DNA of 64,000 nt from Actinoallomurus bryophytorum (lineage in GTDB: Bacteria > Actinomycetota > Actinomycetes > Streptosporangiales > Streptosporangiaceae): assembly GCF_006716425.1 (NCBI RefSeq), contig NZ_VFOZ01000001.1:3410001-3474000 (forward strand). Reading direction: 5' to 3'. The notes below the pieces were generated by a model. It searched no databases, was not told the DNA's origin, and saw nothing but the letters and a program-made list of their open reading frames with translations. Positions 1 to 64,000 of the stretch are shown in pieces; the first letter of the stretch is position 1; every line of letters starts with the position of its first letter. The position numbers and the translations under genes are program-made.

Positions 1-1
1 C

Positions 2-421
2 GAGACGCTGGCCGGGATCCTCGACGGGCGCCGTACGCAGATCAAGGGCGTGCTGCGCGACCAGAGCGTCATCGCCGGCATCGGCAACGCCTACTCCGAC
101 GAAGTCCTGCACGTGGCGAAGATGTCGCCGTACAAGCTCGCCGCGAGCCTGACCGAGGCGGAGGTCGCCGCTCTGTACGAGGCGATCATCACGACGCTCG
201 GCGACGCGGTCGAACGCTCCAAGGGCCTGGCGGCCAAGGATCTCAAGGGCGAGAAGAAACAGGGCCTGCGAGTGCACGGCAGGGCGGGAGAAAAATGCCC
301 GGTCTGTGGCGACACGATCAAAGAGGTGTCGTTCGCGGACAGGGCCCTGCAGTACTGCCCGACCTGCCAGACCGGCGGCAAGCCGCTCGCCGACCGGCGA
401 ATGTCACGCCTGCTCAAGTAA
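2..421 (+). CDS. Fpg/Nei family DNA glycosylase, C-terminal part
   Basis: The frame is open from the first bases of the window, so the N-terminal catalytic part lies outside. The visible 139 residues hold the helix-two-turn-helix region with the DQSVIAGIGNAYSDE signature and a C-terminal zinc finger of the form CPVC-X16-CPTC ending in a conserved basic tail. Fpg/Nei enzymes excise oxidised bases and cut the abasic site; the zinc finger and the GIGNxYxDE segment bind DNA. Whether it prefers FapyG/8-oxoG (Fpg) or oxidised pyrimidines (Nei) cannot be decided without the N-terminus. The following gene is convergent. Confidence 0.93.
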   Translation, partial: ETLAGILDGRRTQIKGVLRDQSVIAGIGNAYSDEVLHVAKMSPYKLAASLTEAEVAALYEAIITTLGDAVERSKGLAAKDLKGEKKQGLRVHGRAGEKCPVCGDTIKEVSFADRALQYCPTCQTGGKPLADRRMSRLLK

Positions 422-540
422 GAGCCCACGCGGCAAGGCGTCGCCTGGACACCGCGCCGTACGACACGACAAGCCCCGGCGCCCTCGCCGGGCGCCGGGG
501 AGGCCGCAGCGGGTGCGGGGATCGCTGCGGTCAGGCCCTC

Positions 541-1104
541 TTAGTGCGTGGGCGTGTGCGCGAGCGGCCCGAACAGCGCGGCGAGGTCGTTCCAGCGCTT
601 GACCTCACAGCCGTTCTTGCGCCCGAAGGTGGCGTCGACCGGCCGGCCGTGCCAGGTGCCTTTGATCGTGGCCGTCTGCGGGCCGCCGTAGATCTGGGTG
701 CACATCTGGCCCGGCGGCGTGGGCGCGAACGGGTCGCCGCTCTTGACCGCGGCCACCTTGGTCAGCGCGGCGCACGCGCTGGCCGCGTCGGGCGCGTCAC
801 CACCCGGCGGGTCGCACTTCAGGGTGCGCTTGATCGTCTGCGCCTTGGGCGCCATCTTCACGGTGATGGTCAGCTTCGTGGTGTCCGTGCCGGGTTGGCT
901 GCCGGAAGGAGGAGCCGGGGACGCCGAGCCGGGTGCCGGTGACGGCGATCCGGGCGTCGTGCTCGATGCGGGCGGTGAGGCCTGGTCGCTCGGCTGGCCC
1001 GCGCGAGTTCCCTGGTCGTCCTTGCAGCCGGCCAGTGTCAGTGCCGTGAGGATCCCCGGCACGACGATGGCCGTCCTTCCCAGTCTCGATAGAGATTGCC
1101 TCAT
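541..1104 (-). CDS. Subtilisin-inhibitor-like (SSI family) lipoprotein
   Basis: 187 residues. The N-terminus has a hydrophobic signal and the lipobox LAGC (lipidated Cys27), followed by a Pro/Ser/Gly-rich linker to about residue 75. The C-terminal domain matches Streptomyces subtilisin inhibitor: CDPPGGDAP...ACAAL and MCTQIYGGP, then a TIKGTWHGR strand and NGCEV, giving the four cysteines (97, 111, 135, 166) of the two SSI disulfides. By alignment the reactive P1 residue would be Gln137 in C-T-Q-I-Y. SSI proteins are usually freely secreted; membrane anchoring suggests control of a cell-surface protease (inference). The start is ATG, divergent from the rhodanese gene. Confidence 0.8.
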   Translation of the reverse strand: MRQSLSRLGRTAIVVPGILTALTLAGCKDDQGTRAGQPSDQASPPASSTTPGSPSPAPGSASPAPPSGSQPGTDTTKLTITVKMAPKAQTIKRTLKCDPPGGDAPDAASACAALTKVAAVKSGDPFAPTPPGQMCTQIYGGPQTATIKGTWHGRPVDATFGRKNGCEVKRWNDLAALFGPLAHTPTH

Positions 1105-1146
1105 GACGATTCGACTCCGGCGGGTGGTGCGTGGTTCCGTGGACGC

Positions 1147-1485
1147 GTGAATCTTTTCAATAATCGACTACCCAGCGTGGCGGCCTCGGCCGTCCCGGAC
1201 GATGGGTTCCTTCTTGACGTGCGAGAGAACGACGAGTGGCAGGCGGGGCATGCGCCCGACGCCGTGCACATTCCGTTGAGCGAGCTCAACGACCGCGCCA
1301 GGGAGGTCCCGAACGACCGCGATGTCTACGTTATCTGCCGGGCCGGATCCCGGTCCGCGCAGGCCGTGGCGGCGTTCAACAACGCCGGCTGGAAGACCTC
1401 CAACGTCGACGGCGGGATGCACGCCTGGGAGGCGGCGGGGCGACCGATGGTGAGCGAGTCGGGCACGGACCCCTTCGTCGCCTGA
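1147..1485 (+). CDS. Rhodanese-like domain protein
   Basis: A single rhodanese domain of about 112 residues: LLDVRENDEWQAGHAPDAVHIPL, then the active-site loop CRAGSRSA with the catalytic cysteine, and a C-terminal NVDGGMHAWEAAG. Such proteins carry sulfur as a persulfide or act in sulfur delivery or detoxification; the exact partner is unknown. I chose GTG 1147 because homologues begin just before the V-A-A-S segment; a TTG at 1096 would overlap the divergent lipoprotein gene. No strong ribosome-binding site is visible, so the start is uncertain. Confidence 0.85.
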   Translation: MNLFNNRLPSVAASAVPDDGFLLDVRENDEWQAGHAPDAVHIPLSELNDRAREVPNDRDVYVICRAGSRSAQAVAAFNNAGWKTSNVDGGMHAWEAAGRPMVSESGTDPFVA

Positions 1486-1537
1486 GGTCAATCTGCCCCA
1501 AACCGGTATACATTGTCACCTGCCAACTGGATATCGC

Positions 1538-1628
1538 GGGAGCTCGGGCGTCGACCGGGCTGAGAGGGCGGCTTCGCGTGCCGCCGACCGCTCGAACCTG
1601 ACCGGGTAATGCCGGCGTAGGGAGTGTG
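1538..1628 (+). promoter_or_regulatory. TPP riboswitch (THI element)
   Basis: The segment holds the conserved cores of the thiamine pyrophosphate riboswitch in the right order: CTGAGA at 1560-1565, a variable P3 stem (GGGCGGC/GCCGCC), ACCTGA at 1596-1601, then the GGGTAATGCCGGCGTAGGGAG P4/P5 block. It precedes a CytX-type permease, a known thiamin-regulon gene. TPP binding should reduce expression. No intrinsic terminator is obvious between it and the gene, so control of translation or another mechanism is possible. Confidence 0.95.
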
Positions 1629-1631
1629 CTC

Positions 1632-1654
1632 GTGAGTGAGCGAAGCGAGCGAAC
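1632..1654 (+). repeat. Short gagcgaa-type repeat in the cytX leader
   Basis: Between the riboswitch and the start codon lies GTGAGTGAGCGAAGCGAGCG followed by AAC, which contains the direct repeat GAGCGAA-GC-GAGCGAA and could be read as V-S-E-R-S-E-R. Similar strings occur at the 5' ends of many actinomycete genes, as I recall, and look like an interspersed repeat rather than coding sequence. It lies in frame upstream of the chosen cytX start and can mislead start calling. Confidence 0.5.
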
Positions 1655-1700
1655 AAATGGGCACAGCGGCGTTGCTCACAGGGCCGGCGACGGAGGGCCC

Positions 1701-3035
1701 GTGAGCACTGTTGTCGACCGTCCACGCGATGAGGCTCCGTACACCCTCGACGAGCCCGCGCCCAAGGTCCTCAGCTTCTGGGATCAGAGCGCCTTCTGGG
1801 CCAACCTGGGCGTGAGCCTGCTCGCGTTCTCCGGCGCGGCGACCGTGCTGGCGCCGGGCGCCGACAATGTGCCGCAGTTGCCGATCGTGGCCGGGATCGT
1901 CGCGATGGTCGTGGGCACCGTGATCGGCGGGATCATGCTCGGGCTGGCGGCGGTGCCGGGCGCCCGCGCGGGTGTGCCCGCCATGATGCTGCTGCGCGGC
2001 CTGTTCGGCACCCGCCTGTCGTACGTACCGACCGTGCTGAACATCCTCCAGATGATCGGCTGGGGGACGTTCGAGCTGATCGTCATCGCGGACGCGGCCG
2101 AGCAACTCTTCGGCGGTGGTCCGCACTGGGTGTACGTCGTGATCGCCGGTGTCATCACGACGGTGCTCACGATCTGGCCACTCGGGTCGGTCCGCGTGCT
2201 GCGCCGGTACGTCACCGCGGCGGTCGTGATCGCCCTCGTGTACTTCTACATCCAGCTGTCGCGCCAGCCGCTGCCGAATCTCACGCATGGCTCGTGGAGC
2301 CACTTCTGGGTCGGTGCGGACGCGGCGCTGGCGGTCTCGATCTCCTGGGTGCCGATGGCGGCCGACTACACCCGCCATTCGAAGTCCGAGCGCGCCGCGT
2401 TCGGCGCGGCCACCGTCGCGTACGGGCTGACGCAGATCGTCGCGTACGTCCTGGGGCTGCTCGCGCTCGCCCTGGTGGCCGGCGACTCGGACAAGGTGTT
2501 CGGGCCGTTCCAGCACGTCGCACTGGGAACCCTGTTCTTCGCGGTGTTCGTGCTGCGTGAGGCCGACCAGTCGTTCGCGAACGTCTACTCGACCGCCATG
2601 TCGATCCAGAACCTGGTGCCGCGGGTCGACCGGCGGGTGCTCACGGTCGGGCTCAGTGGCCTGATCATGGTGTTCGCCCTCGCGCTGAACATGGACAATT
2701 ACTACGACTTCCTGAGTCTCATCGGGTCGGTGTTCGTGCCCATGCTCGGGGTGCTCGTGGTCGACTTCTTCTGCTTCGGCGGACGTCGCGGCTGGGACGT
2801 GTCCGAGCGCGCGCCCGCGCGCTGGTCGATGATCGTCGCCTGGGCCGTCGGCATCGCCACGTACCAGCTGATCAACCCGGGAAACATGGGCTGGTGGTCG
2901 CGGCTGTGGACCGACGTCCAGGACGCACTCGGTTTCACACCGTCGAGCTGGATGAGCGCCTCACTGCTGTCCTTCACCGCCGCGGCCGTCGTAACCGCGG
3001 CGATCGGCGCGCTCTCTCGTCCCGACGCCTCCTGA
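1701..3035 (+). CDS. cytX: CytX-type hydroxymethylpyrimidine permease (NCS1 family)
   Basis: 444 residues with about 12 hydrophobic segments and the NCS1 (cytosine/purine/thiamine permease) profile: an N-terminal SFWDQSAFWANLGVSLLAFSGA helix, the GTFELI region, and a TRHSKS loop after a WVPMAADYTR helix. Together with the TPP riboswitch this points to uptake of a thiamin pyrimidine precursor such as HMP. GTG 1701 is chosen because it has a good GGAGG ribosome-binding site at 1692-1696; in-frame GTGs at 1626 and 1632 fall in the riboswitch end and the leader repeat. No other thiamin gene is adjacent. Confidence 0.88.
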   Translation: MSTVVDRPRDEAPYTLDEPAPKVLSFWDQSAFWANLGVSLLAFSGAATVLAPGADNVPQLPIVAGIVAMVVGTVIGGIMLGLAAVPGARAGVPAMMLLRGLFGTRLSYVPTVLNILQMIGWGTFELIVIADAAEQLFGGGPHWVYVVIAGVITTVLTIWPLGSVRVLRRYVTAAVVIALVYFYIQLSRQPLPNLTHGSWSHFWVGADAALAVSISWVPMAADYTRHSKSERAAFGAATVAYGLTQIVAYVLGLLALALVAGDSDKVFGPFQHVALGTLFFAVFVLREADQSFANVYSTAMSIQNLVPRVDRRVLTVGLSGLIMVFALALNMDNYYDFLSLIGSVFVPMLGVLVVDFFCFGGRRGWDVSERAPARWSMIVAWAVGIATYQLINPGNMGWWSRLWTDVQDALGFTPSSWMSASLLSFTAAAVVTAAIGALSRPDAS

Positions 3036-3055
3036 TCGGGCCCTAAGCCCTCCGC

Positions 3056-3079
3056 CGGTGGGCAGGCTCAAGCCCACCG
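3056..3079. terminator. Hairpin after cytX
   Basis: A perfect 8-bp inverted repeat (CGGTGGGC / GCCCACCG) with an 8-nt loop starts 20 bp after the cytX stop. It lacks a T-run, which is common for actinobacterial terminators. Confidence 0.5.
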
Positions 3080-3243
3080 ACAACGCGGCAGGCAATAAGA
3101 AATCCCTGACACGGTGCGACAGTGAAGTGATCTTGATCTCGGCTGCACTTGACCGCTAGGCTTCCGAACCCACTGGCGTACGCCCATAACCTCGCGACGA
3201 AGACTGATCCCGCGAGCGTCAATTTAAAATGAGGGAGCTCTCG

Positions 3244-3597
3244 GTGCCCAAGTCCGAGTCCAGTGCAGGAGCGTCGCCGAACCCCATTCTTGAAGCCATC
3301 GGTCACGGCGAAGCGGCAGATGGGAAAGTGCGGGTCACTGTCAGCATCAACGGCGCGAATGACGCGGTCGGGTTCGACCCCCGAATGATGCGACAGTCTG
3401 CCGACGTACTCGCAGAGTATGTGTGCCAGGCGTTGCGGGCCGCGCACGAAGAGTTGTTCGGGAAGCTAGTCGAAATCGACGGCGCGTCGGTGGAAGCCGT
3501 AAGGAAGAAGGTCGATGACCTTCAAGCCTCCTACACGGATCGTATGGACGAGTACCAGAGAACTCTGGACGACATCGGGCGGCGACTCGCGGAGTAA
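3244..3597 (+). CDS. YbaB/EbfC-like nucleoid-associated family protein
   Basis: 117 residues. The central segment VRVTVSINGANDAVGFDPRMM is the antiparallel sheet of the YbaB/EbfC DNA-binding fold, followed by an amphipathic helix and a C-terminal coiled coil (residues 75-115). Actinobacteria carry many such small paralogues beside WXG100-like proteins, as here: two coiled-coil proteins are encoded convergently just downstream. GTG 3244 has an AGGGAG ribosome-binding site; ATG 3229 is an alternative. The role, DNA binding or a chaperone/partner of the neighbouring pair, is not known. Confidence 0.65.
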   Translation: MPKSESSAGASPNPILEAIGHGEAADGKVRVTVSINGANDAVGFDPRMMRQSADVLAEYVCQALRAAHEELFGKLVEIDGASVEAVRKKVDDLQASYTDRMDEYQRTLDDIGRRLAE

Positions 3598-3632
3598 GCA
3601 CTCTGACGTAGGGCGAACTGATCACGACGCCC

Positions 3633-4295
3633 TTATTTCCGGTCGGGACCCCAGGTGTTAACGCCTTTCGCTTGGAACGCTCCCAGGTCGGCGGTGAGCT
3701 TCGACTTCACGTTTTCCAGCGCTCCGTTGGCGTCATTCACTCGCCTGGTGCAGTCGGCAATCGCTTCGTTGACGCTTGCCAGCTGCCTGCTCAAGTTCTC
3801 GCCGTTCACCTCATAGTCCTTGTCGGATGGCTTGTGGAACCAGGAGTGCTCCTTTTCGTAAAGGCCTTGCATCGTCGTCAACGTGATCTTCTTGTAGTTG
3901 ACCACCCGCATTCCAGCAACTACCAAGGCACTCTGGATCTCCAGAGCAGAGCGCGAAGTGTTACTCATATAGCTTTCTACTTTGTCATTCCAGTAATCTC
4001 CCAGAGCATCGACGCCCGCGTTGTCGTTGGCGCTCAGTGCGTTTTTCAGTGCGCCTCTGGCAGCTCTGAGCAGAGTGCTACTGCTGTAGCACTTGTCCCA
4101 GGCGTCGACCCAGCTCGGAATCTCGTAGTCCGTAAAACTTGGCCATTTCAGGTTGAGCCGTTTGGCGACCGGTACCAACTCCCAAGGAATATGCTCATAA
4201 TCCATCACAAGATTAACGTTTCCTATGAGGTCCTCATAGGACTGTTGTGAGATGGATGAGGGTTGCGGCTCCGGAGGAATGCTTCGGATCACCAT
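3633..4295 (-). CDS. Helical protein, WXG100-like secretion-target candidate
   Basis: 220 residues, nearly all predicted helical, with scattered W-x-x and a C-terminal coiled coil (about residues 165-210). No catalytic domain is recognisable. It follows another small acidic helical protein in the same direction (43-bp gap) and faces a YbaB-like gene. That trio resembles type VII secretion (ESX) satellite loci, but no clear W-X-G motif is present, so this is inference. The start ATG 4295 has an AAGGAG site 8 nt upstream. The gene is visibly A+T-richer than its surroundings, a sign of recent acquisition. Confidence 0.6.
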   Translation of the reverse strand: MVIRSIPPEPQPSSISQQSYEDLIGNVNLVMDYEHIPWELVPVAKRLNLKWPSFTDYEIPSWVDAWDKCYSSSTLLRAARGALKNALSANDNAGVDALGDYWNDKVESYMSNTSRSALEIQSALVVAGMRVVNYKKITLTTMQGLYEKEHSWFHKPSDKDYEVNGENLSRQLASVNEAIADCTRRVNDANGALENVKSKLTADLGAFQAKGVNTWGPDRK

Positions 4296-4343
4296 GGAGA
4301 AAGCTCCTTACGTGTCGTTGGTTGAGAACGTCCTTGCGATTTT

Positions 4344-4700
4344 CTAGTCGAGCGCTTTGAAGAGCGTGCCGATTTCGTCCTTGTTTTTTACTTCTGCATG
4401 GTCTTGGTCGTTGGTCATTTGATCAATGGCGTTAGCGATCCCAAATCGAAGGTCACTCATCTTAGTCAGGATTTCATCGCCGTTTTCGCAGGCGCTGTAA
4501 AACGCCCGGGACAGCTCAAGTGTGTATGTGCTGTCCCGCAGGGGCGTCTCCTCCGCGCCGGTGTAGCTCGTGTCCAGCATGAAATCGTCCCCGCTGGGGT
4601 TGTAAAATTCACCGCTCAAGTAAAAGGAGTTCTCGAATTTCAGCTCGTCGCTATCCAGTTCGCTTGCAAGGGCGCGTAGTGATTCGCGATCGTAATCCAT
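4344..4700 (-). CDS. Small acidic helical protein, partner of the gene at 3633
   Basis: 118 residues starting MDYDRESLRALASEL. It is acidic, with an ordered helical N-terminus, a low-complexity middle (FYNPSGDDFMLDTSYTG) and a helical C-terminus. Its size and the partner downstream fit a WXG100-type small protein, but no family is identified with confidence. ATG 4700 follows a GGATGGGG site; in-frame sequence further upstream is Arg-rich and unlikely to be coding. Low G+C is shared with the next gene. Confidence 0.55.
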   Translation of the reverse strand: MDYDRESLRALASELDSDELKFENSFYLSGEFYNPSGDDFMLDTSYTGAEETPLRDSTYTLELSRAFYSACENGDEILTKMSDLRFGIANAIDQMTNDQDHAEVKNKDEIGTLFKALD

Positions 4701-5247
4701 TTGACCCCATCCATGGTCGCCGCTCAACGTGGGTACCTGATGCGGCCGCCAACGACGTCGCCGCATCTGCCTATAGCGCATGTCGTCCGGCCTTTAGCGC
4801 GATAGTAACCGATCGCACCGCTTTGCGGCATATGTAACTGGCCTGCTTGGACGGGAAACGCGTGGCCGGATGCCGCCGGGCGCGTCGACGATCAGGCGTG
4901 CCCTCGAGAGCGGCACGATAGGTAGTCACGTAAAAGCTTTCCGTAGAAGACCGTTCTTGCGGTGAATCCTCGCTGTCTAGGCCGTATGCCTGTTGCTGGG
5001 CGGTTGACGGATCCGTTTTTCTACCCGAATCGCACTATCTGTCTCCATAGAGGTCACATTGTCCGCAAGCCTCTGCCAGGCGATGGCCGCTTGGCCTCGG
5101 CCAGGGGTCACGGACTCCTACTCGGTCGCACCGCGCTGCCGAAGCATGCGCCGACGAAGACTCATCCGGATATGCGAAGTCTCCTTGACCTTGACGTAAG
5201 CGTGGTTTCGCAACCGATCGACCGTCCAGCGGTGGCACTATGGCAAC
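4701..5247. other. Gene-free interval
   Basis: 547 bp between the low-G+C pair and the sensor kinase. I see no convincing gene, RNA or repeat. It should contain the promoter of the leftward pair and that of the kinase; no clear -35/-10 could be picked out. Confidence 0.5.
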
Positions 5248-7101
5248 GTGGACAGCTCCGACGCGACGATGCGTGCGGCCGTGGCCTCGGCCGCCGACGC
5301 AATGATCGCCGTTGGCCCTGATCTGAACGTATGCCTGTGGAATCCCGCGGCCGAGCGGATGTTCGGGTGGCACGCCGACGAGGTGATCGGCAAGCCGCTA
5401 CGCACGATCCCGGAGGAGTACACCGCCGAGCACCGAGCCGTACTCGAACGCGTACGCGAGGGCGGGCACATCTCCTTCGCCACCCGGCGGCTGCACCGCG
5501 ACGGGCACCTGTTCGACATCCGCGCCATCGTCAGCGGCATGAGCTCCGCCGACGGCGAGCCGATCGGCTGGGTCGGCTTCTACCGCGCCGCCGCCGAGGA
5601 CGAGACGGTCCAGCGCCAGGCCGCCGAGCGCATCCGGCTCGTACGCCGCCTCAACGACGTGGTGGCCGACCTCAACGCCGAGCTGGAGCTGCCGGCCGTC
5701 CTCGACCGGGTCGCCGCCAGCGTCATCGAGCTGACCGGCGCGGACGCCGCGGGGTTCGTCCTCATCGAGCAGGCGACCAACGCGCTGCGTCTCGTCAGCA
5801 TCAGCGGCCTGCCCGAGCAACTGCGCGGTGTGACGTCCGACCTGCGCACCAGCCTGGTCGGTGAGCTGCTGCGCTCCGGCCGTACGGTCATGCTGGCCAC
5901 CGCGGACACCCGCGACCTCAGCGACCTGATCTGGGCGGAGCTGTCGGGACTGCACACGATCGCCCTTGGTGTCTCCAGCGTGCACGGCCGGCCGTACGGT
6001 GCGCTGTACGCCTTGTTCTCCGGGCACCGGGCGGGCCACATCGAGCTGGAGCTGCTCGAGCTGTTCGCCGGTCACGCCGGGGTCGTCGTCGGCAACGCGG
6101 TCAGCTATGCCGAGGTGGTCAAGCAGCGCAAGCACGAGCGGGCCGTCATCGAGGCCAGCGCGGACGGCATCGCCGTGCTCGACAGCGACGGCATCGTCCG
6201 GCAGTGGAACCCCGCCGCTCGCCTGATCACCGGGATCCCGCCCGCCGAGGTCATCGGCCGCCCGCTGCCCTTCGCGCTGCCCGCGCCGGACGCCGAACCC
6301 ACGATCCAGGTCGAGTCGGGCACCTGGCTCAACGTCCTCTACTCCGAGATCGAAGATCACGACGAGGTCGTCGTCGACTTCCGCGACGTGACCGAGGCCA
6401 AGTCGCTCGAGGCCGCCAAGGACCTGTTCCTGTCGATGACCAGCCACGAGCTGCGCACGCCGATCACGGTGGTTCACGGGTTCGCCAAGACGCTGGTCAA
6501 CCGGTGGGACAAGCTCGGTGACGCCGACCGGCGACAGGCGGTCGCGATCATCGCCGAGCGTGCTCAGACGCTGGGACAGCTGGTCGACAACCTGCTCTAC
6601 TCCCGTACGATGCCCGACGGCCTGCCGGTGACCAACGAGCCGTTCGACCTCGATCGGCTGCTGCGCGGCGCGGTTGAGGGGTTCCGCGGCATGTCCGAGC
6701 AGCACACGCTGGAGCTGGAGATCGACGGTGTGCTGCCGGCCGCCTTCGGCGATGCCATGGCCACCGACATCATCGTCGGCCAGCTCCTTGAGAACGCCGT
6801 CAAGTACTCCCCGGGTGGGGGCACGGTCAGCGTGCGCGCCGGGACCGAAAACGATTTGATCGTCGTCACCGTCGAAGACGACGGGGTCGGCATCCCGACC
6901 GGCGACCGCGAGCGGGTCTTCGAGAGGTTCGTTCAGGGGGAGGCCGGCGACCGGCGCCGGTTCGGCGGCCTCGGGCTCGGGCTCTACATCGTGCGAAGAC
7001 TGGCCCGTGCCCAGCACGGAGAGGTCACCGCGCACGCACGCGCGAGTGGCGTGGGCACACGAATGAGGTTCACGCTCCCCGGTGCGGGTCACGTTCAGTA
7101 A
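5248..7101 (+). CDS. PAS-GAF-PAS hybrid sensor histidine kinase (soluble)
   Basis: 617 residues without membrane segments. The order is PAS (about 8-115, CLWNPAAERMFGW), GAF (about 135-290), a second PAS (about 293-385, VRQWNPAARLITG), then HisKA with the H-box SMTSHELRTP (phospho-acceptor His400) and HATPase_c with N-box LLENAVKYS, G1 DDGVGI and G2 GLGLGLY. It is a cytosolic sensor that probably reads a small ligand or redox state. No response regulator lies next to it; the next gene encodes an RsbW-type ATPase, so the output may feed a partner-switching or distant regulator. GTG 5248 is chosen; ATG 5269 is an alternative. Confidence 0.92.
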   Translation: MDSSDATMRAAVASAADAMIAVGPDLNVCLWNPAAERMFGWHADEVIGKPLRTIPEEYTAEHRAVLERVREGGHISFATRRLHRDGHLFDIRAIVSGMSSADGEPIGWVGFYRAAAEDETVQRQAAERIRLVRRLNDVVADLNAELELPAVLDRVAASVIELTGADAAGFVLIEQATNALRLVSISGLPEQLRGVTSDLRTSLVGELLRSGRTVMLATADTRDLSDLIWAELSGLHTIALGVSSVHGRPYGALYALFSGHRAGHIELELLELFAGHAGVVVGNAVSYAEVVKQRKHERAVIEASADGIAVLDSDGIVRQWNPAARLITGIPPAEVIGRPLPFALPAPDAEPTIQVESGTWLNVLYSEIEDHDEVVVDFRDVTEAKSLEAAKDLFLSMTSHELRTPITVVHGFAKTLVNRWDKLGDADRRQAVAIIAERAQTLGQLVDNLLYSRTMPDGLPVTNEPFDLDRLLRGAVEGFRGMSEQHTLELEIDGVLPAAFGDAMATDIIVGQLLENAVKYSPGGGTVSVRAGTENDLIVVTVEDDGVGIPTGDRERVFERFVQGEAGDRRRFGGLGLGLYIVRRLARAQHGEVTAHARASGVGTRMRFTLPGAGHVQ

Positions 7102-7240
7102 CCGGTCATACTAGACGTTTGGTGGCAAACTACGCCATCATTTCGTGCGTGTCCGAGGTCACCGTTGCTCGTTGTGTTGGCAATGGATTCCTGTGGCAGG
7201 GTTTCCGACCGCTTTAACTGGGCATTTCGGTCGTACCGGA

Positions 7241-7765
7241 GTGACGTTACGGGGAGTGTCCGGGAGAAGTTCCGCGCCCCCTGGGGAGGTGAGGGCGTCG
7301 AGCGTCGTATTCCTGCCGCATGCGCCATCGAGCGTTTCGGTGGTACGCAGACGCCTCGCGGAGGAGCTCCTCGAGTCGGGGGTGTACGAAGACATCGCCG
7401 ACGACGCGGCCGTGATCGTCAGCGAGCTGATCAGCAACGCTCTGCGGCACGCGCGCCCGCTCCCCTCGGGCGACATCAGAGTCGCGTGGACCCGGCAGGG
7501 TGACCTGATCCAGCTCGCCGTCAGCGACGGCGGCGCCATGACCGAACCCCGCCGCGCCCGTGCCACGCTGTCCTCGCTCGGCGGCCGGGGCCTGGGCATC
7601 GTCGAGACCCTCGCCGATGGCTGGGGCGTCCTTCACGAGGACGGCGGTACGACGGTCTGGGCGACTCTTCACTCCCCGCACAGGTCCAACGGCTCACACG
7701 CGTCGAACGGCCTGGGCAGTTCGTCGGCCGAGACCCCGCAGGGCATGCTCAAGCAGACCCACTGA
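7241..7765 (+). CDS. RsbW-like ATP-binding protein (HATPase_c_2)
   Basis: The conserved domain begins at VVFLPHAPSSVSVVRRRLAEELLES and carries the N-box SELISNALRHA, a G1-like SDGGA and the GGRGLGIVETLADGWGV motif typical of anti-sigma/serine-kinase ATPases of streptomycetes and relatives. Such proteins phosphorylate STAS antagonists or bind sigma factors. The start is unclear: GTGs at 7241, 7256 and 7289 are in frame and none has a well-spaced ribosome-binding site. The C-terminal 30 residues are Ser/His-rich and disordered. It may work with the preceding kinase or with the STAS protein at 21929 (speculative). Confidence 0.8.
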   Translation: MTLRGVSGRSSAPPGEVRASSVVFLPHAPSSVSVVRRRLAEELLESGVYEDIADDAAVIVSELISNALRHARPLPSGDIRVAWTRQGDLIQLAVSDGGAMTEPRRARATLSSLGGRGLGIVETLADGWGVLHEDGGTTVWATLHSPHRSNGSHASNGLGSSSAETPQGMLKQTH

Positions 7766-7773
7766 CGCAGGGC

Positions 7774-8967
7774 CTAGGCCGGGTCGCGGAGCACCGGGCA
7801 GGACATGCAGCGCGGCCCACCTCTGCCGCTGCCGAGTTCGCTGCCCTGGATCCTGATCACCTCGATGCCCGCGGCCTCCAGCCGGGCGTTGGTCTCGATG
7901 TTGCGTTCGTAGGCGACCGCCAGCCGTGGGCCGACCGCGAGGGTGTTGTTGCCGTCGTCCCACTGCTCGCGCTCGGCGGTGACCGGGTCGAGGCCGGTGT
8001 CGATCACGCTGAGCCGCTCGATCCCCATCGCCTGCGCGGCCGCCTCCAGGAACGGTCGCGCCCGTGAAACACGCAGGTCGCCGTTCTCACACGTGACGGT
8101 ATAGGCGGTCAGGGAGTACGCCAGGGCCGGGTACATGACGATCTTGTCGACGTCGACCATCGTGCAGATCGTGTCGAGGTGCATCGTGGCGCGTTCCTGC
8201 GCGATCGGCACCGCCAGTACGGTGTGCGCCAGGCCTGTCTGGAGCATTCGCCGGGCCAGCCGCTCCACGCCCGCCGGCGTCGTACGCTCGCCGGTGCCGA
8301 TCGCCAGCACACCCGGAGCCAGGATCAGGACGTCGCCGCCCTCGAGGTGCTCCAGGGCCGGTTCGTAGATCGTCTCGGCACCCTCGAACCTCGGGTGGTG
8401 GCGGTAGATCAGACGGGTGAGCGCGGTCTCGCGGCGGCGGGCGGGCATGGCCAGGCTCGTCACCGCGACCCGATCGCCGATCCACACGCTGGAGTCCCGC
8501 GTGAACAGCAGGTTCGGCAGCGGGTCGATGACGAAGTCATGCCGGTCCATGAGCTGGTAGACCAGGCCGCGGCCGGTCTTGAGCTCCTCGTGGGCGAGCC
8601 CGGCCACGAGCACCCGGGTGAGGTCCTCCGGCGTCAGGTCGCCGAGGAAGCTCGCCAAGATCCTGCGAAGCTGGTCACCGAGCCGGAAGTCGTCCAGGAC
8701 GCCGGCGATCGCCTCGTCCCGTGCCGGCTGGTACTCAAGGGTGTCCTGCAGCAGCTCGGTCAGGTAGAGCACCTCGACGTCGTGGTCACGCAGGGCCTGC
8801 GCGAACGCGTCGTGCTCCTGCTGGGCACGTCCGACCCAGGGGATGCCGTCGAAGAGAAGCTGATCGTTGTTACGCGGCGTGAGCCGCTTCAACTCTGCCC
8901 CCGGACGGTGCAGGAGCACGGTCCTGAGGCGGCCGACCTCACTGTCGACACGGTAGGCATGAGTCAC
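7774..8967 (-). CDS. arcA: Arginine deiminase
   Basis: 397 residues, the normal length for the family. It converts L-arginine to citrulline and ammonia in the cytosol. Diagnostic motifs are present: FTRDSS, the EGGD catalytic segment (LEGGDVLIL), [11 protein letters not shown], and the active-site cysteine loop [11 protein letters not shown] near the C-terminus. It starts at GTG 8967. There is no ornithine carbamoyltransferase, carbamate kinase or antiporter nearby, so it is a solitary arcA and cannot form a local ATP-yielding pathway. Confidence 0.96.
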
Positions 8968-9042
8968 ATTTGTGAGCTTAGTCGTCCCTGGTGAAGAGGT
9001 GCTTTCCTCTCAGTCGGTATATTTCCTGGACTTTCCGCCCGA

Positions 9043-9738
9043 TCATGGCAGGAAGATGCCGTACTCCTTGATCTCCGGCGTCAGGTCGGGGTGCAGGTCG
9101 ACGGTGACCACGAGCTCCTCGGCGGAGGTGAAACCGCCGACGTTCTCGCGCATCGAGACGATGCGCTCGGCGATCTCGGGGGTCACACCGGAGAGCGCGG
9201 TCAGGGCGGGCGGCGGCGCGTGGTTGAGGTCGACGAGGCCGCCGTCGTCGTACTCCCGTGGCAGGTCGGGCCGGCCGATCCGTAGCTCGCGGGCGAGCAT
9301 CGGGTCCTCCGCCGCGTGCCGGCGTGCGGCACGGCGCAGGTCACGGCGCAGGGTCGCGGCGGCGATCGCCTCGGCGTTGGAGTTGCCGCGCCAGTGCCTG
9401 ACCACCGGACCGCGCGGGGGCCGCGCCGGTACGGGCGGCAGCGCCGCCGGGCGGCCGTCGAACAGGACGACGCCGTTCGGGGCCACGGTGATGGAGACCC
9501 GCCTCTCACCGCCCGTCGCCCCCATGATCACCCAGACCGGCAGCCATGCCCCGCACGTCAGGACGGTGCCGAGCAGGTGGAGCGGGTGGTTGACCTTGCC
9601 TCCGGTGGCCATCACCGCGTAGTTGTCTACCTGGGACTCGATCCGCCAGCCGAGATGGACCTGGCGCATGATCGCGTTGCCGAGGATCGCCCGCAGGCGA
9701 TCCGGTGGCAGTGGCGGGCCGGACTGGAACGGAATCAT
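9043..9738 (-). CDS. Helix-hairpin-helix protein with membrane-like segment
   Basis: 231 residues. The middle (about 50-75, HLLGTVLTCGAWLPVWVIMGATGG) is a hydrophobic segment, and the C-terminal 65 residues form a ComEA-type helix-hairpin-helix region (VDLNHAPPPALTALSGVTPEIAERIVSMRE...GFTSAEELV). These domains bind DNA non-specifically. The mix of a membrane-like part and an HhH part is widespread in actinomycetes but uncharacterised. ATG 9738 has a strong GAGGGGGAG site. It lies upstream of arcA in the same direction with a 75-bp gap. Confidence 0.78.
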   Translation of the reverse strand: MIPFQSGPPLPPDRLRAILGNAIMRQVHLGWRIESQVDNYAVMATGGKVNHPLHLLGTVLTCGAWLPVWVIMGATGGERRVSITVAPNGVVLFDGRPAALPPVPARPPRGPVVRHWRGNSNAEAIAAATLRRDLRRAARRHAAEDPMLARELRIGRPDLPREYDDGGLVDLNHAPPPALTALSGVTPEIAERIVSMRENVGGFTSAEELVVTVDLHPDLTPEIKEYGIFLP

Positions 9739-9762
9739 GCTCCCCCTCTGGCATCCCGTGGC

Positions 9763-11301
9763 TCAGTGCACCGCGCGCGTCTGATCCTTCCAATACGGCT
9801 CGCGCAGGCCGCGCTTGAGAACCTTTCCGGTCGGGTTACGCGGGATCGCGTCGATCCATTCGACCGAGGTCGGGCACTTGAAGTGCGCCAGCCTGGCGCG
9901 GCAGAAGTCGATCAGCTCCCGCCCGGTGGCCTCCCCGTCCAGGACCACGATGGCCTTGGGTGTCTCGCCCCACTTCTGGTCCGGCACCCCGATCACCGCG
10001 CAGTCGGCCACCGCCGGATGGCTCATCAGGACGTTCTCGACCTCGGCCGGGTAGATGTTCTCGCCACCCGAGATGATCATGTCTTTGACCCGGTCGTGGA
10101 TGAACAGATAGCCGTCCTCGTCGAGGTAGCCGGCGTCACCGGTACGCAGCCAGCCGTCGGGCAGGAGGGTGTCGCGCGTCGCCTGCTCCAGCGACCAGTA
10201 GCCCCGCATGTTCTGTGGCGTGCGGCAGACGATCTCGCCGACCTGACCCGGAGCCAGGTCCGCGCCGCTCGCCGGATCGATGATCTTCAGCTCGGTCGTG
10301 GGGTTCGCGACACCGGCGCTGCGGAGCCGCGGCCCGTCCGGCACGTGATCCTCCGGGGGCAGATAGGTGATCGCGCCCGTCGTCTCCGTCAGCCCGTACA
10401 CCTGCATGAACGCCGTACCCGGGAGTAGCCGCATCGCGCCGACCAGCACCTCGTCACTGATCGGCGAGGCGCCGTACAGCAGGAGCCGCAGGCTGGACAG
10501 GTCGGCCTCGCGTACCTGCGGGATCTGCTGCATGAACAGCAGCAGGACCGGCACCAAGAACACATGCGTGACCCGGTGCGCCTCGATCGCCTTGGCGATC
10601 GCCACCGGGTCGGGCTCCCGCATGATCACACCGGGGATGCCGGCGTAGACGGCGCCGAGCGCGAGCGTGCAGCCCGCGATGTGGTACATCGGCATCGCGA
10701 CCATGTTGATGCTCTCGGGCTTGAGATCCCAGAGCCGGTCGACCATCGGCAGCAGGGCGAAGAAGTTGTCGTGCGTCAGCATGACGCCCTTGGGCAGGCC
10801 CGTCGTGCCGGAGGAGTAGAGCTGGACGAACACCTCGCCCTCGTCCTCTTCGGCCGGTGCGTGCTCGCTCTCCTGGGCGCTCCAGGTGGCGTAGTCCTCG
10901 TACGCGTCCGTGGGGCCGATGACGATCAGGTGCTCGGTGTGTTCGAGGCGGCCGGCGATCTCATCCAGGATGGGCACGAACTCCGCATCGGCGACGAGGA
11001 CCCGCGCCCGTGCGTTGTCGACGATGTAGGCGATCTCGTCGGCCGCGAGCCGGTAGTTGACCGGAACCTGTACGGCACCGGCGCGGGCGGCACCGAACAG
11101 CAGCTCGGCATGGGGGAGGGAGTTTTTGTCGAGGATCGCGACACGATCTCCGGGGCGTACACCCGAGGCGCGCAGTGCGGCCGCCACCTTGTCGACCCGG
11201 CGATCGAACTCCCCGAACGTGACCTGCTCGTCCTGGTAGATGTAGGCGATCCGGTCGGGGGACACGGCCGCGCGCTCTCGGAGCAAGCCGGTGAGATTCA
11301 T
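9763..11301 (-). CDS. Class I acyl-CoA synthetase (AMP-forming)
   Basis: 512 residues of the ANL superfamily: P-loop YSSGTTGLPKGVM, motif MQVYGLTETTG, the adenine/AMP aspartate in LRTGDAGYLDEDGYLFIHDR, a hinge at KDMIISGGENIYPAEVE, and the C-terminal catalytic lysine in PRNPTGKVLKRGLR. It activates a fatty or other carboxylic acid as an acyl-AMP and transfers it to CoA. ATG 11301 begins the conserved N-terminus. Nothing nearby fixes the substrate. Confidence 0.93.
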   Translation of the reverse strand: MNLTGLLRERAAVSPDRIAYIYQDEQVTFGEFDRRVDKVAAALRASGVRPGDRVAILDKNSLPHAELLFGAARAGAVQVPVNYRLAADEIAYIVDNARARVLVADAEFVPILDEIAGRLEHTEHLIVIGPTDAYEDYATWSAQESEHAPAEEDEGEVFVQLYSSGTTGLPKGVMLTHDNFFALLPMVDRLWDLKPESINMVAMPMYHIAGCTLALGAVYAGIPGVIMREPDPVAIAKAIEAHRVTHVFLVPVLLLFMQQIPQVREADLSSLRLLLYGASPISDEVLVGAMRLLPGTAFMQVYGLTETTGAITYLPPEDHVPDGPRLRSAGVANPTTELKIIDPASGADLAPGQVGEIVCRTPQNMRGYWSLEQATRDTLLPDGWLRTGDAGYLDEDGYLFIHDRVKDMIISGGENIYPAEVENVLMSHPAVADCAVIGVPDQKWGETPKAIVVLDGEATGRELIDFCRARLAHFKCPTSVEWIDAIPRNPTGKVLKRGLREPYWKDQTRAVH

Positions 11302-11345
11302 GGCCGAATCATGCGGGTACCCGACATTGCCCGACAAGGCCCTAC

Positions 11346-11516
11346 TTATTTACTTTTGGCCATCCTGCTGATCAGAGTCACGATGATCGCACCGATGACC
11401 GCGAGGAAGCCGACCCAGATCAGGAACTTCAACGCCGAGATGATCATGCCGATCACCATGAAGACCAGCCAGATCGCCAGCAGTATGCCGAGAATGGAGA
11501 GAATCGTCTTACCCAT
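11346..11516 (-). CDS. Small two-helix membrane protein
   Basis: 56 residues: MGKTILSILGILLAIWL, two hydrophobic helices and a basic tail SRMAKSK. Similar tiny hydrophobic proteins are common in streptomycete relatives, without known function. The sequence before ATG 11516 is pyrimidine-rich with no ribosome-binding site, so translation may be leaderless. Confidence 0.6.
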   Translation of the reverse strand: MGKTILSILGILLAIWLVFMVIGMIISALKFLIWVGFLAVIGAIIVTLISRMAKSK

Positions 11517-11613
11517 GAGGGGAGAGTACGCGGTCCGGCATGGTGTCGGCAGCAATTGCGACGCCGCTGAAAGTGTCGGTGCGCGTGCGTGGCTTCGGCG
11601 CGTGGCGTAGGCA

Positions 11614-12246
<633 letters not shown>

Positions 12247-12336
12247 GTCCGGGGATGAGGCCCGCAAGCGACCCTCGTCCGGGGATGAGGCCCGCGAGCG
12301 ATCCTCGTCCGGGGGGTGAGGCCCGCGAGCGACCCC
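12247..12336. repeat. Three 30-bp direct tandem repeats
   Basis: Units 12247-12276, 12277-12306 and 12307-12336 share the core GTCCGGGGATGAGGCCCGC plus AGCGA; copies differ at a few bases. The array separates the two pseudogene remnants. No coding or regulatory meaning is apparent. Confidence 0.9.
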
Positions 12337-12339
12337 GCG

Positions 12340-12513
12340 TACGTCCGACCGATCATGCCGCGACCGCCGTGTCGGTGTGTCGTAGTGGCCTGCGCCACCG
12401 AGCCGTCCGTGGACCCGCTGTCGACGACGATCGCGAGATGGCCGTCCGGCATCCGCTCAAGCGCTCAGAGCAGGGCCCCGGCCTCGTACGGACCGGGAAG
12501 GACAAGGTCGACC
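12340..12513 (-). pseudogene. Remnant of a family 2 glycosyltransferase
   Basis: From ATG 12513 the minus strand reads MVDLVLPGPYEAGALL, then an in-frame TGA, then ALERMPDGHLAIVVDSGSTDGSVAQA. This is the N-terminus of a GT-A fold family 2 glycosyltransferase, with the VVDxGSTDGS nucleotide-sugar motif; the stop falls where homologues have a tryptophan. Only about 55 residues can be recognised before the match fades into the 30-bp repeats, so the gene is both nonsense-mutated and truncated. It would have been transcribed toward the decayed methyltransferase. Confidence 0.7.
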
Positions 12514-13772
12514 ATGCGGGGGGACGTTATGCCAGGTCTGGGCGTGATGACCCTTACGGGGTGATGAAGTGGTGCATGGATTCGACGCCCGGCCGTTCGA
12601 CGGTCTCTTACGGAGTAGTGACGAAGCCCGGGCGACGACCCAGGTCAGCCCTAGGGTCGAGAGGTGGCCAGCTTCCAGGTACCGTCCACGGCCCGCGCCC
12701 GCCGGGCCGCCGCGGCGCCGTCCGCGCATGCCGCGAGCCGCACCCGCGACACGGACGGTCCGAGCACGGCCGAGGTATCCGGTGGAGGCTCGACCGATGT
12801 CTTTGAAAACGAGGTCACGCCTTCACCGGCCAGCGCGGCCGGGGTGGTGGCCTGGGTGGGTGGCGGCGGCCCGGTTTTGGTTTCGCGTCTTGTTGGGTGT
12901 GCCCTGTGGATACCGCGGTGGACAACCTTCAAGGGAACGAAGCCGGCAGCAGGCCCGTCAACCACCGCCGACTCCTCATCCGCCTCCACCATCGCGATCA
13001 CGCGGCGAGCCACAGAAGGCGAAAATCGCAGCCACCGAGCGACGCCTCCAGTCGTCCCGCTACCAATCCCGATATGCCCAGCGACCAGCACTGATGCCCA
13101 TTCCCGCGACGCCACCGCCGGGAATGCCACCCCCATTGCCCCGATCATGCCCACCCTCGCACAGGTGGTCCCCGCCCGCCCAAGGGGGACCGTCCCATTT
13201 CTATCCTCGCGGCCTGTGGATTGGCGGGGCAAGGGGTCCCACAGACTGTGGATAACTTCTGCCTTCCTGTGTGAAACGATCAACGTTGGTGGCGTCTCTT
13301 CGGGGCTTCAGGATGCCTTGCCGGCCGGTTCGACGGTCGGGGAGCCGCTGGTGTTCTCAGGCGTATTCGTGGGCTCCGGGGCAGCCTGGGCCTCCTCGGT
13401 TTCTCCGGTCTGCGCGGCATTTACCGATGCTTTCGCGGACTCTCCGCGCGGCGCTCTGGCGTCCTCGTCGGAAAGTCCCTCGTCGGCAATGCCATCGGCA
13501 TCGGCTTCATACCGACCCGAACATTCAGGCACCGCCTATCGCACGCGGTCGCTACTGTGCGGGTGGCCCCGATCAAACGAGGGTGTGGTCGGGACCATCA
13601 GCGCAGGTCACCAACCGGCCGCGGCAGGTCACGTCTTGCCGTCCGGACGCGTCGCATGCCGGACCCGTCCAGGCGGCGGCGTGCCGCGCGGACCGCTTCG
13701 ACGGCGCGACCCGGTTCGGTCGCGATGGGCCGGCGAGAAGGGCCCGGCCGGGTTCGGATTCGCCGTGGCCGG
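12514..13772. other. Gene-poor interval with DnaA-box-like sequences
   Basis: No frame in these 1.26 kb shows a recognisable protein; long open frames on both strands are low-complexity by-products of high G+C. DnaA-box-like strings are present: TGTGGATAC (12905), GGTGGACAA (12917), TGTGGATTG (13215) and the exact box TGTGGATAA (13247). There is no dnaA/dnaN nearby, so this is not an obvious oriC. Confidence 0.4.
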
Positions 13773-13934
13773 GGCCCGCGCCGACGGTCTGCTTGCTTCG
13801 GCCCGCGCCGACCTCGTGTCGGCTCCGGCCCATGCCGACGGCCTGGTTGCTTCGGCCCGCGCCGACGGTCTGCCCGCTTCGGCCCGTCCCGACCTCCTGT
13901 CGACGTCGGCTCGCGCCGACCTCCTGCCGGGACT
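13773..13934. repeat. Six 27-bp tandem repeats
   Basis: Six imperfect 27-bp units begin at 13773, 13800, 13827, 13854, 13881 and 13908, each starting GGCCCGCGCCGAC or close to it. The plus strand would read as a 9-residue repeat (ARADGLLAS type). No start codon with a ribosome-binding site or known domain supports expression. Confidence 0.85.
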
Positions 13935-14035
13935 GCCCACGTATTTGCAGGGCGGTACGCGTCGATGAACGCCTCAGCGGCTCTACCAAAGCGCGCGGGG
14001 CGGACGCGCGGACAACAAGTAGTGCGGGGACTCGG

Positions 14036-14395
14036 CCCGCTCAGAACAGACTTGTTCAAGGCAGAGCCGCTTAAGACCGGCCCGCTCAAGATAGGCCTGC
14101 TTGGGACGGGCCTGCTCAATGCAGGCCTGTGCACGGCCGGTCGGCTCAAGGCAAGTTCGCTTAAGTCAGGTCGGCTCAAGGCAAGCCCGCTTAGGTCAGG
14201 TCCGCTCAAGGCCGGCCTGTGCACGGCGGCTCCGTTCAAGGCGGGCCCGTTCAAGGCGGCCCTGCGCGGGCCAGGTCCGTTCAGGGAAGGCTCACTCGAG
14301 ACCGGTCCGTTCGAGGCAGGCCGACCCAAGGCAGGCCCGCCCCAGAAAGGCCCATCCAAGGCAGGCAAACCCCAAGCAGGCAAACCCCAAGCACT
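14036..14395. repeat. About 24 degenerate 15-bp tandem repeats
   Basis: Units such as CCGCTCAAGGCAGGC recur every 15 bp for 360 bp, diverging toward the right end (CAAACCCCAAGCAGG). Every frame stays open, giving 5-residue periodicities (PLKAG on the plus strand, ALSGP on the minus strand). This recalls but does not match the A(D/N)LXX pentapeptide-repeat consensus. It ends about 190 bp before the response regulator start. Confidence 0.85.
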
Positions 14396-14581
14396 GGCCC
14401 CCGCCCACACCCCGCCCCATTCCGGAAGGGCGTTCGGCGTCTCGACGGCTACGCACAGTGGCGGACCGCAGTCCCGCCTCCCGTACGCTGCGGGGACAAC
14501 GGCGAACGGCTGCCTCCCGCGGCGCCCTGGCTCAACGTCTCCACAGCACACCGACCCACGACCCGAACTGACGAGGTCGCC

Positions 14582-15280
14582 ATGGTGAACACCGAAACCG
14601 GCCGCATTCTGGTGGTCGACGACGATCCGACCGTTGCCGAGGTCGTGGCCCGGTACCTCATGCGTGACGGGTACGACGTCGACTGCGTCGCGGACGGGCA
14701 CACCGCCCTTCAGATCGCCGCCGAAAGACTCCCCGACCTGGTCGTCCTCGACCTCATGCTGCCCGGTATCGACGGCCTCGAGGTCTGCCGGCGGCTGCGG
14801 GAACGCTGGCCCGTGCCCATCGTCATGCTGACCGCGCTCGGCGAGGAGACCGACCGGCTCGTCGGGCTGGAGACCGGTGCCGACGACTACGTCACCAAAC
14901 CCTTCAGCCCCCGTGAACTGGCACTACGCGTACGGTCCGTCCTCCGCAGGGCGAGAGGCGCGCTGACTCCGACCGGCGGGACGGCCACCGACGGTGACCT
15001 GGTCGTGGACACCGCCGCACACGAGGTACGCCTCGGCGACCAGGAGATCTCCCTCACCGCGCGGGAGTTCGATCTGCTGGCGTTCCTGATGCGGCATCCG
15101 CGGCAGGCGTTCACCCGCGCCGACCTGCTGGAAAAGGTCTGGGGCTGGGAGTTCGGCGACTCCTCGACCGTGACCGTCCACGTACGGCGGCTGCGGGAGA
15201 AGATCGAAGAAGACCCCACCGTTCCCCAGCGGATTCTCACCGTCTGGGGCGTCGGCTACCGATATGAGCCCGTCACATGA
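14582..15280 (+). CDS. OmpR/PhoB-family response regulator
   Basis: 232 residues. The receiver domain (about 8-120) has the acidic pair VVDDD, phospho-acceptor Asp57 in VVLDLMLPG, the conserved Thr in MLTALG and Lys in YVTKPFS. A winged-helix Trans_reg_C domain (about 135-230) follows, with ISLTAREFDLLAFL and VHVRRLREKIE. ATG 14582 follows a GAGG site. The stop overlaps the start of the cognate kinase by 4 bp (ATGA), so the two are translationally coupled. Confidence 0.96.
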   Translation: MVNTETGRILVVDDDPTVAEVVARYLMRDGYDVDCVADGHTALQIAAERLPDLVVLDLMLPGIDGLEVCRRLRERWPVPIVMLTALGEETDRLVGLETGADDYVTKPFSPRELALRVRSVLRRARGALTPTGGTATDGDLVVDTAAHEVRLGDQEISLTAREFDLLAFLMRHPRQAFTRADLLEKVWGWEFGDSSTVTVHVRRLREKIEEDPTVPQRILTVWGVGYRYEPVT

Positions 15281-16404
15281 TCCCTCTCCATGCGTTCGTC
15301 GAGGTCGCCGCATACGCCGCGAGTGCCGCGCTGCTCACCGGAGCCGTCGGCGTCGCGCTGCTGTACGCCCTGCGCGGGCGGTCCATCGCGATCCTGTTGA
15401 CCGTCGTCTCGGCGGCGACCGTTCTCGCGACCGTCACCGGCATCATCGCGATCACGATGAGGATGCTGATCACCGACCACGACCGGTCGGTGACGCTCAC
15501 CGTCACGGCGATCGCGGGCCTGGTCGGGCTCGGGGCCTCCCTGCTGCTCGGCCACCGGCTGATCGCCGCCAGCCGTTCCCTGCTCGACGCCGTACGGCGT
15601 GCCGGGGACAGCGGGCGCTTCGTGCCGCCGGAAAAGACGCTTCCGGCCGAGCTGAACGAGCTCGCCACCGAGCTTTCCACCGCGTACGAACGCCTGGAGG
15701 CGGCCCACGCGCGCGAACGTGCCCTGGAGACCAGCCGCCGCGAGCTCGTCGCCTGGGTCAGCCACGACCTGCGTACGCCCCTGGCCGGCCTGCGCGCCAT
15801 GGCCGAGGCGCTCGAGGACGAGGTGGTCACCGATGCCGAGACCGTGCACCGCTACCACTCCCAGATCCGCGCCGAGGCCGACCGCCTGGCCGCGATGGTG
15901 GACGACCTGTTCGAACTCTCCCGCATCCACGCGGGCGCGCTGCGGCTCTCCCGGCAGCGGGTCGGCCTCGGTGAGCTCGTCTCCGAGGCCGTCGCTGGCA
16001 CCGAACCTCTCGCCCGCGCCAAGGGCGTACGGCTCAGTGGCCTCGCCCAGGGTGTGCTTCCCGTCGAGGTCGACGCCGCGGAGCTCGGCCGCGCCCTTCG
16101 CAACCTCGTCGTGAACGCCATCCGTCATACCCCGCAGGACGGAGGCGTCGAGATCATCGCCGGGGTCGAACACGGCATGGCGTGCGTCACCGTCTCCGAC
16201 GCGTGCGGCGGGATCCCGGATGAGGACCTGCCGCGCCTGTTCGACGTGGCGTTCCGGGGCGAGACCGCGCGTACGCCGGGTGGTGGCGCGGGCCTCGGGC
16301 TCGCCATCGCGCGCGGCATCGTCGAGGCCCATGCGGGCGAGATCGGGGTCTCGAACGCCGGTGAGGGTTGCCGCTTCGTCGTACGCCTCCCTCTCGGCGC
16401 CTGA
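15277..16404 (+). CDS. Membrane sensor histidine kinase, partner of the regulator at 14582
   Basis: 375 residues. Two or three hydrophobic segments lie in the first 95 residues, with almost no extracytoplasmic domain. A linker, the H-box WVSHDLRTPLA (phospho-acceptor His163), N-box LRNLVVNAIRHT, G1 DACGGIP and G2 GGGAGLGLAIARGI follow. The short sensor region suggests it senses membrane state or a partner protein. It ends 3 bp before a convergent gene. Confidence 0.95.
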   Translation: MIPLHAFVEVAAYAASAALLTGAVGVALLYALRGRSIAILLTVVSAATVLATVTGIIAITMRMLITDHDRSVTLTVTAIAGLVGLGASLLLGHRLIAASRSLLDAVRRAGDSGRFVPPEKTLPAELNELATELSTAYERLEAAHARERALETSRRELVAWVSHDLRTPLAGLRAMAEALEDEVVTDAETVHRYHSQIRAEADRLAAMVDDLFELSRIHAGALRLSRQRVGLGELVSEAVAGTEPLARAKGVRLSGLAQGVLPVEVDAAELGRALRNLVVNAIRHTPQDGGVEIIAGVEHGMACVTVSDACGGIPDEDLPRLFDVAFRGETARTPGGGAGLGLAIARGIVEAHAGEIGVSNAGEGCRFVVRLPLGA

Positions 16405-16407
16405 TCG

Positions 16408-16902
16408 TCAACCGGCCCCGGGGCGCGGCGCCCAGACCAGGTGCTCGATGAGCCGGCCGGCGCCGAGAGAGGCGACCCGGCCGGTCGGCACGAATCCGGC
16501 ACGCCGGTAGAGCCGCCGCGCCCGATCGTTGTCCACACCGGTCCAGACCTGCAGGCGCGAGCAGCCCAGGCCGTCCGCGTGCGTACGTAGCCGGTCCAGC
16601 AGGAGCCGGCCCAGGCCGCCGCCCTGCAGCGGCGGATCGACGAAGAGCATGGAGAGGTGACACAGCCCGGGGATCGGCGAACCGCCCGGCGAAAGGCCGG
16701 GCTCGGCCAGCAGCATTCCCCGTACGCGCCCCTCCACGACCGCGACGATCACGAGAGCGCCGGGTTCGGCGAGCTTGACGCGTACCCGGTCGACGCGCTC
16801 GGGGCCGGGCGGGCGGCCACGGGCGATGTTGGCCGCCCGCCACACCGAGACGGCCGCGTCATGATCCTCGGCACCCGCGACACGGGTCGACGCCGGACTC
16901 AT
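16408..16902 (-). CDS. GNAT-family N-acetyltransferase
   Basis: 164 residues with the GNAT core: a beta-4 strand HLSMLFVDPPLQGGGLGRLLLDRL containing the acetyl-CoA pyrophosphate loop, and a C-terminal NDRARRLYRRAGFVPTGRV. It transfers an acetyl group from acetyl-CoA to an unknown amine. ATG 16902 starts the conserved region. It is divergent from the YunG-like gene (27 bp apart). Confidence 0.88.
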   Translation of the reverse strand: MSPASTRVAGAEDHDAAVSVWRAANIARGRPPGPERVDRVRVKLAEPGALVIVAVVEGRVRGMLLAEPGLSPGGSPIPGLCHLSMLFVDPPLQGGGLGRLLLDRLRTHADGLGCSRLQVWTGVDNDRARRLYRRAGFVPTGRVASLGAGRLIEHLVWAPRPGAG

Positions 16903-16929
16903 GGGGCAACACTCCCGAGGAGAACGTCG

Positions 16930-17361
16930 GTGCCCACCGGCATGATGGCCGCCGTGACCCCCTGGACACTCGATCGTATCGACAAGGCGCTGCGCGCCTC
17001 CTGGGCCGCCGACACGTGCTCCCCCGACGACGTGGCCAGAGCCCCCTGGCATCCGGACAACCCCGCCTGGGGGCACTGCGACGTCACCGCTCTCGTCGTG
17101 AACGACCTCTTCGGCGGCGACCTCATGCTCGGCGAGGTGCACGCCGCCGATGGAGTCCGGCACGGATTCCACTACTGGAACCTCCTGCCCAGCGGCGCCG
17201 AGATCGACCTGACGTTCGAGCAGTTCCGGGAGGGACAGCGGGTCACCGGCGCGCGCGTCGTCAAGCGCCCGCCTGGGCCGCTGCCGCGGCGCCGGGAGGA
17301 GTACGAGCTCCTCCACGAACGCGTCGCGGCACACCTCGGAGGCCCGCTACCGGCTCACTGA
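16930..17361 (+). CDS. YunG-like small protein
   Basis: 143 residues. The pattern ASWAADTCSPDD, PWHPDNPAWGHCDVTALVVNDLFGGDL, HGFHYWNLL and EIDLTFEQF is that of the YunG family. The Cys-Asp and His residues resemble a papain-like arrangement, but activity is unproven. GTG 16930 has a GAGGAG site 7 nt upstream. It ends 2 bp before the convergent epoxide hydrolase. Confidence 0.75.
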   Translation: MPTGMMAAVTPWTLDRIDKALRASWAADTCSPDDVARAPWHPDNPAWGHCDVTALVVNDLFGGDLMLGEVHAADGVRHGFHYWNLLPSGAEIDLTFEQFREGQRVTGARVVKRPPGPLPRRREEYELLHERVAAHLGGPLPAH

Positions 17362-17363
17362 CA

Positions 17364-18491
17364 TCAGCGAAGCCCACGGAAGAAGGCACGGATGTCGGAG
17401 GTGAGCAGATCCGGCGCCTGGAGGGCGGCGAAATGGCCGCCGCGGTCGAACTCCGACCAGTGCACGACGTCGTGGTCGCGTTCGACGAAACGGCGGATCG
17501 TGGAGTCGCCGGGGAACACCGCCACGCCGAGCGGCACCTTCAACGGCTCTGCCGGACCCCAGGACGCCGCGCTTTCCCGGTACAACCGTGCCGCCGAGCC
17601 GGCCGTCCCGGTGAGCCAGTACACGGTCACGTTGGTCAGGATGGCGTCCCGGTCGATGGTGCCGGCGTTGTCCCCGTAGTCGTCGAACCACTCGGTGTAC
17701 CAGGCGAGCTGCCCCATCGGCGAGTCCGCGAGGGCGTACGCGAGCGTCTGCGGGCGGGTGGCCTGGATCTGCGCGTAGCCCGAACGCTCCTCCCGCCAGC
17801 GGGCCAGTCCTCCGAGGCTTTTCCGCTCGTCCGGGGTGAGGCCCTCCAGCTCGCGAGGGTCGCCGGAGGGCAACGCGACGAACGCGTTGGTGTGCACGCC
17901 GGCCACGTGCGAGGGGTCGACCCTGGCCAGCTCGGGGGAGATCCTGGCACCCCAGTCACCGCCCTGCGCGCCGTAGCGCGAGTACCCCAGGCGGCCCATC
18001 AGCCCGGCCCACGCTTGCGCGACGCGCGACACGTCCCACCCCGGCGAGGCGGTCGGGCCCGAGAAGCCGTACCCCGGCAGCGACGGCACCACGAGGTGGA
18101 ACGCGTCGGCCGGGTCGCCGCCGTGGGCGCGCGGGTCGGACAGCGGGCCGATGAGCCCGGTGAAGTCCGCGATGGTGCTCGGCCAGCCGTGGCTGAGGAT
18201 CAGCGGCAGCGCGCCCGGCTCCGGTGAGCGGACATGCTGGAAGTGGATGTTCTGCCCGAACACCGTGGTCGTGAACTGCGGCGCGGCGTTCAACCTCGCC
18301 TCCTGCTCCCGCCAGGAGTAGCCCGTGGCCCAGTACTCGGCCAGCTCCTTCACCCGGGCGAGCGGCACGCCGTACGACCAGCCCACACCGGGCAGCTCGT
18401 CGGGCCAGCGTGTACGGGCCAGGCGCCCACGCAGGTCCTCCAGGTCGGCCTGGGGAATGTCGATGCGGTACGGGCGAATCTCTGTGTCCAT
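17364..18491 (-). CDS. Epoxide hydrolase (alpha/beta hydrolase with EHN domain)
   Basis: 375 residues. The N-terminal EHN region (about 1-105, with [26 protein letters not shown]) is followed by an alpha/beta-hydrolase core with oxyanion motif HGWP, nucleophile Asp in GAQGGDWGA, and a late His in [11 protein letters not shown]. Juvenile-hormone-type epoxide hydrolases open epoxides to diols through an aspartyl ester. The substrate is unknown; microbial members often detoxify or act on secondary metabolites. Confidence 0.92.
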
Positions 18492-18516
18492 GCGCCGAGT
18501 CGACCAGCCATTACGG

Positions 18517-19515
18517 TCAGTTCCTGACCGCGAACTCGGCCATCCCCTCTTCGAACGAGACCGAGGCGCGAAAGTCCAGCCCGGAGCGTGCGCGCTCCGG
18601 CGACGCGACGATGTGCCGCACGTCGCCCAGGCGGTATTCGCCGGTCACGACCGGTTCCGGACCGCCGTACGCCTTGGCCAGCGCGATCGCCATCTCCCCG
18701 ATCGTGTGCGGCTCCCCGCTCGCCACGTTGTACGGCGTCAGCTCACCGGTCGGCGCGTCACCGCCAGAGGAGACCGACTCGACCGCGAGGACATTCGCCC
18801 CCGCGACGTCGCGTACGTGCACGAAGTCGCGCCGCTGATCCCCGTCCTCGAACACCCGCGGCGCCTCACCGCGTTCGAGGGACGACCGGAAGATCGCGGC
18901 GACGCCCGCGTACGGGGTGTCCCGTGGCATCCGCGGCCCGTACACGTTGTGGTAGCGCAGCGCGATCACCGAGCCTCCCGTCGACCGCGCCCAGGACGCC
19001 GACAGATGCTCCTGGCCGACCTTGGTGTCGGCATAGGCGTTGCGCGGGTCCATCGGCGCGTCCTCCGCGACGGTCCCCGGAGTCACTGCGGCTCCGCAGA
19101 TCGGGCATCGCGGCTCGAACCGCCCGGCCCGTAGGTCGGCCTCGGCCCGCGGACCTGGCCGTACGCGTCCGTGCTCCTCGCAGTCGTAGGCGCCCTCCCC
19201 GTACACCACCATCGACGAGGCCAGCACGAGCCGGTCGCAGCCCACGCGAGCCATCGCGGCGAGGAGTACGGCCGTGCCGAGCACGTTGACGGACGCATAG
19301 TCGGGAAGGTCGGAGACGTCCAGGCCGAGCCCGACCTTGGCCGCCTGGTGGCAGACCACGTCCACACCGTCCAGGCATCGGATGACCGTGGCCTCGTCGC
19401 GTACGTCCTCACCCGACCGGAGGTCGATCGTACGGACGCCGTGTCCGCGATCGCGCAGCGCTTCGCCGATGTGAGAGCCAATAAATCCGGACGATCCAGT
19501 CACCAGTACGCGCAT
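18517..19515 (-). CDS. NAD-dependent epimerase/dehydratase with zinc-knuckle insert
   Basis: 332 residues, extended short-chain dehydrogenase fold: [10 protein letters not shown] nucleotide loop, the segment SSMVVYGEG, catalytic YADTK (Tyr-x-x-x-Lys), and NVYGPRM. An insert of about 45 residues after the VYGEG strand holds CEEH and CPIC, a likely zinc-binding knuckle not found in GalE-type enzymes. The substrate is probably an NDP-sugar. ATG 19515 starts the Rossmann strand MRVLVTG. Confidence 0.9.
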
Positions 19516-19624
19516 GATCCCCACGGTAACCGTCCGTGATGCCAAGTGGCCGTCATCGGCCGTTAGCCGTATGAGATTCGTAAGAGGTAAACCTGGACCA
19601 AACCTCCGACGTCCACTGATCGTT

Positions 19625-19640
19625 ACTCGCCATCGCGAGT
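19625..19640 (+). promoter_or_regulatory. Hairpin in the leader of the FG-GAP gene
   Basis: A perfect 6-bp inverted repeat, ACTCGC-CATC-GCGAGT, ends 11 bp before the AGGAGG ribosome-binding site at 19652. It could be an operator or a leader stem-loop that affects translation. Confidence 0.4.
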
Positions 19641-19661
19641 GGCAGTGTCTTAGGAGGATTG

Positions 19662-21194
19662 GTGAAAGTACGCGTTTTCTCGCGCGCGCTGGCCGTGACC
19701 GCGGTCACCGCACTGGGGGCTGCGGGGCTTGCCGGAGCGGCACACGCATCCGCCGTTCCGAGCACGGCAAGGGCGGCGGTGAAGGCCGCGGGGGCCGTGC
19801 CGTATGACTTCAACGGCGACGGCTACCCTGACCTGGCCCTCGGCGACCCGTACGGCACGGTCGGCAGCGTCACCACCGCCGGCTTCGTGACCATCGTGTA
19901 CGGCTCGTCGAACGGCCTCAACACGGCCGATCACACGGTCATCAGCCAGAGCACGGCGGGAGTTCCGGGCACGCCGGAGGCGGCCGACCACTTCGGCTAC
20001 TCGCTCACGTCCCTCGACTACGACGAGGACGGTTTCGCGGACCTCCTCGTCGGCGCCCCGGACGAGGACACCACCGATGGTGCGAACGCGGGTTCGGAGA
20101 CGATCCTGTGGGGCTCGGCGTCCGGGCTGAACGGCACGGGCTCGGATGCCATCTCCGAGCCGGGGAGCCCCGGCGCGCAGCATCACTTCGGCTACTCACT
20201 GACCGCGGCCGACTTCGACGGTGACGGACATACCGACTGGGTGGACACCGCGCCCGGTGACGCGTTGTTCTACCCGTTCCACAACCCCGGCCCGGCCCTG
20301 ACGGCACGCAAGGCCGGCCAGTCCGGTCGCGTGTTCGCGCCGAAGGCCCAGCCGGAACACGCACGAGGGGGCAAGGCGAACAAGGCGGCCGCGGCGGACG
20401 ACGACGCGGTGACGTCGTTCATCACGGCCGCCGGCGACATCGACGGCGACGGCAAGCCGGACCTGGTCCTCGGCTGGCAGGACGCCGAGGCCCCGACGTC
20501 CGGATTCGACGTGTGGCGTAACTTCACTCCCGATGACGACCCGTCGTTCGCCGGCGAGGCGCTCACCCGGGTCGACAGTCTCGCCGTGGGTGACTTCGAC
20601 GGTGACGGCATCGGAGACATCGCGGCGGGCGGCGCCGACGAGAGCGACGGCGTCGGCGGCCACGTGACCGTCTACAAGGGCGACGCGGACGTCACCCTGG
20701 GCACGACGAGCACGATCACTCAGAACAGCACCGGCCTGCCGGGATCGGCCGTCGCCGGTGACCGGTTCGGCTACTCGGTGGCCGCCGGTGACGTCAACAA
20801 GGACGGCAAGTCCGACCTGGCGATCGGCGTGCCGCTCCGCACGGTCAGCAACCTGGCCCACGCCGGTGAGGCGATCGTCCTGTACGGCGCCGACGCGGGG
20901 CTCAGCGGGACGGGCTCGCAGGTCGTGTCGCAGGACACGGCCGGTGTGCCCGGAGCCGCCGAGGCCGAGGACGAGGCGGGCTGGACGGTGAACCTGTTCA
21001 ACCCCAACGCCGACGGCTACTTCGACCTGATCGCCGGCGCGCCGAAGGAGAACGGGACCGACGGCGCCGTGAGCGTGCTGCCGGGCACCGCTGCGGGCCT
21101 CACCGCGACGGGCTCGGCGACGTGGGGAGCGGGAACCCTCGGTACGAGCGGTAAGGACGCGCAGGTCGGCGTCCGCCAGGGTCGCATCGGCTGA
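19662..21194 (+). CDS. Secreted FG-GAP (integrin-alpha-like) beta-propeller protein
   Basis: 510 residues: a signal peptide to about residue 30 (ALAVTAVTALGAAGLAGAAHA), then repeated FG-GAP/VCBS blades each with a calcium loop. I count seven: DFNGDGYPD, DYDEDGFAD, DFDGDGHTD, DIDGDGKPD, DFDGDGIGD, DVNKDGKSD and NPNADGYFD, which would give a seven-bladed propeller. Such exported proteins bind ligands or calcium at the cell surface; no enzyme domain is present. GTG 19662 follows AGGAGG. A strong terminator follows the stop. Confidence 0.9.
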   Translation: MKVRVFSRALAVTAVTALGAAGLAGAAHASAVPSTARAAVKAAGAVPYDFNGDGYPDLALGDPYGTVGSVTTAGFVTIVYGSSNGLNTADHTVISQSTAGVPGTPEAADHFGYSLTSLDYDEDGFADLLVGAPDEDTTDGANAGSETILWGSASGLNGTGSDAISEPGSPGAQHHFGYSLTAADFDGDGHTDWVDTAPGDALFYPFHNPGPALTARKAGQSGRVFAPKAQPEHARGGKANKAAAADDDAVTSFITAAGDIDGDGKPDLVLGWQDAEAPTSGFDVWRNFTPDDDPSFAGEALTRVDSLAVGDFDGDGIGDIAAGGADESDGVGGHVTVYKGDADVTLGTTSTITQNSTGLPGSAVAGDRFGYSVAAGDVNKDGKSDLAIGVPLRTVSNLAHAGEAIVLYGADAGLSGTGSQVVSQDTAGVPGAAEAEDEAGWTVNLFNPNADGYFDLIAGAPKENGTDGAVSVLPGTAAGLTATGSATWGAGTLGTSGKDAQVGVRQGRIG

Positions 21195-21212
21195 TCCTGA
21201 ATCCGTGTGAGT

Positions 21213-21250
21213 GGACCGGCCGTCCTCGTGGCGGCCGGTCCGCTTTTTTT
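21213..21250. terminator. Rho-independent terminator
   Basis: A 10-bp perfect stem (GGACCGGCCG / CGGCCGGTCC) with a 9-nt loop is followed by GC and seven Ts. It ends the FG-GAP gene and lies between it and a convergent gene. Confidence 0.92.
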
Positions 21251-21254
21251 GGGC

Positions 21255-21632
21255 TCAGGAGGACCCGGGCGGCCGTTCGACGGCCTCCTCGACGGCGCGG
21301 ATCGTCGGGCAGGGCCAGCGCCACATGCACGCGCGGCAGCGGCGGATGGGGCTGGCGGGGTCGCTGGAGATGCCGCCGTCGCGCGGCTGGTGCAGGTCGA
21401 GCAGGCGCAGGCCCAGCTCGCAGAAGGCGATCACCTCGTCGCGGGCGGAGGCCAGGAACCTGAGGTCCTCGCGCGACAGCCGGGCCTTCACCGGCACGAC
21501 GCCCTCGCGGTTGACCAGCCCCGAGAAGTAGTGCGTCACAGACCGCCATGAACTGGACTTCTGCGACCGAGTCCGGATGATCTCGAGGCGCTCGCGGAGC
21601 CGGCTGCGCCGCGGATCGTCGAGTCTGGTCAT
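21255..21632 (-). CDS. Conserved-looking hypothetical protein with CX2C...C motif
   Basis: 125 residues, Arg-rich N-terminus (LDDPRRSRLRERLEIIRTRSQ), a helical middle, and a C-terminal RRCRACMWRWPCPTIRAVE with three cysteines that may bind metal. I do not recognise the family. Codon use fits the genome and the frame is intact from ATG 21632. Confidence 0.6.
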   Translation of the reverse strand: MTRLDDPRRSRLRERLEIIRTRSQKSSSWRSVTHYFSGLVNREGVVPVKARLSREDLRFLASARDEVIAFCELGLRLLDLHQPRDGGISSDPASPIRRCRACMWRWPCPTIRAVEEAVERPPGSS

Positions 21633-21928
21633 CGCGCCCGCTCCGGCCGGTGTGCGGCGCGGAGGCAGGCTCCCCCGGAATTCCCGGACCTGTGTCCCAC
21701 GTGCCTAGTTTCTCGTAAGCGCGACGCGCCGGTGGGGGAATTCCCACACATCAGGTCGGCAGAACCGAGATGATCTCTGTGTACTCTGACCTGCGCCGAC
21801 CTGATGAACAAATGTCCTAAGAAATGCTGAAAACTGCGCACCGTTCAGGCAAAGGACATCCCACTACCGGGCAACGGACAGGCCCTAATCCTGTTCGCCT
21901 CTGGTTCCCCCGCTCGGGGGGCGCTAGT

Positions 21929-22273
21929 GTGCGGCTCGTGGAGCTAAAGATCTCGACTGCATCTCAGGGAGGTCACGCCGTCGTCTCTGTATACGGCGAG
22001 GTCGATCTCTATACGGCACCCAGACTGCAAACGGAGCTCGCCGCGCTGGTGCGCGACGGAGTGACCCGGCTTGTAGTGGACCTCAGCGGGGTCGAGTTCT
22101 GTGACTCGACCGGGATGAACGTCCTGCTCTCGGCCATGAAACGGCTGCGGGAGCAAGGCGGCTCGCTGGAGCTCGCGGCGCCCCGTTCGGCGGTACGCCG
22201 GATCCTTCAGGTGACCGGCCTCGACACGGTGTTCTCCGTGCACGATGCCGTACCTGCCGTCGGACGGACGTAG
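21929..22273 (+). CDS. STAS-domain anti-sigma factor antagonist (BldG/SpoIIAA-like)
   Basis: About 114 residues: a complete STAS domain with VSVYGEVDLYTAPRLQTELAAL and the phosphorylation loop VDLSGVEFCDSTGMNVLLSA, whose Ser in DST is the usual kinase target. In partner switching the unphosphorylated form binds an anti-sigma kinase. GTG 21929 follows a G-rich site; GTG 21938 is an alternative. The RsbW-type ATPase at 7241 is the nearest possible partner, but 14 kb away. Confidence 0.9.
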   Translation: MRLVELKISTASQGGHAVVSVYGEVDLYTAPRLQTELAALVRDGVTRLVVDLSGVEFCDSTGMNVLLSAMKRLREQGGSLELAAPRSAVRRILQVTGLDTVFSVHDAVPAVGRT

Positions 22274-22292
22274 TCGCACTACCATCGCCTTC

Positions 22293-23021
22293 ATGCAGGC
22301 GGACACGGCCGTCATTATCGCGGCCAAAGACGAGCAGGACCGGATCGCCGCGACCGTGGAGGCCGCCGCGTCACTACCCGGCGTCGACCTGGTGGTCGTC
22401 GTCGACGACGGATCCACGGACGCGACCGGACGGCTGGCCGCCGGCTGCGGCGCGAGGGTCATCCGGCACTCGCGCAACCGCGGCAAGGGCGCCGCCATGG
22501 AGACCGGCGCGGCAGCCGTGCGTCTTCTCGACGAGGATGTGCCGCATCACCTGCTGTTCCTCGACGCCGACCTTGGTGAGACGGCCAAGCAGGCCGGCCC
22601 GCTCATCGAGCCCGTACGCGACGGCTCGGCCGGCATGACGATCGCTGTCTTCAGTGAGTTGATCAAGCTCGGCGGGCACGGCTTCGTCGTACGCCTGGCG
22701 CGCGACGGCATCAAGCGGCTCACCGGCTGGTCCGCGACTCAGCCGCTCAACGGCCAGCGCTGCCTGACCCGTGCCGCCTTCGACGCCGCCCAGCCACTCG
22801 CGCCGGGCTTCGGCGTCGAGACCGGCCTGACCATCGACCTCCTGCGCAAGGGCTTCAAGATCGCCGAGGTCGAGGTGCCGCTCTCGCACCGCGCCACCGG
22901 CACCGACTGGCGGGCCCAGCTGCACCGCGCCCGCCAGTTCCGCGACGTCGGGCGCGCCCTGGCGGCCCGCGAGCCCGCCGTGACCAGGCAACTGGACCGA
23001 CTGCGCCGTGGCGCCCGCTGA
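22293..23021 (+). CDS. Family 2 glycosyltransferase (GT-A fold)
   Basis: 242 residues: AVIIAAKDEQDRIAATVEAA, VVVVDDGSTDATG (nucleotide-sugar binding), NRGKGAAMETGAA and the LFLDADLGET metal site. No membrane helices. The C-terminal half resembles DPM/GpgS-like synthases, but the protein is shorter than GpgS. The donor and acceptor are unknown; the following two genes for membrane glycosyltransferases suggest a polyprenyl-phosphate or glycan pathway. Confidence 0.9.
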   Translation: MQADTAVIIAAKDEQDRIAATVEAAASLPGVDLVVVVDDGSTDATGRLAAGCGARVIRHSRNRGKGAAMETGAAAVRLLDEDVPHHLLFLDADLGETAKQAGPLIEPVRDGSAGMTIAVFSELIKLGGHGFVVRLARDGIKRLTGWSATQPLNGQRCLTRAAFDAAQPLAPGFGVETGLTIDLLRKGFKIAEVEVPLSHRATGTDWRAQLHRARQFRDVGRALAAREPAVTRQLDRLRRGAR

Positions 23022-23310
23022 ACCGTACGGCTCCCGCCCCCCGGGCGCCCATCCGGGACGCGTCGCCCAGGCGCCCGCCACAGGCGCCGACCCAGAGCCG
23101 GCTGGAGAAGCGTGCTCACCGGCGCCTGCCGTCCCTCACGCCCCGACCTCACGCGGCCCCGAGCGCCCCGGGGGGCCGGTCTCGCGCCGGGAAGGCGAGC
23201 GGCCGGCCGAAAGCACCCGTGGGGACTCCAGGGCGTATGAGCTGCCGGGCGACTCCGACGCGCCCGACCTAGGCCCCACGGCCCGTCCCGAAGTCCTCGG
23301 TCAGGCGCCC

Positions 23311-23640
23311 GCCGTGCTGGGGCCCGCCGTGCTGGGGCCCGCCGGCCTGGGGCCCACCCGCCTGGGGCCCACCCGCCTGGGGCCCACCCGCCTGGGGCCC
23401 ACCCGCCTGGGGCCCACCCGCCTGGGGCCCACCCGCCTGGAGCCCACCCGCCTGGAGCCCACCCGCCTGGGGCCCACCCGCCTGGGGCCCACCCGCCTGG
23501 GGCCCACCCGCCTGGGGCCCACCCGCCTGGGGCCCACCCGCCTGGGGCCCACCCGCCTGGGGCCCACCCGCCTGGGGCCCACCCGCCTGGAGCCCACCCG
23601 CCTGGAGCCCACCCGCCTGGAGCCCACCCGCCCGGGGGTG
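23311..23640. repeat. 22-unit 15-bp minisatellite
   Basis: Twenty-two units of ACCCGCCTGGGGCCC or a close variant (two first units GCCGTGCTGGGGCCC; five AGCCC variants) run for 330 bp. The array has no stops on either strand: LGPTR on plus, GGPQA, GWAPG or GSRRV on minus. It fills most of the gap between the GT2 gene and the next glycosyltransferase. There is no supported gene around it. Confidence 0.97.
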
Positions 23641-23698
23641 CCATCCCACTCTCATTGTCCAACGGGAACAGCGGCGGGCGGAAGTAGAGCGGGGTTCT

Positions 23699-25537
23699 GT
23701 GGATAACGTCGGGCCAGGGCGGACCGCCGGCGGCTCCGCCTCGTCCGGCCCGGGGTCTGGGGGTGTCGGCGGCTCCGCCTCGTCCGGCCCGGGGTCTGGG
23801 GGTGTCGGCGGCTCCGCCTCGTCCGGCCCGGGGTCTGGGGGTGTCGGCGGCTCCGCCTCGTCCGGCCCGGGGTCTGGGGGTGTCGGCGGCTCCGCCTCGT
23901 CCGGCCCGGGGTCTGGGGGTGTCGGCGATTCCGCCTCGTCCGGCCCTGCGCCTGGGACCGTCGGCGACTCCGCCAGGCCGGGCCGGTCCGGCGGACCGGG
24001 GCCGCCTTCCGGCTCCGCGTCCGGGCGTGGAACCTGGGGTGCCCCGGGCCTGTTCCTCGGCGGCGCCGGCCTCGCCTGTCTCCTGCTGACCGCTCTGCTC
24101 GGGCCGTCCGTGATGGAGCCCGCGCTCCCCGGCAGAGCCGGGCAGCCTCCCTACTCCCTCGTCGCCCATCCCTCCCCGTACCTCGTCATCTGCCTCACCG
24201 CCGCCGGCGTCGTACTCAGCGCGGCCGGTCTGGGTCTCTGTCTTTTCGCGGCGCGAAGGGGCTGGTCGTTCCGGCCGCGGGTGCTCCTGCTCGCCGGTGT
24301 GATCGCCACGGCGGCGTTCGCGCTGATGCCGCCGGTCGGATCGGCCGACCACCTCAACTACGCGGCGTACGGCCGCATGGTCGCCACCGGCCACGACCCG
24401 TACGCCACGACCGCGCGGGACCTGCCCGGCGACCCGGTGGCCCGTGCCGTACAGGACTGGGCCGCCACCCCGACCGTCTACGGGCCGATCGCCACCGCGC
24501 AGCAGGCGTTCGCCAGCAAGATCGGGGGCACCTCGGCGCGTCTCACGGTCTTCGTCATGTCGCTCACGAACGCCCTCGCGTTCCTCGCGACCGGGCTGCT
24601 GCTCTACCGGTCCGCACGTGGGGACGCCGGCCGTGAGCTGCGTGCCGTACTCCTGTGGACGGCCAACCCGCTCCTGCTGTTCGAGCTCGTCGGCGGGGCG
24701 CACAACGACGTGCTGGCGATCGTCTTCGCGGTGGCCGGACTGGCGGTGTTCGCGCGCCGGCCGCGGCCTGGCCTCGGCCGCTGTCTGCTGGTGGGCGCGC
24801 TCATCGGCGCGGGCGCCGCGGTCAAGGTCAATGTCGCGATCGCCGGCGGCGGCCCGCTCCTTGTACTCCTGGGTGCGTGGTGGCGGGCGCCCGGCGAGCG
24901 CCGGAGCATCGCGGCACGCGTCGTGGCGCTGTGCGTCCCGGCCGCCGCCGTCGCCGGCCTGGCCTATCTGCTCGCCGGGCCGCACTCCCTCGACCAGCTG
25001 AATCGCGCCTCGAAGTCGGTGTCGCTGGCCACGCCCTGGCACCTGCTGGCGGGGTCGACCGGCGGGCTGCTCGTAACGGTGTCGCGCGGGACCGTGCAGA
25101 CCGGCTCGGTCCTGCTGACCCTCCTGCTGGTCGTACTCCTGCTCCGCGCCCTGCCAAGGCCCTACGCGGACGGGAACGAGACGTTTCGCATCACCGCCGC
25201 GCTCGCGCTCGCCTGGCTGTTCGCCGCGCCATACGCCCTGCCCTGGTACGACGGGCTCGGCTGGGCGATGGTCGCGCTGCTGGCATGGTCGGCGTTCGAC
25301 TGGCTGCTGCTGGCCCGTACGTCGGTGCTCGCCCTCGCCTACCTGCCCGCCAGGGATCCCCGGCTGGCGGGCCTGCCGCACCGGCTGGACTGGCTGATCA
25401 CCGTCGTACGCGCGCAGATCACGCCTTGGGCGCTGACGCTGACTCTGGTCGCTCTGATGGTGATGGCGGCTCGCTGGTCTCCTCGGGCCCAAGCGCCTGG
25501 ATGCTCGCCGCGAGCGCCAGCGGGATCGCCAAGGTGA
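23699..25537 (+). CDS. GT-C membrane mannosyltransferase, MptB-like
   Basis: 612 residues. A disordered Gly/Ser-rich N-terminus (about 1-115) is encoded by 39-bp repeats. It is followed by about a dozen hydrophobic segments. The loop GSADHLNYAAYGRMVATGHDPYA with an early Asp/His and the conserved PTVYGPIAT match polyprenol-phosphate-mannose-dependent alpha-1,6-mannosyltransferases. It likely extends a lipoglycan using a polyprenyl sugar donor. GTG 23699 follows a GGGG site; ATG 24113 would omit the first helix. The 3' end overlaps the convergent gene by 119 bp. Confidence 0.8.
   Translation: MDNVGPGRTAGGSASSGPGSGGVGGSASSGPGSGGVGGSASSGPGSGGVGGSASSGPGSGGVGGSASSGPGSGGVGDSASSGPAPGTVGDSARPGRSGGPGPPSGSASGRGTWGAPGLFLGGAGLACLLLTALLGPSVMEPALPGRAGQPPYSLVAHPSPYLVICLTAAGVVLSAAGLGLCLFAARRGWSFRPRVLLLAGVIATAAFALMPPVGSADHLNYAAYGRMVATGHDPYATTARDLPGDPVARAVQDWAATPTVYGPIATAQQAFASKIGGTSARLTVFVMSLTNALAFLATGLLLYRSARGDAGRELRAVLLWTANPLLLFELVGGAHNDVLAIVFAVAGLAVFARRPRPGLGRCLLVGALIGAGAAVKVNVAIAGGGPLLVLLGAWWRAPGERRSIAARVVALCVPAAAVAGLAYLLAGPHSLDQLNRASKSVSLATPWHLLAGSTGGLLVTVSRGTVQTGSVLLTLLLVVLLLRALPRPYADGNETFRITAALALAWLFAAPYALPWYDGLGWAMVALLAWSAFDWLLLARTSVLALAYLPARDPRLAGLPHRLDWLITVVRAQITPWALTLTLVALMVMAARWSPRAQAPGCSPRAPAGSPR
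23729..23962 (+). repeat. Six 39-bp tandem repeats inside the glycosyltransferase gene
   Basis: Five identical units begin at 23729, 23768, 23807, 23846 and 23885, and a sixth diverged unit at 23924. Each encodes GGSASSGPGSGGV. Identity of the five copies implies recent expansion. The unit is 3n, so length changes keep the frame of the downstream enzyme. Confidence 0.97.
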
Positions 25538-27584
25538 ACGCCAGCGCCGGGATCGCCACGCCGGAGTCGTTGACCAGCATGCCCACCCCGCCCGTGACGA
25601 GCACGGCGATGAGCGTCGGACGCAGCGCGGGAGCCCGCTCGTAGGCCGTGTGGAGTACGGCGGCGCGCCAGGTGAGCGGCCGCAGCAGCGCGAAGATCAG
25701 GAAGACCACGGCGGCGATCGCGATGAGCGAGAGTTCCCAATTGTGGAAGGTGCCGATCATCCCGCGGAACTTGCGGAAGATGATCGTCCCCCCGTCGCCG
25801 TTCGTCAGGCTCTTCCAGAACTCCCCGATGTGCGTCGGGTCGGCGCGCAGCGAGTCCAGGAACGACATTCCCAGGACGACGACCACCCCGGCGGCCAGGA
25901 CGAGGAGGAGCCGCGAGAGGCGGACCCGCCGACCGGCGATCATCAAAGCGAAGACCGCGAAGCCGGGGAAGATGGCGATGATGCCGCCGAAGTCCGCGCC
26001 CGCGAAGGGCGCGCCGTCGATCACGAGCGCGAGGATCCCGGCGCCGATCACGGTCGCGGTCGCGAGGCGGCCGCGCCCGGAGCTCTGGAACCACCCGGCC
26101 ACGGCCCCGGTCGTGATGATCAGGCCGGTCACCCACACCGCCCACGGGATGTTGCCGAAGCCGTAGAAGCGTCCCGCCACGAGCGGCGTGTACCCGAGCA
26201 TGCTGCACGTCTGCAGGTGACTTCCGGTAAGGGCGTCGAGCGTGAGCACGAGTGCCGTCAGGCCGCCGACGATGGCCCCCGGAACGATGATCGACCGGCG
26301 CCACGGACCGGCCAGGGCCGCGGCCGTGATCACACCGACCAGCACCACGATGGCGGCGACCAGGATGACGGCCGGGTGGTCGGCCGACCACCACGGCACC
26401 AGGTTGGCGAGGAAGGAGGCCACGGGCAGCGCGGCCCCGGCCACCGCGGCGACTCTGGTCACCGTGAGGATCCGGCCCCGCTTGCGGCTGAGCGCGAACG
26501 TGCCAAAGGCGTACAGCGCCACCTGGACGATGACCAGGACCAGGTAGAAGGGCACATTGAGGCGGCTGTAGGACTGCGCGGCCACGTCATGGTCGTTCAG
26601 CCGCTTGGCGAGCGTGGTGACGGAGGCCGGCTGTGCGCCGTCGGCGCGCCACCGGGAGCCCACCGCGTCGCTCGGCTGCTTGAGCCCGAGGGTGTGCAGG
26701 ATCGTCGCGGTGGCGTCGGTCAGCGTGACGAGCCCGCCGGTACGCGTGGAGTCCGCGGTCAGGTAATGAGCGGAGTAGCCAGGGCCGCTCGCGATGGCGA
26801 CGCGCAGGTGCGCCGAGACGTTCGCGTCCGACAGCCCGGCGATCAGCACGGTGGTGTTCGGGGGCAGGCCGGTGAGGGCCTGGCCGATCTGGGTGTCGGC
26901 GCTCTTCACGGCCGCCGCGCGCTTCTTGACGGTGACCGGGACCTGGTGGCCGTTCACGTCCACGCCCGCGTCGATGAAGGCGTGGAACACGTCGTCGATG
27001 TCGATCATCGTCAGCGGGCACCGGGAGAGCCCGTCGGCCGGGATCTGCTCGGTGGACGGAACGTACCCGTCCACCCGCCCGGCACTGTCGGCCGCGCCGA
27101 GGGCGGCGCCGGGCCCGATCGCCATCGTGCAGCCGCCGGCGTGGTGGACCGCGTCACCGAGCAGGCCGACGTCGGACTTGTACTTGTTGTGCGCGTTGTC
27201 GTCGCGCATCGCGGCGAAGCCGGGGACGGCATTGCCGTCCGGCGCGGGTGCCAGGCCGCAGCTGCCGTTCCGAAGCTGTGATCTCTGCCCCGCGGAGATG
27301 GTCAGCCAGCCGTCGATCGGGCACGTGTGCGGACCGACGGTCTTGATCGACAGCGCCGCGGAGGAACCCTGCGCGGCCAGCCGGGCGAGGTTCGGCGTGG
27401 CGGTATCGTGAATGTCGCTCCACAGCAGGCCGGGCACGCCGATCACCACGACATGGCCGCTGACCGGGGCGCTCGCCGGCGCCGCCGAGGCCATGGCGGG
27501 CAGGAGAACCAGCGCCACGGCCGCAAAAAGCGCGGCTATGACGCCCTTTGTGTGGCTACGTCCCGCATTGCGCGGCTGTGCCAC
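25419..27584 (-). CDS. Large membrane protein with alkaline-phosphatase-like exported domain
   Basis: About 721 residues. A signal/anchor (KGVIAALFAAVALVLLPAMASA) leads to an exported domain (about 30-310, VVVIGVPGLLWSDIHDTATPNLARLAAQGS...) that resembles the alkaline phosphatase/sulfatase superfamily start, followed by about ten membrane helices and an acidic Pro/Ser tail. The family is conserved in actinomycetes without a known role. GTG 27584 has a superb GGAGGTGATC site and is preferred to ATG 27596. The tail overlaps the convergent glycosyltransferase gene. Confidence 0.8.
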   Translation of the reverse strand: MAQPRNAGRSHTKGVIAALFAAVALVLLPAMASAAPASAPVSGHVVVIGVPGLLWSDIHDTATPNLARLAAQGSSAALSIKTVGPHTCPIDGWLTISAGQRSQLRNGSCGLAPAPDGNAVPGFAAMRDDNAHNKYKSDVGLLGDAVHHAGGCTMAIGPGAALGAADSAGRVDGYVPSTEQIPADGLSRCPLTMIDIDDVFHAFIDAGVDVNGHQVPVTVKKRAAAVKSADTQIGQALTGLPPNTTVLIAGLSDANVSAHLRVAIASGPGYSAHYLTADSTRTGGLVTLTDATATILHTLGLKQPSDAVGSRWRADGAQPASVTTLAKRLNDHDVAAQSYSRLNVPFYLVLVIVQVALYAFGTFALSRKRGRILTVTRVAAVAGAALPVASFLANLVPWWSADHPAVILVAAIVVLVGVITAAALAGPWRRSIIVPGAIVGGLTALVLTLDALTGSHLQTCSMLGYTPLVAGRFYGFGNIPWAVWVTGLIITTGAVAGWFQSSGRGRLATATVIGAGILALVIDGAPFAGADFGGIIAIFPGFAVFALMIAGRRVRLSRLLLVLAAGVVVVLGMSFLDSLRADPTHIGEFWKSLTNGDGGTIIFRKFRGMIGTFHNWELSLIAIAAVVFLIFALLRPLTWRAAVLHTAYERAPALRPTLIAVLVTGGVGMLVNDSGVAIPALAFTLAIPLALAASIQALGPEETSEPPSPSERPESASAPKA

Positions 27585-27644
27585 GATCACCTCCATGTCT
27601 GGGACGTCCCCAGGCTAGCCGCGGACGTGGGACAGGATGGACAC

Positions 27645-28880
27645 ATGGGTGGTCGAAGGACGATACGCCAGACCATGATCGTCGTCGCGGCAATCGTCAT
27701 CGCCGCCGTCGCGGTCGGGCCTCTCGTCCTGCACTGGCTGACCAACCAGCCCGACCAACGCCTCGTCGACCTCGACGTCTACCGTTCGGGCGGCCAGGCG
27801 GTGCTGCACGGGGCGCCGGTCTATGACTTCATGACTCAGCCGCCGCAACTGCTGCCCTTCACCTATCCGACCTTCGCGGTGCTGCTGGCAGTGCCGCTCG
27901 CCCTGGTCCCCTGGACCGCCGCCCAGTGGCTCTGGACGGCGCTGATCTTCGTGGCCATGACCCTAGTGGTGCGTTACTCCTTCGCCGCGCTGCTCGGCCG
28001 AATCCGGTCGTGGGCGCCGATCATGATCGGCGCGCTCGTCGCGCTGTGCGCGTACGCCATGCCGCTGCAGGACCAGATCCGCTTCGGGCAGGTCGACATC
28101 CTCCTCGTGGCCATGTGCGTCGCGGACATCGCCCCGGGCCGTACGCGCTGGCCCCGCGGCGTCCTGGTCGGGCTGGCCACCGCGATCAAGCTGGTGCCCG
28201 GGGTCTTCGTGATCTATTTCTGGATCACCGGACGCCGGCGTGAGGCGGTCACCGCCGCCGTCGCCTCGGTGGCGGCCACGCTCCTGACCTTCCTGATCCT
28301 GCCCGCGGACTCGGCCGACTACTGGTTCCGTGCGCTGTTCGACAGCGACCGGCTGGGCTCCAACACCTCCACCACGAACCAGTCGATACGCGGGATGCTG
28401 CTGCGGCTCTACTGGCCGGACGCCGTCACCTCGCTGCTGTGGCTCGTGTGCGTCGCGATCGTCGCCTACTTCGGCTTCCGTGCCGCACGCCACGCCTGGA
28501 GGAACGGGGACGAGATCCGCGGTGTCGCCATCACCGGGCTGCTCGCGGTGCTGGTCTCACCGGTCGCCTGGATCCACCACCTCGCCTGGCTGGTCGTGGT
28601 CCTAGGCGCCATCGTCGGAGACGGCCGCGACCGGCGCCGTATCGCCCTCGCCGCCGGCGTCTGGCTCTTCTACGTCCTGCACGTGCCCTGGTGGGGGATC
28701 ACCATGCTGGCGGACCACATCGGCCCGAGGTTCCTGGGGCGCATCGTCCAGGACGCGTACGGCCTGGGCGCGATCGGGCTCCTGTTCGCGCTCCGGCCGC
28801 GCCGCCGTGCACCGAATCCGGAAAGTGACGGCGCGGATACCTCGCGTAACGAAGCCCGGGTGGGTACGCTCGGTTCGTGA
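27645..28880 (+). CDS. GT87-family polyprenyl-phosphomannose-type glycosyltransferase
   Basis: 411 residues with about ten membrane helices. The first external loop carries the GT87 signature DLDVYRSGGQAVLHGAPVYD with the catalytic-type Asp, and TYPTFAVLLAVPLALVP follows. GT87 enzymes add mannose or arabinose from polyprenyl donors to lipoglycans outside the membrane. ATG 27645 has a GGATGG site. It is divergent from the gene at 27584 and overlaps the DUF4446 gene by 4 bp (GTGA). Confidence 0.9.
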   Translation: MGGRRTIRQTMIVVAAIVIAAVAVGPLVLHWLTNQPDQRLVDLDVYRSGGQAVLHGAPVYDFMTQPPQLLPFTYPTFAVLLAVPLALVPWTAAQWLWTALIFVAMTLVVRYSFAALLGRIRSWAPIMIGALVALCAYAMPLQDQIRFGQVDILLVAMCVADIAPGRTRWPRGVLVGLATAIKLVPGVFVIYFWITGRRREAVTAAVASVAATLLTFLILPADSADYWFRALFDSDRLGSNTSTTNQSIRGMLLRLYWPDAVTSLLWLVCVAIVAYFGFRAARHAWRNGDEIRGVAITGLLAVLVSPVAWIHHLAWLVVVLGAIVGDGRDRRRIALAAGVWLFYVLHVPWWGITMLADHIGPRFLGRIVQDAYGLGAIGLLFALRPRRRAPNPESDGADTSRNEARVGTLGS

Positions 28881-29332
28881 TCCTTATCACGTTGGCTTTG
28901 ATCGGAATCATCCTCGGGGGACTCGGCCTCTACGCGGGTCTCACCGCGCGCAAGCGCGCGGTGCTGGCCTTCGAGGAGTGTGCCGAGATGATGCGCCGTC
29001 AGCTCCAGGTCACCTCCGGCGCCGGTGACAACCGCGCCGTCCGTGATGTCGCGATCGTCCACTATGACGCGCTCAAGGAGGTTTCGGGCGGCCTGTCGTT
29101 CTCGCTGGCGATGCTCAACGCCCTTGGGGACGGCGTCGTCCTCACCTCCATCAACGGCCGCACCGAGACCCGCACCTACGCACGCGTGATCCAGAGCGGA
29201 CGCAGCCAGCAGGTGCTGTCGCCGGAAGAGGACCACGTCGTACGGGCCGCCCGGCTCGGCCGTGGCCCGTCGATCAGGCTCGACGACCGGCTCGACGTCC
29301 GCGTCAACGGCCAGCCGTCCTCACCTGCCTGA
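28877..29332 (+). CDS. DUF4446 family protein
   Basis: 151 residues: one N-terminal membrane helix (ILITLALIGIILGGLGLYAGL), then a cytosolic domain with VRDVAIVHYDALKEVSGGLSFSLAMLNALGDGVVLTSINGR, the hallmark of DUF4446. Function unknown. Its start overlaps the upstream glycosyltransferase stop, so the two are coupled, hinting at a role in envelope synthesis. Confidence 0.9.
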   Translation: MILITLALIGIILGGLGLYAGLTARKRAVLAFEECAEMMRRQLQVTSGAGDNRAVRDVAIVHYDALKEVSGGLSFSLAMLNALGDGVVLTSINGRTETRTYARVIQSGRSQQVLSPEEDHVVRAARLGRGPSIRLDDRLDVRVNGQPSSPA

Positions 29333-29421
29333 GGCCCCGATCGCCACGAACCCCCCATAGGGGTCCGTGGAAGCCCGTAACCTGGAATGACAGCGGACCG
29401 GATCGGGTTTGAGGGGACTTC

Positions 29422-30402
29422 GTGACCGAGCACGACCAGCGTCAAGGCGGCAGTACGGGCGGCGAAGGTCGCTCTGACCGTTTTGCCTACTTCGGTCCGG
29501 AGGGCACCTTCACCGAGGCCGCGCTGCTCACCCTGCCCGAGGCGGCGTCCGCCCCGCGCGAGCCGTACGCGACGGTGCCCGCGGCCCTGGACGCGGTACG
29601 CCGCGGCGACGCGGACGCCGCGATGGTCCCGCTGGAAAACTCGGTCGAGGGCCCGGTGACCACCACCGTCGACGACCTTGCCGACGGGGACGCCCTGATC
29701 ATCGCGGGCGAGGTGCTGCTGCCCGTGGAGTTCTCCCTGCTCGTACGCTCCGGCACACGCCTCGGCGACATCAAGCGCGTCTGCACCCACCCGCACGCGT
29801 ACGCGCAGTGCCGCCGGTGGCTCGCCGAGACCCTGCCGGACGCGGAGGTCTCGACCGGCACGTCCACCGCGGGTGCCGCGATGGCGGTCTCCGACCCGAC
29901 CTCGGAGTTCGACGCGGCGATCGCCGCGCCCATCGCGGGCGAGCGCTACGGCCTGGTCCCGGCGGCCGAGGGCATCGCCGACCGCGCCGGCGCCGTCACG
30001 AGGTTCGTCCTCGTACGCCGCCCGGAGCCGCCGGACGCGGTGACCGGCATGGACCGCACGTCCTTGATGGCCTACCTGACCGACGACCATCCCGGCGCGC
30101 TGCTGGAGTTCCTGACCGAGTTCGCGGTGCGCGGCGTCAACCTGACCCTGATCCAGTCCCGGCCGACCGGCGACGGCTTCGGCCGCTACCGCTTCTGGAT
30201 CGACTGCGAGGGCCACGTCGAGGACGCCAGGGTCGGCGAGGCGCTCATGGGCCTGCGCCGCGTCTGCTCCGACATCCGGTTCCTCGGCAGCTACCCGCGC
30301 GCCGACGAGGGGCGCCCGGAGATCCGCCGCGGCACCCACGACGCCGACTTCGCCGAGGCGTCCGCCTGGCTGTCGGCCATCCGCTCCGGCCATGATCTTT
30401 AA
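29422..30402 (+). CDS. pheA: Prephenate dehydratase
   Basis: 326 residues. It decarboxylates and dehydrates prephenate to phenylpyruvate in phenylalanine synthesis. The catalytic domain (about 17-200) shows YFGPEGTFTEAAL, PLENSVEGPV and the catalytic Thr region TSTAGAAMAV with RFVLV. The C-terminal ACT regulatory domain (about 215-295) has DHPGALLEFL and NLTLIQSRPT (ESRP in most homologues), used for phenylalanine feedback. GTG 29422 follows GAGGGG. It is a stand-alone dehydratase without a chorismate mutase domain. Confidence 0.96.
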   Translation: MTEHDQRQGGSTGGEGRSDRFAYFGPEGTFTEAALLTLPEAASAPREPYATVPAALDAVRRGDADAAMVPLENSVEGPVTTTVDDLADGDALIIAGEVLLPVEFSLLVRSGTRLGDIKRVCTHPHAYAQCRRWLAETLPDAEVSTGTSTAGAAMAVSDPTSEFDAAIAAPIAGERYGLVPAAEGIADRAGAVTRFVLVRRPEPPDAVTGMDRTSLMAYLTDDHPGALLEFLTEFAVRGVNLTLIQSRPTGDGFGRYRFWIDCEGHVEDARVGEALMGLRRVCSDIRFLGSYPRADEGRPEIRRGTHDADFAEASAWLSAIRSGHDL

Positions 30403-30492
30403 GTGATCAAATCGTGTCATAGGGGCTGACAACTCTCGGTCGGGACAACACGTCATCTAAGGGATTTCGCCCCCTTCCCCTTGGAGACACGT

Positions 30493-31827
30493 GTGTTCAG
30501 AGCTCTCGGAGCCGTACTCGCGGCGGGCCTCATTCTGGCCGCCGCCCAGGTGCCGGCCACGGCCGACACCCGCGCACCGGCGCGGTTCAGCGAGTTCTCG
30601 GTCACGCCGACGTCGCTCGACGTCGACCACCCCACGGCGACGTACACGGGGCGTCTCGTCTTCACCGGCGCCGACGGCACCGACCAGGGCGTGCCGGGAG
30701 CGCGCGTCTGCCTCGACAAGGACGGGCGGTGCGTCGCGACCACGGAGACGGACGCGGACGGGCGGTTCAGCAGCCCAGTGACCCTGTCCTCGACGGGGGC
30801 CCAGCCTCAGTTGAGGGACGGCGAGGCCGAAGCCTTTTTCAACGGCGACGCCGAGCGTCAGAGCACATTCGTGGGATCGGGGATCGCCCTGCACGTCACC
30901 CAGGTTCAGGCTCGGATCACCATGGGGTTCGATCACACACCGTCCGTGGTCGGCGATCCGGTGGAGGTCAGCGGACTTCTCGAACGGCAGACGCCGGACG
31001 GCGGATGGATCGGCGTCGTGGGACAGACCGTACGTGTGTTCGTGGACGGCACGCGGATCGCCGAGGGGACAACGGCCGCCGACGGCACCTACCGGATTTC
31101 CACACGTGTGCCGGTGAGCGACGAGGGCTTCTGGGGCGTCGAGACACCGCTGCCGGGTCGTGGATACCCCTACACCGTCGCGTTCGCGAACACCTGGCAG
31201 CGCGCCGCCCACCGCACGCTGGTCACCGGCTTCAACGCCGCGCCCGAGCCGGTCCGCAAGGGTGCCAAGCTCACCGCGACCGGCCGGGTCATGCGGGTGA
31301 CGGCGGACGGCTCGACGGAGCCGGCGACCGATTACCCGGTGCTGCAGTTCTCGGCCGACGGCAAGAAGTGGACCGACCTGTACGAAGACCACCCGAACAG
31401 CCAGGGCTACTTCAGCCTCTCGACTCCGGCGGAGCGCGACGGCTACTGGCGAGTCCGGACGGAAGACTGGCCGGACCTCCCTTCCACGAGCAGCGTGGAC
31501 TACGTCGACGTCGGGTACCGGACCGCGATCTCGGGCTTCAACGCGTCACCGGAGCCGATCGCGAAGGGCAGGCGCCTGACCGTCGCCGGGACGCTGAAAC
31601 GCGACACGACGGCCTGGAAGGCGTTCTCCGGCCAGAGCGTCAAGATCTACTTCGCTGCCAAGGGCGCCACGTCCTGGACGTACGAGGGGACCGCGAAGAC
31701 GAGCTCCACCGGCCACTTCTCCCACACCTTCACTGCGGCCAAGGATGGCACCTGGCGCGCGATCTATGCCGGAAGCACCACTTACGTCACCGTCACCGGT
31801 CCGGGCGACTACGTCGACGTGCGCTGA
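30493..31827 (+). CDS. Secreted multi-domain Ig-like protein, copy 1
   Basis: 444 residues: signal peptide (VLAAGLILAAAQVPATA), an N-terminal beta domain with a Cys pair (ARVCLDKDGRCVAT), a linker domain starting with ARITMGFDHTPSVVGDPVEVSG, then two related repeats beginning [21 protein letters not shown] and ISGFNASPEPIAKGRRLTVAG and ending YVDVR. The Ig-like fold and lack of catalytic residues suggest surface binding or structure. GTG 30493 has a GGAG site. A paralogue follows 38 bp downstream. Confidence 0.85.
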   Translation: MFRALGAVLAAGLILAAAQVPATADTRAPARFSEFSVTPTSLDVDHPTATYTGRLVFTGADGTDQGVPGARVCLDKDGRCVATTETDADGRFSSPVTLSSTGAQPQLRDGEAEAFFNGDAERQSTFVGSGIALHVTQVQARITMGFDHTPSVVGDPVEVSGLLERQTPDGGWIGVVGQTVRVFVDGTRIAEGTTAADGTYRISTRVPVSDEGFWGVETPLPGRGYPYTVAFANTWQRAAHRTLVTGFNAAPEPVRKGAKLTATGRVMRVTADGSTEPATDYPVLQFSADGKKWTDLYEDHPNSQGYFSLSTPAERDGYWRVRTEDWPDLPSTSSVDYVDVGYRTAISGFNASPEPIAKGRRLTVAGTLKRDTTAWKAFSGQSVKIYFAAKGATSWTYEGTAKTSSTGHFSHTFTAAKDGTWRAIYAGSTTYVTVTGPGDYVDVR

Positions 31828-31865
31828 CCACCCCCCCTTTTCGTCACCTGCCAGAAGGAACCCTC

Positions 31866-33254
31866 TTGCGAAGAATCATCGGCGCCCCCGCGGTCGCCGC
31901 CGCCGTCATCTCGGCGGCGCTGTTCGTCCCGGCCGATGTGTCGGCACAGGCAGCCGACAGGCTCCCCACGCACTTCAGTGAGTTCACCCTGACGCCCCCA
32001 ACGGTCGACGTGGACCACGACACCGTCACGTACGCGGGCCGTCTCGTCTACACCGACACTGACGGCACCGACAAGGGCGTGCCCAGTGTCAGCGTCTGTG
32101 CCGGCTTCGACGGCGGCTGCGTCAAGAACACGACGACCGACACCGACGGCCGTTTCACCACCGACCTGACGCTGACGACCACCGGGCAGAACCCGACGAT
32201 GGTCGAAGACGACGCGACCATGTCCTTCCGTGGCAACAGTGACTACAGCCTGGTCAGGACCACGCCGGTCCCGCTGCACGTCCAGTCGGCGACGACCAGG
32301 CTCTCCCTGTCGGTGGCCCCGCCGCCGAGCGTGGTCGGCGACACGGTGAACGTGGCCGGCAGGCTCGAACGGCAGACCGCGGACGGTGGGTGGACAGGAG
32401 CCCCGGGCCAGTTCGTGCGGATCTACCTCCACGATCCGGTTTCCGGCGCCGACTTTCCTCAGGCCGGCAAGCTCACCGACGCCGACGGTCGCCTCGCGTT
32501 CCAGGCCATCGCCTCCAGGAGCGCCCAGTGGATCGCCGAGACCCCCCAGACCTTCAAGAACGCGGTCGGTACGCAGGGACTTGGCCCCTACCTGGGGGCC
32601 CGAGCGCAGACCGGCTACATGGTCGTGAAGGATCCCACGCAGATCGTCGGCTTCAACGCCGCGCCGGAGCCCGTCGGAAGGGGCTCGACGCTGACCGGTC
32701 ACGGGCGGCTGACCAAGACCATGCCGGTCGGCGCGAACGCTCCGGTCAAGGACGGGAACGTCGACCTGCAGTTCTCGGCCGACAACAAGAAATGGACGAC
32801 GGTCGCCCACGGCGCGGCCGACGCCAACGGGTACTTCACCATCCCCGCGACCGCGACGGGCGACGGCTACTGGCGGGCCACGGTGGCGCCCGGATCGGAC
32901 TTCCTGCCTTCCACGGGTACCACCGACTACGTCGACACCCGGTACCGGACGCGTGTCACCTCGTTCAACGCCTCGCCCGAGCCGGTGAGCAAGAGGAAGA
33001 CGATCACCGTCGGCGGGAACCTCCAGCGGTACACCACCGCGTGGAAGGCCTACTCCGGACAGAGCGTGAAGGTCTACTTCGCCGCCAAGGGCGCCACGAC
33101 CTGGACGTACGAGGGTGCCGCGAAGACGAACTCCACCGGGCACTTCTCCCACGGCTTCAAGGCCGCCAAGGACGGCACCTGGCGCATGACGTACGCGGGC
33201 AACTCCTCCTATCTCGCCCTGACCGGTTCGGGCGACTACGTCGACGTGCGATGA
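31866..33254 (+). CDS. Secreted multi-domain Ig-like protein, copy 2
   Basis: 462 residues, paralogous over its whole length to the gene before it: the same [24 protein letters not shown] opening, Cys pair, [22 protein letters not shown] segment and the two FNA(A/S)PEPV repeats. The C-terminal repeat is nearly identical ([20 protein letters not shown]). TTG 31866 is the start, with an AGAAGGA site. It arose by tandem duplication and is ended by a strong hairpin. Confidence 0.83.
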
Positions 33255-33259
33255 GCACC

Positions 33260-33286
33260 GTGGGAGGCGGCCCTGCCGCCTCCCAC
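33260..33286. terminator. Strong hairpin between the Ig-like gene and serS
   Basis: A 12-bp perfect stem, GTGGGAGGCGGC / GCCGCCTCCCAC, with a CCT loop lies 5 bp after the stop codon. No T-run. Confidence 0.8.
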
Positions 33287-33336
33287 CGCCCTTATCCGTT
33301 CACGCCGGCCGAGGTCGTACGGGTAACCTCGTCCAT

Positions 33337-34596
33337 GTGATCGACCTGCGAACTCTGCGTAACGACCCGGACCGGTTGCGTGTCAGCCAGCGCACCCGAG
33401 GTGAGGACGACTCCGTCGTCGAGCGGCTGCTCGAGCTCGACGAGCGCCGGCGGTCCGCGCTGAGTTCGTACGAGTCGCTCCGGGCTGAGCAGAAGAACGT
33501 CGGCAAGTCGGTGTCCAAGGCGCAGGGCGAGGAGCGCCAGAAGCTCCTCGACCAGGCCAAAAACCTGGCACAGCAGGTCAAGGACGCCGACGCCGAGTCA
33601 CAGCGGCTCGAACAGGAGCTGAACGACCTCCTCAAGGTCGTCCCGAACATCGTCGAGGAGGGCGCGCCGGCCGGTGGCGAGGACGACTACGTCGTGCTCG
33701 AGACCGTCGGCGTCCCCCCCACGTTCGACTTCGAGCCGAAGGACCACCTGGAGCTCGGCGAGTCCCTCGGCGCCATCGACATGGAGCGCGGCGCGAAGGT
33801 CTCCGGTGCCCGGTTCTTCTACCTGACCGGCATCGGCGCCCAGCTCCAGCTCGCCCTGCTCAACCTGGCGATGGAGCAGGCGATCGGTTACGGCTTCACC
33901 GCCATGGTCCCGCCCGTGCTGGTCAAGCCCGAGGCGATGGAGGGCACCGGGTTCCTCGGCGCGCACGCCGCCGAGGTCTACCAGCTGCCCCAGGAGGACC
34001 TCTACCTCGTCGGCACCTCCGAGGTACCGCTGGCCGGCTACCACATGAACGAGATCATCAGCGATCTCCCGCGGCGCTACGTCGCCTGGTCCTCCTGCTT
34101 CCGCCGGGAGGCCGGCTCGTACGGCAAGGACACCCGCGGCATCATCCGGGTGCACCAGTTCGACAAGGTCGAGATGTTCTCCTACTGCGACCCGGAGAAC
34201 GCCCAGGAGGAGCACCGTCGCCTGCTCGACTGGGAGAAGGAGATGCTCGCCAAGGTCGAGCTGCCGTACCGCGTGATCGACACCGCGGGCGGCGACCTCG
34301 GTACGAGCGCCGCGCGCAAGTTCGACTGCGAGGCGTGGGTGCCCACCCAGGAGCGCTACCTCGAGCTGACCTCGACCTCCAACTGCACCGACTTCCAGGC
34401 ACGCCGCCTGTCCGTGCGCTACCGCGACGACGGCGGGCGTACCCGCCCGGTCGCGACGCTCAACGGCACGCTCGCCACGACCCGATGGATCGTCGCGATC
34501 CTGGAAAACCACCAGCAGGCGGACGGTTCGGTACGCGTGCCGAAGGCCCTGCAGAGGTTCCTCGGCCGCGAGGTGCTCGAGCCCGTCGCCAAATGA
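33337..34596 (+). CDS. serS: Seryl-tRNA synthetase
   Basis: 419 residues, class II synthetase. The N-terminal long antiparallel coiled coil (about 1-105) contacts tRNA-Ser. Motif 2 reads [30 protein letters not shown] and motif 3 is [14 protein letters not shown] near residue 350, with [20 protein letters not shown]. It charges tRNA-Ser, two copies of which (UGA and GCU) are in this window. GTG 33337 begins [11 protein letters not shown]. Overlaps the HAD gene by 4 bp. Confidence 0.97.
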
Positions 34597-35393
34597 CGCC
34601 TCCGCGCCTGGTCGCCACGGATCTGGACGGCACGACCGTCCGCAGCGACTACACCGTGTCCGAGCGCACGGTGAAGGCGTTCGCACGGGTCGAACGCGCC
34701 GGCGCCATGCTCGTCATGGTGACCGGCCGTCCGCCGCGCTGGATCCACCCGGTCGCCAGCGCGGTCGGCCACCAGGGCGTGGCGATCTGCGCCAACGGCG
34801 CCATCGTCTACGACCTGCACACCGAGCAGGTGGTCGGCTCGCACCTGATGACCGCCGAGGCGCTGCGCTCGGCGATCTCGGCGCTCACGGCTTCGCTGCC
34901 CGGCCTCGGCTTCGCGGTCGAGTACGAAGACGGCATCCAGTACGCGCACGGCTATGAGCTCTCCGGCTGGGACAACGCGGAGAAGGACGGCTCGATCGGG
35001 CTCGAGAAGCTCATGTCGCGGCCGGCCGCCAAGCTGCTCGCCCGCCATCCCGAGCTCGACGCCGACGCGCTCTTGGCCGAGGCCACCAAGCTGGTCGGGG
35101 ACGTCGTGCTGCCCACTCACTCCAACGGCAGGCGGCTGATCGAGATGAGCGCGCTCGGGGTGTCCAAGGCCAGCACCCTCGCCGAGCTGTGCGAACGGCA
35201 CGGCATCGACGCCGCCGACGTCGTGGCCTTCGGTGACATGCCCAACGACCTGCCCATGCTCATGTGGGCCGGCCGGTCGTACGCGGTGGCCAACGCCCAC
35301 CCTCTGGTGCTCGAGGCGGTCGACACGAAGGTGGCGGGCAACGACGACGACGGCGTCGCCCGCACCCTCGAAGAACTCTTTCCCGAGCTATAG
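34593..35393 (+). CDS. Cof-type HAD-superfamily phosphatase
   Basis: 266 residues. Motif I is [11 protein letters not shown] (nucleophile and acid Asp), motif II MVTGRPP, motif III a lysine ahead of motif [12 protein letters not shown]. The large C2B cap between motifs II and III is present. These enzymes dephosphorylate sugar phosphates or flavin precursors. ATG 34593 overlaps the serS stop (ATGA), so it is co-translated with serS. The 3' end overlaps bpa by 6 bp. Confidence 0.92.
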
Positions 35394-35918
35394 GTAGGGG
35401 CCGGAGGTACGGCCGGGAGCGCTGTCCTCCTGGGGGATGGCACCGGGCGGCAACGCGCGCCGCATCTGCTCCAGCTGCGCACGTGCCGCCATCTGCTGGG
35501 CGAACAACGTGGTCTGAATGCCGTGGAACAGCCCTTCGAGCCAGCCGACGAGCTGCGCGTGCGCGACACGGAGCTCGGCCTCACTGGGAACGGCCTCGGT
35601 GTCGGTGAACGGCAGTGAGATGCGCTCCAGCTCGTCGATCAGCTCCGGCGCGAGGCCGTCCTCGAGCTCCTTGATCGAACGCTGGTGAATCTGCGCGAGC
35701 CGGGCGCGGCTCGCCTCGTCGAGGGGGGCCTGGCGCACCTCCTCGAGCAGCTGTCTGATCATGCTGCCGATGCGCATGACCTTCGCCGGCTGCTCGACCA
35801 TCTCGGCGACCGAGCGCTCCTCCGACTCACCATCCTCGCCGGAGGCGGTCGCCATGCCGTTCTGCCCGACGACGACGATATGTGGATCCTGGTCGCTGCT
35901 GCTCATTGGATTGTCCAT
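35388..35918 (-). CDS. bpa: Bacterial proteasome activator Bpa
   Basis: 176 residues. The core VEQPAKVMRIGSMIRQLLEEVRQAPLDEASRARLAQIHQRS...ELEDGLAPEL...LVGWLEGLFHGIQTTLFAQQMAARAQLEQMRR matches the Mycobacterium Bpa ring protein, and the C-terminus is GPYL, equivalent to the GQYL docking motif. Bpa opens the 20S proteasome gate without ATP. No proteasome core gene is in the window, as is common. ATG 35918 follows GAGG. Confidence 0.94.
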   Translation of the reverse strand: MDNPMSSSDQDPHIVVVGQNGMATASGEDGESEERSVAEMVEQPAKVMRIGSMIRQLLEEVRQAPLDEASRARLAQIHQRSIKELEDGLAPELIDELERISLPFTDTEAVPSEAELRVAHAQLVGWLEGLFHGIQTTLFAQQMAARAQLEQMRRALPPGAIPQEDSAPGRTSGPYL

Positions 35919-35924
35919 GACGCC

Positions 35925-36890
35925 TCAGTCTCGCACTGTAAGGAGGACTTTGCCGACGTGTGTGCTCTCTTCCAGGATGCGGTGCCCGGCGGCGGCGTCC
36001 CACATCGGGACCGTGCGGTCGATGACCGGGCGTACGGCACCGGACTCCACCAGCGGCCACACGTGCTCGCGGACGGACGCGACGATCTCCGCCTTCTCCT
36101 CGCGCGGCCGGGCACGCAGCCCCGTCGACTGCACCGAGGCGCGCCGCCGCATCAGCTTGCCGAGGTTGAACTCGGCGACGGCGCCACTCTGGAAACCGAT
36201 GATCATGAGCCGCCCGCCCGTACCCAGCGTCTCCACGTTACGCGTCAGATAGTCGGCGCCAATGTTGTCCAGGATCACGTCGACCGGTGCGGCCTCTTTG
36301 ACGAAATCCTCCGTCCGATAGTTGATGGCGATGTCCGCGCCGAGCCCGCGGCAGCGCTGGAGCTTTTCCTCGCTGCCCGCGGTGCACAGCACACGCGCCC
36401 CGCGCGCCTTGGCGAGCTGAATCGCGATGGTGCCGATTCCGCTCCCACCCCCATGGACCAGGAATGACTCGCCTTCTCGCAGGCCGGCGAGCATGAAGAC
36501 GTTGGACCAAACGGTGCAGACGACCTCGGGCAGGCCCGCGGCCTCGACCAGGCTCACGCCTTTCGGAATGGGCAACAGCTGGCCGGCCGGCACGGCCACT
36601 CGCTCGGCGTACCCCCCACCGGCCAGCAGCGCGCAGACCTCGTCGCCCACGCGCCACCCGGTCACGCCCTCGCCGAGCGCCGCGATCCGCCCGGACGCCT
36701 CGAGCCCGGGGTATTCGGGGGCGCCGGGTGGAGGTGGATAGGAGCCCTGTCGCTGGGAGATGTCGGCCCGGTTGATACCCGCGGCCACGACGTCGAGCAG
36801 CACCTCACCTGGGCCGGCGACGGGGCCAGGGACCTCGGTCCATCGCAATACGTCCGGCTCGCCCGGATTCTCGATGACGATCGCATGCAT
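35925..36890 (-). CDS. Quinone-oxidoreductase-like MDR protein (zeta-crystallin/PIG3 type)
   Basis: 321 residues: GroES-like N-terminal domain with AGINRADISQRQGSYPPPPGAPEYPGLE, then a Rossmann domain with HGGGSGIGTIAIQLAK. No structural zinc-cysteine cluster, so it is an NAD(P)H quinone/enone reductase of the PIG3 type. ATG 36890 gives the usual MHAIVI start; GTG 36899 is possible. It ends 6 bp before the bpa start codon region and probably shares its transcript. Confidence 0.92.
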   Translation of the reverse strand: MHAIVIENPGEPDVLRWTEVPGPVAGPGEVLLDVVAAGINRADISQRQGSYPPPPGAPEYPGLEASGRIAALGEGVTGWRVGDEVCALLAGGGYAERVAVPAGQLLPIPKGVSLVEAAGLPEVVCTVWSNVFMLAGLREGESFLVHGGGSGIGTIAIQLAKARGARVLCTAGSEEKLQRCRGLGADIAINYRTEDFVKEAAPVDVILDNIGADYLTRNVETLGTGGRLMIIGFQSGAVAEFNLGKLMRRRASVQSTGLRARPREEKAEIVASVREHVWPLVESGAVRPVIDRTVPMWDAAAGHRILEESTHVGKVLLTVRD

Positions 36891-37012
36891 GCGCCACACG
36901 TTAGCCGGGCATGGTGACGCGACACGGTATTGGCCGGTACCTACAGTGGCTTAGGCTGCGGATGAGCGTCTATTTGCGGGATCATCCACTGGGCATCCAC
37001 GAGGGGGACCAA

Positions 37013-38887
37013 GTGGCAAGAAATGATCAGGATAAACCGGGTCGTTCTCTCGAAGAACAGCTCGCTTCCCTTGATGCGATGAGCGGCAACGAGTCCGCCG
37101 AGCCGAGCGGCGAAGAGGATTCCGCCAAGGAGGCCGAGGCTTCCGACGCGTGGACCAGTACGCCGCCCGCACCGGCCTTCCCCCAATATCCCGGCCCGCC
37201 CGCGCAGGACCCCGCCGCGGACGGACAGCAGCCCCAGGGCTTCCCCGGATATCCACCGCAGGACTTCGGCGGAGTGCCCCAGCCGCCGCAGTTCCCCGGC
37301 GTGCCCGGGCAGGACTACGGCGGCTACCCGCCGTACCCACCGCCGGAGCAGGCGGGCCCCCCGGCGTACGAGTCGGTCCCATCTCCGCACGAAGCCATGC
37401 CACCGAACGGCACCGGATCCGCCGAGGACCAGTCGCCGCCCGCCGCGGAGCCGGAGGAGTACGACGAGGCCGAGCGCACCCAGTACGTCGAGCCGCGTCC
37501 GCCGGCCGAGACGACCCAGCTCGACGGCGGCTACGAGGGATACAACGAGGGCGGCTACCAGGGTTACGCGCCCCCGTACCCGGCCCAGCAGTTCGGCCCG
37601 CCGGCCGGCGCCGAGCAGGCACCGCAGTACTACGGTCAGCCCGGCGCCGAGCAGGCGCCGCCGGCGTACCAGTACCCCCCGCAGCCCGAGCAGGGTGCGT
37701 ACTACCAGCAGCAGTACGCCCCGCCGCAGCAGTACGGTCCGCCGCCGGGTGCCGAGCAGCAGCCCTACCCCGGCCAGGGCTATGGTCCGCCGCCGGGTGC
37801 CGAGCAGCAGCCCTACCCCGGCCAGGGGTACGGCCCGCCGCCCGGCGCCGAGCAGGCCTACCCCGGCCAGGGATACGGTCCGCCGCCCGGCGCGGAGCAG
37901 GGCCCGCCGCTGGCCCCGCTGCCGGAGGCGTACGGCCAGCAGCCGGAGGGCAGCGGCCAGACCGCCGACAGCCTGAGCGCGGACATGCTGCTGCGCGGCC
38001 GACGGCACGCGCCCGCGGGCGGCTGGCGGCGCGCCGTCTACAAGGCGTCCGGCGGCGTGATCCATCCCGGTGAGTCCCCGCAGGAGATGAAGCGCCGCGA
38101 GCTGCTGGCGCGCGCACGCACGCCGGTCGCCGGTGGCCACCACCGCGTCGCGGTGATGAGCCTGAAGGGCGGCGTGGGCAAGACGACCACGACCGTCGGC
38201 CTCGGCGCGATGCTGGCCTCGATGCGCGGCGACCGGGTCATCGCCGTCGACGCCAACCCCGACCGCGGCACACTGTCGGACAAGGTACGGCTGGAAACGG
38301 CCACGACAGTGCGCGACCTGCTGAACGAGCACGAGCAGATCCAGCGCTACGCCGACGTCCGCGCCTACACCTCCCAGTCGTCCTCACGGCTCGAGGTGCT
38401 GGCCTCCGACCGCGACCCCGCGGTCTCCGAGGCGTTCAGCGAGGACGACTACCGCACCGTCGCGCACGTCCTGGAGCACTTCTACTCGATCTGCCTCACC
38501 GACTGCGGCACGGGCCTGCTGCACTCGGCGATGGCAGGCGTCCTGGGCCTGGCCAACCAGCTGGTCCTGGTCAGCTCACCGTCCGTCGACGGCGCGAGGT
38601 CGGCCAGCGCCACGCTCGACTGGCTGGAGGCCCACCACTACGGCGACCTCGTACGCAACGGAGTAGTGGTCCTGTCGATGGTCCGCTCCCGCAGCAGAAG
38701 CACAGTCGACCTGGACCGCCTCCAGGCCCACTTCGAAAGCCGCTGCCGCGCAGTAGTAAGAATCCCCTACGACCCCCACCTGGAAGAGGGCGCGGAAGTA
38801 GAACTCGAACAACTCTCCACGGCAACCCAAGAGGCCTACCTGGTCCTAGCCGCCACAGTCGGCGACGGCTTCGCCTGGCCCCACTAA
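37013..38887 (+). CDS. ParA/MinD-like ATPase with proline-rich N-terminus
   Basis: 624 residues. The first 320 are Pro/Gln/Tyr/Gly-rich and disordered with a tandem GAEQQPYPGQGYGPPP repeat; the C-terminal 290 residues are a MinD/ParA ATPase with deviant Walker A SLKGGVGKTTTTVGLG and Walker A' region VIAVDANPDRGT. This build resembles EspI and other ESX-associated ATPases in mycobacteria and streptomycetes, but no ESX core gene is near. GTG 37013 follows GAGGGGG. Late codons shift to more A/T third positions than the genome norm. Confidence 0.88.
   Translation: MARNDQDKPGRSLEEQLASLDAMSGNESAEPSGEEDSAKEAEASDAWTSTPPAPAFPQYPGPPAQDPAADGQQPQGFPGYPPQDFGGVPQPPQFPGVPGQDYGGYPPYPPPEQAGPPAYESVPSPHEAMPPNGTGSAEDQSPPAAEPEEYDEAERTQYVEPRPPAETTQLDGGYEGYNEGGYQGYAPPYPAQQFGPPAGAEQAPQYYGQPGAEQAPPAYQYPPQPEQGAYYQQQYAPPQQYGPPPGAEQQPYPGQGYGPPPGAEQQPYPGQGYGPPPGAEQAYPGQGYGPPPGAEQGPPLAPLPEAYGQQPEGSGQTADSLSADMLLRGRRHAPAGGWRRAVYKASGGVIHPGESPQEMKRRELLARARTPVAGGHHRVAVMSLKGGVGKTTTTVGLGAMLASMRGDRVIAVDANPDRGTLSDKVRLETATTVRDLLNEHEQIQRYADVRAYTSQSSSRLEVLASDRDPAVSEAFSEDDYRTVAHVLEHFYSICLTDCGTGLLHSAMAGVLGLANQLVLVSSPSVDGARSASATLDWLEAHHYGDLVRNGVVVLSMVRSRSRSTVDLDRLQAHFESRCRAVVRIPYDPHLEEGAEVELEQLSTATQEAYLVLAATVGDGFAWPH
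37733..37900 (+). repeat. 48-bp tandem repeats in the ParA-like gene
   Basis: Two 48-bp units (37733-37780, 37781-37828), one 45-bp unit (37829-37873) and a partial unit encode YGPPPGAEQQPYPGQG. The periodic Tyr/Pro stretch lies in the disordered N-terminus. Confidence 0.9.
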
Positions 38888-38979
38888 CGAAGGCCGCCAA
38901 GGCGCGGGAGGACGGCAGCCGTCAATCGCGGGGACCCAGGGATTGGGGCCTTCCAGGATGGGCGCAGGTCCGGTGAGAT

Positions 38980-38999
38980 GCTGCCCCAAAAGGGGCAGC
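38980..38999. terminator. Hairpin after the ParA-like gene
   Basis: An 8-bp stem GCTGCCCC / GGGGCAGC with an AAAA loop, about 90 bp beyond the stop. A second G+C hairpin (CCGGGGGGC / GCCCCCCGG, 39071-39091) may end the leftward tRNA transcript. The rest of 38888-39148 shows two similar GTCAATCGCGGGG stretches and no gene. Confidence 0.5.
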
Positions 39000-39148
39000 G
39001 GTCCGTAGGTCAGGCCCACCGACCCGACCCGAGCCGCGGCGGGAAGAGGGCAACCGTCAATCGCGGGGGTCCGGGGGGCTCGGCCCCCCGGGGGAAACGG
39101 CGGGCCCCGGCGAAGCCGCCAAAGCGGCGAGCAGGTAGGGCCGCCTCG

Positions 39149-39237
39149 CGGAGGGTGTGGGATTCGAACCCACGAGGACTGTCACCAGCCCTGGGCGCTT
39201 TCAAGGCGCCTGCACTAGTCCACTATGCGAACCCTCC
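39149..39237 (-). tRNA. tRNA-Ser(UGA)
   Basis: Minus strand begins GGAGGGT and ends ACCCTCC plus discriminator G, a 7-bp acceptor stem. The anticodon stem GGCGC/GCGCC encloses CTTGAAA with anticodon TGA. A long variable arm and the GTTCGAATC T-loop fit class II tRNA-Ser. CCA is not encoded. Confidence 0.97.
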
Positions 39238-39334
39238 AGGCGAGTCCACGATAGCGGTCCGGCCGGGCCATCGCCTCTCGCGGCGCGGTGAGAACGGACC
39301 CGCAGCGGGCAGGTTAGGAGAAGGGGGGTTCACG

Positions 39335-40252
39335 ATGGCCGAACGCAAATCAGCACCGCCGCCGGATGTGGCCGAGGTCAAGCGCCGGCTCGGCAAGGTC
39401 GGCGTCTGGCTCATGTCCGCGGGGGAGGCGTCCGCCGAGGCCGAACGCCGCCTGGTGGTCGCGATCGAACAGCTCGGCTACGGCGCGTTCTGGTTCGGGG
39501 AGGCGCCGCGTACGAAAGAGGCGTTCACCCATGCCGCGGCCGTGCTGTCCTGGACCGAGCACATGCAGGTGGCCACCGGCATCGCCAATATCTGGGGTCG
39601 TGACGCGGTGACCGCCGCCAACGGCGCGGGCACCCTGGGCGATGCCTGGCCGGGCCGGTTCGTCCTGGGCCTCGGTGTCAGCCACGCGCCGGTGGTCAAC
39701 CCGCGTGGTCATGACTACGGCAAGCCGCTGGCGACGATGCGTTCCTACCTCGATGCCATGGACTCGGTGGAGTTCGTCCCGCCGCTGGCCGAGACCCCGC
39801 CGCGCGTGCTGGCGGCGCTGCGTCCCAAGATGCTGGAGCTCGCCAAGACCCGCGCCCAGGGCGCGCACACGTACTTCGCCACGCCAGAGCACACCGCGCG
39901 TGCCCGCGAGGCCCTGGGTGAGGACCCGGTCCTGGCGGCCGAGCTGGCCGTGGTCGTGGACACCGACGCGGAGACCGCCCGCGCGGCCGCCCGTGAGTAC
40001 GCCGCGTTCTACCTCAAGTTGCCGAACTACCTCAACCACCTGCGTGAGCTGGGATTCACCGACGAGGACCTGAAGGGGAGCGACGCGCTCATCGACGCCG
40101 TTATCCCGTGGGGTGACCCGGACACCATCGCCGAACGCGTCCGCGCCCACCACGAGGCTGGTGCCGACCACGTGTGCGTGCAGCCGATCGCCGCGACCGT
40201 CGACCAGCAGGCCGAGCACCTGCGTCTGCTGGCTCCCGTACTGACCGCCTGA
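39335..40252 (+). CDS. F420-dependent luciferase-like oxidoreductase, TIGR03620 type
   Basis: 305 residues of the bacterial luciferase-like fold: RLGKVGVWLMSAG, GYGAFWFGEAPRTKEAFTHAA, ATGIANIWGRD, RFVLGLGVSH. The TIM-barrel family uses F420 in actinobacteria; this subgroup is predicted from genome profiling, with unknown substrate. ATG 39335 has a GAAGGGGGG site. It ends 4 bp before a convergent gene. Confidence 0.88.
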   Translation: MAERKSAPPPDVAEVKRRLGKVGVWLMSAGEASAEAERRLVVAIEQLGYGAFWFGEAPRTKEAFTHAAAVLSWTEHMQVATGIANIWGRDAVTAANGAGTLGDAWPGRFVLGLGVSHAPVVNPRGHDYGKPLATMRSYLDAMDSVEFVPPLAETPPRVLAALRPKMLELAKTRAQGAHTYFATPEHTARAREALGEDPVLAAELAVVVDTDAETARAAAREYAAFYLKLPNYLNHLRELGFTDEDLKGSDALIDAVIPWGDPDTIAERVRAHHEAGADHVCVQPIAATVDQQAEHLRLLAPVLTA

Positions 40253-40256
40253 TCGG

Positions 40257-40592
40257 TCAGGGCACCGGCCACTGCCGCCAGTCGTGCCCCTCGCGCCAGT
40301 CCGGGGAGCCGGTGGCCCAGCCGGTCAGGACGGTGAAGGTCTGGCGCAGGTCCGCGGCGCCGGTCTCGAAGTGCTGGTCGGCGGCGCCCGTACGGTACTC
40401 GATCGTGTACGTCCCATCGAGCTCGCGGTAGATCTGCATGTAGTGCTGGTCGTTGGGCGCGTCGAGACGGTCGACGACCAGGAACTGGTTCCCGGGGCCG
40501 AGCTCACCGAGGAGCCGGAGCAGCAGCGCCTCGTTGGGAGCGTCGTAGGACCGGCCGGCCGCCGTCTCCGCTCGTAGTGCCCATTCCGCCAT
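40257..40592 (-). CDS. Small hypothetical protein
   Basis: 111 residues starting MAEWALRAETAAGRSYDAPNEALLLRLLGEL. A single alpha/beta domain with QHYMQIYRELDGTYTIEYRTG and an aromatic C-terminus (WREGHDWRQWPVP). It resembles small immunity-like or DUF proteins in actinomycetes but I cannot name a family. Confidence 0.6.
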   Translation of the reverse strand: MAEWALRAETAAGRSYDAPNEALLLRLLGELGPGNQFLVVDRLDAPNDQHYMQIYRELDGTYTIEYRTGAADQHFETGAADLRQTFTVLTGWATGSPDWREGHDWRQWPVP

Positions 40593-40695
40593 TCCCGCGA
40601 CGTTATGACATTTCCAGGCTTGATGAAGCATCGCCTTGCGTCGTCCCTGCCCCCATACGGTCTCAGCGTTCAGTCCGATACAGGGGGAGCACCCA

Positions 40696-41886
40696 GTGAA
40701 ACGGATAAAGACCATCGCGGTGGCAGCAGGTGCGGTCGCCGCCGCGACCTCGCTTTCGGTGGGAGCGTGGGCGGCGACCGGCTACTCACACCCGGCACCG
40801 AAGAAGCAGGCGGCGCCCGCGGCACGGCCGAACGCGAACGCCGCGGCCGAGCCCGCCGGCGCCCCGGCCACCGAGGTCCAGCCCAAGAGCGCAGCGGCCG
40901 CGACCGGCCTGGTCAAGCCGGGCCAGATTCTCCACGTCGGCAAGTGGGTCCGGTCGCCGAACGGAAAGTACGGACTCATCCTGCAGACGGACGGCAACCT
41001 CGTCCTCTACCAGGGCAAGAAGGCCCTGTGGTCCACGGGCACCGGGCGCCAGGCCGGCGCCTCGGCGGTCATGCAGACCGACGGCAACCTGGTCGTCTAC
41101 AGCACCGCCAAGAAGGCGCTGTGGTCGAGCAACACCGGACGTCACGCGGGCGCGACGCTGGCCGTGCAGGACGACGGCAACCTGGTGATCTACAGCAAGG
41201 CCAAGAAGGCCTTGTGGTCGCGGCACGTCACTCTGGGATCTCTCCGGCCCGGCTACGACCTGCCCCAGGGCCAGGCCGTGCGCTCGATGAACGGTGACTA
41301 CACGCTGAGCCAGCAGACCGACGGCAACCTCGTCCTCTACCGGGGCAAGACGGCGCTGTGGAGCTCGGAGACCGGCCGGAACCCGGGCGCGTACGCCGTC
41401 ATGCAGACCGACGGCAACCTGGTCGTCTACAGCAAGGCCAAGAAGGCCCTGTGGTACAGCAACACCTCGGGGCACCCCGGCGCGGCCCTCGAGGTGCAGA
41501 ACGACGGAAACCTGGTCATCTACAGCACCGCGCACAAGGCGCTGTGGTCGCGGCACATGGCCGTCGCCAGCCTGGCCCCGGGCCAGAAGGTGAGCACCGG
41601 CAACGCCGTCCGCTCATCCAACGGGGTGTACACCCTGCAGCAGCAGACCGATGGAAACCTCGTGCTCTACAAGAACGGCAGCACGGCCATCTGGAGTACG
41701 AGCACCCAGGGTTCGGGCGTCTACAGCCTCATGCAGACGGACGGCAACTTCGTGGTCTACCAGGGCACCAAGCCGCTCTGGAGCACCAAGACCACGAGCC
41801 CGGGCGCGACGCTTGCCGTGCAGGACGACGGCAACCTGGTGATCTACAGCAAGGACCATCGGGCCATCTGGGCCAGCAGGAAGTAG
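40696..41886 (+). CDS. Secreted protein with three B-lectin (mannose-binding) domains
   Basis: 396 residues: signal peptide (IAVAAGAVAAATSLSVGAWA), an Ala/Pro linker, then three bulb-type lectin beta-prism domains. Nine copies of the QxDxNxVxY mannose site can be read (QTDGNLVLY, QTDGNLVVY, QDDGNLVIY and variants), three per domain, all with intact Q, D, N and Y. It should bind terminal mannose on the cell surface, on other cells or on mannoprotein glycans. GTG 40696 follows GGGGGAG. A 13-bp terminator hairpin follows. Confidence 0.94.
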   Translation: MKRIKTIAVAAGAVAAATSLSVGAWAATGYSHPAPKKQAAPAARPNANAAAEPAGAPATEVQPKSAAAATGLVKPGQILHVGKWVRSPNGKYGLILQTDGNLVLYQGKKALWSTGTGRQAGASAVMQTDGNLVVYSTAKKALWSSNTGRHAGATLAVQDDGNLVIYSKAKKALWSRHVTLGSLRPGYDLPQGQAVRSMNGDYTLSQQTDGNLVLYRGKTALWSSETGRNPGAYAVMQTDGNLVVYSKAKKALWYSNTSGHPGAALEVQNDGNLVIYSTAHKALWSRHMAVASLAPGQKVSTGNAVRSSNGVYTLQQQTDGNLVLYKNGSTAIWSTSTQGSGVYSLMQTDGNFVVYQGTKPLWSTKTTSPGATLAVQDDGNLVIYSKDHRAIWASRK

Positions 41887-41895
41887 CGGCCGCAC

Positions 41896-41924
41896 GGCGG
41901 TCCCGCACCCGGTGCGGGGCCGCC
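41896..41924. terminator. Hairpin after the lectin gene
   Basis: A 13-bp stem (GGCGGTCCCGCAC / GTGCGGGGCCGCC, one G-T pair) with a CCG loop starts 9 bp after the stop. Confidence 0.82.
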
Positions 41925-41952
41925 ATGCGCATGAGTGGGTTACGGTTCGGCC

Positions 41953-42684
41953 ATGGCTGAGATCGTCTACCCCCCGGTCCTCGTGGCGGCGCACGCGATG
42001 TTCCGCGCGCTCGACATGCGCATCCACATCGACGGAGCGGAGCATGTTCCGGCCAGCGGCGGCGCGGTGCTCGCGAGCAACCACGTCAGCTACCTCGACT
42101 TCATCTTCGTCGGGCTGGGGGCGCGGCCGGCCCGGCGGCTGGTGCGCTTCATGGCCAAGCAGGAGGTGTTCGCGCACCGGATCTCCGGGCCGCTGATGCG
42201 CGGCATGCACCACATCCCGGTAGACCGGAACGCCGGAAAGGCCGCGTACGAGGACGCCGTCGGCAACCTGCGCGACGGGGAGGTCGTCGGCGTCTTCCCG
42301 GAGGCGACGATCAGCCGTTCGTTCACCGTCAAGGGCTGCAAGAACGGCGCCGCGCGTATGGCCGCCGAGGCCGGTGTCCCGCTGATCCCGATGGCGGTCT
42401 GGGGCACCCAGCGGCTGTGGACCAAGGGCCGGCCGCGAGCGCTGGGCACCCGGCACGTACCGATCACGATCCTCATCGGCGAGCCCGTTCGGCCCGAACC
42501 CGACGACGATCCGGAGGAGGTCACCGCCACCGTTCGTGCCCGGATTCAGGAACTCCTGGACCTGGCGCAGCGCGACTATCCGGACAAGCCCGCGCAGGAT
42601 GCCTGGTGGGTGCCCGCCCATCTCGGTGGTTCGGCCCCGACGCCGGAAGAGGCCGCCGTACTGGATGCCGGGAAAGGCCGATGA
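41953..42684 (+). CDS. 1-acylglycerol-3-phosphate acyltransferase (PlsC family)
   Basis: 243 residues. The acyltransferase motifs are NHVSYLD (NHX4D), the FMAKQEVF block, and FPEATISRS. It acylates lysophosphatidate or a related acceptor at the inner membrane. The start ATG 41953 has only weak ribosome-binding potential. The C-terminal 40 residues are acidic. Confidence 0.92.
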   Translation: MAEIVYPPVLVAAHAMFRALDMRIHIDGAEHVPASGGAVLASNHVSYLDFIFVGLGARPARRLVRFMAKQEVFAHRISGPLMRGMHHIPVDRNAGKAAYEDAVGNLRDGEVVGVFPEATISRSFTVKGCKNGAARMAAEAGVPLIPMAVWGTQRLWTKGRPRALGTRHVPITILIGEPVRPEPDDDPEEVTATVRARIQELLDLAQRDYPDKPAQDAWWVPAHLGGSAPTPEEAAVLDAGKGR

Positions 42685-42714
42685 CCTCCGGGTTCCTCTA
42701 CTAGGGTCGGGCCC

Positions 42715-42879
42715 ATGGCGAGAAACGAACAGGATCCCGCGGCGAGCACGCAGCAGTTCCGGGCGTTCGCCAACAGCGGTGAGGCCGCTCGGAAGAGCCC
42801 GAAGACCGGTTTGATCATCGGCGTGGTCGTCGGCGTCATCGTCGTCCTCGCGGTGATCGCCGCAGTCGCCCTCGGCTGA
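42715..42879 (+). CDS. Small single-pass membrane protein
   Basis: 54 residues: a polar N-terminus MARNEQDPAASTQQFRAF, then KSPKTG and a C-terminal helix LIIGVVVGVIVVLAVIAAVALG that ends the protein. It looks like a tail-anchored protein of unknown role. ATG 42715 is the only sensible start and lies 30 bp after the acyltransferase stop. Confidence 0.65.
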   Translation: MARNEQDPAASTQQFRAFANSGEAARKSPKTGLIIGVVVGVIVVLAVIAAVALG

Positions 42880-42896
42880 CATAGCGGGCGCGGAAG

Positions 42897-42924
42897 ACCG
42901 GCGGGCGCCTCGGCGCCGGCCGGT
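42897..42924. terminator. Bidirectional terminator
   Basis: A 13-bp stem (ACCGGCGGGCGCC / GGCGCCGGCCGGT, one mismatch) with a 2-nt loop lies between convergent genes. Confidence 0.75.
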
Positions 42925-42929
42925 GATGT

Positions 42930-43667
42930 TCAGTGCCCGGTCACCGAAAAGTGCTGGAAGTCCCAGGGGCCACCCCAGGTGCCGCCCCATCCCCAGCCGA
43001 TCGAACGGAACGCCTTCACGGTCTTGTCGCCCGCGTGGATCAGCCCCGGGTCCTTGCGCGTGCGCTTGCCGTACTTGACGCACTTGGGATGCTCGATGTG
43101 GCCGTTCGGGTGGACGTAGGGGTTCTCGCAGGTGTTCACGTCGACGGCGTGCCCGTACGCGTGCTGCGACCACGAGCTCGCGCCGGTGGCGTTGCGGCAG
43201 TTGAACGCCGAGGTGTTGTCCGCCTCGATCGACTTGAAGTCGCTGCCGCCGTACTTGTCCACGAGCTCCATGCGCCGGATCGGGTAGCGCTCGTCGTACA
43301 GCTTGTGGAAAACCTTGACGATCTTGGTCGCGACGTCCTCGTTGACCACCAGCTGGCCGTCGTGGGGCTTTTTGTCCATGCCCCAGTAGGTCATCTTGAT
43401 GAGGCGAAGGTCGCCGACCCCGACAGGACAGCCGGGATGCCAGGAGTGCTTGACCGTCGCGCGGGTGACCTTGTCGATCTTCGACGAGAAGGGGCGCGGC
43501 CCGGCCGGCGAGTGCGACGGCGTGGCGCTCACGGTGCTTCCGGTGAGCGAGGGCACGGGGACGGCCGGGGACGGCGGGGACGCCGCGGTCGGCTCGCTCC
43601 CGCCGCAGGCCGACGAGAGCGCCAGGCACAGTCCGGTCGCGAGGATTCCGAGGGTCGCGCGTTGCAT
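42930..43667 (-). CDS. M15-family peptidase lipoprotein (VanY/LAS-like)
   Basis: 245 residues. Signal with lipobox LSSAC, a Pro/Ser linker, then a LAS peptidase domain: SSWSQHAYGHAVDVN (HxxxGxAxD zinc site), WGGTWGGPWDFQHFS as the second zinc site. It likely cleaves D-Ala or L-Ala bonds in peptidoglycan at the outer face. Cysteines in SAFNCRN, CENP and PKCVK may form disulfides. ATG 43667. Confidence 0.88.
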   Translation of the reverse strand: MQRATLGILATGLCLALSSACGGSEPTAASPPSPAVPVPSLTGSTVSATPSHSPAGPRPFSSKIDKVTRATVKHSWHPGCPVGVGDLRLIKMTYWGMDKKPHDGQLVVNEDVATKIVKVFHKLYDERYPIRRMELVDKYGGSDFKSIEADNTSAFNCRNATGASSWSQHAYGHAVDVNTCENPYVHPNGHIEHPKCVKYGKRTRKDPGLIHAGDKTVKAFRSIGWGWGGTWGGPWDFQHFSVTGH

Positions 43668-43756
43668 AGCGGAAGGATTACACGGTTGGAGCCGTGCTTC
43701 GGCCCATTCATGCGGGACGATTGGAGTTCCTAAGTCCAGGCAACAGAGGACCGATC

Positions 43757-44071
43757 ATGGTGGAAACGGACCAGAAGGGCCGACCGCCCCTCGGTATGCG
43801 CGAGATCACCGCGGTGGGGAGCGGTCTCGGCACGTTCATCCTGGTAGACGCGATCATGATGTACTCCGCGTTCGAGCGGAACGTCATGCACGGCAAGGAC
43901 GCCAACCTGGTGGCCCAGGCGCTGGCCCTGGTGCTGCTCGCGTTCGGCCTCGGCGGCTTTCTCGCCTACAAGATGACCGGGTTCATGCGCCTGTACGGCG
44001 TGGGGCTGATGTGCGGCTGGACGTTCCTGACGCTGTTCTCGCTCGGCTTCTGCACGGGCTTGAACACCTAG
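43757..44071 (+). CDS. Small three-helix membrane protein
   Basis: 104 residues with helices near 18-40, 50-70 and 80-100 and a polar N-terminus MVETDQKGRPPLGMREI. Not recognised beyond a membrane protein. ATG 43757 has an AGAGGA site. Ends 2 bp before the convergent MarR gene. Confidence 0.68.
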   Translation: MVETDQKGRPPLGMREITAVGSGLGTFILVDAIMMYSAFERNVMHGKDANLVAQALALVLLAFGLGGFLAYKMTGFMRLYGVGLMCGWTFLTLFSLGFCTGLNT

Positions 44072-44073
44072 GA

Positions 44074-44535
44074 CTAGCGGGCCTTGTCGACCTGTTCGGC
44101 GATGGCGGTGAACGCGCGGCCGATGGCGGCCAGGTCCTCGGGGTCGATCACGTCGATGAAGAACTGCCGCACCGTCGCGACATGATCGACGGCGGCCTTC
44201 GACAGGAACGCGAAGCCATCGTCGGTGAGCTCGGCGTTGACACCACGCTTGTCCGCGCCGCAGGTGTTGCGGGCGACGAGGCCCTTGCACTCGAGACGGG
44301 ACACGGTGTGGGAGAGGCGGCTGCGCGACTGGCTGGCCACGTCGGCGAGCTCCGCCATTCGCAGCCGCCGCTCGGGTGCCTCCGACAGACGCACGAGGAT
44401 CTCGTACTCCGCCATGGTCAACCCGTGCTTGGCCTTGAGGTCGCGATCGAGAAGATCGGCCAGCCGGACACTGCCCTCGACGTAGGAACGCCAGTCGCGC
44501 TGCTGAAAGGTGTCTAGCCAGCGCGGTTCGGTCAT
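44074..44535 (-). CDS. MarR-family regulator
   Basis: 153 residues: winged helix with LTMAEYEILVRLSEAPERRLRMAELADVASQSRSRLSHTVSRLECKGLVAR, and a dimerisation helix at each end. A single cysteine in the wing (NTCGADKR) could sense thiols or oxidants. The divergent pirin gene and matched palindromes before both genes make it the likely autoregulator and pirin repressor. Confidence 0.92.
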   Translation of the reverse strand: MTEPRWLDTFQQRDWRSYVEGSVRLADLLDRDLKAKHGLTMAEYEILVRLSEAPERRLRMAELADVASQSRSRLSHTVSRLECKGLVARNTCGADKRGVNAELTDDGFAFLSKAAVDHVATVRQFFIDVIDPEDLAAIGRAFTAIAEQVDKAR

Positions 44536-44556
44536 ACCACGATCATACACCGTTGA

Positions 44557-44568
44557 TTGAAGCTTCAA
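44557..44568. promoter_or_regulatory. Palindrome TTGAAGCTTCAA, MarR operator (marR side)
   Basis: A perfect 12-bp palindrome starting 22 bp upstream of the MarR start codon, inside CGTTGATTGAAGCTTCAACG. Same core TTGAA-NN-TTCAA as the site before the pirin gene. Confidence 0.7.
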
Positions 44569-44704
44569 CGAAAGTTGCACTGTCACCGTGATCTCGCGAC
44601 CCTGTGAGCCTACGCGTCCGCACGCGTACGCATCGGGCTTTCGGTGCGAGCGGCACTGGTTCATGATTGCCGAGCGACGCAGGAGGTCCGACCCCTGCTG
44701 GAAT

Positions 44705-44720
44705 AGTTGAAACTTCAACT
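44705..44720. promoter_or_regulatory. Palindrome AGTTGAA-AC-TTCAACT, MarR operator (pirin side)
   Basis: Seven-bp perfect arms with a 2-bp centre, 36 bp before the pirin ATG. Shares TTGAA-NN-TTCAA with the site at 44557. Confidence 0.72.
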
Positions 44721-44756
44721 TGGTTGACGAGGTCATAACCGACCGAGGAGGGCACG

Positions 44757-45752
44757 ATGCCTGCCGTAACCGCGGATCCGCTGACCCTGACGAGACTGCC
44801 CCGGCTTCCGGAGCAGGAGACCGCGTGGCGTCCCGTCACACGCGTCATCACCGCCGGCCACCACCTGGAGGGCGAGGGCTTCGCGGTACGCCGGCCGTTC
44901 CCGGGCGTCGACCTCTCCCTCGCCGACCCGTTCCTGCTGCTCGACCACATGGGCGCCGTGGAGTACGCCCCAGGCGAGGCCAAGGGCACACCGTGGCACC
45001 CCCACCGTGGCTTCGAGACCGTGACGTACATCATCGACGGCGCCTTCCAGCACCAGGACACCACGGGCGGCGGCGGCCTGATCGCCGACGGCGCCACGCA
45101 GTGGATGACCGCGGGCGCCGGCATCCAGCACATCGAGCAGCCCACACCCGAGCTGGTCGCCGCGGGCGGCCTGTTCCACGGCGTGCAGCTGTGGGTGAAC
45201 CTTCCCCGCGACCACAAGTGGGTGCCGCCGCGCTACCAGGACATCGAGTCCCGCGACGTCTCCCTTCTCAGCAGCGACGACGGCTCGTCCGTCGTACGGG
45301 TCATCGCCGGCGAGCTGGCCGGGCACAAGGGACCCGGCGTCACCTACACCCCGATCACCTACCTCCACGCGACCGTCGCGCCCGGCGCGAAGCTGACGCT
45401 GCCGTGGCCGCGCGACTTCAACGCGATGGTGTACGCCCTCAGTGGGCGCGGTGCTGCCGGTACGGGCGCGCGCTCGGTCGACGAGGGCCAGCTCGCGGTG
45501 TTCGGGCACGGCGACGCGCTGACCGTGACCGCGGCGGCCTCACAGCCGCAGGCGGCCAGGAACGGCTGGGAGATCCTCATCCTCGGCGGGCTGCCGATCC
45601 GCGAGCCGGTCGCGCGGTACGGCCCGTTCGTGATGAACACGCGCGAGGAGATCGTCGAGGCGTTCCAGGACTTCCAGGCCGGGCGGATGGGGACGGTGCC
45701 GGCCGAGCGGGTCCCGCACCTCAGCAGCGCGGATGAGTCCGTCGAGGACTAA
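44757..45752 (+). CDS. Pirin family protein
   Basis: 331 residues, two cupin domains. The N-terminal domain has the metal-binding set HPHRGFETVTYIIDGAFQHQDTTGG and MTAGAGIQHIEQP. Pirins are iron proteins, some with quercetinase activity, others binding cofactors; activity here is not known. ATG 44757 follows GGAGGG. It is divergent from MarR across a shared operator pair. Confidence 0.93.
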   Translation: MPAVTADPLTLTRLPRLPEQETAWRPVTRVITAGHHLEGEGFAVRRPFPGVDLSLADPFLLLDHMGAVEYAPGEAKGTPWHPHRGFETVTYIIDGAFQHQDTTGGGGLIADGATQWMTAGAGIQHIEQPTPELVAAGGLFHGVQLWVNLPRDHKWVPPRYQDIESRDVSLLSSDDGSSVVRVIAGELAGHKGPGVTYTPITYLHATVAPGAKLTLPWPRDFNAMVYALSGRGAAGTGARSVDEGQLAVFGHGDALTVTAAASQPQAARNGWEILILGGLPIREPVARYGPFVMNTREEIVEAFQDFQAGRMGTVPAERVPHLSSADESVED

Positions 45753-45754
45753 AG

Positions 45755-45775
45755 ACATACAGACTGCATGTATGT
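45755..45775. promoter_or_regulatory. TetR-type operator
   Basis: Perfect 7-bp arms ACATACA / TGTATGT separated by 7 bp, 36 bp upstream of the DinB-like gene, whose operon encodes a TetR repressor. Confidence 0.75.
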
Positions 45776-45811
45776 AAAGTGCCTCTCGAACCACACAGAG
45801 AGGCACTGGCC

Positions 45812-46456
45812 ATGAAGCGTGCCGACGTCATCGTGGGCCTGTTCGCGGAGTACGACGCGTTCGCCGGGCTGATAGGGCGGCTGACCGGCGAAGAGTGGCG
45901 GACGCCGACCCGGTGTGAGGGCTGGGAGGTACGCGACGTCGCCGGCCATGTCATCGGCAACGTCGTCGACTCCATGACCGGGGAGATCGGCAAGCGCACT
46001 CCCAGCGAGCAGGCGCGGGCGTTCCGCGACGGCACGCCCGCCGAGCTCGCCGTACGGCTCCGTGAGACCGCGGCGCGCATACGCCCGTTCTTCGAGAGCC
46101 TGAGCGACGACGACTGGGCCAGGCCGAGCCCGGTCCCCGGCCGCGACCTGGGCAACGGCATCCTGACGCTCTGGTACGACGTGTTCGTCCACGCCGACGA
46201 CATCCGTACGGCGCTCGGGCGGCCCGGCGAGCGGGGGCCCGGACTGGAGGCGAGCGTGCACTGGCTCGCCGGCGAGCTCGAACGCCTGGAGAGGGGACCG
46301 GTGACCATCGCGCTCGACGGCTTCGGCGAACGCGAGATCGGCGCGGGCGGACCGGTCCTGCGCGGCGACCCGATGCGCTTCGTCCTGGTCGCCACCGGCA
46401 GAGAGGACCCGGCGACGCTCGGCGCGGACGAGAGCATCAACGTCCACCTACGATGA
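45812..46456 (+). CDS. DinB-like/mycothiol-dependent maleylpyruvate isomerase-family protein
   Basis: 214 residues. Four-helix bundle with TGEEWRTPTRCEGWEVRDVAGHVIG and the metal-ligand histidines (in DVAGHVIG and VFVHADDIR). The TIGR03083 group uses mycothiol or acts as an unknown thiol transferase. ATG 45812 follows GAGAGG. Only 4 bp separate it from the TetR gene, so they form an operon. Confidence 0.88.
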   Translation: MKRADVIVGLFAEYDAFAGLIGRLTGEEWRTPTRCEGWEVRDVAGHVIGNVVDSMTGEIGKRTPSEQARAFRDGTPAELAVRLRETAARIRPFFESLSDDDWARPSPVPGRDLGNGILTLWYDVFVHADDIRTALGRPGERGPGLEASVHWLAGELERLERGPVTIALDGFGEREIGAGGPVLRGDPMRFVLVATGREDPATLGADESINVHLR

Positions 46457-46460
46457 CCCC

Positions 46461-47036
46461 ATGAGCCGCAAGGCGGAACAGGGCGAGGCGACACGCGGAG
46501 CGCTCGTCGACGCAGCCCTCGCGCTGTTCACCGCGGGCGGTTTCGCGGACACCTCGACGACCGAGATCGTGCGGCGTGCCGACGTCACCCGCGGCGCGCT
46601 CTACCACCACTTCGCCGACAAGGAAGCCGTCTTCCGTGCCGCGTACGAGGCGATCGAACGCGACATCTTCGAACGCTGCCTCACCGCGGCGAAGGGGAAG
46701 ACCGGCATCGAGGCGCTGAAGGCCGGCATTGGCGCCTACCTCGATGCCTGCCTGGAAAAGCCCGTCCAGCGCATCCTGCTCACCGAGGGCCCGCTGGTCC
46801 TCGGCTGGGACCGCTCCCTGCGCTTCGACGACCCGCACTGCGCACGGCTGCTGCTGCGCGCGTCCGTACGAGAGCTGGCGCCCGGACCGCCCGAGCCCCT
46901 CGCCCACCTGCTGTACGGCGCCCTGCTGCAGGCCGGCCTCGTCATCGCGGACGCGCCCGGCCGGCGTACGGAGATGGGGGACGCGATGGACGCCCTGGTC
47001 GATTCTTTGTTCGAAAAAGAGCCTCGCTTCTCCTGA
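46461..47036 (+). CDS. TetR-family repressor
   Basis: 191 residues: HTH with LVDAALALFTAGGFADTSTTEIVRRADVTRGALYHHFADKEAVF and a ligand-binding C-terminal domain with RILLTEGPLVLGWD. It most likely represses its own operon through the inverted repeat at 45755. Confidence 0.92.
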   Translation: MSRKAEQGEATRGALVDAALALFTAGGFADTSTTEIVRRADVTRGALYHHFADKEAVFRAAYEAIERDIFERCLTAAKGKTGIEALKAGIGAYLDACLEKPVQRILLTEGPLVLGWDRSLRFDDPHCARLLLRASVRELAPGPPEPLAHLLYGALLQAGLVIADAPGRRTEMGDAMDALVDSLFEKEPRFS

Positions 47037-47235
47037 CGTATCTCCGCCCCGTGCGCTACGGTGATGAACCTCTTCGAACACAGGTTCGATGCGCTCATGA
47101 GGGGAGGCGGGCCGGGTGGCGACACTCATCGCCCCGGTCGCGACGCGATGCCGGCAACGGCCGCGCGCGACACGCCGTAGCACTTTCTATGGAAATCTAC
47201 GGCCGCAGCTATATCCCCTCATAAAGTCCGAGAGC

Positions 47236-48426
47236 GTGGACCCCGTACGCAATCCCTATGCCCCCGGTGCCGGCCAGCGGCCGCCCGAGCTCACCGGCCG
47301 CGACCGCGAGCTGCAACAGTTCGACGTCGTGCTCGAACGCGTCGCCCGCGGCCGGCCCGAGCGCAGCATGATCCTCACCGGACTGCGTGGGGTGGGCAAG
47401 ACCGTGCTGCTCAACACGTTCCGGTCGATGGCGATCCAGAAACTCTGGGGCACCGGCAAGATCGAGGCGCGTCCGGACCAGTCGATCCGCCGCCCCGTCG
47501 CCGCCGCCCTGCACATGGCCGTGCGCGAGCTGGCGCCCCGGCACCGCGCGCCCGACCGCATCGAGGAGTTCCTCGGCGTGCTCAAGGCGTTCGCGCAGGC
47601 CGACACCGAGCCCGCCAAGGGCAAGGCCGCGCCGCGCCGGTGGAATCCCGGCATCGACGTGCCCGCCGCGAGGGGCCGGGCCGACTCCGGCGACCTGGAG
47701 ATCGACCTCACCGAGCTGTTCGTCGACGCGGCCTCGGTCGCCACCGACCTGGGTGTCGGCGTCGCGCTCTACGTCGACGAGATGCAGGACATTCCGGCCG
47801 ACGACGTCTCGGCGCTGTGTGCCGCCTGCCACGAGCTGTCCCAGAGCGGCGGTCCACTCATCGTGGTCGGCGCGGGCCTGCCCCACCTCCCCGCCGTGCT
47901 CTCGGCGAGCAAGTCCTACTCCGAGCGGCTCTTCCGCTACGCCCGCATCGACCGGCTCGACCGCGGCGCCGCCGACCTGGCGCTGCTCGCCCCGGCCGAG
48001 CGTGAGGGCGTGACCTTCACCAAGGACGCCCTCGACGCGCTGTACGAGGCCGCCGACGGCTACCCCTACTTCGTCCAGGCGTACGGCAAGGTCGCCTGGG
48101 ACATCGCGCCCGAGACGCCGATCAGCGACGGCGACATCCTGGTCGCGGCTCCCGAGGCCGAAGGGGAGCTGGCCGTCGGATTCTTCGGCAGCCGGTACGA
48201 ACGCGCCACCCCCGCCGAGCGCGACTACATGCGGGCGATGGCCTCTTTGGGCGACGAGCCCGTGCCGACCTCCAACGTCGCCGACGAGCTGGGCCGCAAG
48301 CCCTCCAGCCTCTCACCGGCCCGCGACGGCCTGATCAAGAAAGGTCTCATCTACAGCGCCGAGCGAGGGCTGGTGGCCTTCACCGTCCCGCACTTCGGGC
48401 ATTTCCTCAGGTCACAGCCTGTCTGA
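47236..48426 (+). CDS. AAA-type ATPase with C-terminal winged-helix
   Basis: About 396 residues: P-loop ILTGLRGVGKTVLLNT, Walker B VALYVDEMQDIP, sensor-like GAGLPHLP and a C-terminal winged helix (about 320-395). The layout is like archaeal-type ATPases (DUF499/ORC-like) of unknown role in actinomycetes. GTG 47236 gives the usual start VDPVRNPYAPG; in-frame codons further up have Arg-rich non-conserved sequence. No partner gene is near. Confidence 0.85.
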   Translation: MDPVRNPYAPGAGQRPPELTGRDRELQQFDVVLERVARGRPERSMILTGLRGVGKTVLLNTFRSMAIQKLWGTGKIEARPDQSIRRPVAAALHMAVRELAPRHRAPDRIEEFLGVLKAFAQADTEPAKGKAAPRRWNPGIDVPAARGRADSGDLEIDLTELFVDAASVATDLGVGVALYVDEMQDIPADDVSALCAACHELSQSGGPLIVVGAGLPHLPAVLSASKSYSERLFRYARIDRLDRGAADLALLAPAEREGVTFTKDALDALYEAADGYPYFVQAYGKVAWDIAPETPISDGDILVAAPEAEGELAVGFFGSRYERATPAERDYMRAMASLGDEPVPTSNVADELGRKPSSLSPARDGLIKKGLIYSAERGLVAFTVPHFGHFLRSQPV

Positions 48427-48577
48427 GTGCGCTACAGCCCTATAACACATTCTTGTCCACAGCCTAGAAAGCCGTAGACATCGGCATCCTCAGGGTGCCC
48501 GTAGGTGAATATATGCACGTCTTGCATATTCTCTAGAGAGGAGTAGATAAGCCGATGCATGCTGTCCGGACGTACGA

Positions 48578-48609
48578 GGGGCCGTCCGGACTTCCTGCCG
48601 GACGGCCCC
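48578..48609. terminator. Strong hairpin between convergent genes
   Basis: A 12-bp perfect stem (GGGGCCGTCCGG / CCGGACGGCCCC) with an 8-nt loop. It can end both the ATPase and the zinc-ribbon gene. The interval 48427-48577 holds nothing else visible. Confidence 0.82.
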
Positions 48610-48630
48610 ACGGGTGCGCTCGGGGACTGC

Positions 48631-48954
48631 TCAGTCGTCGAAGAGGTTCTCGAAGAAGCTCTCACGCTTCTTCTTCTTGCGCCGATGCTTGTCGTCGTAC
48701 GGGCGCTGGTCGTATCGGTGATCGTCATCGTAGGCGCGTTGCTCGTAACGACGGTCGTCGTCATAGCGCGGCGCGACGGGGGGCGGCGGGCGGCCTGGCG
48801 CGGTGACCTGGCCGGACCACTGGGCTTCGGCAGTGATCAGGTGGTCCAGCTCGCCGCGGTCCAGGAAAATCCCGCGGCATTCTCCGCACTGATCGATCAC
48901 GACCCCGCCCCGCTCGTACTGGCGCATCTGGCTCTGGCACTTCGGACACGTCAT
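48631..48954 (-). CDS. TFIIB-type zinc-ribbon protein
   Basis: 107 residues: zinc ribbon CPKCQSQM...CGECRGIFLDRGELDHL (zf-TFIIB family), then a Pro linker and a charged low-complexity tail with repeated YDDDRRYEQ-like segments, ending KKKKRESFFENLFDD. Function unknown, common in actinobacteria. ATG 48954 is preferred; GTG 48963 is possible. Confidence 0.85.
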   Translation of the reverse strand: MTCPKCQSQMRQYERGGVVIDQCGECRGIFLDRGELDHLITAEAQWSGQVTAPGRPPPPVAPRYDDDRRYEQRAYDDDHRYDQRPYDDKHRRKKKKRESFFENLFDD

Positions 48955-49053
48955 GGGGATCACGCTCTGTCAACGCGTGGCATGCGTATTCGAGTTCCTT
49001 ATAAACCGCTATAGCGGATCCGCAAGAGACCGTTATACGAATGCAGACAAGGC

Positions 49054-49860
49054 TCAGGCGGGACTGTGCACCCGCCGCGGGCCCGAGTCGTCGTCCTGTT
49101 CGGCGCGACTGACCTCCCAGGCCAGAGCCGCCCGCACCTGCGAGCGCCTCCCGTCGACCGGCACCGCGAACACCACCTCGGCCGCCCGCCCGTCGACCCG
49201 CGCCGGGAACACCACGAACCGATGACACAGCTCCCGCCACACCTCGGTCGGCCGCGCCGAGGTCAGGCTGTCCTCGAACTCGCGCCACGCGTGACTCGCG
49301 TACATCCGCGTGTACGTCTCCTCGATCGGGACGTCGAGCAGCTCGCACGGCGTGGAGTTACGCGTCCGCTCGACGATCAGGATCAGCTCCGGAGAGAGCG
49401 CCAGCAGTATCGCGGTCTCGACGACGAGCACCAGCACGGCTCCGGCGCCGACCCGGCCGAGCACCTGCGCGCCGGTCCCCGGCGCGCCGGCCGAGACGAG
49501 GGCGAGGAAGGTCAGCAGCGCGGCCCGTGCGAGTCCCCGTCGGCCCGCCGGCGCCGAGCTGAGTCCGCCGAAGCAGCTACAGCCCTCGTCGGCGCCGCGT
49601 CGCTTGAGGTCGGCGATGACCCACGTGGCCGAGGCGAAGAACACCACGCTCGTTATCCGTACGATGCCCAGCTGTGTCACCAGCAGGGCGACGCCGATCG
49701 TGCCCTCGGCCAGCGCCAGGCCGTACACGAACGACGGGTGGCGATGCGGCCTGACCGGAGGCGCGGGCGCCTCGTCACGTACGGTCAGTTTCGCGAGGGA
49801 GGCCAGCAGCAGCACGGTGGCCTGGACCGGGATCTGCAGGTTCAGCAGCAGGTGGCTCAT
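49054..49860 (-). CDS. MauE/DoxX-like membrane protein
   Basis: 268 residues with four to five helices in the first 190 residues; CSCFGG lies in a loop, as in MauE-like methylamine utilisation proteins. The C-terminal 80 residues (TPCELLDVPIEETYTRMYASHAWREFEDSL) are soluble. Its start overlaps the stop of the upstream DPBB-type gene by 4 bp, so they form an operon. Role unknown. Confidence 0.78.
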   Translation of the reverse strand: MSHLLLNLQIPVQATVLLLASLAKLTVRDEAPAPPVRPHRHPSFVYGLALAEGTIGVALLVTQLGIVRITSVVFFASATWVIADLKRRGADEGCSCFGGLSSAPAGRRGLARAALLTFLALVSAGAPGTGAQVLGRVGAGAVLVLVVETAILLALSPELILIVERTRNSTPCELLDVPIEETYTRMYASHAWREFEDSLTSARPTEVWRELCHRFVVFPARVDGRAAEVVFAVPVDGRRSQVRAALAWEVSRAEQDDDSGPRRVHSPA

Positions 49861-50819
49861 CGTTCCTCCACCCGCGCCGTGACGTTGAAGCACCCGTCCT
49901 CGAGATCGCCGCCGAGATCGACGAAGGCGGACCTGGTGAGTTCGAGGATCCTGCCGCGCGGCGACGTGCCGCACTGTGTGCACCGGTCACGGAATTGCGC
50001 GGCGACGCAGCCGCACTCGATCACCGGAACCCGCGTGGCCCGTCCGGTGCAGTCATTGCGGACATGGAGCTCGCTGGCGATCGAGAGCAGGGGGAGCGGT
50101 GACGCCGGGCCCGTACCGCACCCTCCCCCGTCGCCGTACGGGTCCAGCGCCGGGTACGCCGCGCCGTACTCGCCGCCGAACGCGCTGCCCGGACGGTCGT
50201 ACCAGGTGGCGGTGCCGCGCAGGACACGTGGCACCGAGCGGGATCTCCGCGGGGGTGGCGGCTGGTCGGCGTGCGACGCCGGCTGGGGCGACTTGGTCGC
50301 GGGAGCGAGCCCCACGATCTGCCCGCCGCGGCGTACGCCGATGACGTCGATCAGCGAGCCCTCCTCCAGCCGCGGGTGACGGACCTGGATGGGGGCCATC
50401 GCCTCGGGCGGGATGACCAGCGTCGTACGCCCGCGGTGCCGTCCGCCGTCGACCTCGATCACGCGTCCGGAGCGGCTTGCGATCACCCCGGTGACGCGCG
50501 CGATGTCCACCCAGATCCGTTCGGCCGTCAGGCCCCCGGCGTCGGCCGCGCGGACGATGACGTTACGTCCGGGCTGAAGCGCCGCCGACCCGGCACGGCC
50601 CGAATGCCAGACGGACGCGCCGGCGGAGATCGGCACGCGTACCTCGGATCCGTCCGGTGTGACCAGGACGAGAAGATGCGGGCTGGCGTCGACCACCGTG
50701 CCCTCGACCCCGCGCAGTGGACGGGAGCCCGCGTCGTGCTGCTCGGCCGGCCGGTCGCCGAACACGGCCTCGCGGAGCCGGCGTCGGCGCAGGACCAGAT
50801 CCCGGGTGGGCGAGGTCAT
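49857..50819 (-). CDS. Protein with C-terminal DPBB/RlpA-like domain
   Basis: 320 residues. The first 180 form beta-rich repeats (GTVVDASPHLLVLVTPDGSEVRVPI, GVIASRSGRVIEVDGG). The C-terminal 120 residues (RGTATWYDRPGSAFGGEYGAAYPALDPYGDGG...ECGC...CTQCGTSPRG) look like a double-psi beta-barrel similar to RlpA/3D domains, with several cysteines. No signal peptide or lipobox is seen, unusual for a wall-active domain. It is coupled to the MauE-like membrane protein gene. Confidence 0.72.
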   Translation of the reverse strand: MTSPTRDLVLRRRRLREAVFGDRPAEQHDAGSRPLRGVEGTVVDASPHLLVLVTPDGSEVRVPISAGASVWHSGRAGSAALQPGRNVIVRAADAGGLTAERIWVDIARVTGVIASRSGRVIEVDGGRHRGRTTLVIPPEAMAPIQVRHPRLEEGSLIDVIGVRRGGQIVGLAPATKSPQPASHADQPPPPRRSRSVPRVLRGTATWYDRPGSAFGGEYGAAYPALDPYGDGGGCGTGPASPLPLLSIASELHVRNDCTGRATRVPVIECGCVAAQFRDRCTQCGTSPRGRILELTRSAFVDLGGDLEDGCFNVTARVEER

Positions 50820-51039
50820 GAGGGTCTCCGGAGGTCGGTGCTCCTACCCGTCCAGGCGAGTAAGACTGCATGTCAAGACTTACCCCGAGCCCTCCTTCTG
50901 TCGACTCCTTTGTCCAAATAAACCAATGAACTTGGCGGCGAATACATGACACTTATTCGCAATGCCGCGTACCGCGTTGACCGGAATATGAGATTCGACT
51001 TGATCCATAATTACGATCTTCGTGCGATCGTCGGGCCAG

Positions 51040-51579
51040 GTGGCAACCGAACTCCCCAGCCTTCCGGACGGTCATGTGGGCGCAGCATCGCAGGATGAGT
51101 TCCACGACTTCGTGGCCGCACGGCGGCCAACGCTGCTGCGTGCGGCCATGTTGCTGACCGCGGACCGCGGCGAAGCCGAGGACCTGCTCCAGTCCGCGCT
51201 GACGAAGACCTACCTCGCCTGGGGACGGATCAACGACCGTGGCGCGCTCGATGGTTATGTGCGCCGCACGATGGTGAACATCAACATCTCGTGGTGGCGA
51301 CGCCGGCGCCTGGAGGAGTACCCCACCGACGAGCTGCCCGACACTCCGATCGCCGACCACACGCGTCGCAGCGAGCTGCGTGACGGCCTTGACCGCATCC
51401 TCGACAGGCTGCCCCCGCGCCAGCGCGCCGCCGTCGTGCTGCGCTACTACGAGGACCTCACCGAGACCGAGATCGCCGAGGCGCTCGGCGTGAGTGTGGG
51501 CACGGTCAAGAGCACCGTCTCCCGCGCGATGAGCAAGCTCCGCGACGAGGCGGCACACGAACTCGCCTCGCTTGAGTGA
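51040..51579 (+). CDS. SigE-family ECF sigma factor
   Basis: 179 residues: sigma-2 (FVAARRPTLLRAAMLLTADRGEAEDLLQSALTKTYLAWGRI) and sigma-4 (LPPRQRAAVVLRYYEDLTETEIAEALGVSVGTVKSTVSRAMSKLR) helices. The SigE subgroup is typical of streptomycetes. No anti-sigma gene is adjacent, so control must come from elsewhere. The start (GTG 51040) is uncertain; GTG 51022 is also in frame. Confidence 0.9.
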   Translation: MATELPSLPDGHVGAASQDEFHDFVAARRPTLLRAAMLLTADRGEAEDLLQSALTKTYLAWGRINDRGALDGYVRRTMVNINISWWRRRRLEEYPTDELPDTPIADHTRRSELRDGLDRILDRLPPRQRAAVVLRYYEDLTETEIAEALGVSVGTVKSTVSRAMSKLRDEAAHELASLE

Positions 51580-51656
51580 TCGCGAAGTACTGACAACGGC
51601 GCACCCGCAGTACAGAATCCGATTCACATCCGTGGACTCGGAGCGTGGAGGCCGTC

Positions 51657-53276
51657 GTGTGGAGCACGATGCAGGACTATCCCCTGACCATTTCCTCGAT
51701 CAGGCGCTACGGCACGGAGGTGTTCGGCGACAGCGAGGTCGCCACCTTCACCGGTGACGGGGTGAGACGCACCTCGTACGCCGAGCTGGGCCGCCGAGTC
51801 GCACGGCTCGCGAACGCACTGACCCGTCTGGGCGTCGACGCCGACCAGCGCGTGGCGACCTTCCAGTGGAACACCGCCGAGCACCTCGAGGCGTACCTCG
51901 CGATCCCGTCCATGGGCGCGGTCATGCACACGCTGAACATCCGGCTCGCCCCCGAGCAGCTCGTCTACATCGCCGAGCATGCCGAGGACGAGATCGTCAT
52001 CGTCACCGACACACTCGTGCCGCTGCTGGCGTCGGTGCTGCCGAAGATGACGACCGTACGGCACGTCATCGTGATCGGCGATGCCGACCTGTCGCCGTTG
52101 GAACCGGCCGGCAAGACGCTGCACTCGTACGAGGAGCTGCTCGCCGCGGCGCCCGACACCTTCGACTGGCCGGAGCTGGACGAACGCCAGGCGGCGGCGA
52201 TGTGCTACACGAGCGGGACCACGGGCAACCCCAAAGGTGTCGTCTACTCGCACCGCTCCGCGTACCTGCACTCGATGGCGGCGTGCACCGGAAACGCCTT
52301 CGCGCTGTCCGCCGCGGACCGGGTGCTGCCGGTGGTCCCGATGTTCCACGCCAACGCGTGGGGCCTGCCGTACGCCGCGCTGATGGCGGGCGCGTCACTC
52401 GTGATGCCCGACCGGTTCCTCCAGGCGGAGCCGCTCGTACGCCTCATCGAGGACGAGCGCCCGACCGTCTCCGGCGCCGTACCCACGATCTGGAACGACC
52501 TGCTGCGGTACGCCTCGTCGCACGACTCGGACCTGAGCTCGCTACGGCTCGTGCCGTGCGGCGGCTCGTCGGTACCGGAGTCGCTGATGCGCGCGTTCGA
52601 CAAGCTCGGCGTGCACATCGTGCAGGCGTGGGGCATGACCGAGACGTCACCGCTGGCGTCCGTCGCCCACCCGCCGCCGGGCGCCGGCGACCCGTGGCCG
52701 TACCGCGTGACCCAGGGCCGCATCATCTCGGGCCTGGAGTTCCGCGTGGTCGGCGACGGCGACCGCGTCCTGGCCTCGGACGGCAACGCCGTCGGCGAGA
52801 TCGAGATCCGTGGCGCCTGGATCACCGGCTCGTACTACAAGGACGAGGACGCCTCGAAGTTCAACGCCGGCTGGCTGCGAACCGGCGACGTCGGCATGAT
52901 CTCCCCCGACGGCTACCTGACCCTGACCGACCGAGCGAAGGATGTCATCAAGTCCGGCGGCGAGTGGATCTCCTCAGTGGACCTGGAGAACCACCTCATG
53001 GCCCATCCGGACGTGATCGAGGCCGCGGTCGTGGGCGTCCCGGACCCACACTGGCAGGAACGCCCCTTGGCCTCGGTCGTCCTGCGCGAGGGCGCGGCGG
53101 TCTCAGCGGACGAGCTACGGTCGTTCCTCGCCGGGCGCGTGCCTCGATGGCAGCTGCCGGAGCGGTGGAGCTTCATCGCCGAGGTGCCCAAGACGTCGGT
53201 CGGCAAGTTCTCCAAGAAGACGCTGCGCCAGATGTACGCCGACGGCGGCCTGGAGGTCGTGGAGCTCGACGCCTAG
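51657..53276 (+). CDS. Fatty-acid--CoA ligase (ANL family)
   Basis: 539 residues: P-loop YTSGTTGNPKGVVYSHRS, VQAWGMTETSP, the AMP site WLRTGDVGMISPDGYL, hinge AKDVIKSGGEWISSVDLE, and catalytic lysine in TSVGKFSKKTLR. It activates long- or medium-chain fatty acids. GTG 51657 with GGAGG 5 nt upstream gives the usual VWSTMQDYPL start; ATG 51669 is an alternative. The second acyl-CoA synthetase (9763) is not its paralogue in detail. Confidence 0.93.
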   Translation: MWSTMQDYPLTISSIRRYGTEVFGDSEVATFTGDGVRRTSYAELGRRVARLANALTRLGVDADQRVATFQWNTAEHLEAYLAIPSMGAVMHTLNIRLAPEQLVYIAEHAEDEIVIVTDTLVPLLASVLPKMTTVRHVIVIGDADLSPLEPAGKTLHSYEELLAAAPDTFDWPELDERQAAAMCYTSGTTGNPKGVVYSHRSAYLHSMAACTGNAFALSAADRVLPVVPMFHANAWGLPYAALMAGASLVMPDRFLQAEPLVRLIEDERPTVSGAVPTIWNDLLRYASSHDSDLSSLRLVPCGGSSVPESLMRAFDKLGVHIVQAWGMTETSPLASVAHPPPGAGDPWPYRVTQGRIISGLEFRVVGDGDRVLASDGNAVGEIEIRGAWITGSYYKDEDASKFNAGWLRTGDVGMISPDGYLTLTDRAKDVIKSGGEWISSVDLENHLMAHPDVIEAAVVGVPDPHWQERPLASVVLREGAAVSADELRSFLAGRVPRWQLPERWSFIAEVPKTSVGKFSKKTLRQMYADGGLEVVELDA

Positions 53277-53812
53277 ACCTTGCCGTACAGGGGAGCGAGC
53301 CGAGCCCAGGCGTTGGTCTGCTCTTCGGCGTTGGCCCTGAGCCAGTCGGTGAATCGCGCGTAACGCCGCTCGGGAACCTCGCCCTCACTGCACGACCAGA
53401 CCTCGGGATCGGCGCCCTCGCCCCTGAGAAAGTCGAACTGATATCCCTGGTGCATGAGGATGACCCGGTCGTCGTCCGCCAGCGACAGCCCCTGCTCGTC
53501 GAGCAACTCCTGCGCGATCCCCCGCACCCCGATGATCCGAGGGTGGAAGACGTCACTGCCCTGAAGAAACCGCCCGGCACCGTTGCCGGCACCGGCGAGG
53601 AAGCAACGATAGGCCTCCGCCAGCCTCACCGGCTGATCGTCCTCGACCTGCTGAATGGCCCGCTCATCCAGCCCGAGAAGCTCGTCGGGACTCGCGGTGA
53701 TGCCGTCGGCGATGAGGGCGAGGCAGCTGTGAACCCGCTGCTCCGCGTCAAGCCCGGCCCAGCCGTGTATGGGTGACGCCCCCATCCACCTTGTCCGCTC
53801 CGAGAACGCCAT
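53273..53812 (-). CDS. SMI1/KNR4-like (SUKH) protein
   Basis: 179 residues: the SUKH-type segment AEAYRCFLAGAGNGAGRFLQGSDVFHPRIIGVRGIAQELLDEQG, with VILMHQGYQFDFLR. SUKH domains are often immunity proteins in toxin systems or bind various partners; no toxin gene is adjacent. ATG 53812 follows GGAGG. Its stop shares the CTAG tetranucleotide with the convergent ligase stop. Confidence 0.82.
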   Translation of the reverse strand: MAFSERTRWMGASPIHGWAGLDAEQRVHSCLALIADGITASPDELLGLDERAIQQVEDDQPVRLAEAYRCFLAGAGNGAGRFLQGSDVFHPRIIGVRGIAQELLDEQGLSLADDDRVILMHQGYQFDFLRGEGADPEVWSCSEGEVPERRYARFTDWLRANAEEQTNAWARLAPLYGKV

Positions 53813-53938
53813 GCCACCTCCGGTCTGGGTCACCTGTCAGGGTCTGTCATGATCGACGTGTAGGTGATGTCCAGGGTTCCGTATCTAGTACCCAACCCTG
53901 GCCAGAACCAACGATCGACCACAGAACCCCCAACCACT

Positions 53939-53968
53939 TTGCTCGCAGGGCTGGTTGGCCGGTACCCT
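53939..53968 (+). promoter_or_regulatory. Promoter of tRNA-Ser(GCU)
   Basis: TTGCTC (53939-53944) and TACCCT (53963-53968) with an 18-bp spacer, 22 bp before the mature tRNA. Typical actinobacterial tRNA promoter form. Confidence 0.6.
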
Positions 53969-53990
53969 GTGTGCGGCCTGAGGGCTACCA

Positions 53991-54080
53991 GGAGGCTTCG
54001 CCTAGTCCGGTCTATGGCGCCGCACTGCTAATGCGGTTTGGGCTTACCGTCCATCCGGGGTTCAAATCCCCGAGCCTCCG
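53991..54080 (+). tRNA. tRNA-Ser(GCU)
   Basis: GGAGGCT...AGCCTCC plus discriminator G, anticodon stem CCGCA/TGCGG around CTGCTAA with anticodon GCT, a long variable arm and T-loop GTTCAAATC. It is the insertion site of the element that follows. Confidence 0.97.
54047..54080 (+). other. Putative attL core (tRNA-Ser 3' end)
   Basis: The variable-arm, T-arm and acceptor 3' half of tRNA-Ser(GCU), 73 bp from the integrase stop. AICE integrases use tRNA 3' halves and restore the gene on insertion. No second copy is present up to 64000, so attR is beyond the window. The exact core is not determinable. Confidence 0.6.
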
Positions 54081-54091
54081 CACCACCTGCA

Positions 54092-54128
54092 CCCTCTCCG
54101 GTGATCTGATCACTGGAGGGGGTGTTTT
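54092..54128. terminator. Terminator between tRNA-Ser and int
   Basis: An 11-bp stem (CTCCGGTGATC / GATCACTGGAG, one G-T) followed by GGGGTG and five Ts. It can end the rightward tRNA transcript. Confidence 0.8.
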
Positions 54129-54153
54129 TGGTCTTGTGGTCTCATTCCTGGTC

Positions 54154-55542
54154 TCATTCGGTCCCCCAGAGGGCTGACCCGATGAGCGCGCTCGCGTCGC
54201 GGACCTGTGGAGAGGCGACGTGCGTGTACCGCTCGGTGGTGGTGACGCGTGCGTGGCCCAAGATCTCCTGAACGACGCGGATGTGGACGCCCTGCTCGAT
54301 GAGGAGCGTGGCGGCGGTGTGCCTGGCGTCGTGGAGGCGGCCGTCTCGGACGCCGGCCTTCTTAAGGATGGTCTTCCACTCCCGCCAGTCTTCGGTGCGG
54401 CTGATCGGTCGGCCGTTCTCCTGGCAGAAGACCAGGTCGTGATCCTCCCAGTCGTCGCCTGCCATGGCCCGTTCGAGGAGTTGTTCCTCCTGGCGTGCTC
54501 TGAGTAGCGGTAGGAGTTCTTGGGGGCACTGGAGGGTGAGCTTTGACTTGCCCTTGCGTTGTCGGAAGACGGCGCCTCCTTGCCATCTCTTCGGGCAGTA
54601 CCGGGCGTGCTCTGCGCAGCCCGCGCCACAGGTCTGGCGGGGGCAGCGGTGGTTGCGGGTCTTGCAGTCGGGTGGGCAGTTCGGCTTGTGTGCGTGCTCC
54701 TTGCAGTTCTTCGGGCAGGGTGCGCGGTGCCACTTCTTGCCGCAGGTGTGTGGGTTCTCGCATCCGTGTTGCCAGTTCGCGCGTTGGATCTGGAACCACG
54801 CTCTGATGACGCCGGTTTCGAGGTCGACGTAGGACCAACGCAGCCCCAGCGCCTCGCCCTGGCGGATGCCGAGGGCGAGAGCGACGGACCAGCGTGCGGC
54901 GTTGCGGCGTCCTTTCGCGGCGTCGAGGATCAGGCGGGCTTCTTCCCGTGTGAAGGGCTCGATCTCGTGGTCTTCCGCGGTTGGCGCGTCGATCAGCCGC
55001 GCGACGTTGCGGCCGACCTTGTCCCTCCTGATCGCGATCGTGAGAGCGCGGGACAGGATGCGATGGACCTTGAGGACGGTGCTCGATGACCGGCCGGCGT
55101 CATACATCTGCTGATACGTCGCGTCCAGGTGTTCGGGAAGCAGGCGGTCCAGCCGATGTTTGCCGAGAAGCGGGACGACCCACTTTCGCGACTTGCTCCG
55201 GTAGTCGTCCAGCGTGCGCGGCGCCATCTTTCCGGAAGCCACGAGACGTTCGCAGATGGTGTTGAGGTAGGTGTCCATCCACTGTTCGACGGTCGGCGAG
55301 CGGCCGGCCTTGGTCAGCTTCCCTGCGTCGCGTTGCGCTTCGAGCTTGCGAACCTTGTCAGTCACGCCGGCCTGTGTCTTGGCGCTGACATGACGTCGGT
55401 CGGGACTTCCGTCGTTCTTGATGCCCATGGTGACGCGGCCGTGCCAGCGGCCGTCGCCACCGAGGTAGATGGAGGAGCGGCCGTCCGGGGTCCGCGTGTC
55501 TTTCGTGCGGCCCTTGCTGGTCTTTCCGGGCAAGTTGATCAC
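54154..55542 (-). CDS. int: Tyrosine integrase with cysteine-rich insert
   Basis: 462 residues. Core-binding SAM-like domain (about 83-180), catalytic domain with Arg227 (GIRQGEALGLRW), His404/Arg407 (HDARH), His430 and nucleophile Tyr439 (ERYTH). Between Arg227 and the HxxR box lies an insert (about 261-316) with ten cysteines (CENPHTC, CPKNC, CPPDC, CGAGC and others), probably two or more zinc knuckles. Its start overlaps the xis stop by 4 bp. It catalyses integration into, and with Xis excision from, tRNA-Ser. Confidence 0.95.
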   Translation of the reverse strand: MINLPGKTSKGRTKDTRTPDGRSSIYLGGDGRWHGRVTMGIKNDGSPDRRHVSAKTQAGVTDKVRKLEAQRDAGKLTKAGRSPTVEQWMDTYLNTICERLVASGKMAPRTLDDYRSKSRKWVVPLLGKHRLDRLLPEHLDATYQQMYDAGRSSSTVLKVHRILSRALTIAIRRDKVGRNVARLIDAPTAEDHEIEPFTREEARLILDAAKGRRNAARWSVALALGIRQGEALGLRWSYVDLETGVIRAWFQIQRANWQHGCENPHTCGKKWHRAPCPKNCKEHAHKPNCPPDCKTRNHRCPRQTCGAGCAEHARYCPKRWQGGAVFRQRKGKSKLTLQCPQELLPLLRARQEEQLLERAMAGDDWEDHDLVFCQENGRPISRTEDWREWKTILKKAGVRDGRLHDARHTAATLLIEQGVHIRVVQEILGHARVTTTERYTHVASPQVRDASALIGSALWGTE

Positions 55543-55841
55543 CTCTCTTCTTCGATTCGGAGACGTTCGATGTAGTCGTGCAGCGCCGCGGAGGGGATCT
55601 TGCGGCTCCTGCCGATGTGGATGGACTCGATCTCGTGCGCGGTGAGGAGTTCATAGAGCTTCGTTCTGCTGATGCGGAGGAGCGCGGCGGCTTCGGGGAG
55701 CGTGTAGAGGAGCGGTGCGTCGTGGGCTGTGGTCGTAGCGTTCACCTCCTCTTTCGTGTTGTTCGTCCGCGCGGACGTCCGGATGTTGTGTGGCTCTACG
55801 CGCGCAGGCGCGCGCGAGGACGCGGACGTTCGGGGGTTCAC
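55539..55841 (-). CDS. xis: Excisionase-type MerR-like HTH protein
   Basis: 100 residues. The C-terminal 55 form a helix-turn-helix of the excisionase family: LLYTLPEAAALLRISRTKLYELLTAHEIESIHIGRSRKIPSAALHDYIERL. A disordered N-terminus follows the GTG start at 55841, which overlaps the upstream stop (GTGA). Xis bends the att DNA to favour excision. Confidence 0.88.
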   Translation of the reverse strand: MNPRTSASSRAPARVEPHNIRTSARTNNTKEEVNATTTAHDAPLLYTLPEAAALLRISRTKLYELLTAHEIESIHIGRSRKIPSAALHDYIERLRIEEER

Positions 55842-57601
55842 GGACGAGTTGCGGCACGCCAGCGTCCGCGGCTGACTTGCCGGACGCGGTTGGCGTCTGC
55901 GTGTTGCTGGAGTCGGCTGTAGATCCAGGTGCGACCCATGCCGGTGATCTTCATGAGCTGGGAGACAGAGAGTCCGTCGTCGGGGGCTTCGAGGAGGCCT
56001 GTCCAGAGGGCTTGTTCGGGGTCGGTGTCGATGAGTTCGGCGTCGATCACCTCTTCTTCCTCGGTGGTGTGGTCGATGGCGTCGGAAGACAGGGCGTCGA
56101 GCTGCGGGCGTCGGCCGTGATGGGCACGGGCGATGGCACGTACGCGTTCGTCGGTGAGCAGGTAGGCGCGGGCGCGCCTTGGGACGTCATGGCCTGGGGC
56201 GGAGACGAGGAACTTGCCGGGAGCGTTGAGGGTGTGGGCGTGCCAGCCGGCGGAGTGGGCGCCCTGGCCGAGGATGAGATCGGTGTCCCGTCGTTCGCGG
56301 ACGCGAAGGCATACGCGGATGTCCATCTGGGAGCGGACAGCGCCCTTGCCCATGGCGGCCTGGGTTGGGCGCTGGGTGGCGGCCAGGAGGGTAACGGCGA
56401 CGGCGCGGCCTCGCCGGGCGATGGAGTCGGCGTGGTTGGTGGCGTCGGGGGAATCGTCAGCGAGTTCGGCGTACTCGTCGACGACGATGATCAGCGCCGG
56501 TTCCTGTGGGCTCGGCGTCCACAGGCGGGAGCCCCGGCGCGTCATCTCGGTGGCCCGGGTATCGAGGACGGCAACGGCGTCGGCGAGGAGCTGGCCGGCT
56601 TCGCGAGGGTTGGTGGCGATCCGGTCGAGGCATGACGCCCAGGGCTGGAGTTCCATCCCGCCCTTGAGGTCGATGCCCCATAGGACGACGTCGGGGCATG
56701 CGGTGAGGGCTGCGAGGATGACGTTGAGGATGCCGCTCTTGCCCGATCCGGCGATGCCGGCGACGAGGGCGTGCCGGTGCAGGAGCGTGACGCGTACAGG
56801 TGTGGCGTCCTCGAAGACGCCGAGGTCGACCGGATCGGCGACGGTTTCGCCGGTAGGCGGTGGCCAGGGGATCGGGCGAGCGTGCGGGTCCTTTTCCAGG
56901 ATGTGAATGAGGCAGTGATCAGCGCGGGCAGGATCGGGCTCCACCCGTACGGATCCGGGACGGACGCTGAGAGCCGACTCGATGGCGGGGAGTTTGCCGA
57001 TGACGTCGGTGACGGTCTGGCCGCGTTTGAGGGCGAGACGGGCGCGCCATCCCCACAGGTCGACCACGGCGGACATGACACGTGATCCGGTGAGGCCGAT
57101 GGTGTCGGCGAGATCGGGCCAGGCCTGGATGGTCCGCTCGATTCGGACGCGGGCGCGGCGTCGGCGGTGCCACCACCACGGCGCTCCCCCGGCCAGCGTC
57201 CCGAGGAGGAGCAGACCCGGCAGCGGCGGCGCGGTAGGCCCGTGCGCGATTCCGGCGGCGAGCCAGACTCCCCCGGCAGCCGTCACGGCGGCCCCGTAGA
57301 CGCGTTCGATGGTGCGGTCGAGCCAGCGTTTCCCGCCCGCGATCAGGGCGGCGAGGATCATGGCTGCTGCGATGGCAACGGGCCAACTGCCGGAGTGATG
57401 CGGGTGGAGGACTACGGCGGTCGCGGTCAGGAGCATGGCAGTGGTGAACGGGGCGAGTTCGGACCGGTAGCGGTACAGCCATTTACCGAGTACGGCGATG
57501 GTCTCGCCGACATGGCGGTCGTCGGTGACGACGTACAGAGGCATCGGTTCCTGGCGGCCCCAGCGGCGGCGGGGACGGCGAGTCGGGTAGCGCTGTCTCA
57601 T
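55838..57601 (-). CDS. FtsK/SpoIIIE-type DNA translocase, TraB-like
   Basis: 587 residues. Two to four N-terminal membrane segments (about 30-130), then a P-loop ATPase (VAGIAGSGKSGILNV, Walker B IIVVDEYAEL and AATQRPTQAAMGKG) and a C-terminal winged-helix (about 535-585, LSVSQLMKITGMGRTWIYSRLQQ) for clt/TRS recognition. The single-protein conjugation machine of AICEs. Start ATG 57601 overlaps the stop of the upstream small gene. Confidence 0.9.
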   Translation of the reverse strand: MRQRYPTRRPRRRWGRQEPMPLYVVTDDRHVGETIAVLGKWLYRYRSELAPFTTAMLLTATAVVLHPHHSGSWPVAIAAAMILAALIAGGKRWLDRTIERVYGAAVTAAGGVWLAAGIAHGPTAPPLPGLLLLGTLAGGAPWWWHRRRRARVRIERTIQAWPDLADTIGLTGSRVMSAVVDLWGWRARLALKRGQTVTDVIGKLPAIESALSVRPGSVRVEPDPARADHCLIHILEKDPHARPIPWPPPTGETVADPVDLGVFEDATPVRVTLLHRHALVAGIAGSGKSGILNVILAALTACPDVVLWGIDLKGGMELQPWASCLDRIATNPREAGQLLADAVAVLDTRATEMTRRGSRLWTPSPQEPALIIVVDEYAELADDSPDATNHADSIARRGRAVAVTLLAATQRPTQAAMGKGAVRSQMDIRVCLRVRERRDTDLILGQGAHSAGWHAHTLNAPGKFLVSAPGHDVPRRARAYLLTDERVRAIARAHHGRRPQLDALSSDAIDHTTEEEEVIDAELIDTDPEQALWTGLLEAPDDGLSVSQLMKITGMGRTWIYSRLQQHADANRVRQVSRGRWRAATRP

Positions 57602-57933
57602 CGGCCACCGTCCACGGGACGGGATCCGGGCGCGTACCGGTGCGGGAGCTGACCGTTGGCGTCGACTTCGTCCCGCAGGTAGCCAAGCGGGTCGTTCTCG
57701 CCGTCCTGGTCGGCGGCGAGGGTGGCCCGTGCGGCGGCGAGCAGGTTGGCGTACTGGCCGCGGGCGAGGGCGAGCAGAGTACGGAGCCGGTCGATCTCCG
57801 TGATGAGTACGGGGACGTCGGCGATGGCTGTCCACAGGGCTGTGGATACGCGCCGGGCGTGGGCGTCACGGAGGTGAGTACGGACGGCGTCGAGGTCGAG
57901 GGTCGGGCGTGGGGCGTGCTGGGGTCGTGTCAT
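57598..57933 (-). CDS. Small AICE-associated helical protein
   Basis: 111 residues, helical with TEIDRLRTLLALARGQYANLLAAARATLAADQDGENDPLGYLRDEVD. A common companion of TraB genes in AICEs, role unknown. Overlaps both neighbours by 4 bp. Confidence 0.7.
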   Translation of the reverse strand: MTRPQHAPRPTLDLDAVRTHLRDAHARRVSTALWTAIADVPVLITEIDRLRTLLALARGQYANLLAAARATLAADQDGENDPLGYLRDEVDANGQLPHRYAPGSRPVDGGR

Positions 57934-58136
57934 GAGGGTGTGGGCGCCTCCCTTCGGTCGGGGATGTCGTCGGCCGGCGTGGCGGGTGTCAGTCCGAACG
58001 AGGTCAGGAGCTGCTCGGCGGCGGGTACGGCGTCATGGATCTGCGTGCCGCTGAAGCGGGTCTTGACGTTCTGGCGTGCGAGTTCGCGCATGACGAGGTT
58101 GATCACGGCGAAGGGGTCATACGTCGGCTTGCTCAT
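57930..58136 (-). CDS. Small AICE-associated protein
   Basis: 68 residues starting MSKPTYDPFAVINLVMRELARQNVKTRFSG. Helical; unidentified. Overlaps the next gene by 4 bp and the upstream DUF2637 gene by 20 bp. Confidence 0.65.
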   Translation of the reverse strand: MSKPTYDPFAVINLVMRELARQNVKTRFSGTQIHDAVPAAEQLLTSFGLTPATPADDIPDRREAPTPS

Positions 58137-58791
58137 GGGTGGTGCCTTCCTGTGTGAGCTGCTGGCGGAGCTGGGTGGCGCGGGCGTTGCTGACGCGCAG
58201 CGTCGTACGCAGCGCGTCGCGGGTGATCGGGCGTCCGCCGTTGGCCTCGCGGTGGCGGGCATCGGCGGTACGGGCCGCGGCGATCAGTTCGTCGGCGGAC
58301 CGGTGTCGGGGACGGTGCTTGCGGTGAGTACGGCGTGGAGGCTCGTCGTTCGCGGCCTCGGCGATGTCCGGGGTTCCGGCCTCGGTTCGTCCTCGCAGGG
58401 CGTGCAGGTGGGCGGTGAGTCCGAGGACGGCGGCGGGGACGGCACCGACGAGGACGACGATCGGCCAGGACACTAAGAGCAGCCCGGTACGGGCGGCGTG
58501 GAAGGTCGCGTTACCCGCGATGCTGGCCGCGATGGCGCCGATGGCGTTGGCGCGGGCGAACCGGCGCGCGGCGGTCGACTGTGTGGAGGCGGCCAGCCAC
58601 ACGCGTGCCGATGTCATCGCGTACGCGTCGAGGGTGACGGGGAGCAGCCAGGCGAGCCGGGGAGGCCAGCCGGCGATGTGGGCACGTCCTTGCAGTCCGG
58701 AGAAGCTCGCCACCGCGGCCGATGCGGCGGCGATCGTCATTCCAGCGGTTACCCACAGGTCGCGCTCGGCGTTGGCATGGGTTGCGTTCAT
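58117..58791 (-). CDS. DUF2637 membrane protein (Spd-like)
   Basis: 224 residues with four helices in the first 130 residues (AGMTIAAASAAVASFSGLQGRA, LAWLLPVTLDAYAMTSARVWLA, ...), then a basic linker (RTHRKHRPRHR) and a C-terminal HTH-like segment ITRDALRTTLRVSNARATQLRQQL. DUF2637 proteins are regular parts of AICEs and plasmids and may serve intramycelial spread. Confidence 0.85.
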   Translation of the reverse strand: MNATHANAERDLWVTAGMTIAAASAAVASFSGLQGRAHIAGWPPRLAWLLPVTLDAYAMTSARVWLAASTQSTAARRFARANAIGAIAASIAGNATFHAARTGLLLVSWPIVVLVGAVPAAVLGLTAHLHALRGRTEAGTPDIAEAANDEPPRRTHRKHRPRHRSADELIAAARTADARHREANGGRPITRDALRTTLRVSNARATQLRQQLTQEGTTHEQADV

Positions 58792-58807
58792 AAGTTGGGA
58801 TCTCCTT

Positions 58808-59002
58808 TCAGAGGTTGAGGCCGGACAGGAAGTGGGCCATGGAACGGACGCCGTCTCGGATCTGCGGCGCGAGCGAGGTCGAGGCGAGGTAGAAGCCGAA
58901 GAGCGTGCAGGCGATCGCGTGCCATGCGCGTAGGCCGGCGTAGCGGTACAGCAGGTAGACCAGCGCGCCGAGCACCATCACGAGCGAGATGGATAGGACC
59001 AA
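58808..59002 (-). CDS. Small membrane protein of the element
   Basis: 64 residues: MVLSISLVMVLGALVYLLYRYAGLRAWHAIACTLFGFYLAST, two helices. TTG 59002 has a perfect AAGGAGGTGA site 7 nt upstream, which decides this unusual start. Confidence 0.7.
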   Translation of the reverse strand: MVLSISLVMVLGALVYLLYRYAGLRAWHAIACTLFGFYLASTSLAPQIRDGVRSMAHFLSGLNL

Positions 59003-59009
59003 GTCGAGA

Positions 59010-59264
59010 TCACCTCCTTGGGGAAAGCGACGTCAGCGCTTCCGGAGAGTCGTCGGCCGAACGGGGAGCAACGGGCAGCGTTCGGTCGGTCGGGGACTTG
59101 CGGACGTGCAGGCCCAGCACGCTGCGGGCGAAGCCAGCGAGCGGCGTGGGGGGCTTGGTTTCCAGCGCGCTCCATGGCGCCTCGCGCTGAGTGCCGGCGA
59201 TGACGAGGCCGACGAGGACGAGCGCGAAGACGGCCAGGCCAAGCCCGACAATGACGACGGTCAT
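59010..59264 (-). CDS. Small membrane protein with basic tail
   Basis: 84 residues: one helix MTVVIVGLGLAVFALVLVGLVIAG, then a cytosolic Pro/Arg tail. ATG 59264 overlaps the upstream stop by 4 bp, so it is part of the same transcript. Confidence 0.6.
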   Translation of the reverse strand: MTVVIVGLGLAVFALVLVGLVIAGTQREAPWSALETKPPTPLAGFARSVLGLHVRKSPTDRTLPVAPRSADDSPEALTSLSPRR

Positions 59265-59455
59265 GACTCGCTCACCGCCGCGCTCTTGTGCTGGCGGACG
59301 CGGTGGGGACGGATGACGTGCCGGGATCGCCTGTTCCGTCGCCACCAGGCGGCGCGCGCTTGGCATTTGCGGCAGAGGCTGTACCGGCGCTGTGCTCGGG
59401 CGCCGCAGGGGCAGTGCCAGGGCCAGTCGTCCAGGGGGATGGGGTGAAGGTGCAT
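59261..59455 (-). CDS. Small zinc-knuckle protein
   Basis: 64 residues with CPCGARAQRRYSLCRKC, a CXC...CXXC metal-binding pattern, and an Arg-rich C-terminus. The likely first gene of the leftward transfer operon. Confidence 0.6.
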   Translation of the reverse strand: MHLHPIPLDDWPWHCPCGARAQRRYSLCRKCQARAAWWRRNRRSRHVIRPHRVRQHKSAAVSES

Positions 59456-59539
59456 CAGCGACTCCTCTCAGAGCCCGATGCCGTGTCCGGGAGAGCGGCC
59501 CCCGCATCTCGTAAACACGTACAAACATGTTCACTAGTT

Positions 59540-59560
59540 CAGCGCTACGGGATAGCGCTG
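59540..59560. promoter_or_regulatory. Perfect inverted repeat, likely operator
   Basis: CAGCGCTA and TAGCGCTG flank 5 bp, in the divergent intergenic region between the transfer operon (59455) and the HTH-DUF5919 gene. A second palindrome AACATGTT lies at 59524-59531. Confidence 0.6.
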
Positions 59561-59674
59561 TCAAGGCGTGGGGGTTCTACCGGGACGCGGTTCGGGGGTT
59601 ATCGGGTTTTCCGTACGCCATCGAGGATGCGCCGATCACACGAGACGAGCACCTGCGTAGCTGGACGTGTTCAT

Positions 59675-59710
59675 GACGTCCTCACTACTGTGTTGACGTC
59701 CCGAGACGTC
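59675..59710. promoter_or_regulatory. Three GACGTC sites upstream of the HTH-DUF5919 gene
   Basis: GACGTC palindromes at 59675, 59695 and 59705 (20- and 10-bp spacings) end 20 bp before the start codon. The second overlaps a TTGACG -35-like string at 59693. Confidence 0.6.
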
Positions 59711-59729
59711 CTGCGATCCGGTCAGGTAA

Positions 59730-60473
59730 ATGGCGAACGAACGGCTAAGAGCGGCCCTGCTTGAACGGGGCATGACCACGGGCGCACTCGCCACAGCGAT
59801 CGACGTGGACGAGAAGACCGTCGAACGCTGGATCACCAAGGGACGCACGCCCTACCGCCGGCACCGCTACGCAGTGGCTTCACACCTGAAACTGGACGAA
59901 GGCTACCTCTGGCCCGAAGCACTCTCCGGCGAACAGATCACCGCAGCCTCAGAAAGCGAGATCGTCTCCGTCTACCCACACCGCTGGTCTGTTCCCAGGG
60001 ACCTCTCGGGACGTCTCTTCGAGGCGGCCGAGGAGGAGATCGGCATCCTCGTCTACAGCGGACTGTTCATCGCCGAAGACTCGGGCCTTCAAAAGCTCTT
60101 CGCCGACAAGGCGCGAGCAGGGGTGCGGGTGCGCTTCCTGCTCGGCGACCCCGACAGCCCGCACGTTGCCCAGCGAGGCGCCGACGAAGGCATCGATGAC
60201 GCGATGGCGGCCAAAATCCGAGGCGTCATCCGTCTGTATCGGCCACTGGCCAGCGTGGAGGGTGTCGAGTTCCGGCTGCACGACACCGTGCTGTACAACT
60301 CGATCTATCGGGCCGACGAGCAGTTCCTCGTCAACATGCACGTGTACGGCGTCGCCGCCTCCAACGCGCCCTTCCTGCACCTGCGCAGAGTCGCCGGCGG
60401 CGACATGGTCAACACCTACGAAACAAGCTTCGAACGCGTCTGGGAAGGCGCCAGACCACTACCGGGGGACTGA
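59730..60473 (+). CDS. HTH-DUF5919 protein
   Basis: 247 residues. N-terminal XRE-like HTH (MTTGALATAIDVDEKTVERWITKGRTPYRRHRYAVASHL, about 14-50) and a C-terminal DUF5919 domain with a phospholipase-D-like sheet, RLHDTVLYNSIYRADEQFLVNMHVYG, but no complete HKD motif. Probably a regulator that senses a ligand. Followed 3 bp later by a NUDIX gene, hence one operon. Confidence 0.85.
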   Translation: MANERLRAALLERGMTTGALATAIDVDEKTVERWITKGRTPYRRHRYAVASHLKLDEGYLWPEALSGEQITAASESEIVSVYPHRWSVPRDLSGRLFEAAEEEIGILVYSGLFIAEDSGLQKLFADKARAGVRVRFLLGDPDSPHVAQRGADEGIDDAMAAKIRGVIRLYRPLASVEGVEFRLHDTVLYNSIYRADEQFLVNMHVYGVAASNAPFLHLRRVAGGDMVNTYETSFERVWEGARPLPGD

Positions 60474-60476
60474 GAC

Positions 60477-60953
60477 ATGGGCCGCAGGATCGACTACTAC
60501 GACGACCCCAACGCCCCCGCAGCCAATAGCCTCGTCCCATCCGTCAACGTCGTCGTCACCAACGACGCGGGCGGGATCCTGCTCATCCGCCGGACCGACA
60601 ACGACAACTGGTCACTACCCGGCGGCGCCATGGACCTCGGAGAATCCCTCTCCCAAGCGGGCATCCGCGAGACCAAGGAAGAGACCGGCATCGACTGCGA
60701 GATCACCGGCCTTGTCGGCATCTACACCGACCCCAAACACGTGCTGCACTACACGAGCAACGACGAAGTCCGCCAAGAGTTCACCGTCGTTCTCACCGGT
60801 CGTCCGGTCGGCGGGCGGCCGACACCGAGCGATGAGTCGAGCGAAGTTCGTTGGGTTGGTCACCATGAGCTGTCGGCCTACACGATGCATCGTTCAATGC
60901 GGCATCGGCTGGAACGACACCTTTCGTCCGAGGTAATCCCCGAAATCAGCTAA
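60477..60953 (+). CDS. NUDIX hydrolase
   Basis: 158 residues. The NUDIX box GGAMDLGESLSQAGIRETKEETGI is complete (GX5EX7REXXEEXGX). It hydrolyses a nucleoside-diphosphate-linked compound. AICEs often encode NUDIX proteins beside an HTH protein (in pSAM2, Pif, which interferes with redundant transfer, is one). Tightly coupled to the preceding gene. Confidence 0.93.
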   Translation: MGRRIDYYDDPNAPAANSLVPSVNVVVTNDAGGILLIRRTDNDNWSLPGGAMDLGESLSQAGIRETKEETGIDCEITGLVGIYTDPKHVLHYTSNDEVRQEFTVVLTGRPVGGRPTPSDESSEVRWVGHHELSAYTMHRSMRHRLERHLSSEVIPEIS

Positions 60954-61090
60954 ACGGACCTTGTCGCGCAGGGTGCAAAGCTCCATCAAAGCGGCTTCGC
61001 CCATGTTGATCCTATTCGGCGGAGCGGAAGCCATAGCAAGGACCATGTCTTCAGGCGGAACAGGGTTTAGCTCAACAACGTCTAAGGGGA

Positions 61091-61903
61091 ATGAATCGTT
61101 GGCCTAGCAGGCATCTTCTGGTGATCGCCGGCAGCGTGGCTTTCCTTCTCGCCACCGGCTGGTCGATCATCGGTCTAGTGATCTACGGCGGCGAGATGGT
61201 GCCAAACCTGATCGCAGAGCTAGCGGGCGTATCGCTAGAGGTAGCTATCGTAGCGCTGATCGTGGAGCGCTTGATGGCCCGACACCAACGCTGGCAATGG
61301 GATTTCGCCTACCGTGCGCTCGCCAAGAGAGCCAGCGAGGTATTTGTAGATGTCGTGAGACTTGTATTTGTTCATAGCAGTAATGAAGCGCTGCATGCCA
61401 ACCTTCCGCGCTATGGATACTTCGTCCAACTCGCGCAGCAGCATCTAGACGAGCTACGTAGCCACATTGAAGGATCGGCAACTGCTCTCGATTCGAGTAC
61501 TCACGAAGAATATCGCCGCATGGAGCGTCGATTCTCATGGTGTATTAGGCAACTGCTGGAAGCGTCGACAGATTCCAACGCTCGTGTCGACCTTTATCCG
61601 CTGTTGAGTAAAATCGCGACTTCCGTCTTCGAATTGCTCACTCAGGTCGACGGTGATCATCGACGAATTCTTTCGGTTGCGGAGTCGTGTGTGGCGACAG
61701 CGTCGTCATCGCAGCTTGCGCATGTCGAGCAAGGTGGAATCTTTACAAATAGACTGGCTGCCCAATCATTGCTTTTGGAAGAATTGGGCTCGGAGTACGG
61801 GCAAATATCATCCATTGCCCAAGATGTCGATTGTGACTACTCGATTCCCTACTTTATGATCGACTACCTACTGCTCGCGCGGGAAGAGGGCGTGTTGGGC
61901 TAG
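61091..61903 (+). CDS. Two-helix membrane protein with cytosolic helical domain
   Basis: 270 residues. Two helices (about 9-31 and 37-58) then about 200 residues of helical domain (HLDELRSHIEGSATALDSSTHEEYRRMERR). Family unknown. G+C is clearly below that of neighbours and codon use differs, a sign of separately acquired cargo. A G-rich AAGGGGA lies directly before ATG 61091, so start choice is unsure. Confidence 0.7.
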   Translation: MNRWPSRHLLVIAGSVAFLLATGWSIIGLVIYGGEMVPNLIAELAGVSLEVAIVALIVERLMARHQRWQWDFAYRALAKRASEVFVDVVRLVFVHSSNEALHANLPRYGYFVQLAQQHLDELRSHIEGSATALDSSTHEEYRRMERRFSWCIRQLLEASTDSNARVDLYPLLSKIATSVFELLTQVDGDHRRILSVAESCVATASSSQLAHVEQGGIFTNRLAAQSLLLEELGSEYGQISSIAQDVDCDYSIPYFMIDYLLLAREEGVLG

Positions 61904-61989
61904 CGTGGTCAGTGAGCCATCGGGGCGACGGGCTGGTCTATATCCCGCTAGGAACGCCCTGCGAAGGTCTGTGAACACGGGATCTCATA

Positions 61990-62547
61990 TCAACTGAACG
62001 GTATCGTGCGCTTGATACGTTCGATGGCTCTTATTGACCTCACGATACGTGGTGAGGAGCGACTGATCGATCGAGTAACCAGGTGCCCTTCCCCATATCG
62101 GGACTGGATTTCGGCGAGGCGGCTCTCGACTGCGATCGGCTGGCCAGCAGGTGTCGTGGTCATGTCGGAGTAGGTCAACGCATCCGAAAGAAGCTGGTTC
62201 GCGGGCTCGAATTCACACACGAGCTCGTGGAGCAGACCACGCTCCTCGGCCTCGTTGGCCGCGCAGGAGTGGTGGGCGACGAGACCGCACAGATGTTCGC
62301 CGGCACGCTCAACGCCGCGCAGGTATCGGGCGCCGTCGAGGGGATGGAAGCCTGTGACCACGAGACTGGGTGAGTAACCAATGTCGTGCAGCCAAGCGGC
62401 AGCTTCGAGGAGGTCCGCATCCTTGCCGAGGACGGGGGCAAGACCCTGCGCCCGTCGGGCGACGCCCTGCGTGTGGGACCAGCGGCGCGGCAAGGGTTCT
62501 TCCAGCAGGTTGCGGGCGATCTCAGCGGCCCAGGATGCTTGGCTCAT
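61990..62547 (-). CDS. HD-domain hydrolase
   Basis: 185 residues with the HD motif AAAWLHDIGYSPSLVVTG and early His (RRWSHTQGVARRAQ), plus GLVAHHSCAANEA. A metal phosphohydrolase of nucleotide-like substrates. Common AICE cargo. ATG 62547. GACGT-type sites lie just upstream. Confidence 0.88.
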   Translation of the reverse strand: MSQASWAAEIARNLLEEPLPRRWSHTQGVARRAQGLAPVLGKDADLLEAAAWLHDIGYSPSLVVTGFHPLDGARYLRGVERAGEHLCGLVAHHSCAANEAEERGLLHELVCEFEPANQLLSDALTYSDMTTTPAGQPIAVESRLAEIQSRYGEGHLVTRSISRSSPRIVRSIRAIERIKRTIPFS

Positions 62548-62572
62548 GCTTCGACGTTAGGCGGATGTGGAG

Positions 62573-62610
62573 GGACGTCCACGGACGTTGACGGTCCATC
62601 TACGGACGTC
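62573..62610. promoter_or_regulatory. GGACGTCC cluster upstream of the HD gene
   Basis: GGACGTCC palindrome at 62573-62580, GGACGTT at 62583 and GGACGTC at 62604. The motif repeats that before the HTH-DUF5919 gene and lies just 5' of the HD gene and partly inside the GntR gene end. Confidence 0.55.
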
Positions 62611-63049
62611 TCGATACGTAGCGTCCCTTGCCGTGCCGGGTCTCGATGAGGCCAGCGGCCTCGATCGCGGCGAGCGCCTGGCGGGCGGTCCCGCGCGCGA
62701 CCTGGTAGCGCTCGACGAGGACGGCTTCGCTGGGTAGCGCATCACCGGGAGCGAGTTCGCCGCGCTCGATCTGGTTGCGTAGGTCGGCGGCGATCCGGTC
62801 GTACTCGTACCGTGTAGGTGCCTCACCACGTACGACACGGCCCTTGCCGGGAAGCGTCTCGATCAACCCTTCCTCCTCCAGCGCGGAGAGGGCGCGGCGG
62901 ACGGTGTTGCGGACGACGGCGAACTCTCTGCATAGGACCGCCTCAGACGGGAGCGGAGAGCCGGCCTCAAGATCTCCGCTGGCGATGCGTCGCCGCAGCG
63001 CCTCGGCGATCTGTACGTACGCGCCCCATTCGGTCTGTCGTGGGCTCAC
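62600..63049 (-). CDS. GntR-family regulator with two winged helices (KorSA-like)
   Basis: 149 residues with two GntR winged-helix domains in tandem: IAEALRRRIASGDLEAGSPLPSEAVLCREFAVVRNTVRRAL and IAADLRNQIERGELAPGDALPSEAVLVERYQVARGTARQAL. No effector domain. In pSAM2 KorSA represses pra and controls transfer. Start GTG 63049. It is the best candidate for binding the GACGTC sites. Confidence 0.85.
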   Translation of the reverse strand: MSPRQTEWGAYVQIAEALRRRIASGDLEAGSPLPSEAVLCREFAVVRNTVRRALSALEEEGLIETLPGKGRVVRGEAPTRYEYDRIAADLRNQIERGELAPGDALPSEAVLVERYQVARGTARQALAAIEAAGLIETRHGKGRYVSRRP

Positions 63050-63058
63050 CGCGTCCTC

Positions 63059-63283
63059 TCACAGCTCCTGTGCTCCTGACTCCGATCCTGCATCCCTACC
63101 AGGGAGAGTGGACTCACCGCTGCGGTTGGCGAGGAAGAACTGGGCAGGGCCGGGATATCGGTTGATCAGGATCTTCAGCTGTTGCACCTCGACCACCTGT
63201 GTGGCGCCCGTGAAGTGCATGCAGTCGAGCATCGCGTAGAACTCCGCCAGGGAGCGTTGCAGGCGCTCTTCCAGCGGGCTCAC
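63059..63283 (-). CDS. Small AICE protein
   Basis: 74 residues: SPLEERLQRSLAEFYAMLDCMHFTGATQVVEVQQLKILINRYPGP. Unknown. GTG 63283 overlaps the upstream stop (GTGA) and has GGGAG. Confidence 0.65.
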   Translation of the reverse strand: MSPLEERLQRSLAEFYAMLDCMHFTGATQVVEVQQLKILINRYPGPAQFFLANRSGESTLPGRDAGSESGAQEL

Positions 63284-63666
63284 TCCACGTCTCCCAGCCA
63301 CTCTCCTTCGGTTCGTGAGCCGCCCCGAGGTCTCAGGGCCGTGTGTTTCAGAAGGATCCTGCGCATGACGCCGTAGCTGTATCCGAACTTTTCAGCGACT
63401 TGGCGGACATCCCACCCTTGCTGGTAGAGCCGCGTCGCATCCTCTTCTAACTGCTCCTGTTCTGGATCTGGTTCCTTGAACAGCGCCCGGACATCTGTCA
63501 GGCGGTAGCGCCGATGACCTCCCAAGGTGGGAACGGACGGTAGTACCCCGGACCGTGCCCACCTCGCGACCGTTGCGGTCCTGACACCGAAAATCGCCGC
63601 TACCTCGCTTGGCCTCAACAGTCCCTCGCCGAGACGATCCGAATCCGGCCTCTGCCCAGCGCTCAC
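63280..63666 (-). CDS. BldC/MerR-like HTH regulator
   Basis: 128 residues: LLRPSEVAAIFGVRTATVARWARSGVLPSVPTLGGHRRYRLTDVRALF (MerR-type HTH, close to BldC) and a second HTH-like segment YQQGWDVRQVAEKFGYSYGVMRRILLKH. Likely transcriptional control in the element. GTG 63666 is coupled to the upstream gene (GTGA). Confidence 0.85.
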   Translation of the reverse strand: MSAGQRPDSDRLGEGLLRPSEVAAIFGVRTATVARWARSGVLPSVPTLGGHRRYRLTDVRALFKEPDPEQEQLEEDATRLYQQGWDVRQVAEKFGYSYGVMRRILLKHTALRPRGGSRTEGEWLGDVE

Positions 63667-64000
63667 CCGGCGTCCTCGATCAGACACTCGCACCAGACGA
63701 TCTTTCCGCCGGTCTCCAGCACTACAGATCCCCACCCCTTCGATAGCGATTCGACTAGCGCCAGCCCGCGGCCACCTTCGTCTGCCTTCGCCGCCGTCCG
63801 CTTGAGAGGAGGCGTGCTGCTTACGTCCCACACTTCGATCAACAACGTCTCCACTCGTCTGGAGACACACAGGTAGATCGGGTTCACCTTGCCGATCAGG
63901 CAGCTGTAGTCCGGATCCTCGTCGGTGATGCCTGTCTTGGTGACCGCGTTGGTCACCAGCTCGCTGACAAGGAGCTCGACCGTGTCAGCCATCGCTTCCA
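63663..64000 (-). CDS. RsbW-like ATP-binding protein, C-terminal part
   Basis: The frame continues beyond the window end. The visible part has N-box VELLVSELVTNAV, a strand LLIEVWDVS and the GGRGLALVESLSKGWG motif of HATPase_c_2 anti-sigma-type kinases. Overlaps the next gene by 4 bp. Confidence 0.85.
   Translation of the reverse strand, partial: EAMADTVELLVSELVTNAVTKTGITDEDPDYSCLIGKVNPIYLCVSRRVETLLIEVWDVSSTPPLKRTAAKADEGGRGLALVESLSKGWGSVVLETGGKIVWCECLIEDAG

What the first reader, a model, noticed from the sequence alone, without database searches (positions are those of the whole stretch)
23311..23962. Minisatellite pair at a mannosyltransferase gene
A 22-unit 15-bp array, stop-free on both strands, precedes a gene that carries five identical 39-bp repeats in its coding N-terminus. 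Identical copies imply recent expansion and possible length variation of a surface-glycan enzyme.
Basis: partly seen in the sequence, partly recalled or inferred. Interest (0 to 1): 0.62.

Follow-up and report, generated by a model that had tools for sequence, protein, structure and literature searches.

The report
Dispersed minisatellite-bearing element inside mannosyltransferase gene
The 15-base repeat array is one of about 60 copies of a scattered, mobile-looking DNA element in this bacterium; here it sits inside a sugar-transfer gene and seems to supply that gene's present start codon, and elsewhere an insertion sequence of the RNA-guided IS110 kind uses it as a landing site.

Summary
Both arrays are real (15 bp, 23317-23637; 39 bp, 23728-23974, five exact copies), but the 15-bp array is not specific to this gene. 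It is the interior of a dispersed element: inverted ends (GGGYCTGTCTCRAAGTC), a locus-specific array (units mostly 15-16 bp), a 69-bp core and a GC-rich arm. The genome (genus Actinoallomurus) has 60 core copies. A. iriomotensis has diverged core-like copies; two of the three seen carry perfect arrays of unrelated 15- or 14-bp units at the same border. The core is homologous to a segment inside dnaX of relatives and ends in a DnaA-box-like 9-mer. In five copies an IS110 element sits at the array/core junction, and short stretches of its left end match junction and donor as bridge-RNA guides would. All six informative congeners lack the element at the window site. Here it lies in mptB's N-terminal linker; the only ATG/GTG/TTG start before the first hydrophobic segment in the mptB frame is GTG 23699, inside the core. 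ATG 24113 is disfavoured by homology. Transposition is inferred: no target duplication was demonstrable. Length variation between strains could not be tested. Closest known kind: MITE with internal minisatellite (BrickBuilt).

The parts
22245..23021 (+). GT2 glycosyltransferase gene; its 3' end overlaps GTG 23008
   Evidence: Pfam PF00535; followed by mptB in 6 of 6 congeners with sequence on that side
23008..23706 (+). leader ORF (232 aa): probable ancestral mptB start GTG 23008, linker, then the element's array; ends at TAA 23704-23706 inside the core
   Evidence: an in-frame GTG overlapping the GT2 stop is present in 5 of 6 congeners
23277..23316 (+). degenerate left end of the element (CACGGCCCGTCCCGAAGTC at 23277-23295, then CTCGGTC...)
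   Evidence: consensus CTAGGGCCTGTCTCGAAGTC
23317..23637 (+). 15-bp tandem array, 21.4 copies
23632..23633 (.). position equivalent to the IS110 insertion point (CCCACCCGCC^CGGGGG) in five other copies; empty here
23639..23707 (+). 69-bp core: same length in the 54 copies aligned first, two near-invariant blocks in 60
23698..23706 (-). DnaA-box-like 9-mer (TTATCCACA on the - strand), identical in 60 of 60 copies
   Evidence: box sequences from PMC4285127 passages
23699..23701 (+). GTG in the core: only ATG/GTG/TTG in the mptB frame upstream of the first hydrophobic segment
23728..23974 (+). 39-bp array (5 exact copies 23729-23923) in the mptB linker; no right end of the element recognised in this region
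23699..25537 (+). mptB-like mannosyltransferase ORF (612 aa)

Best explanation
The 15-bp array is the interior of one copy of a non-autonomous, MITE-like dispersed element. Shown: 60 core copies; in most of them recognisable inverted ends, a short-period array on the left of a 69-bp core and a GC-rich right arm; core blocks nearly invariant; arrays homogeneous inside but different from each other. Inferred: the copies spread by transposition, probably at TA of stop codons with help of an IS4/IS5-type transposase; arrays grow locally next to the core; in the window one copy landed in the N-terminal linker of mptB, separated the gene from its probable original start GTG 23008, and now offers GTG 23699, overlapping the leader ORF's stop, as restart codon. 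In five other copies an IS110 element, a kind guided by a bridge RNA, inserted at the array/core junction.
For: Dispersal: 43 matches of the window stretch; core pattern at 56 places, reversed control 0; 60 places with the core's right half, control 0. Architecture: core 69 bp in 54 of 54; left end recognised in 42, right in 48, both in 33 of 60; end pattern at 101 places, reversed control 2. Arrays: identity 0.90 within and 0.62 between, 45 arrays, the two units next to the core left out; TRF periods mainly 15 (40 rows) and 16 (29 rows). Position: 34 of 60 between convergent genes, 21 tandem, 5 divergent, home-made gene caller, no background rate computed; where end and coding frame were clear (score above 15, others dropped), the stop codon lies at one offset in 10 of 16 left and 16 of 20 right cases. 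Empty site: 6 of 6 informative congeners. Restart: only GTG 23699 in frame. IS110: five copies, 98.1-100% identical, same junction; guide matches sum to 29 nt, 1000 shuffles reach at most 25 (scoring set up after seeing the matches); Pfam and NCBIfam hits above cut-off. IS4/5-type elements with similar ends stand beside two copies.
Against: No 4-bp target duplication: 1 of 33 pairs identical, shuffled pairs give 1.8. T and A at the flanking positions are each present in 62-69% of ends, so a TA duplication cannot be told from end sequence. No autonomous element with exactly these ends was found among the loci held; the whole genome was not scanned for transposases. The window copy has no recognised right end, so its limits and age are open. 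Core-like copies of A. iriomotensis show no such ends in the stretches I printed. GTG 23699 is inferred from reading frames; no strong ribosome-binding sequence is seen before it. In one congener (G005) the GTG overlapping the GT2 stop is not in the mptB frame. The IS110 copies were found through the core, so other targets are not excluded.
Confidence: 0.7

Rival explanations
1. One reading: a gene-specific minisatellite pair that gives length variation of a surface-glycan enzyme.
For: Both arrays abut or lie in mptB and have near-identical units; both periods here are multiples of 3.
Against: The 15-bp array belongs to about 60 dispersed copies; in the family 41 of 85 TRF rows (period up to 25, at least 2.5 copies, rows can overlap) have periods that are not multiples of 3; 3 of 6 congeners lack the linker altogether.
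Confidence: 0.12
2. The core is a DNA signal (DnaA or another binding protein) kept by the host; arrays and ends are bystanders and the copies spread by recombination rather than transposition.
For: Near-invariant blocks including third codon positions; same blocks in dnaX of relatives and at intergenic sites of another genus; 9-mer changes concentrate at position 3, where published DnaA boxes also differ; no target duplication.
Against: 60 copies in this genome against 0-8 in the other 337 searched looks like amplification; boxes listed for Streptomyces and Mycobacterium have G at position 3, seen in 2 of 107 sites.
Confidence: 0.25
3. The elements are protein-tail cassettes: the array frame runs into a core peptide ending in FCG, as does the -1 frame of dnaX.
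For: Constant core length in 54 copies; similar -1 frame tail in dnaX; nonsynonymous/synonymous ratio 0.52 in the tail frame.
Against: The ratio is 0.47 in a frame that contains a stop, and third positions inside the blocks are frozen too; periods often not multiples of 3.
Confidence: 0.05

Closest known systems
BrickBuilt MITE of Porphyromonas gingivalis (PMC4596501; abstract and passages seen)
   Same: Leader, internal minisatellite and tail with small inverted-repeat ends; many copies in one species
   Different: 23-nt unit, 19 copies in ATCC 33277, always intergenic there; here units mostly of 15-16 bp that differ between loci, 60 core copies, a core shared with dnaX, an IS110 landing site and one copy inside a gene
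REP elements as targets of insertion sequences, and IS110 bridge RNA (PMC1525189 abstract; PMC11208160 passages)
   Same: A dispersed repeat is the site of an IS110-family element; guide matches to target and donor in the described order
   Different: The target is the array/core junction of a minisatellite-bearing element in an actinomycete
IS4/IS5-family elements and their MITEs (family by Pfam; subgroup recalled)
   Same: Similar ends (GAGCCTGTCC..., GGGCCTGTTT...) and CTAG at the insertion points of the two IS next to element copies
   Different: No IS with the element's own ends found; no transposition shown

Membership tests
MITE | terminal inverted repeats | tested here: met
   Consensus left CTAGGGCCTGTCTCGAAGTC, right (reverse complement) CTAGGGTCTGTCTCAAAGTC; 42 left and 48 right ends of 60 recognised, both in 33; not recognised on the right of the window copy
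MITE | target site duplication | tested here: inconclusive
   4-bp duplication not met (1 of 33); TA not separable from end sequence
MITE | short and many copies, no transposase | tested here: met
   189-718 bp between ends in 33 copies; 60 core copies; five carry a separate IS110
MITE | related autonomous element | tested here: inconclusive
   IS4/5-type elements with similar but not identical ends
MITE | empty sites in relatives | tested here: met
   One locus tested: 6 of 6 informative congeners empty; in the seventh the contig ended
IS110 (IS110 group) | DEDD and Transposase_20 domains; left non-coding end longer than right | tested here: met
   PF01548 and PF02371; NF033542 189.7 bits, cut-off 140; left end 238 nt, ORF ends 16 nt before the right end
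IS110 (IS110 group) | expressed bridge RNA with guides to target and donor | tested here: inconclusive
   Guide-like matches in the described order, 29 nt against shuffle maximum 25 of 1000; expression not testable; core dinucleotide unresolved
MptB mannosyltransferase | curated family score | tested here: met
   NF038066 49.7 bits, cut-off 40; the related TIGR03459 is far below its cut-off; no Pfam family; activity not testable

The most novel reading that the evidence does not exclude
A short conserved DNA core, shared with a segment of dnaX and ending in a DnaA-box-like sequence, nucleates new minisatellite arrays at its left border whatever the local sequence: unit and period differ between loci and species (15 bp CACAGTCCCCGCCCG and 14 bp CGGGCCGGTCACGG in A. 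iriomotensis; mostly 15-17 bp units in this genome), while the position relative to the core is the same. A protein bound at the core, or a stalled fork there, would make tandem duplications of about 1.5 helical turns.
Probability: 0.33. Interest if true: 0.75.

Novelty: new variant of a known kind. Interest (0 to 1): 0.55.

Why it matters
If right, this is a natural system in which the birth of minisatellites can be studied at dozens of sites with one border and many different units, a further dispersed target for an RNA-guided IS110 element, and a case in which an inserted element rebuilt the start of a membrane glycosyltransferase gene. The DnaA-box-like core shared with dnaX makes a link to replication testable.

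Tried and rejected
RNA structure of the core: the consensus fold is matched by 18 of 100 (dnaX) and 26 of 100 (element) column shuffles, so a structured RNA is not supported. Protein-tail reading: disfavoured. Programmed -1 frameshift in dnaX at G GGG GGC: in phase with a -1 stop 69 nt on in 11 of the 12 dnaX copies compared, but without stem support; kept as a side remark. 4-bp target duplication: not supported. Rfam: no family that bears on the element in five loci at E up to 1. Plasmid records: no match to a 141-bp core stretch; viral contigs: no exact match to an 18-base core pattern. This genome's own dnaX was not obtained, so whether the core came from dnaX or entered dnaX stays open; identity to Actinoallomurus dnaX is 76-84% (4 copies), to the other eight 73-77%. 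Exact IS110 crossover: CC stands on both sides of the insertion while empty copies have CCC, so the core dinucleotide is unresolved. Literature: the searches listed no paper on this element; lists were capped and only open-licence papers are held. Papers seen: PMC11208160, PMC3711429, PMC4285127, PMC10969869 (passages), PMC4596501 (abstract, passages), PMC1525189 (abstract, outline); other listed papers: search listing only.

Full report
OBSERVATION. Both arrays exist where stated. The 15-bp array has 21 full units, 19 of them of two types (G 14, A 5) in runs; the 39-mer is present in five exact copies. The 15-bp unit is free of stops in all frames, which follows from its composition and length.

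DISPERSAL. A search of the window's own assembly (9.47 Mb, 3 contigs) with 23250-24300 gave 43 matches, the window included; apart from the window itself none reaches beyond query base 492, that is, they cover array, border and core. A border pattern matched 56 places with up to 3 mismatches, none reversed; the right half of the core matched 60 places. I extracted 60 copies. In the 54 aligned first the core is 69 bp in every one. In 60 copies two blocks are nearly invariant, CCATCCCACTnnnATTGTCCA and GGAAGTAGAGCGgggTTCTGTGGATAAC, while the 19 bases between them carry most of the changes; the last 12 bases are identical in 60 of 60. Over the whole core, changes by codon position in the tail frame are 72, 49 and 84 and the nonsynonymous/synonymous ratio is 0.52, which alone would fit weak coding constraint; but inside the blocks third positions are frozen too, and a frame with a stop gives 0.47. 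I read this as constraint on DNA or RNA.

ARCHITECTURE. From left to right: an inverted end (consensus CTAGGGCCTGTCTCGAAGTC), a tandem array, the core, a short GC-rich arm and the other end (consensus CTAGGGTCTGTCTCAAAGTC on the opposite strand). Both ends are recognised in 33 of 60 copies, 189-718 bp apart. TRF finds an array reaching within 40 bp of the core in 54 of 60 copies; in the five IS110-occupied copies array units stand on the far side of the insertion. Of 85 TRF rows with period up to 25 and at least 2.5 copies, 40 have period 15, 29 have 16, 4 have 17 and 3 have 14. Units are 90% identical within an array and 62% between arrays. The end pattern occurs at 101 places (reversed control 2); 20 places outside the core family that I fetched include short palindromes of about 40-70 bp and a second, longer type.

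WHERE COPIES SIT. With a home-made codon-usage gene caller, 34 of 60 copies lie between convergent, 21 between tandem and 5 between divergent genes; the genome's own background was not computed, and in the IS110-occupied copies the IS gene can be the neighbour. Where the end was recognised and the flanking frame scored above 15, the stop codon is at one fixed offset from the end in 10 of 16 left and 16 of 20 right cases, mostly TAG; the remaining copies were dropped from that count. Insertion into the TA of a stop codon by an element whose ends begin with G would recreate TAG; this is inference. A 4-bp duplication is not supported (1 of 33).

THE WINDOW COPY. In six congeners (G001, G002, G003, G005, G006, G007) GT2 is followed by mptB and no element is present; for G004 the contig ended. 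In five of the six a GTG overlapping the GT2 stop is in the mptB frame; in G005 it is not, and its first start there is TTG. Here the same GTG is at 23008; its frame runs through about 90 linker codons into the element, the array and the core and ends at TAA 23704-23706. The mptB frame downstream is another one; its only ATG, GTG or TTG before the first hydrophobic segment is GTG 23699, inside the core's GTGGATAAC. ATG 24113 lies within that segment, which is conserved in all six. dN/dS of the body against three congeners is 0.27-0.31, although most of that divergence may predate the insertion. The 39-bp array is in the linker; linkers of congeners differ in length and that of G001 has its own 87-bp repeats. 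The element's right end is not recognised in the window copy.

IS110. Five copies carry a 1337-bp IS110-group element, 98.1-100% identical, at the array/core junction. They were found through the core. The 238-nt left end holds, in the order described for bridge RNA (LTG, RTG, LDG, RDG; PMC11208160 passages), CCCGCCCG, CCCCGG, ATAAGAGC and TCACTGG, together 29 matched bases; 1000 dinucleotide shuffles reach at most 25. The scoring scheme was set up after the matches were seen. Expression of the RNA is not shown.

RELATIVES. Among 8 genomes of the genus only this one has close core copies (25-mer, up to 2 mismatches). A BLAST search found matches in 46 of 341 family genomes and 10 of 68 genera, with only two candidates scored per genome. 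Of 20 regions fetched, 12 lie in one long open frame with the peptide context of dnaX, each with a 77-base segment of the same length; two of the 12 (L129, L134) were scanned and are dnaX, the segment lying after domain III. The right block alone occurs in 45 of 338 genomes and 5 genera, mainly in one genus with 0-8 copies each. In that genus and one congener many of the 25 sites inspected lie upstream of a possible gene start on the opposite strand, UPF0102 (YraN-type) in three (one of the three scanned). Published boxes also differ at position 3.

RECURRENCE OF ARRAYS. A named scan gave contigs of A. iriomotensis; one has the length of G001 contig 20 (128,737), hence the genus name. Besides dnaX this species has three core-like copies among the loci held. 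One is preceded directly by 5.7 perfect copies of a 15-bp unit (L188), one by 4.2 perfect copies of a 14-bp unit within about 15 bp (L139), one by none (L190). In 37.4 kb of that species' loci, part of it held twice, these are the only perfect arrays of at least four copies. The loci were chosen for the core, so the sample is small and selected; still, the position is common to both species while unit and period are not.

COMPARISON. BrickBuilt of P. gingivalis (abstract and passages) has the same plan of leader, minisatellite and tail. Insertion sequences of the IS110 family in dispersed REPs are known. The combination here, with locus-specific units and a core shared with dnaX, I did not find in the searches named in Tried and rejected. 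I rate it a new variant of a known kind.

Noticed in passing
L128, L129, L130, L132, L134-L138, L145-L147: A 77-base segment of constant length in the dnaX linker with a G GGG GGC heptamer in phase and a -1 frame stop (TAA in 10, TGA in 1) 69 nt on in 11 of 12: candidate frameshift site or another nucleic-acid signal.
   Followed up: partly
L131, L133, L142-L144, L194-L213: Motif GTTATCCACAGAAYNNCGTTCYACTTCC, often about 19-20 nt from GACNATGR, upstream of possible gene starts (UPF0102 among them) in other genomes: possible regulon or DnaA-linked site.
   Followed up: partly
L216, L220, L221, L222, L228, L230, L234: Short palindromes of about 40-70 bp made of the element's ends; possible terminators or minimal elements.
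   Followed up: no
L218, L219, L232, L233: Second dispersed type with the same ends and an interior like GACGACAACGCGGCGAGGCGCCGCC.
   Followed up: no
window 14034-14393: Degenerate 15-bp array (unit like GGCCCGCTCAAGACA, 62% match); no core or end match within the thresholds used.
   Followed up: no
window 40982-41852: Tandem repeats of 330 and 93 bp, not examined.
   Followed up: no
L165 from 2573 and L159 from 1456: IS4/5-type elements inserted at the CTAG beside two element copies.
   Followed up: partly
L179 1096-1366: 87-bp tandem repeat in the mptB linker of A. iriomotensis, a different repeat in the same linker.
   Followed up: partly
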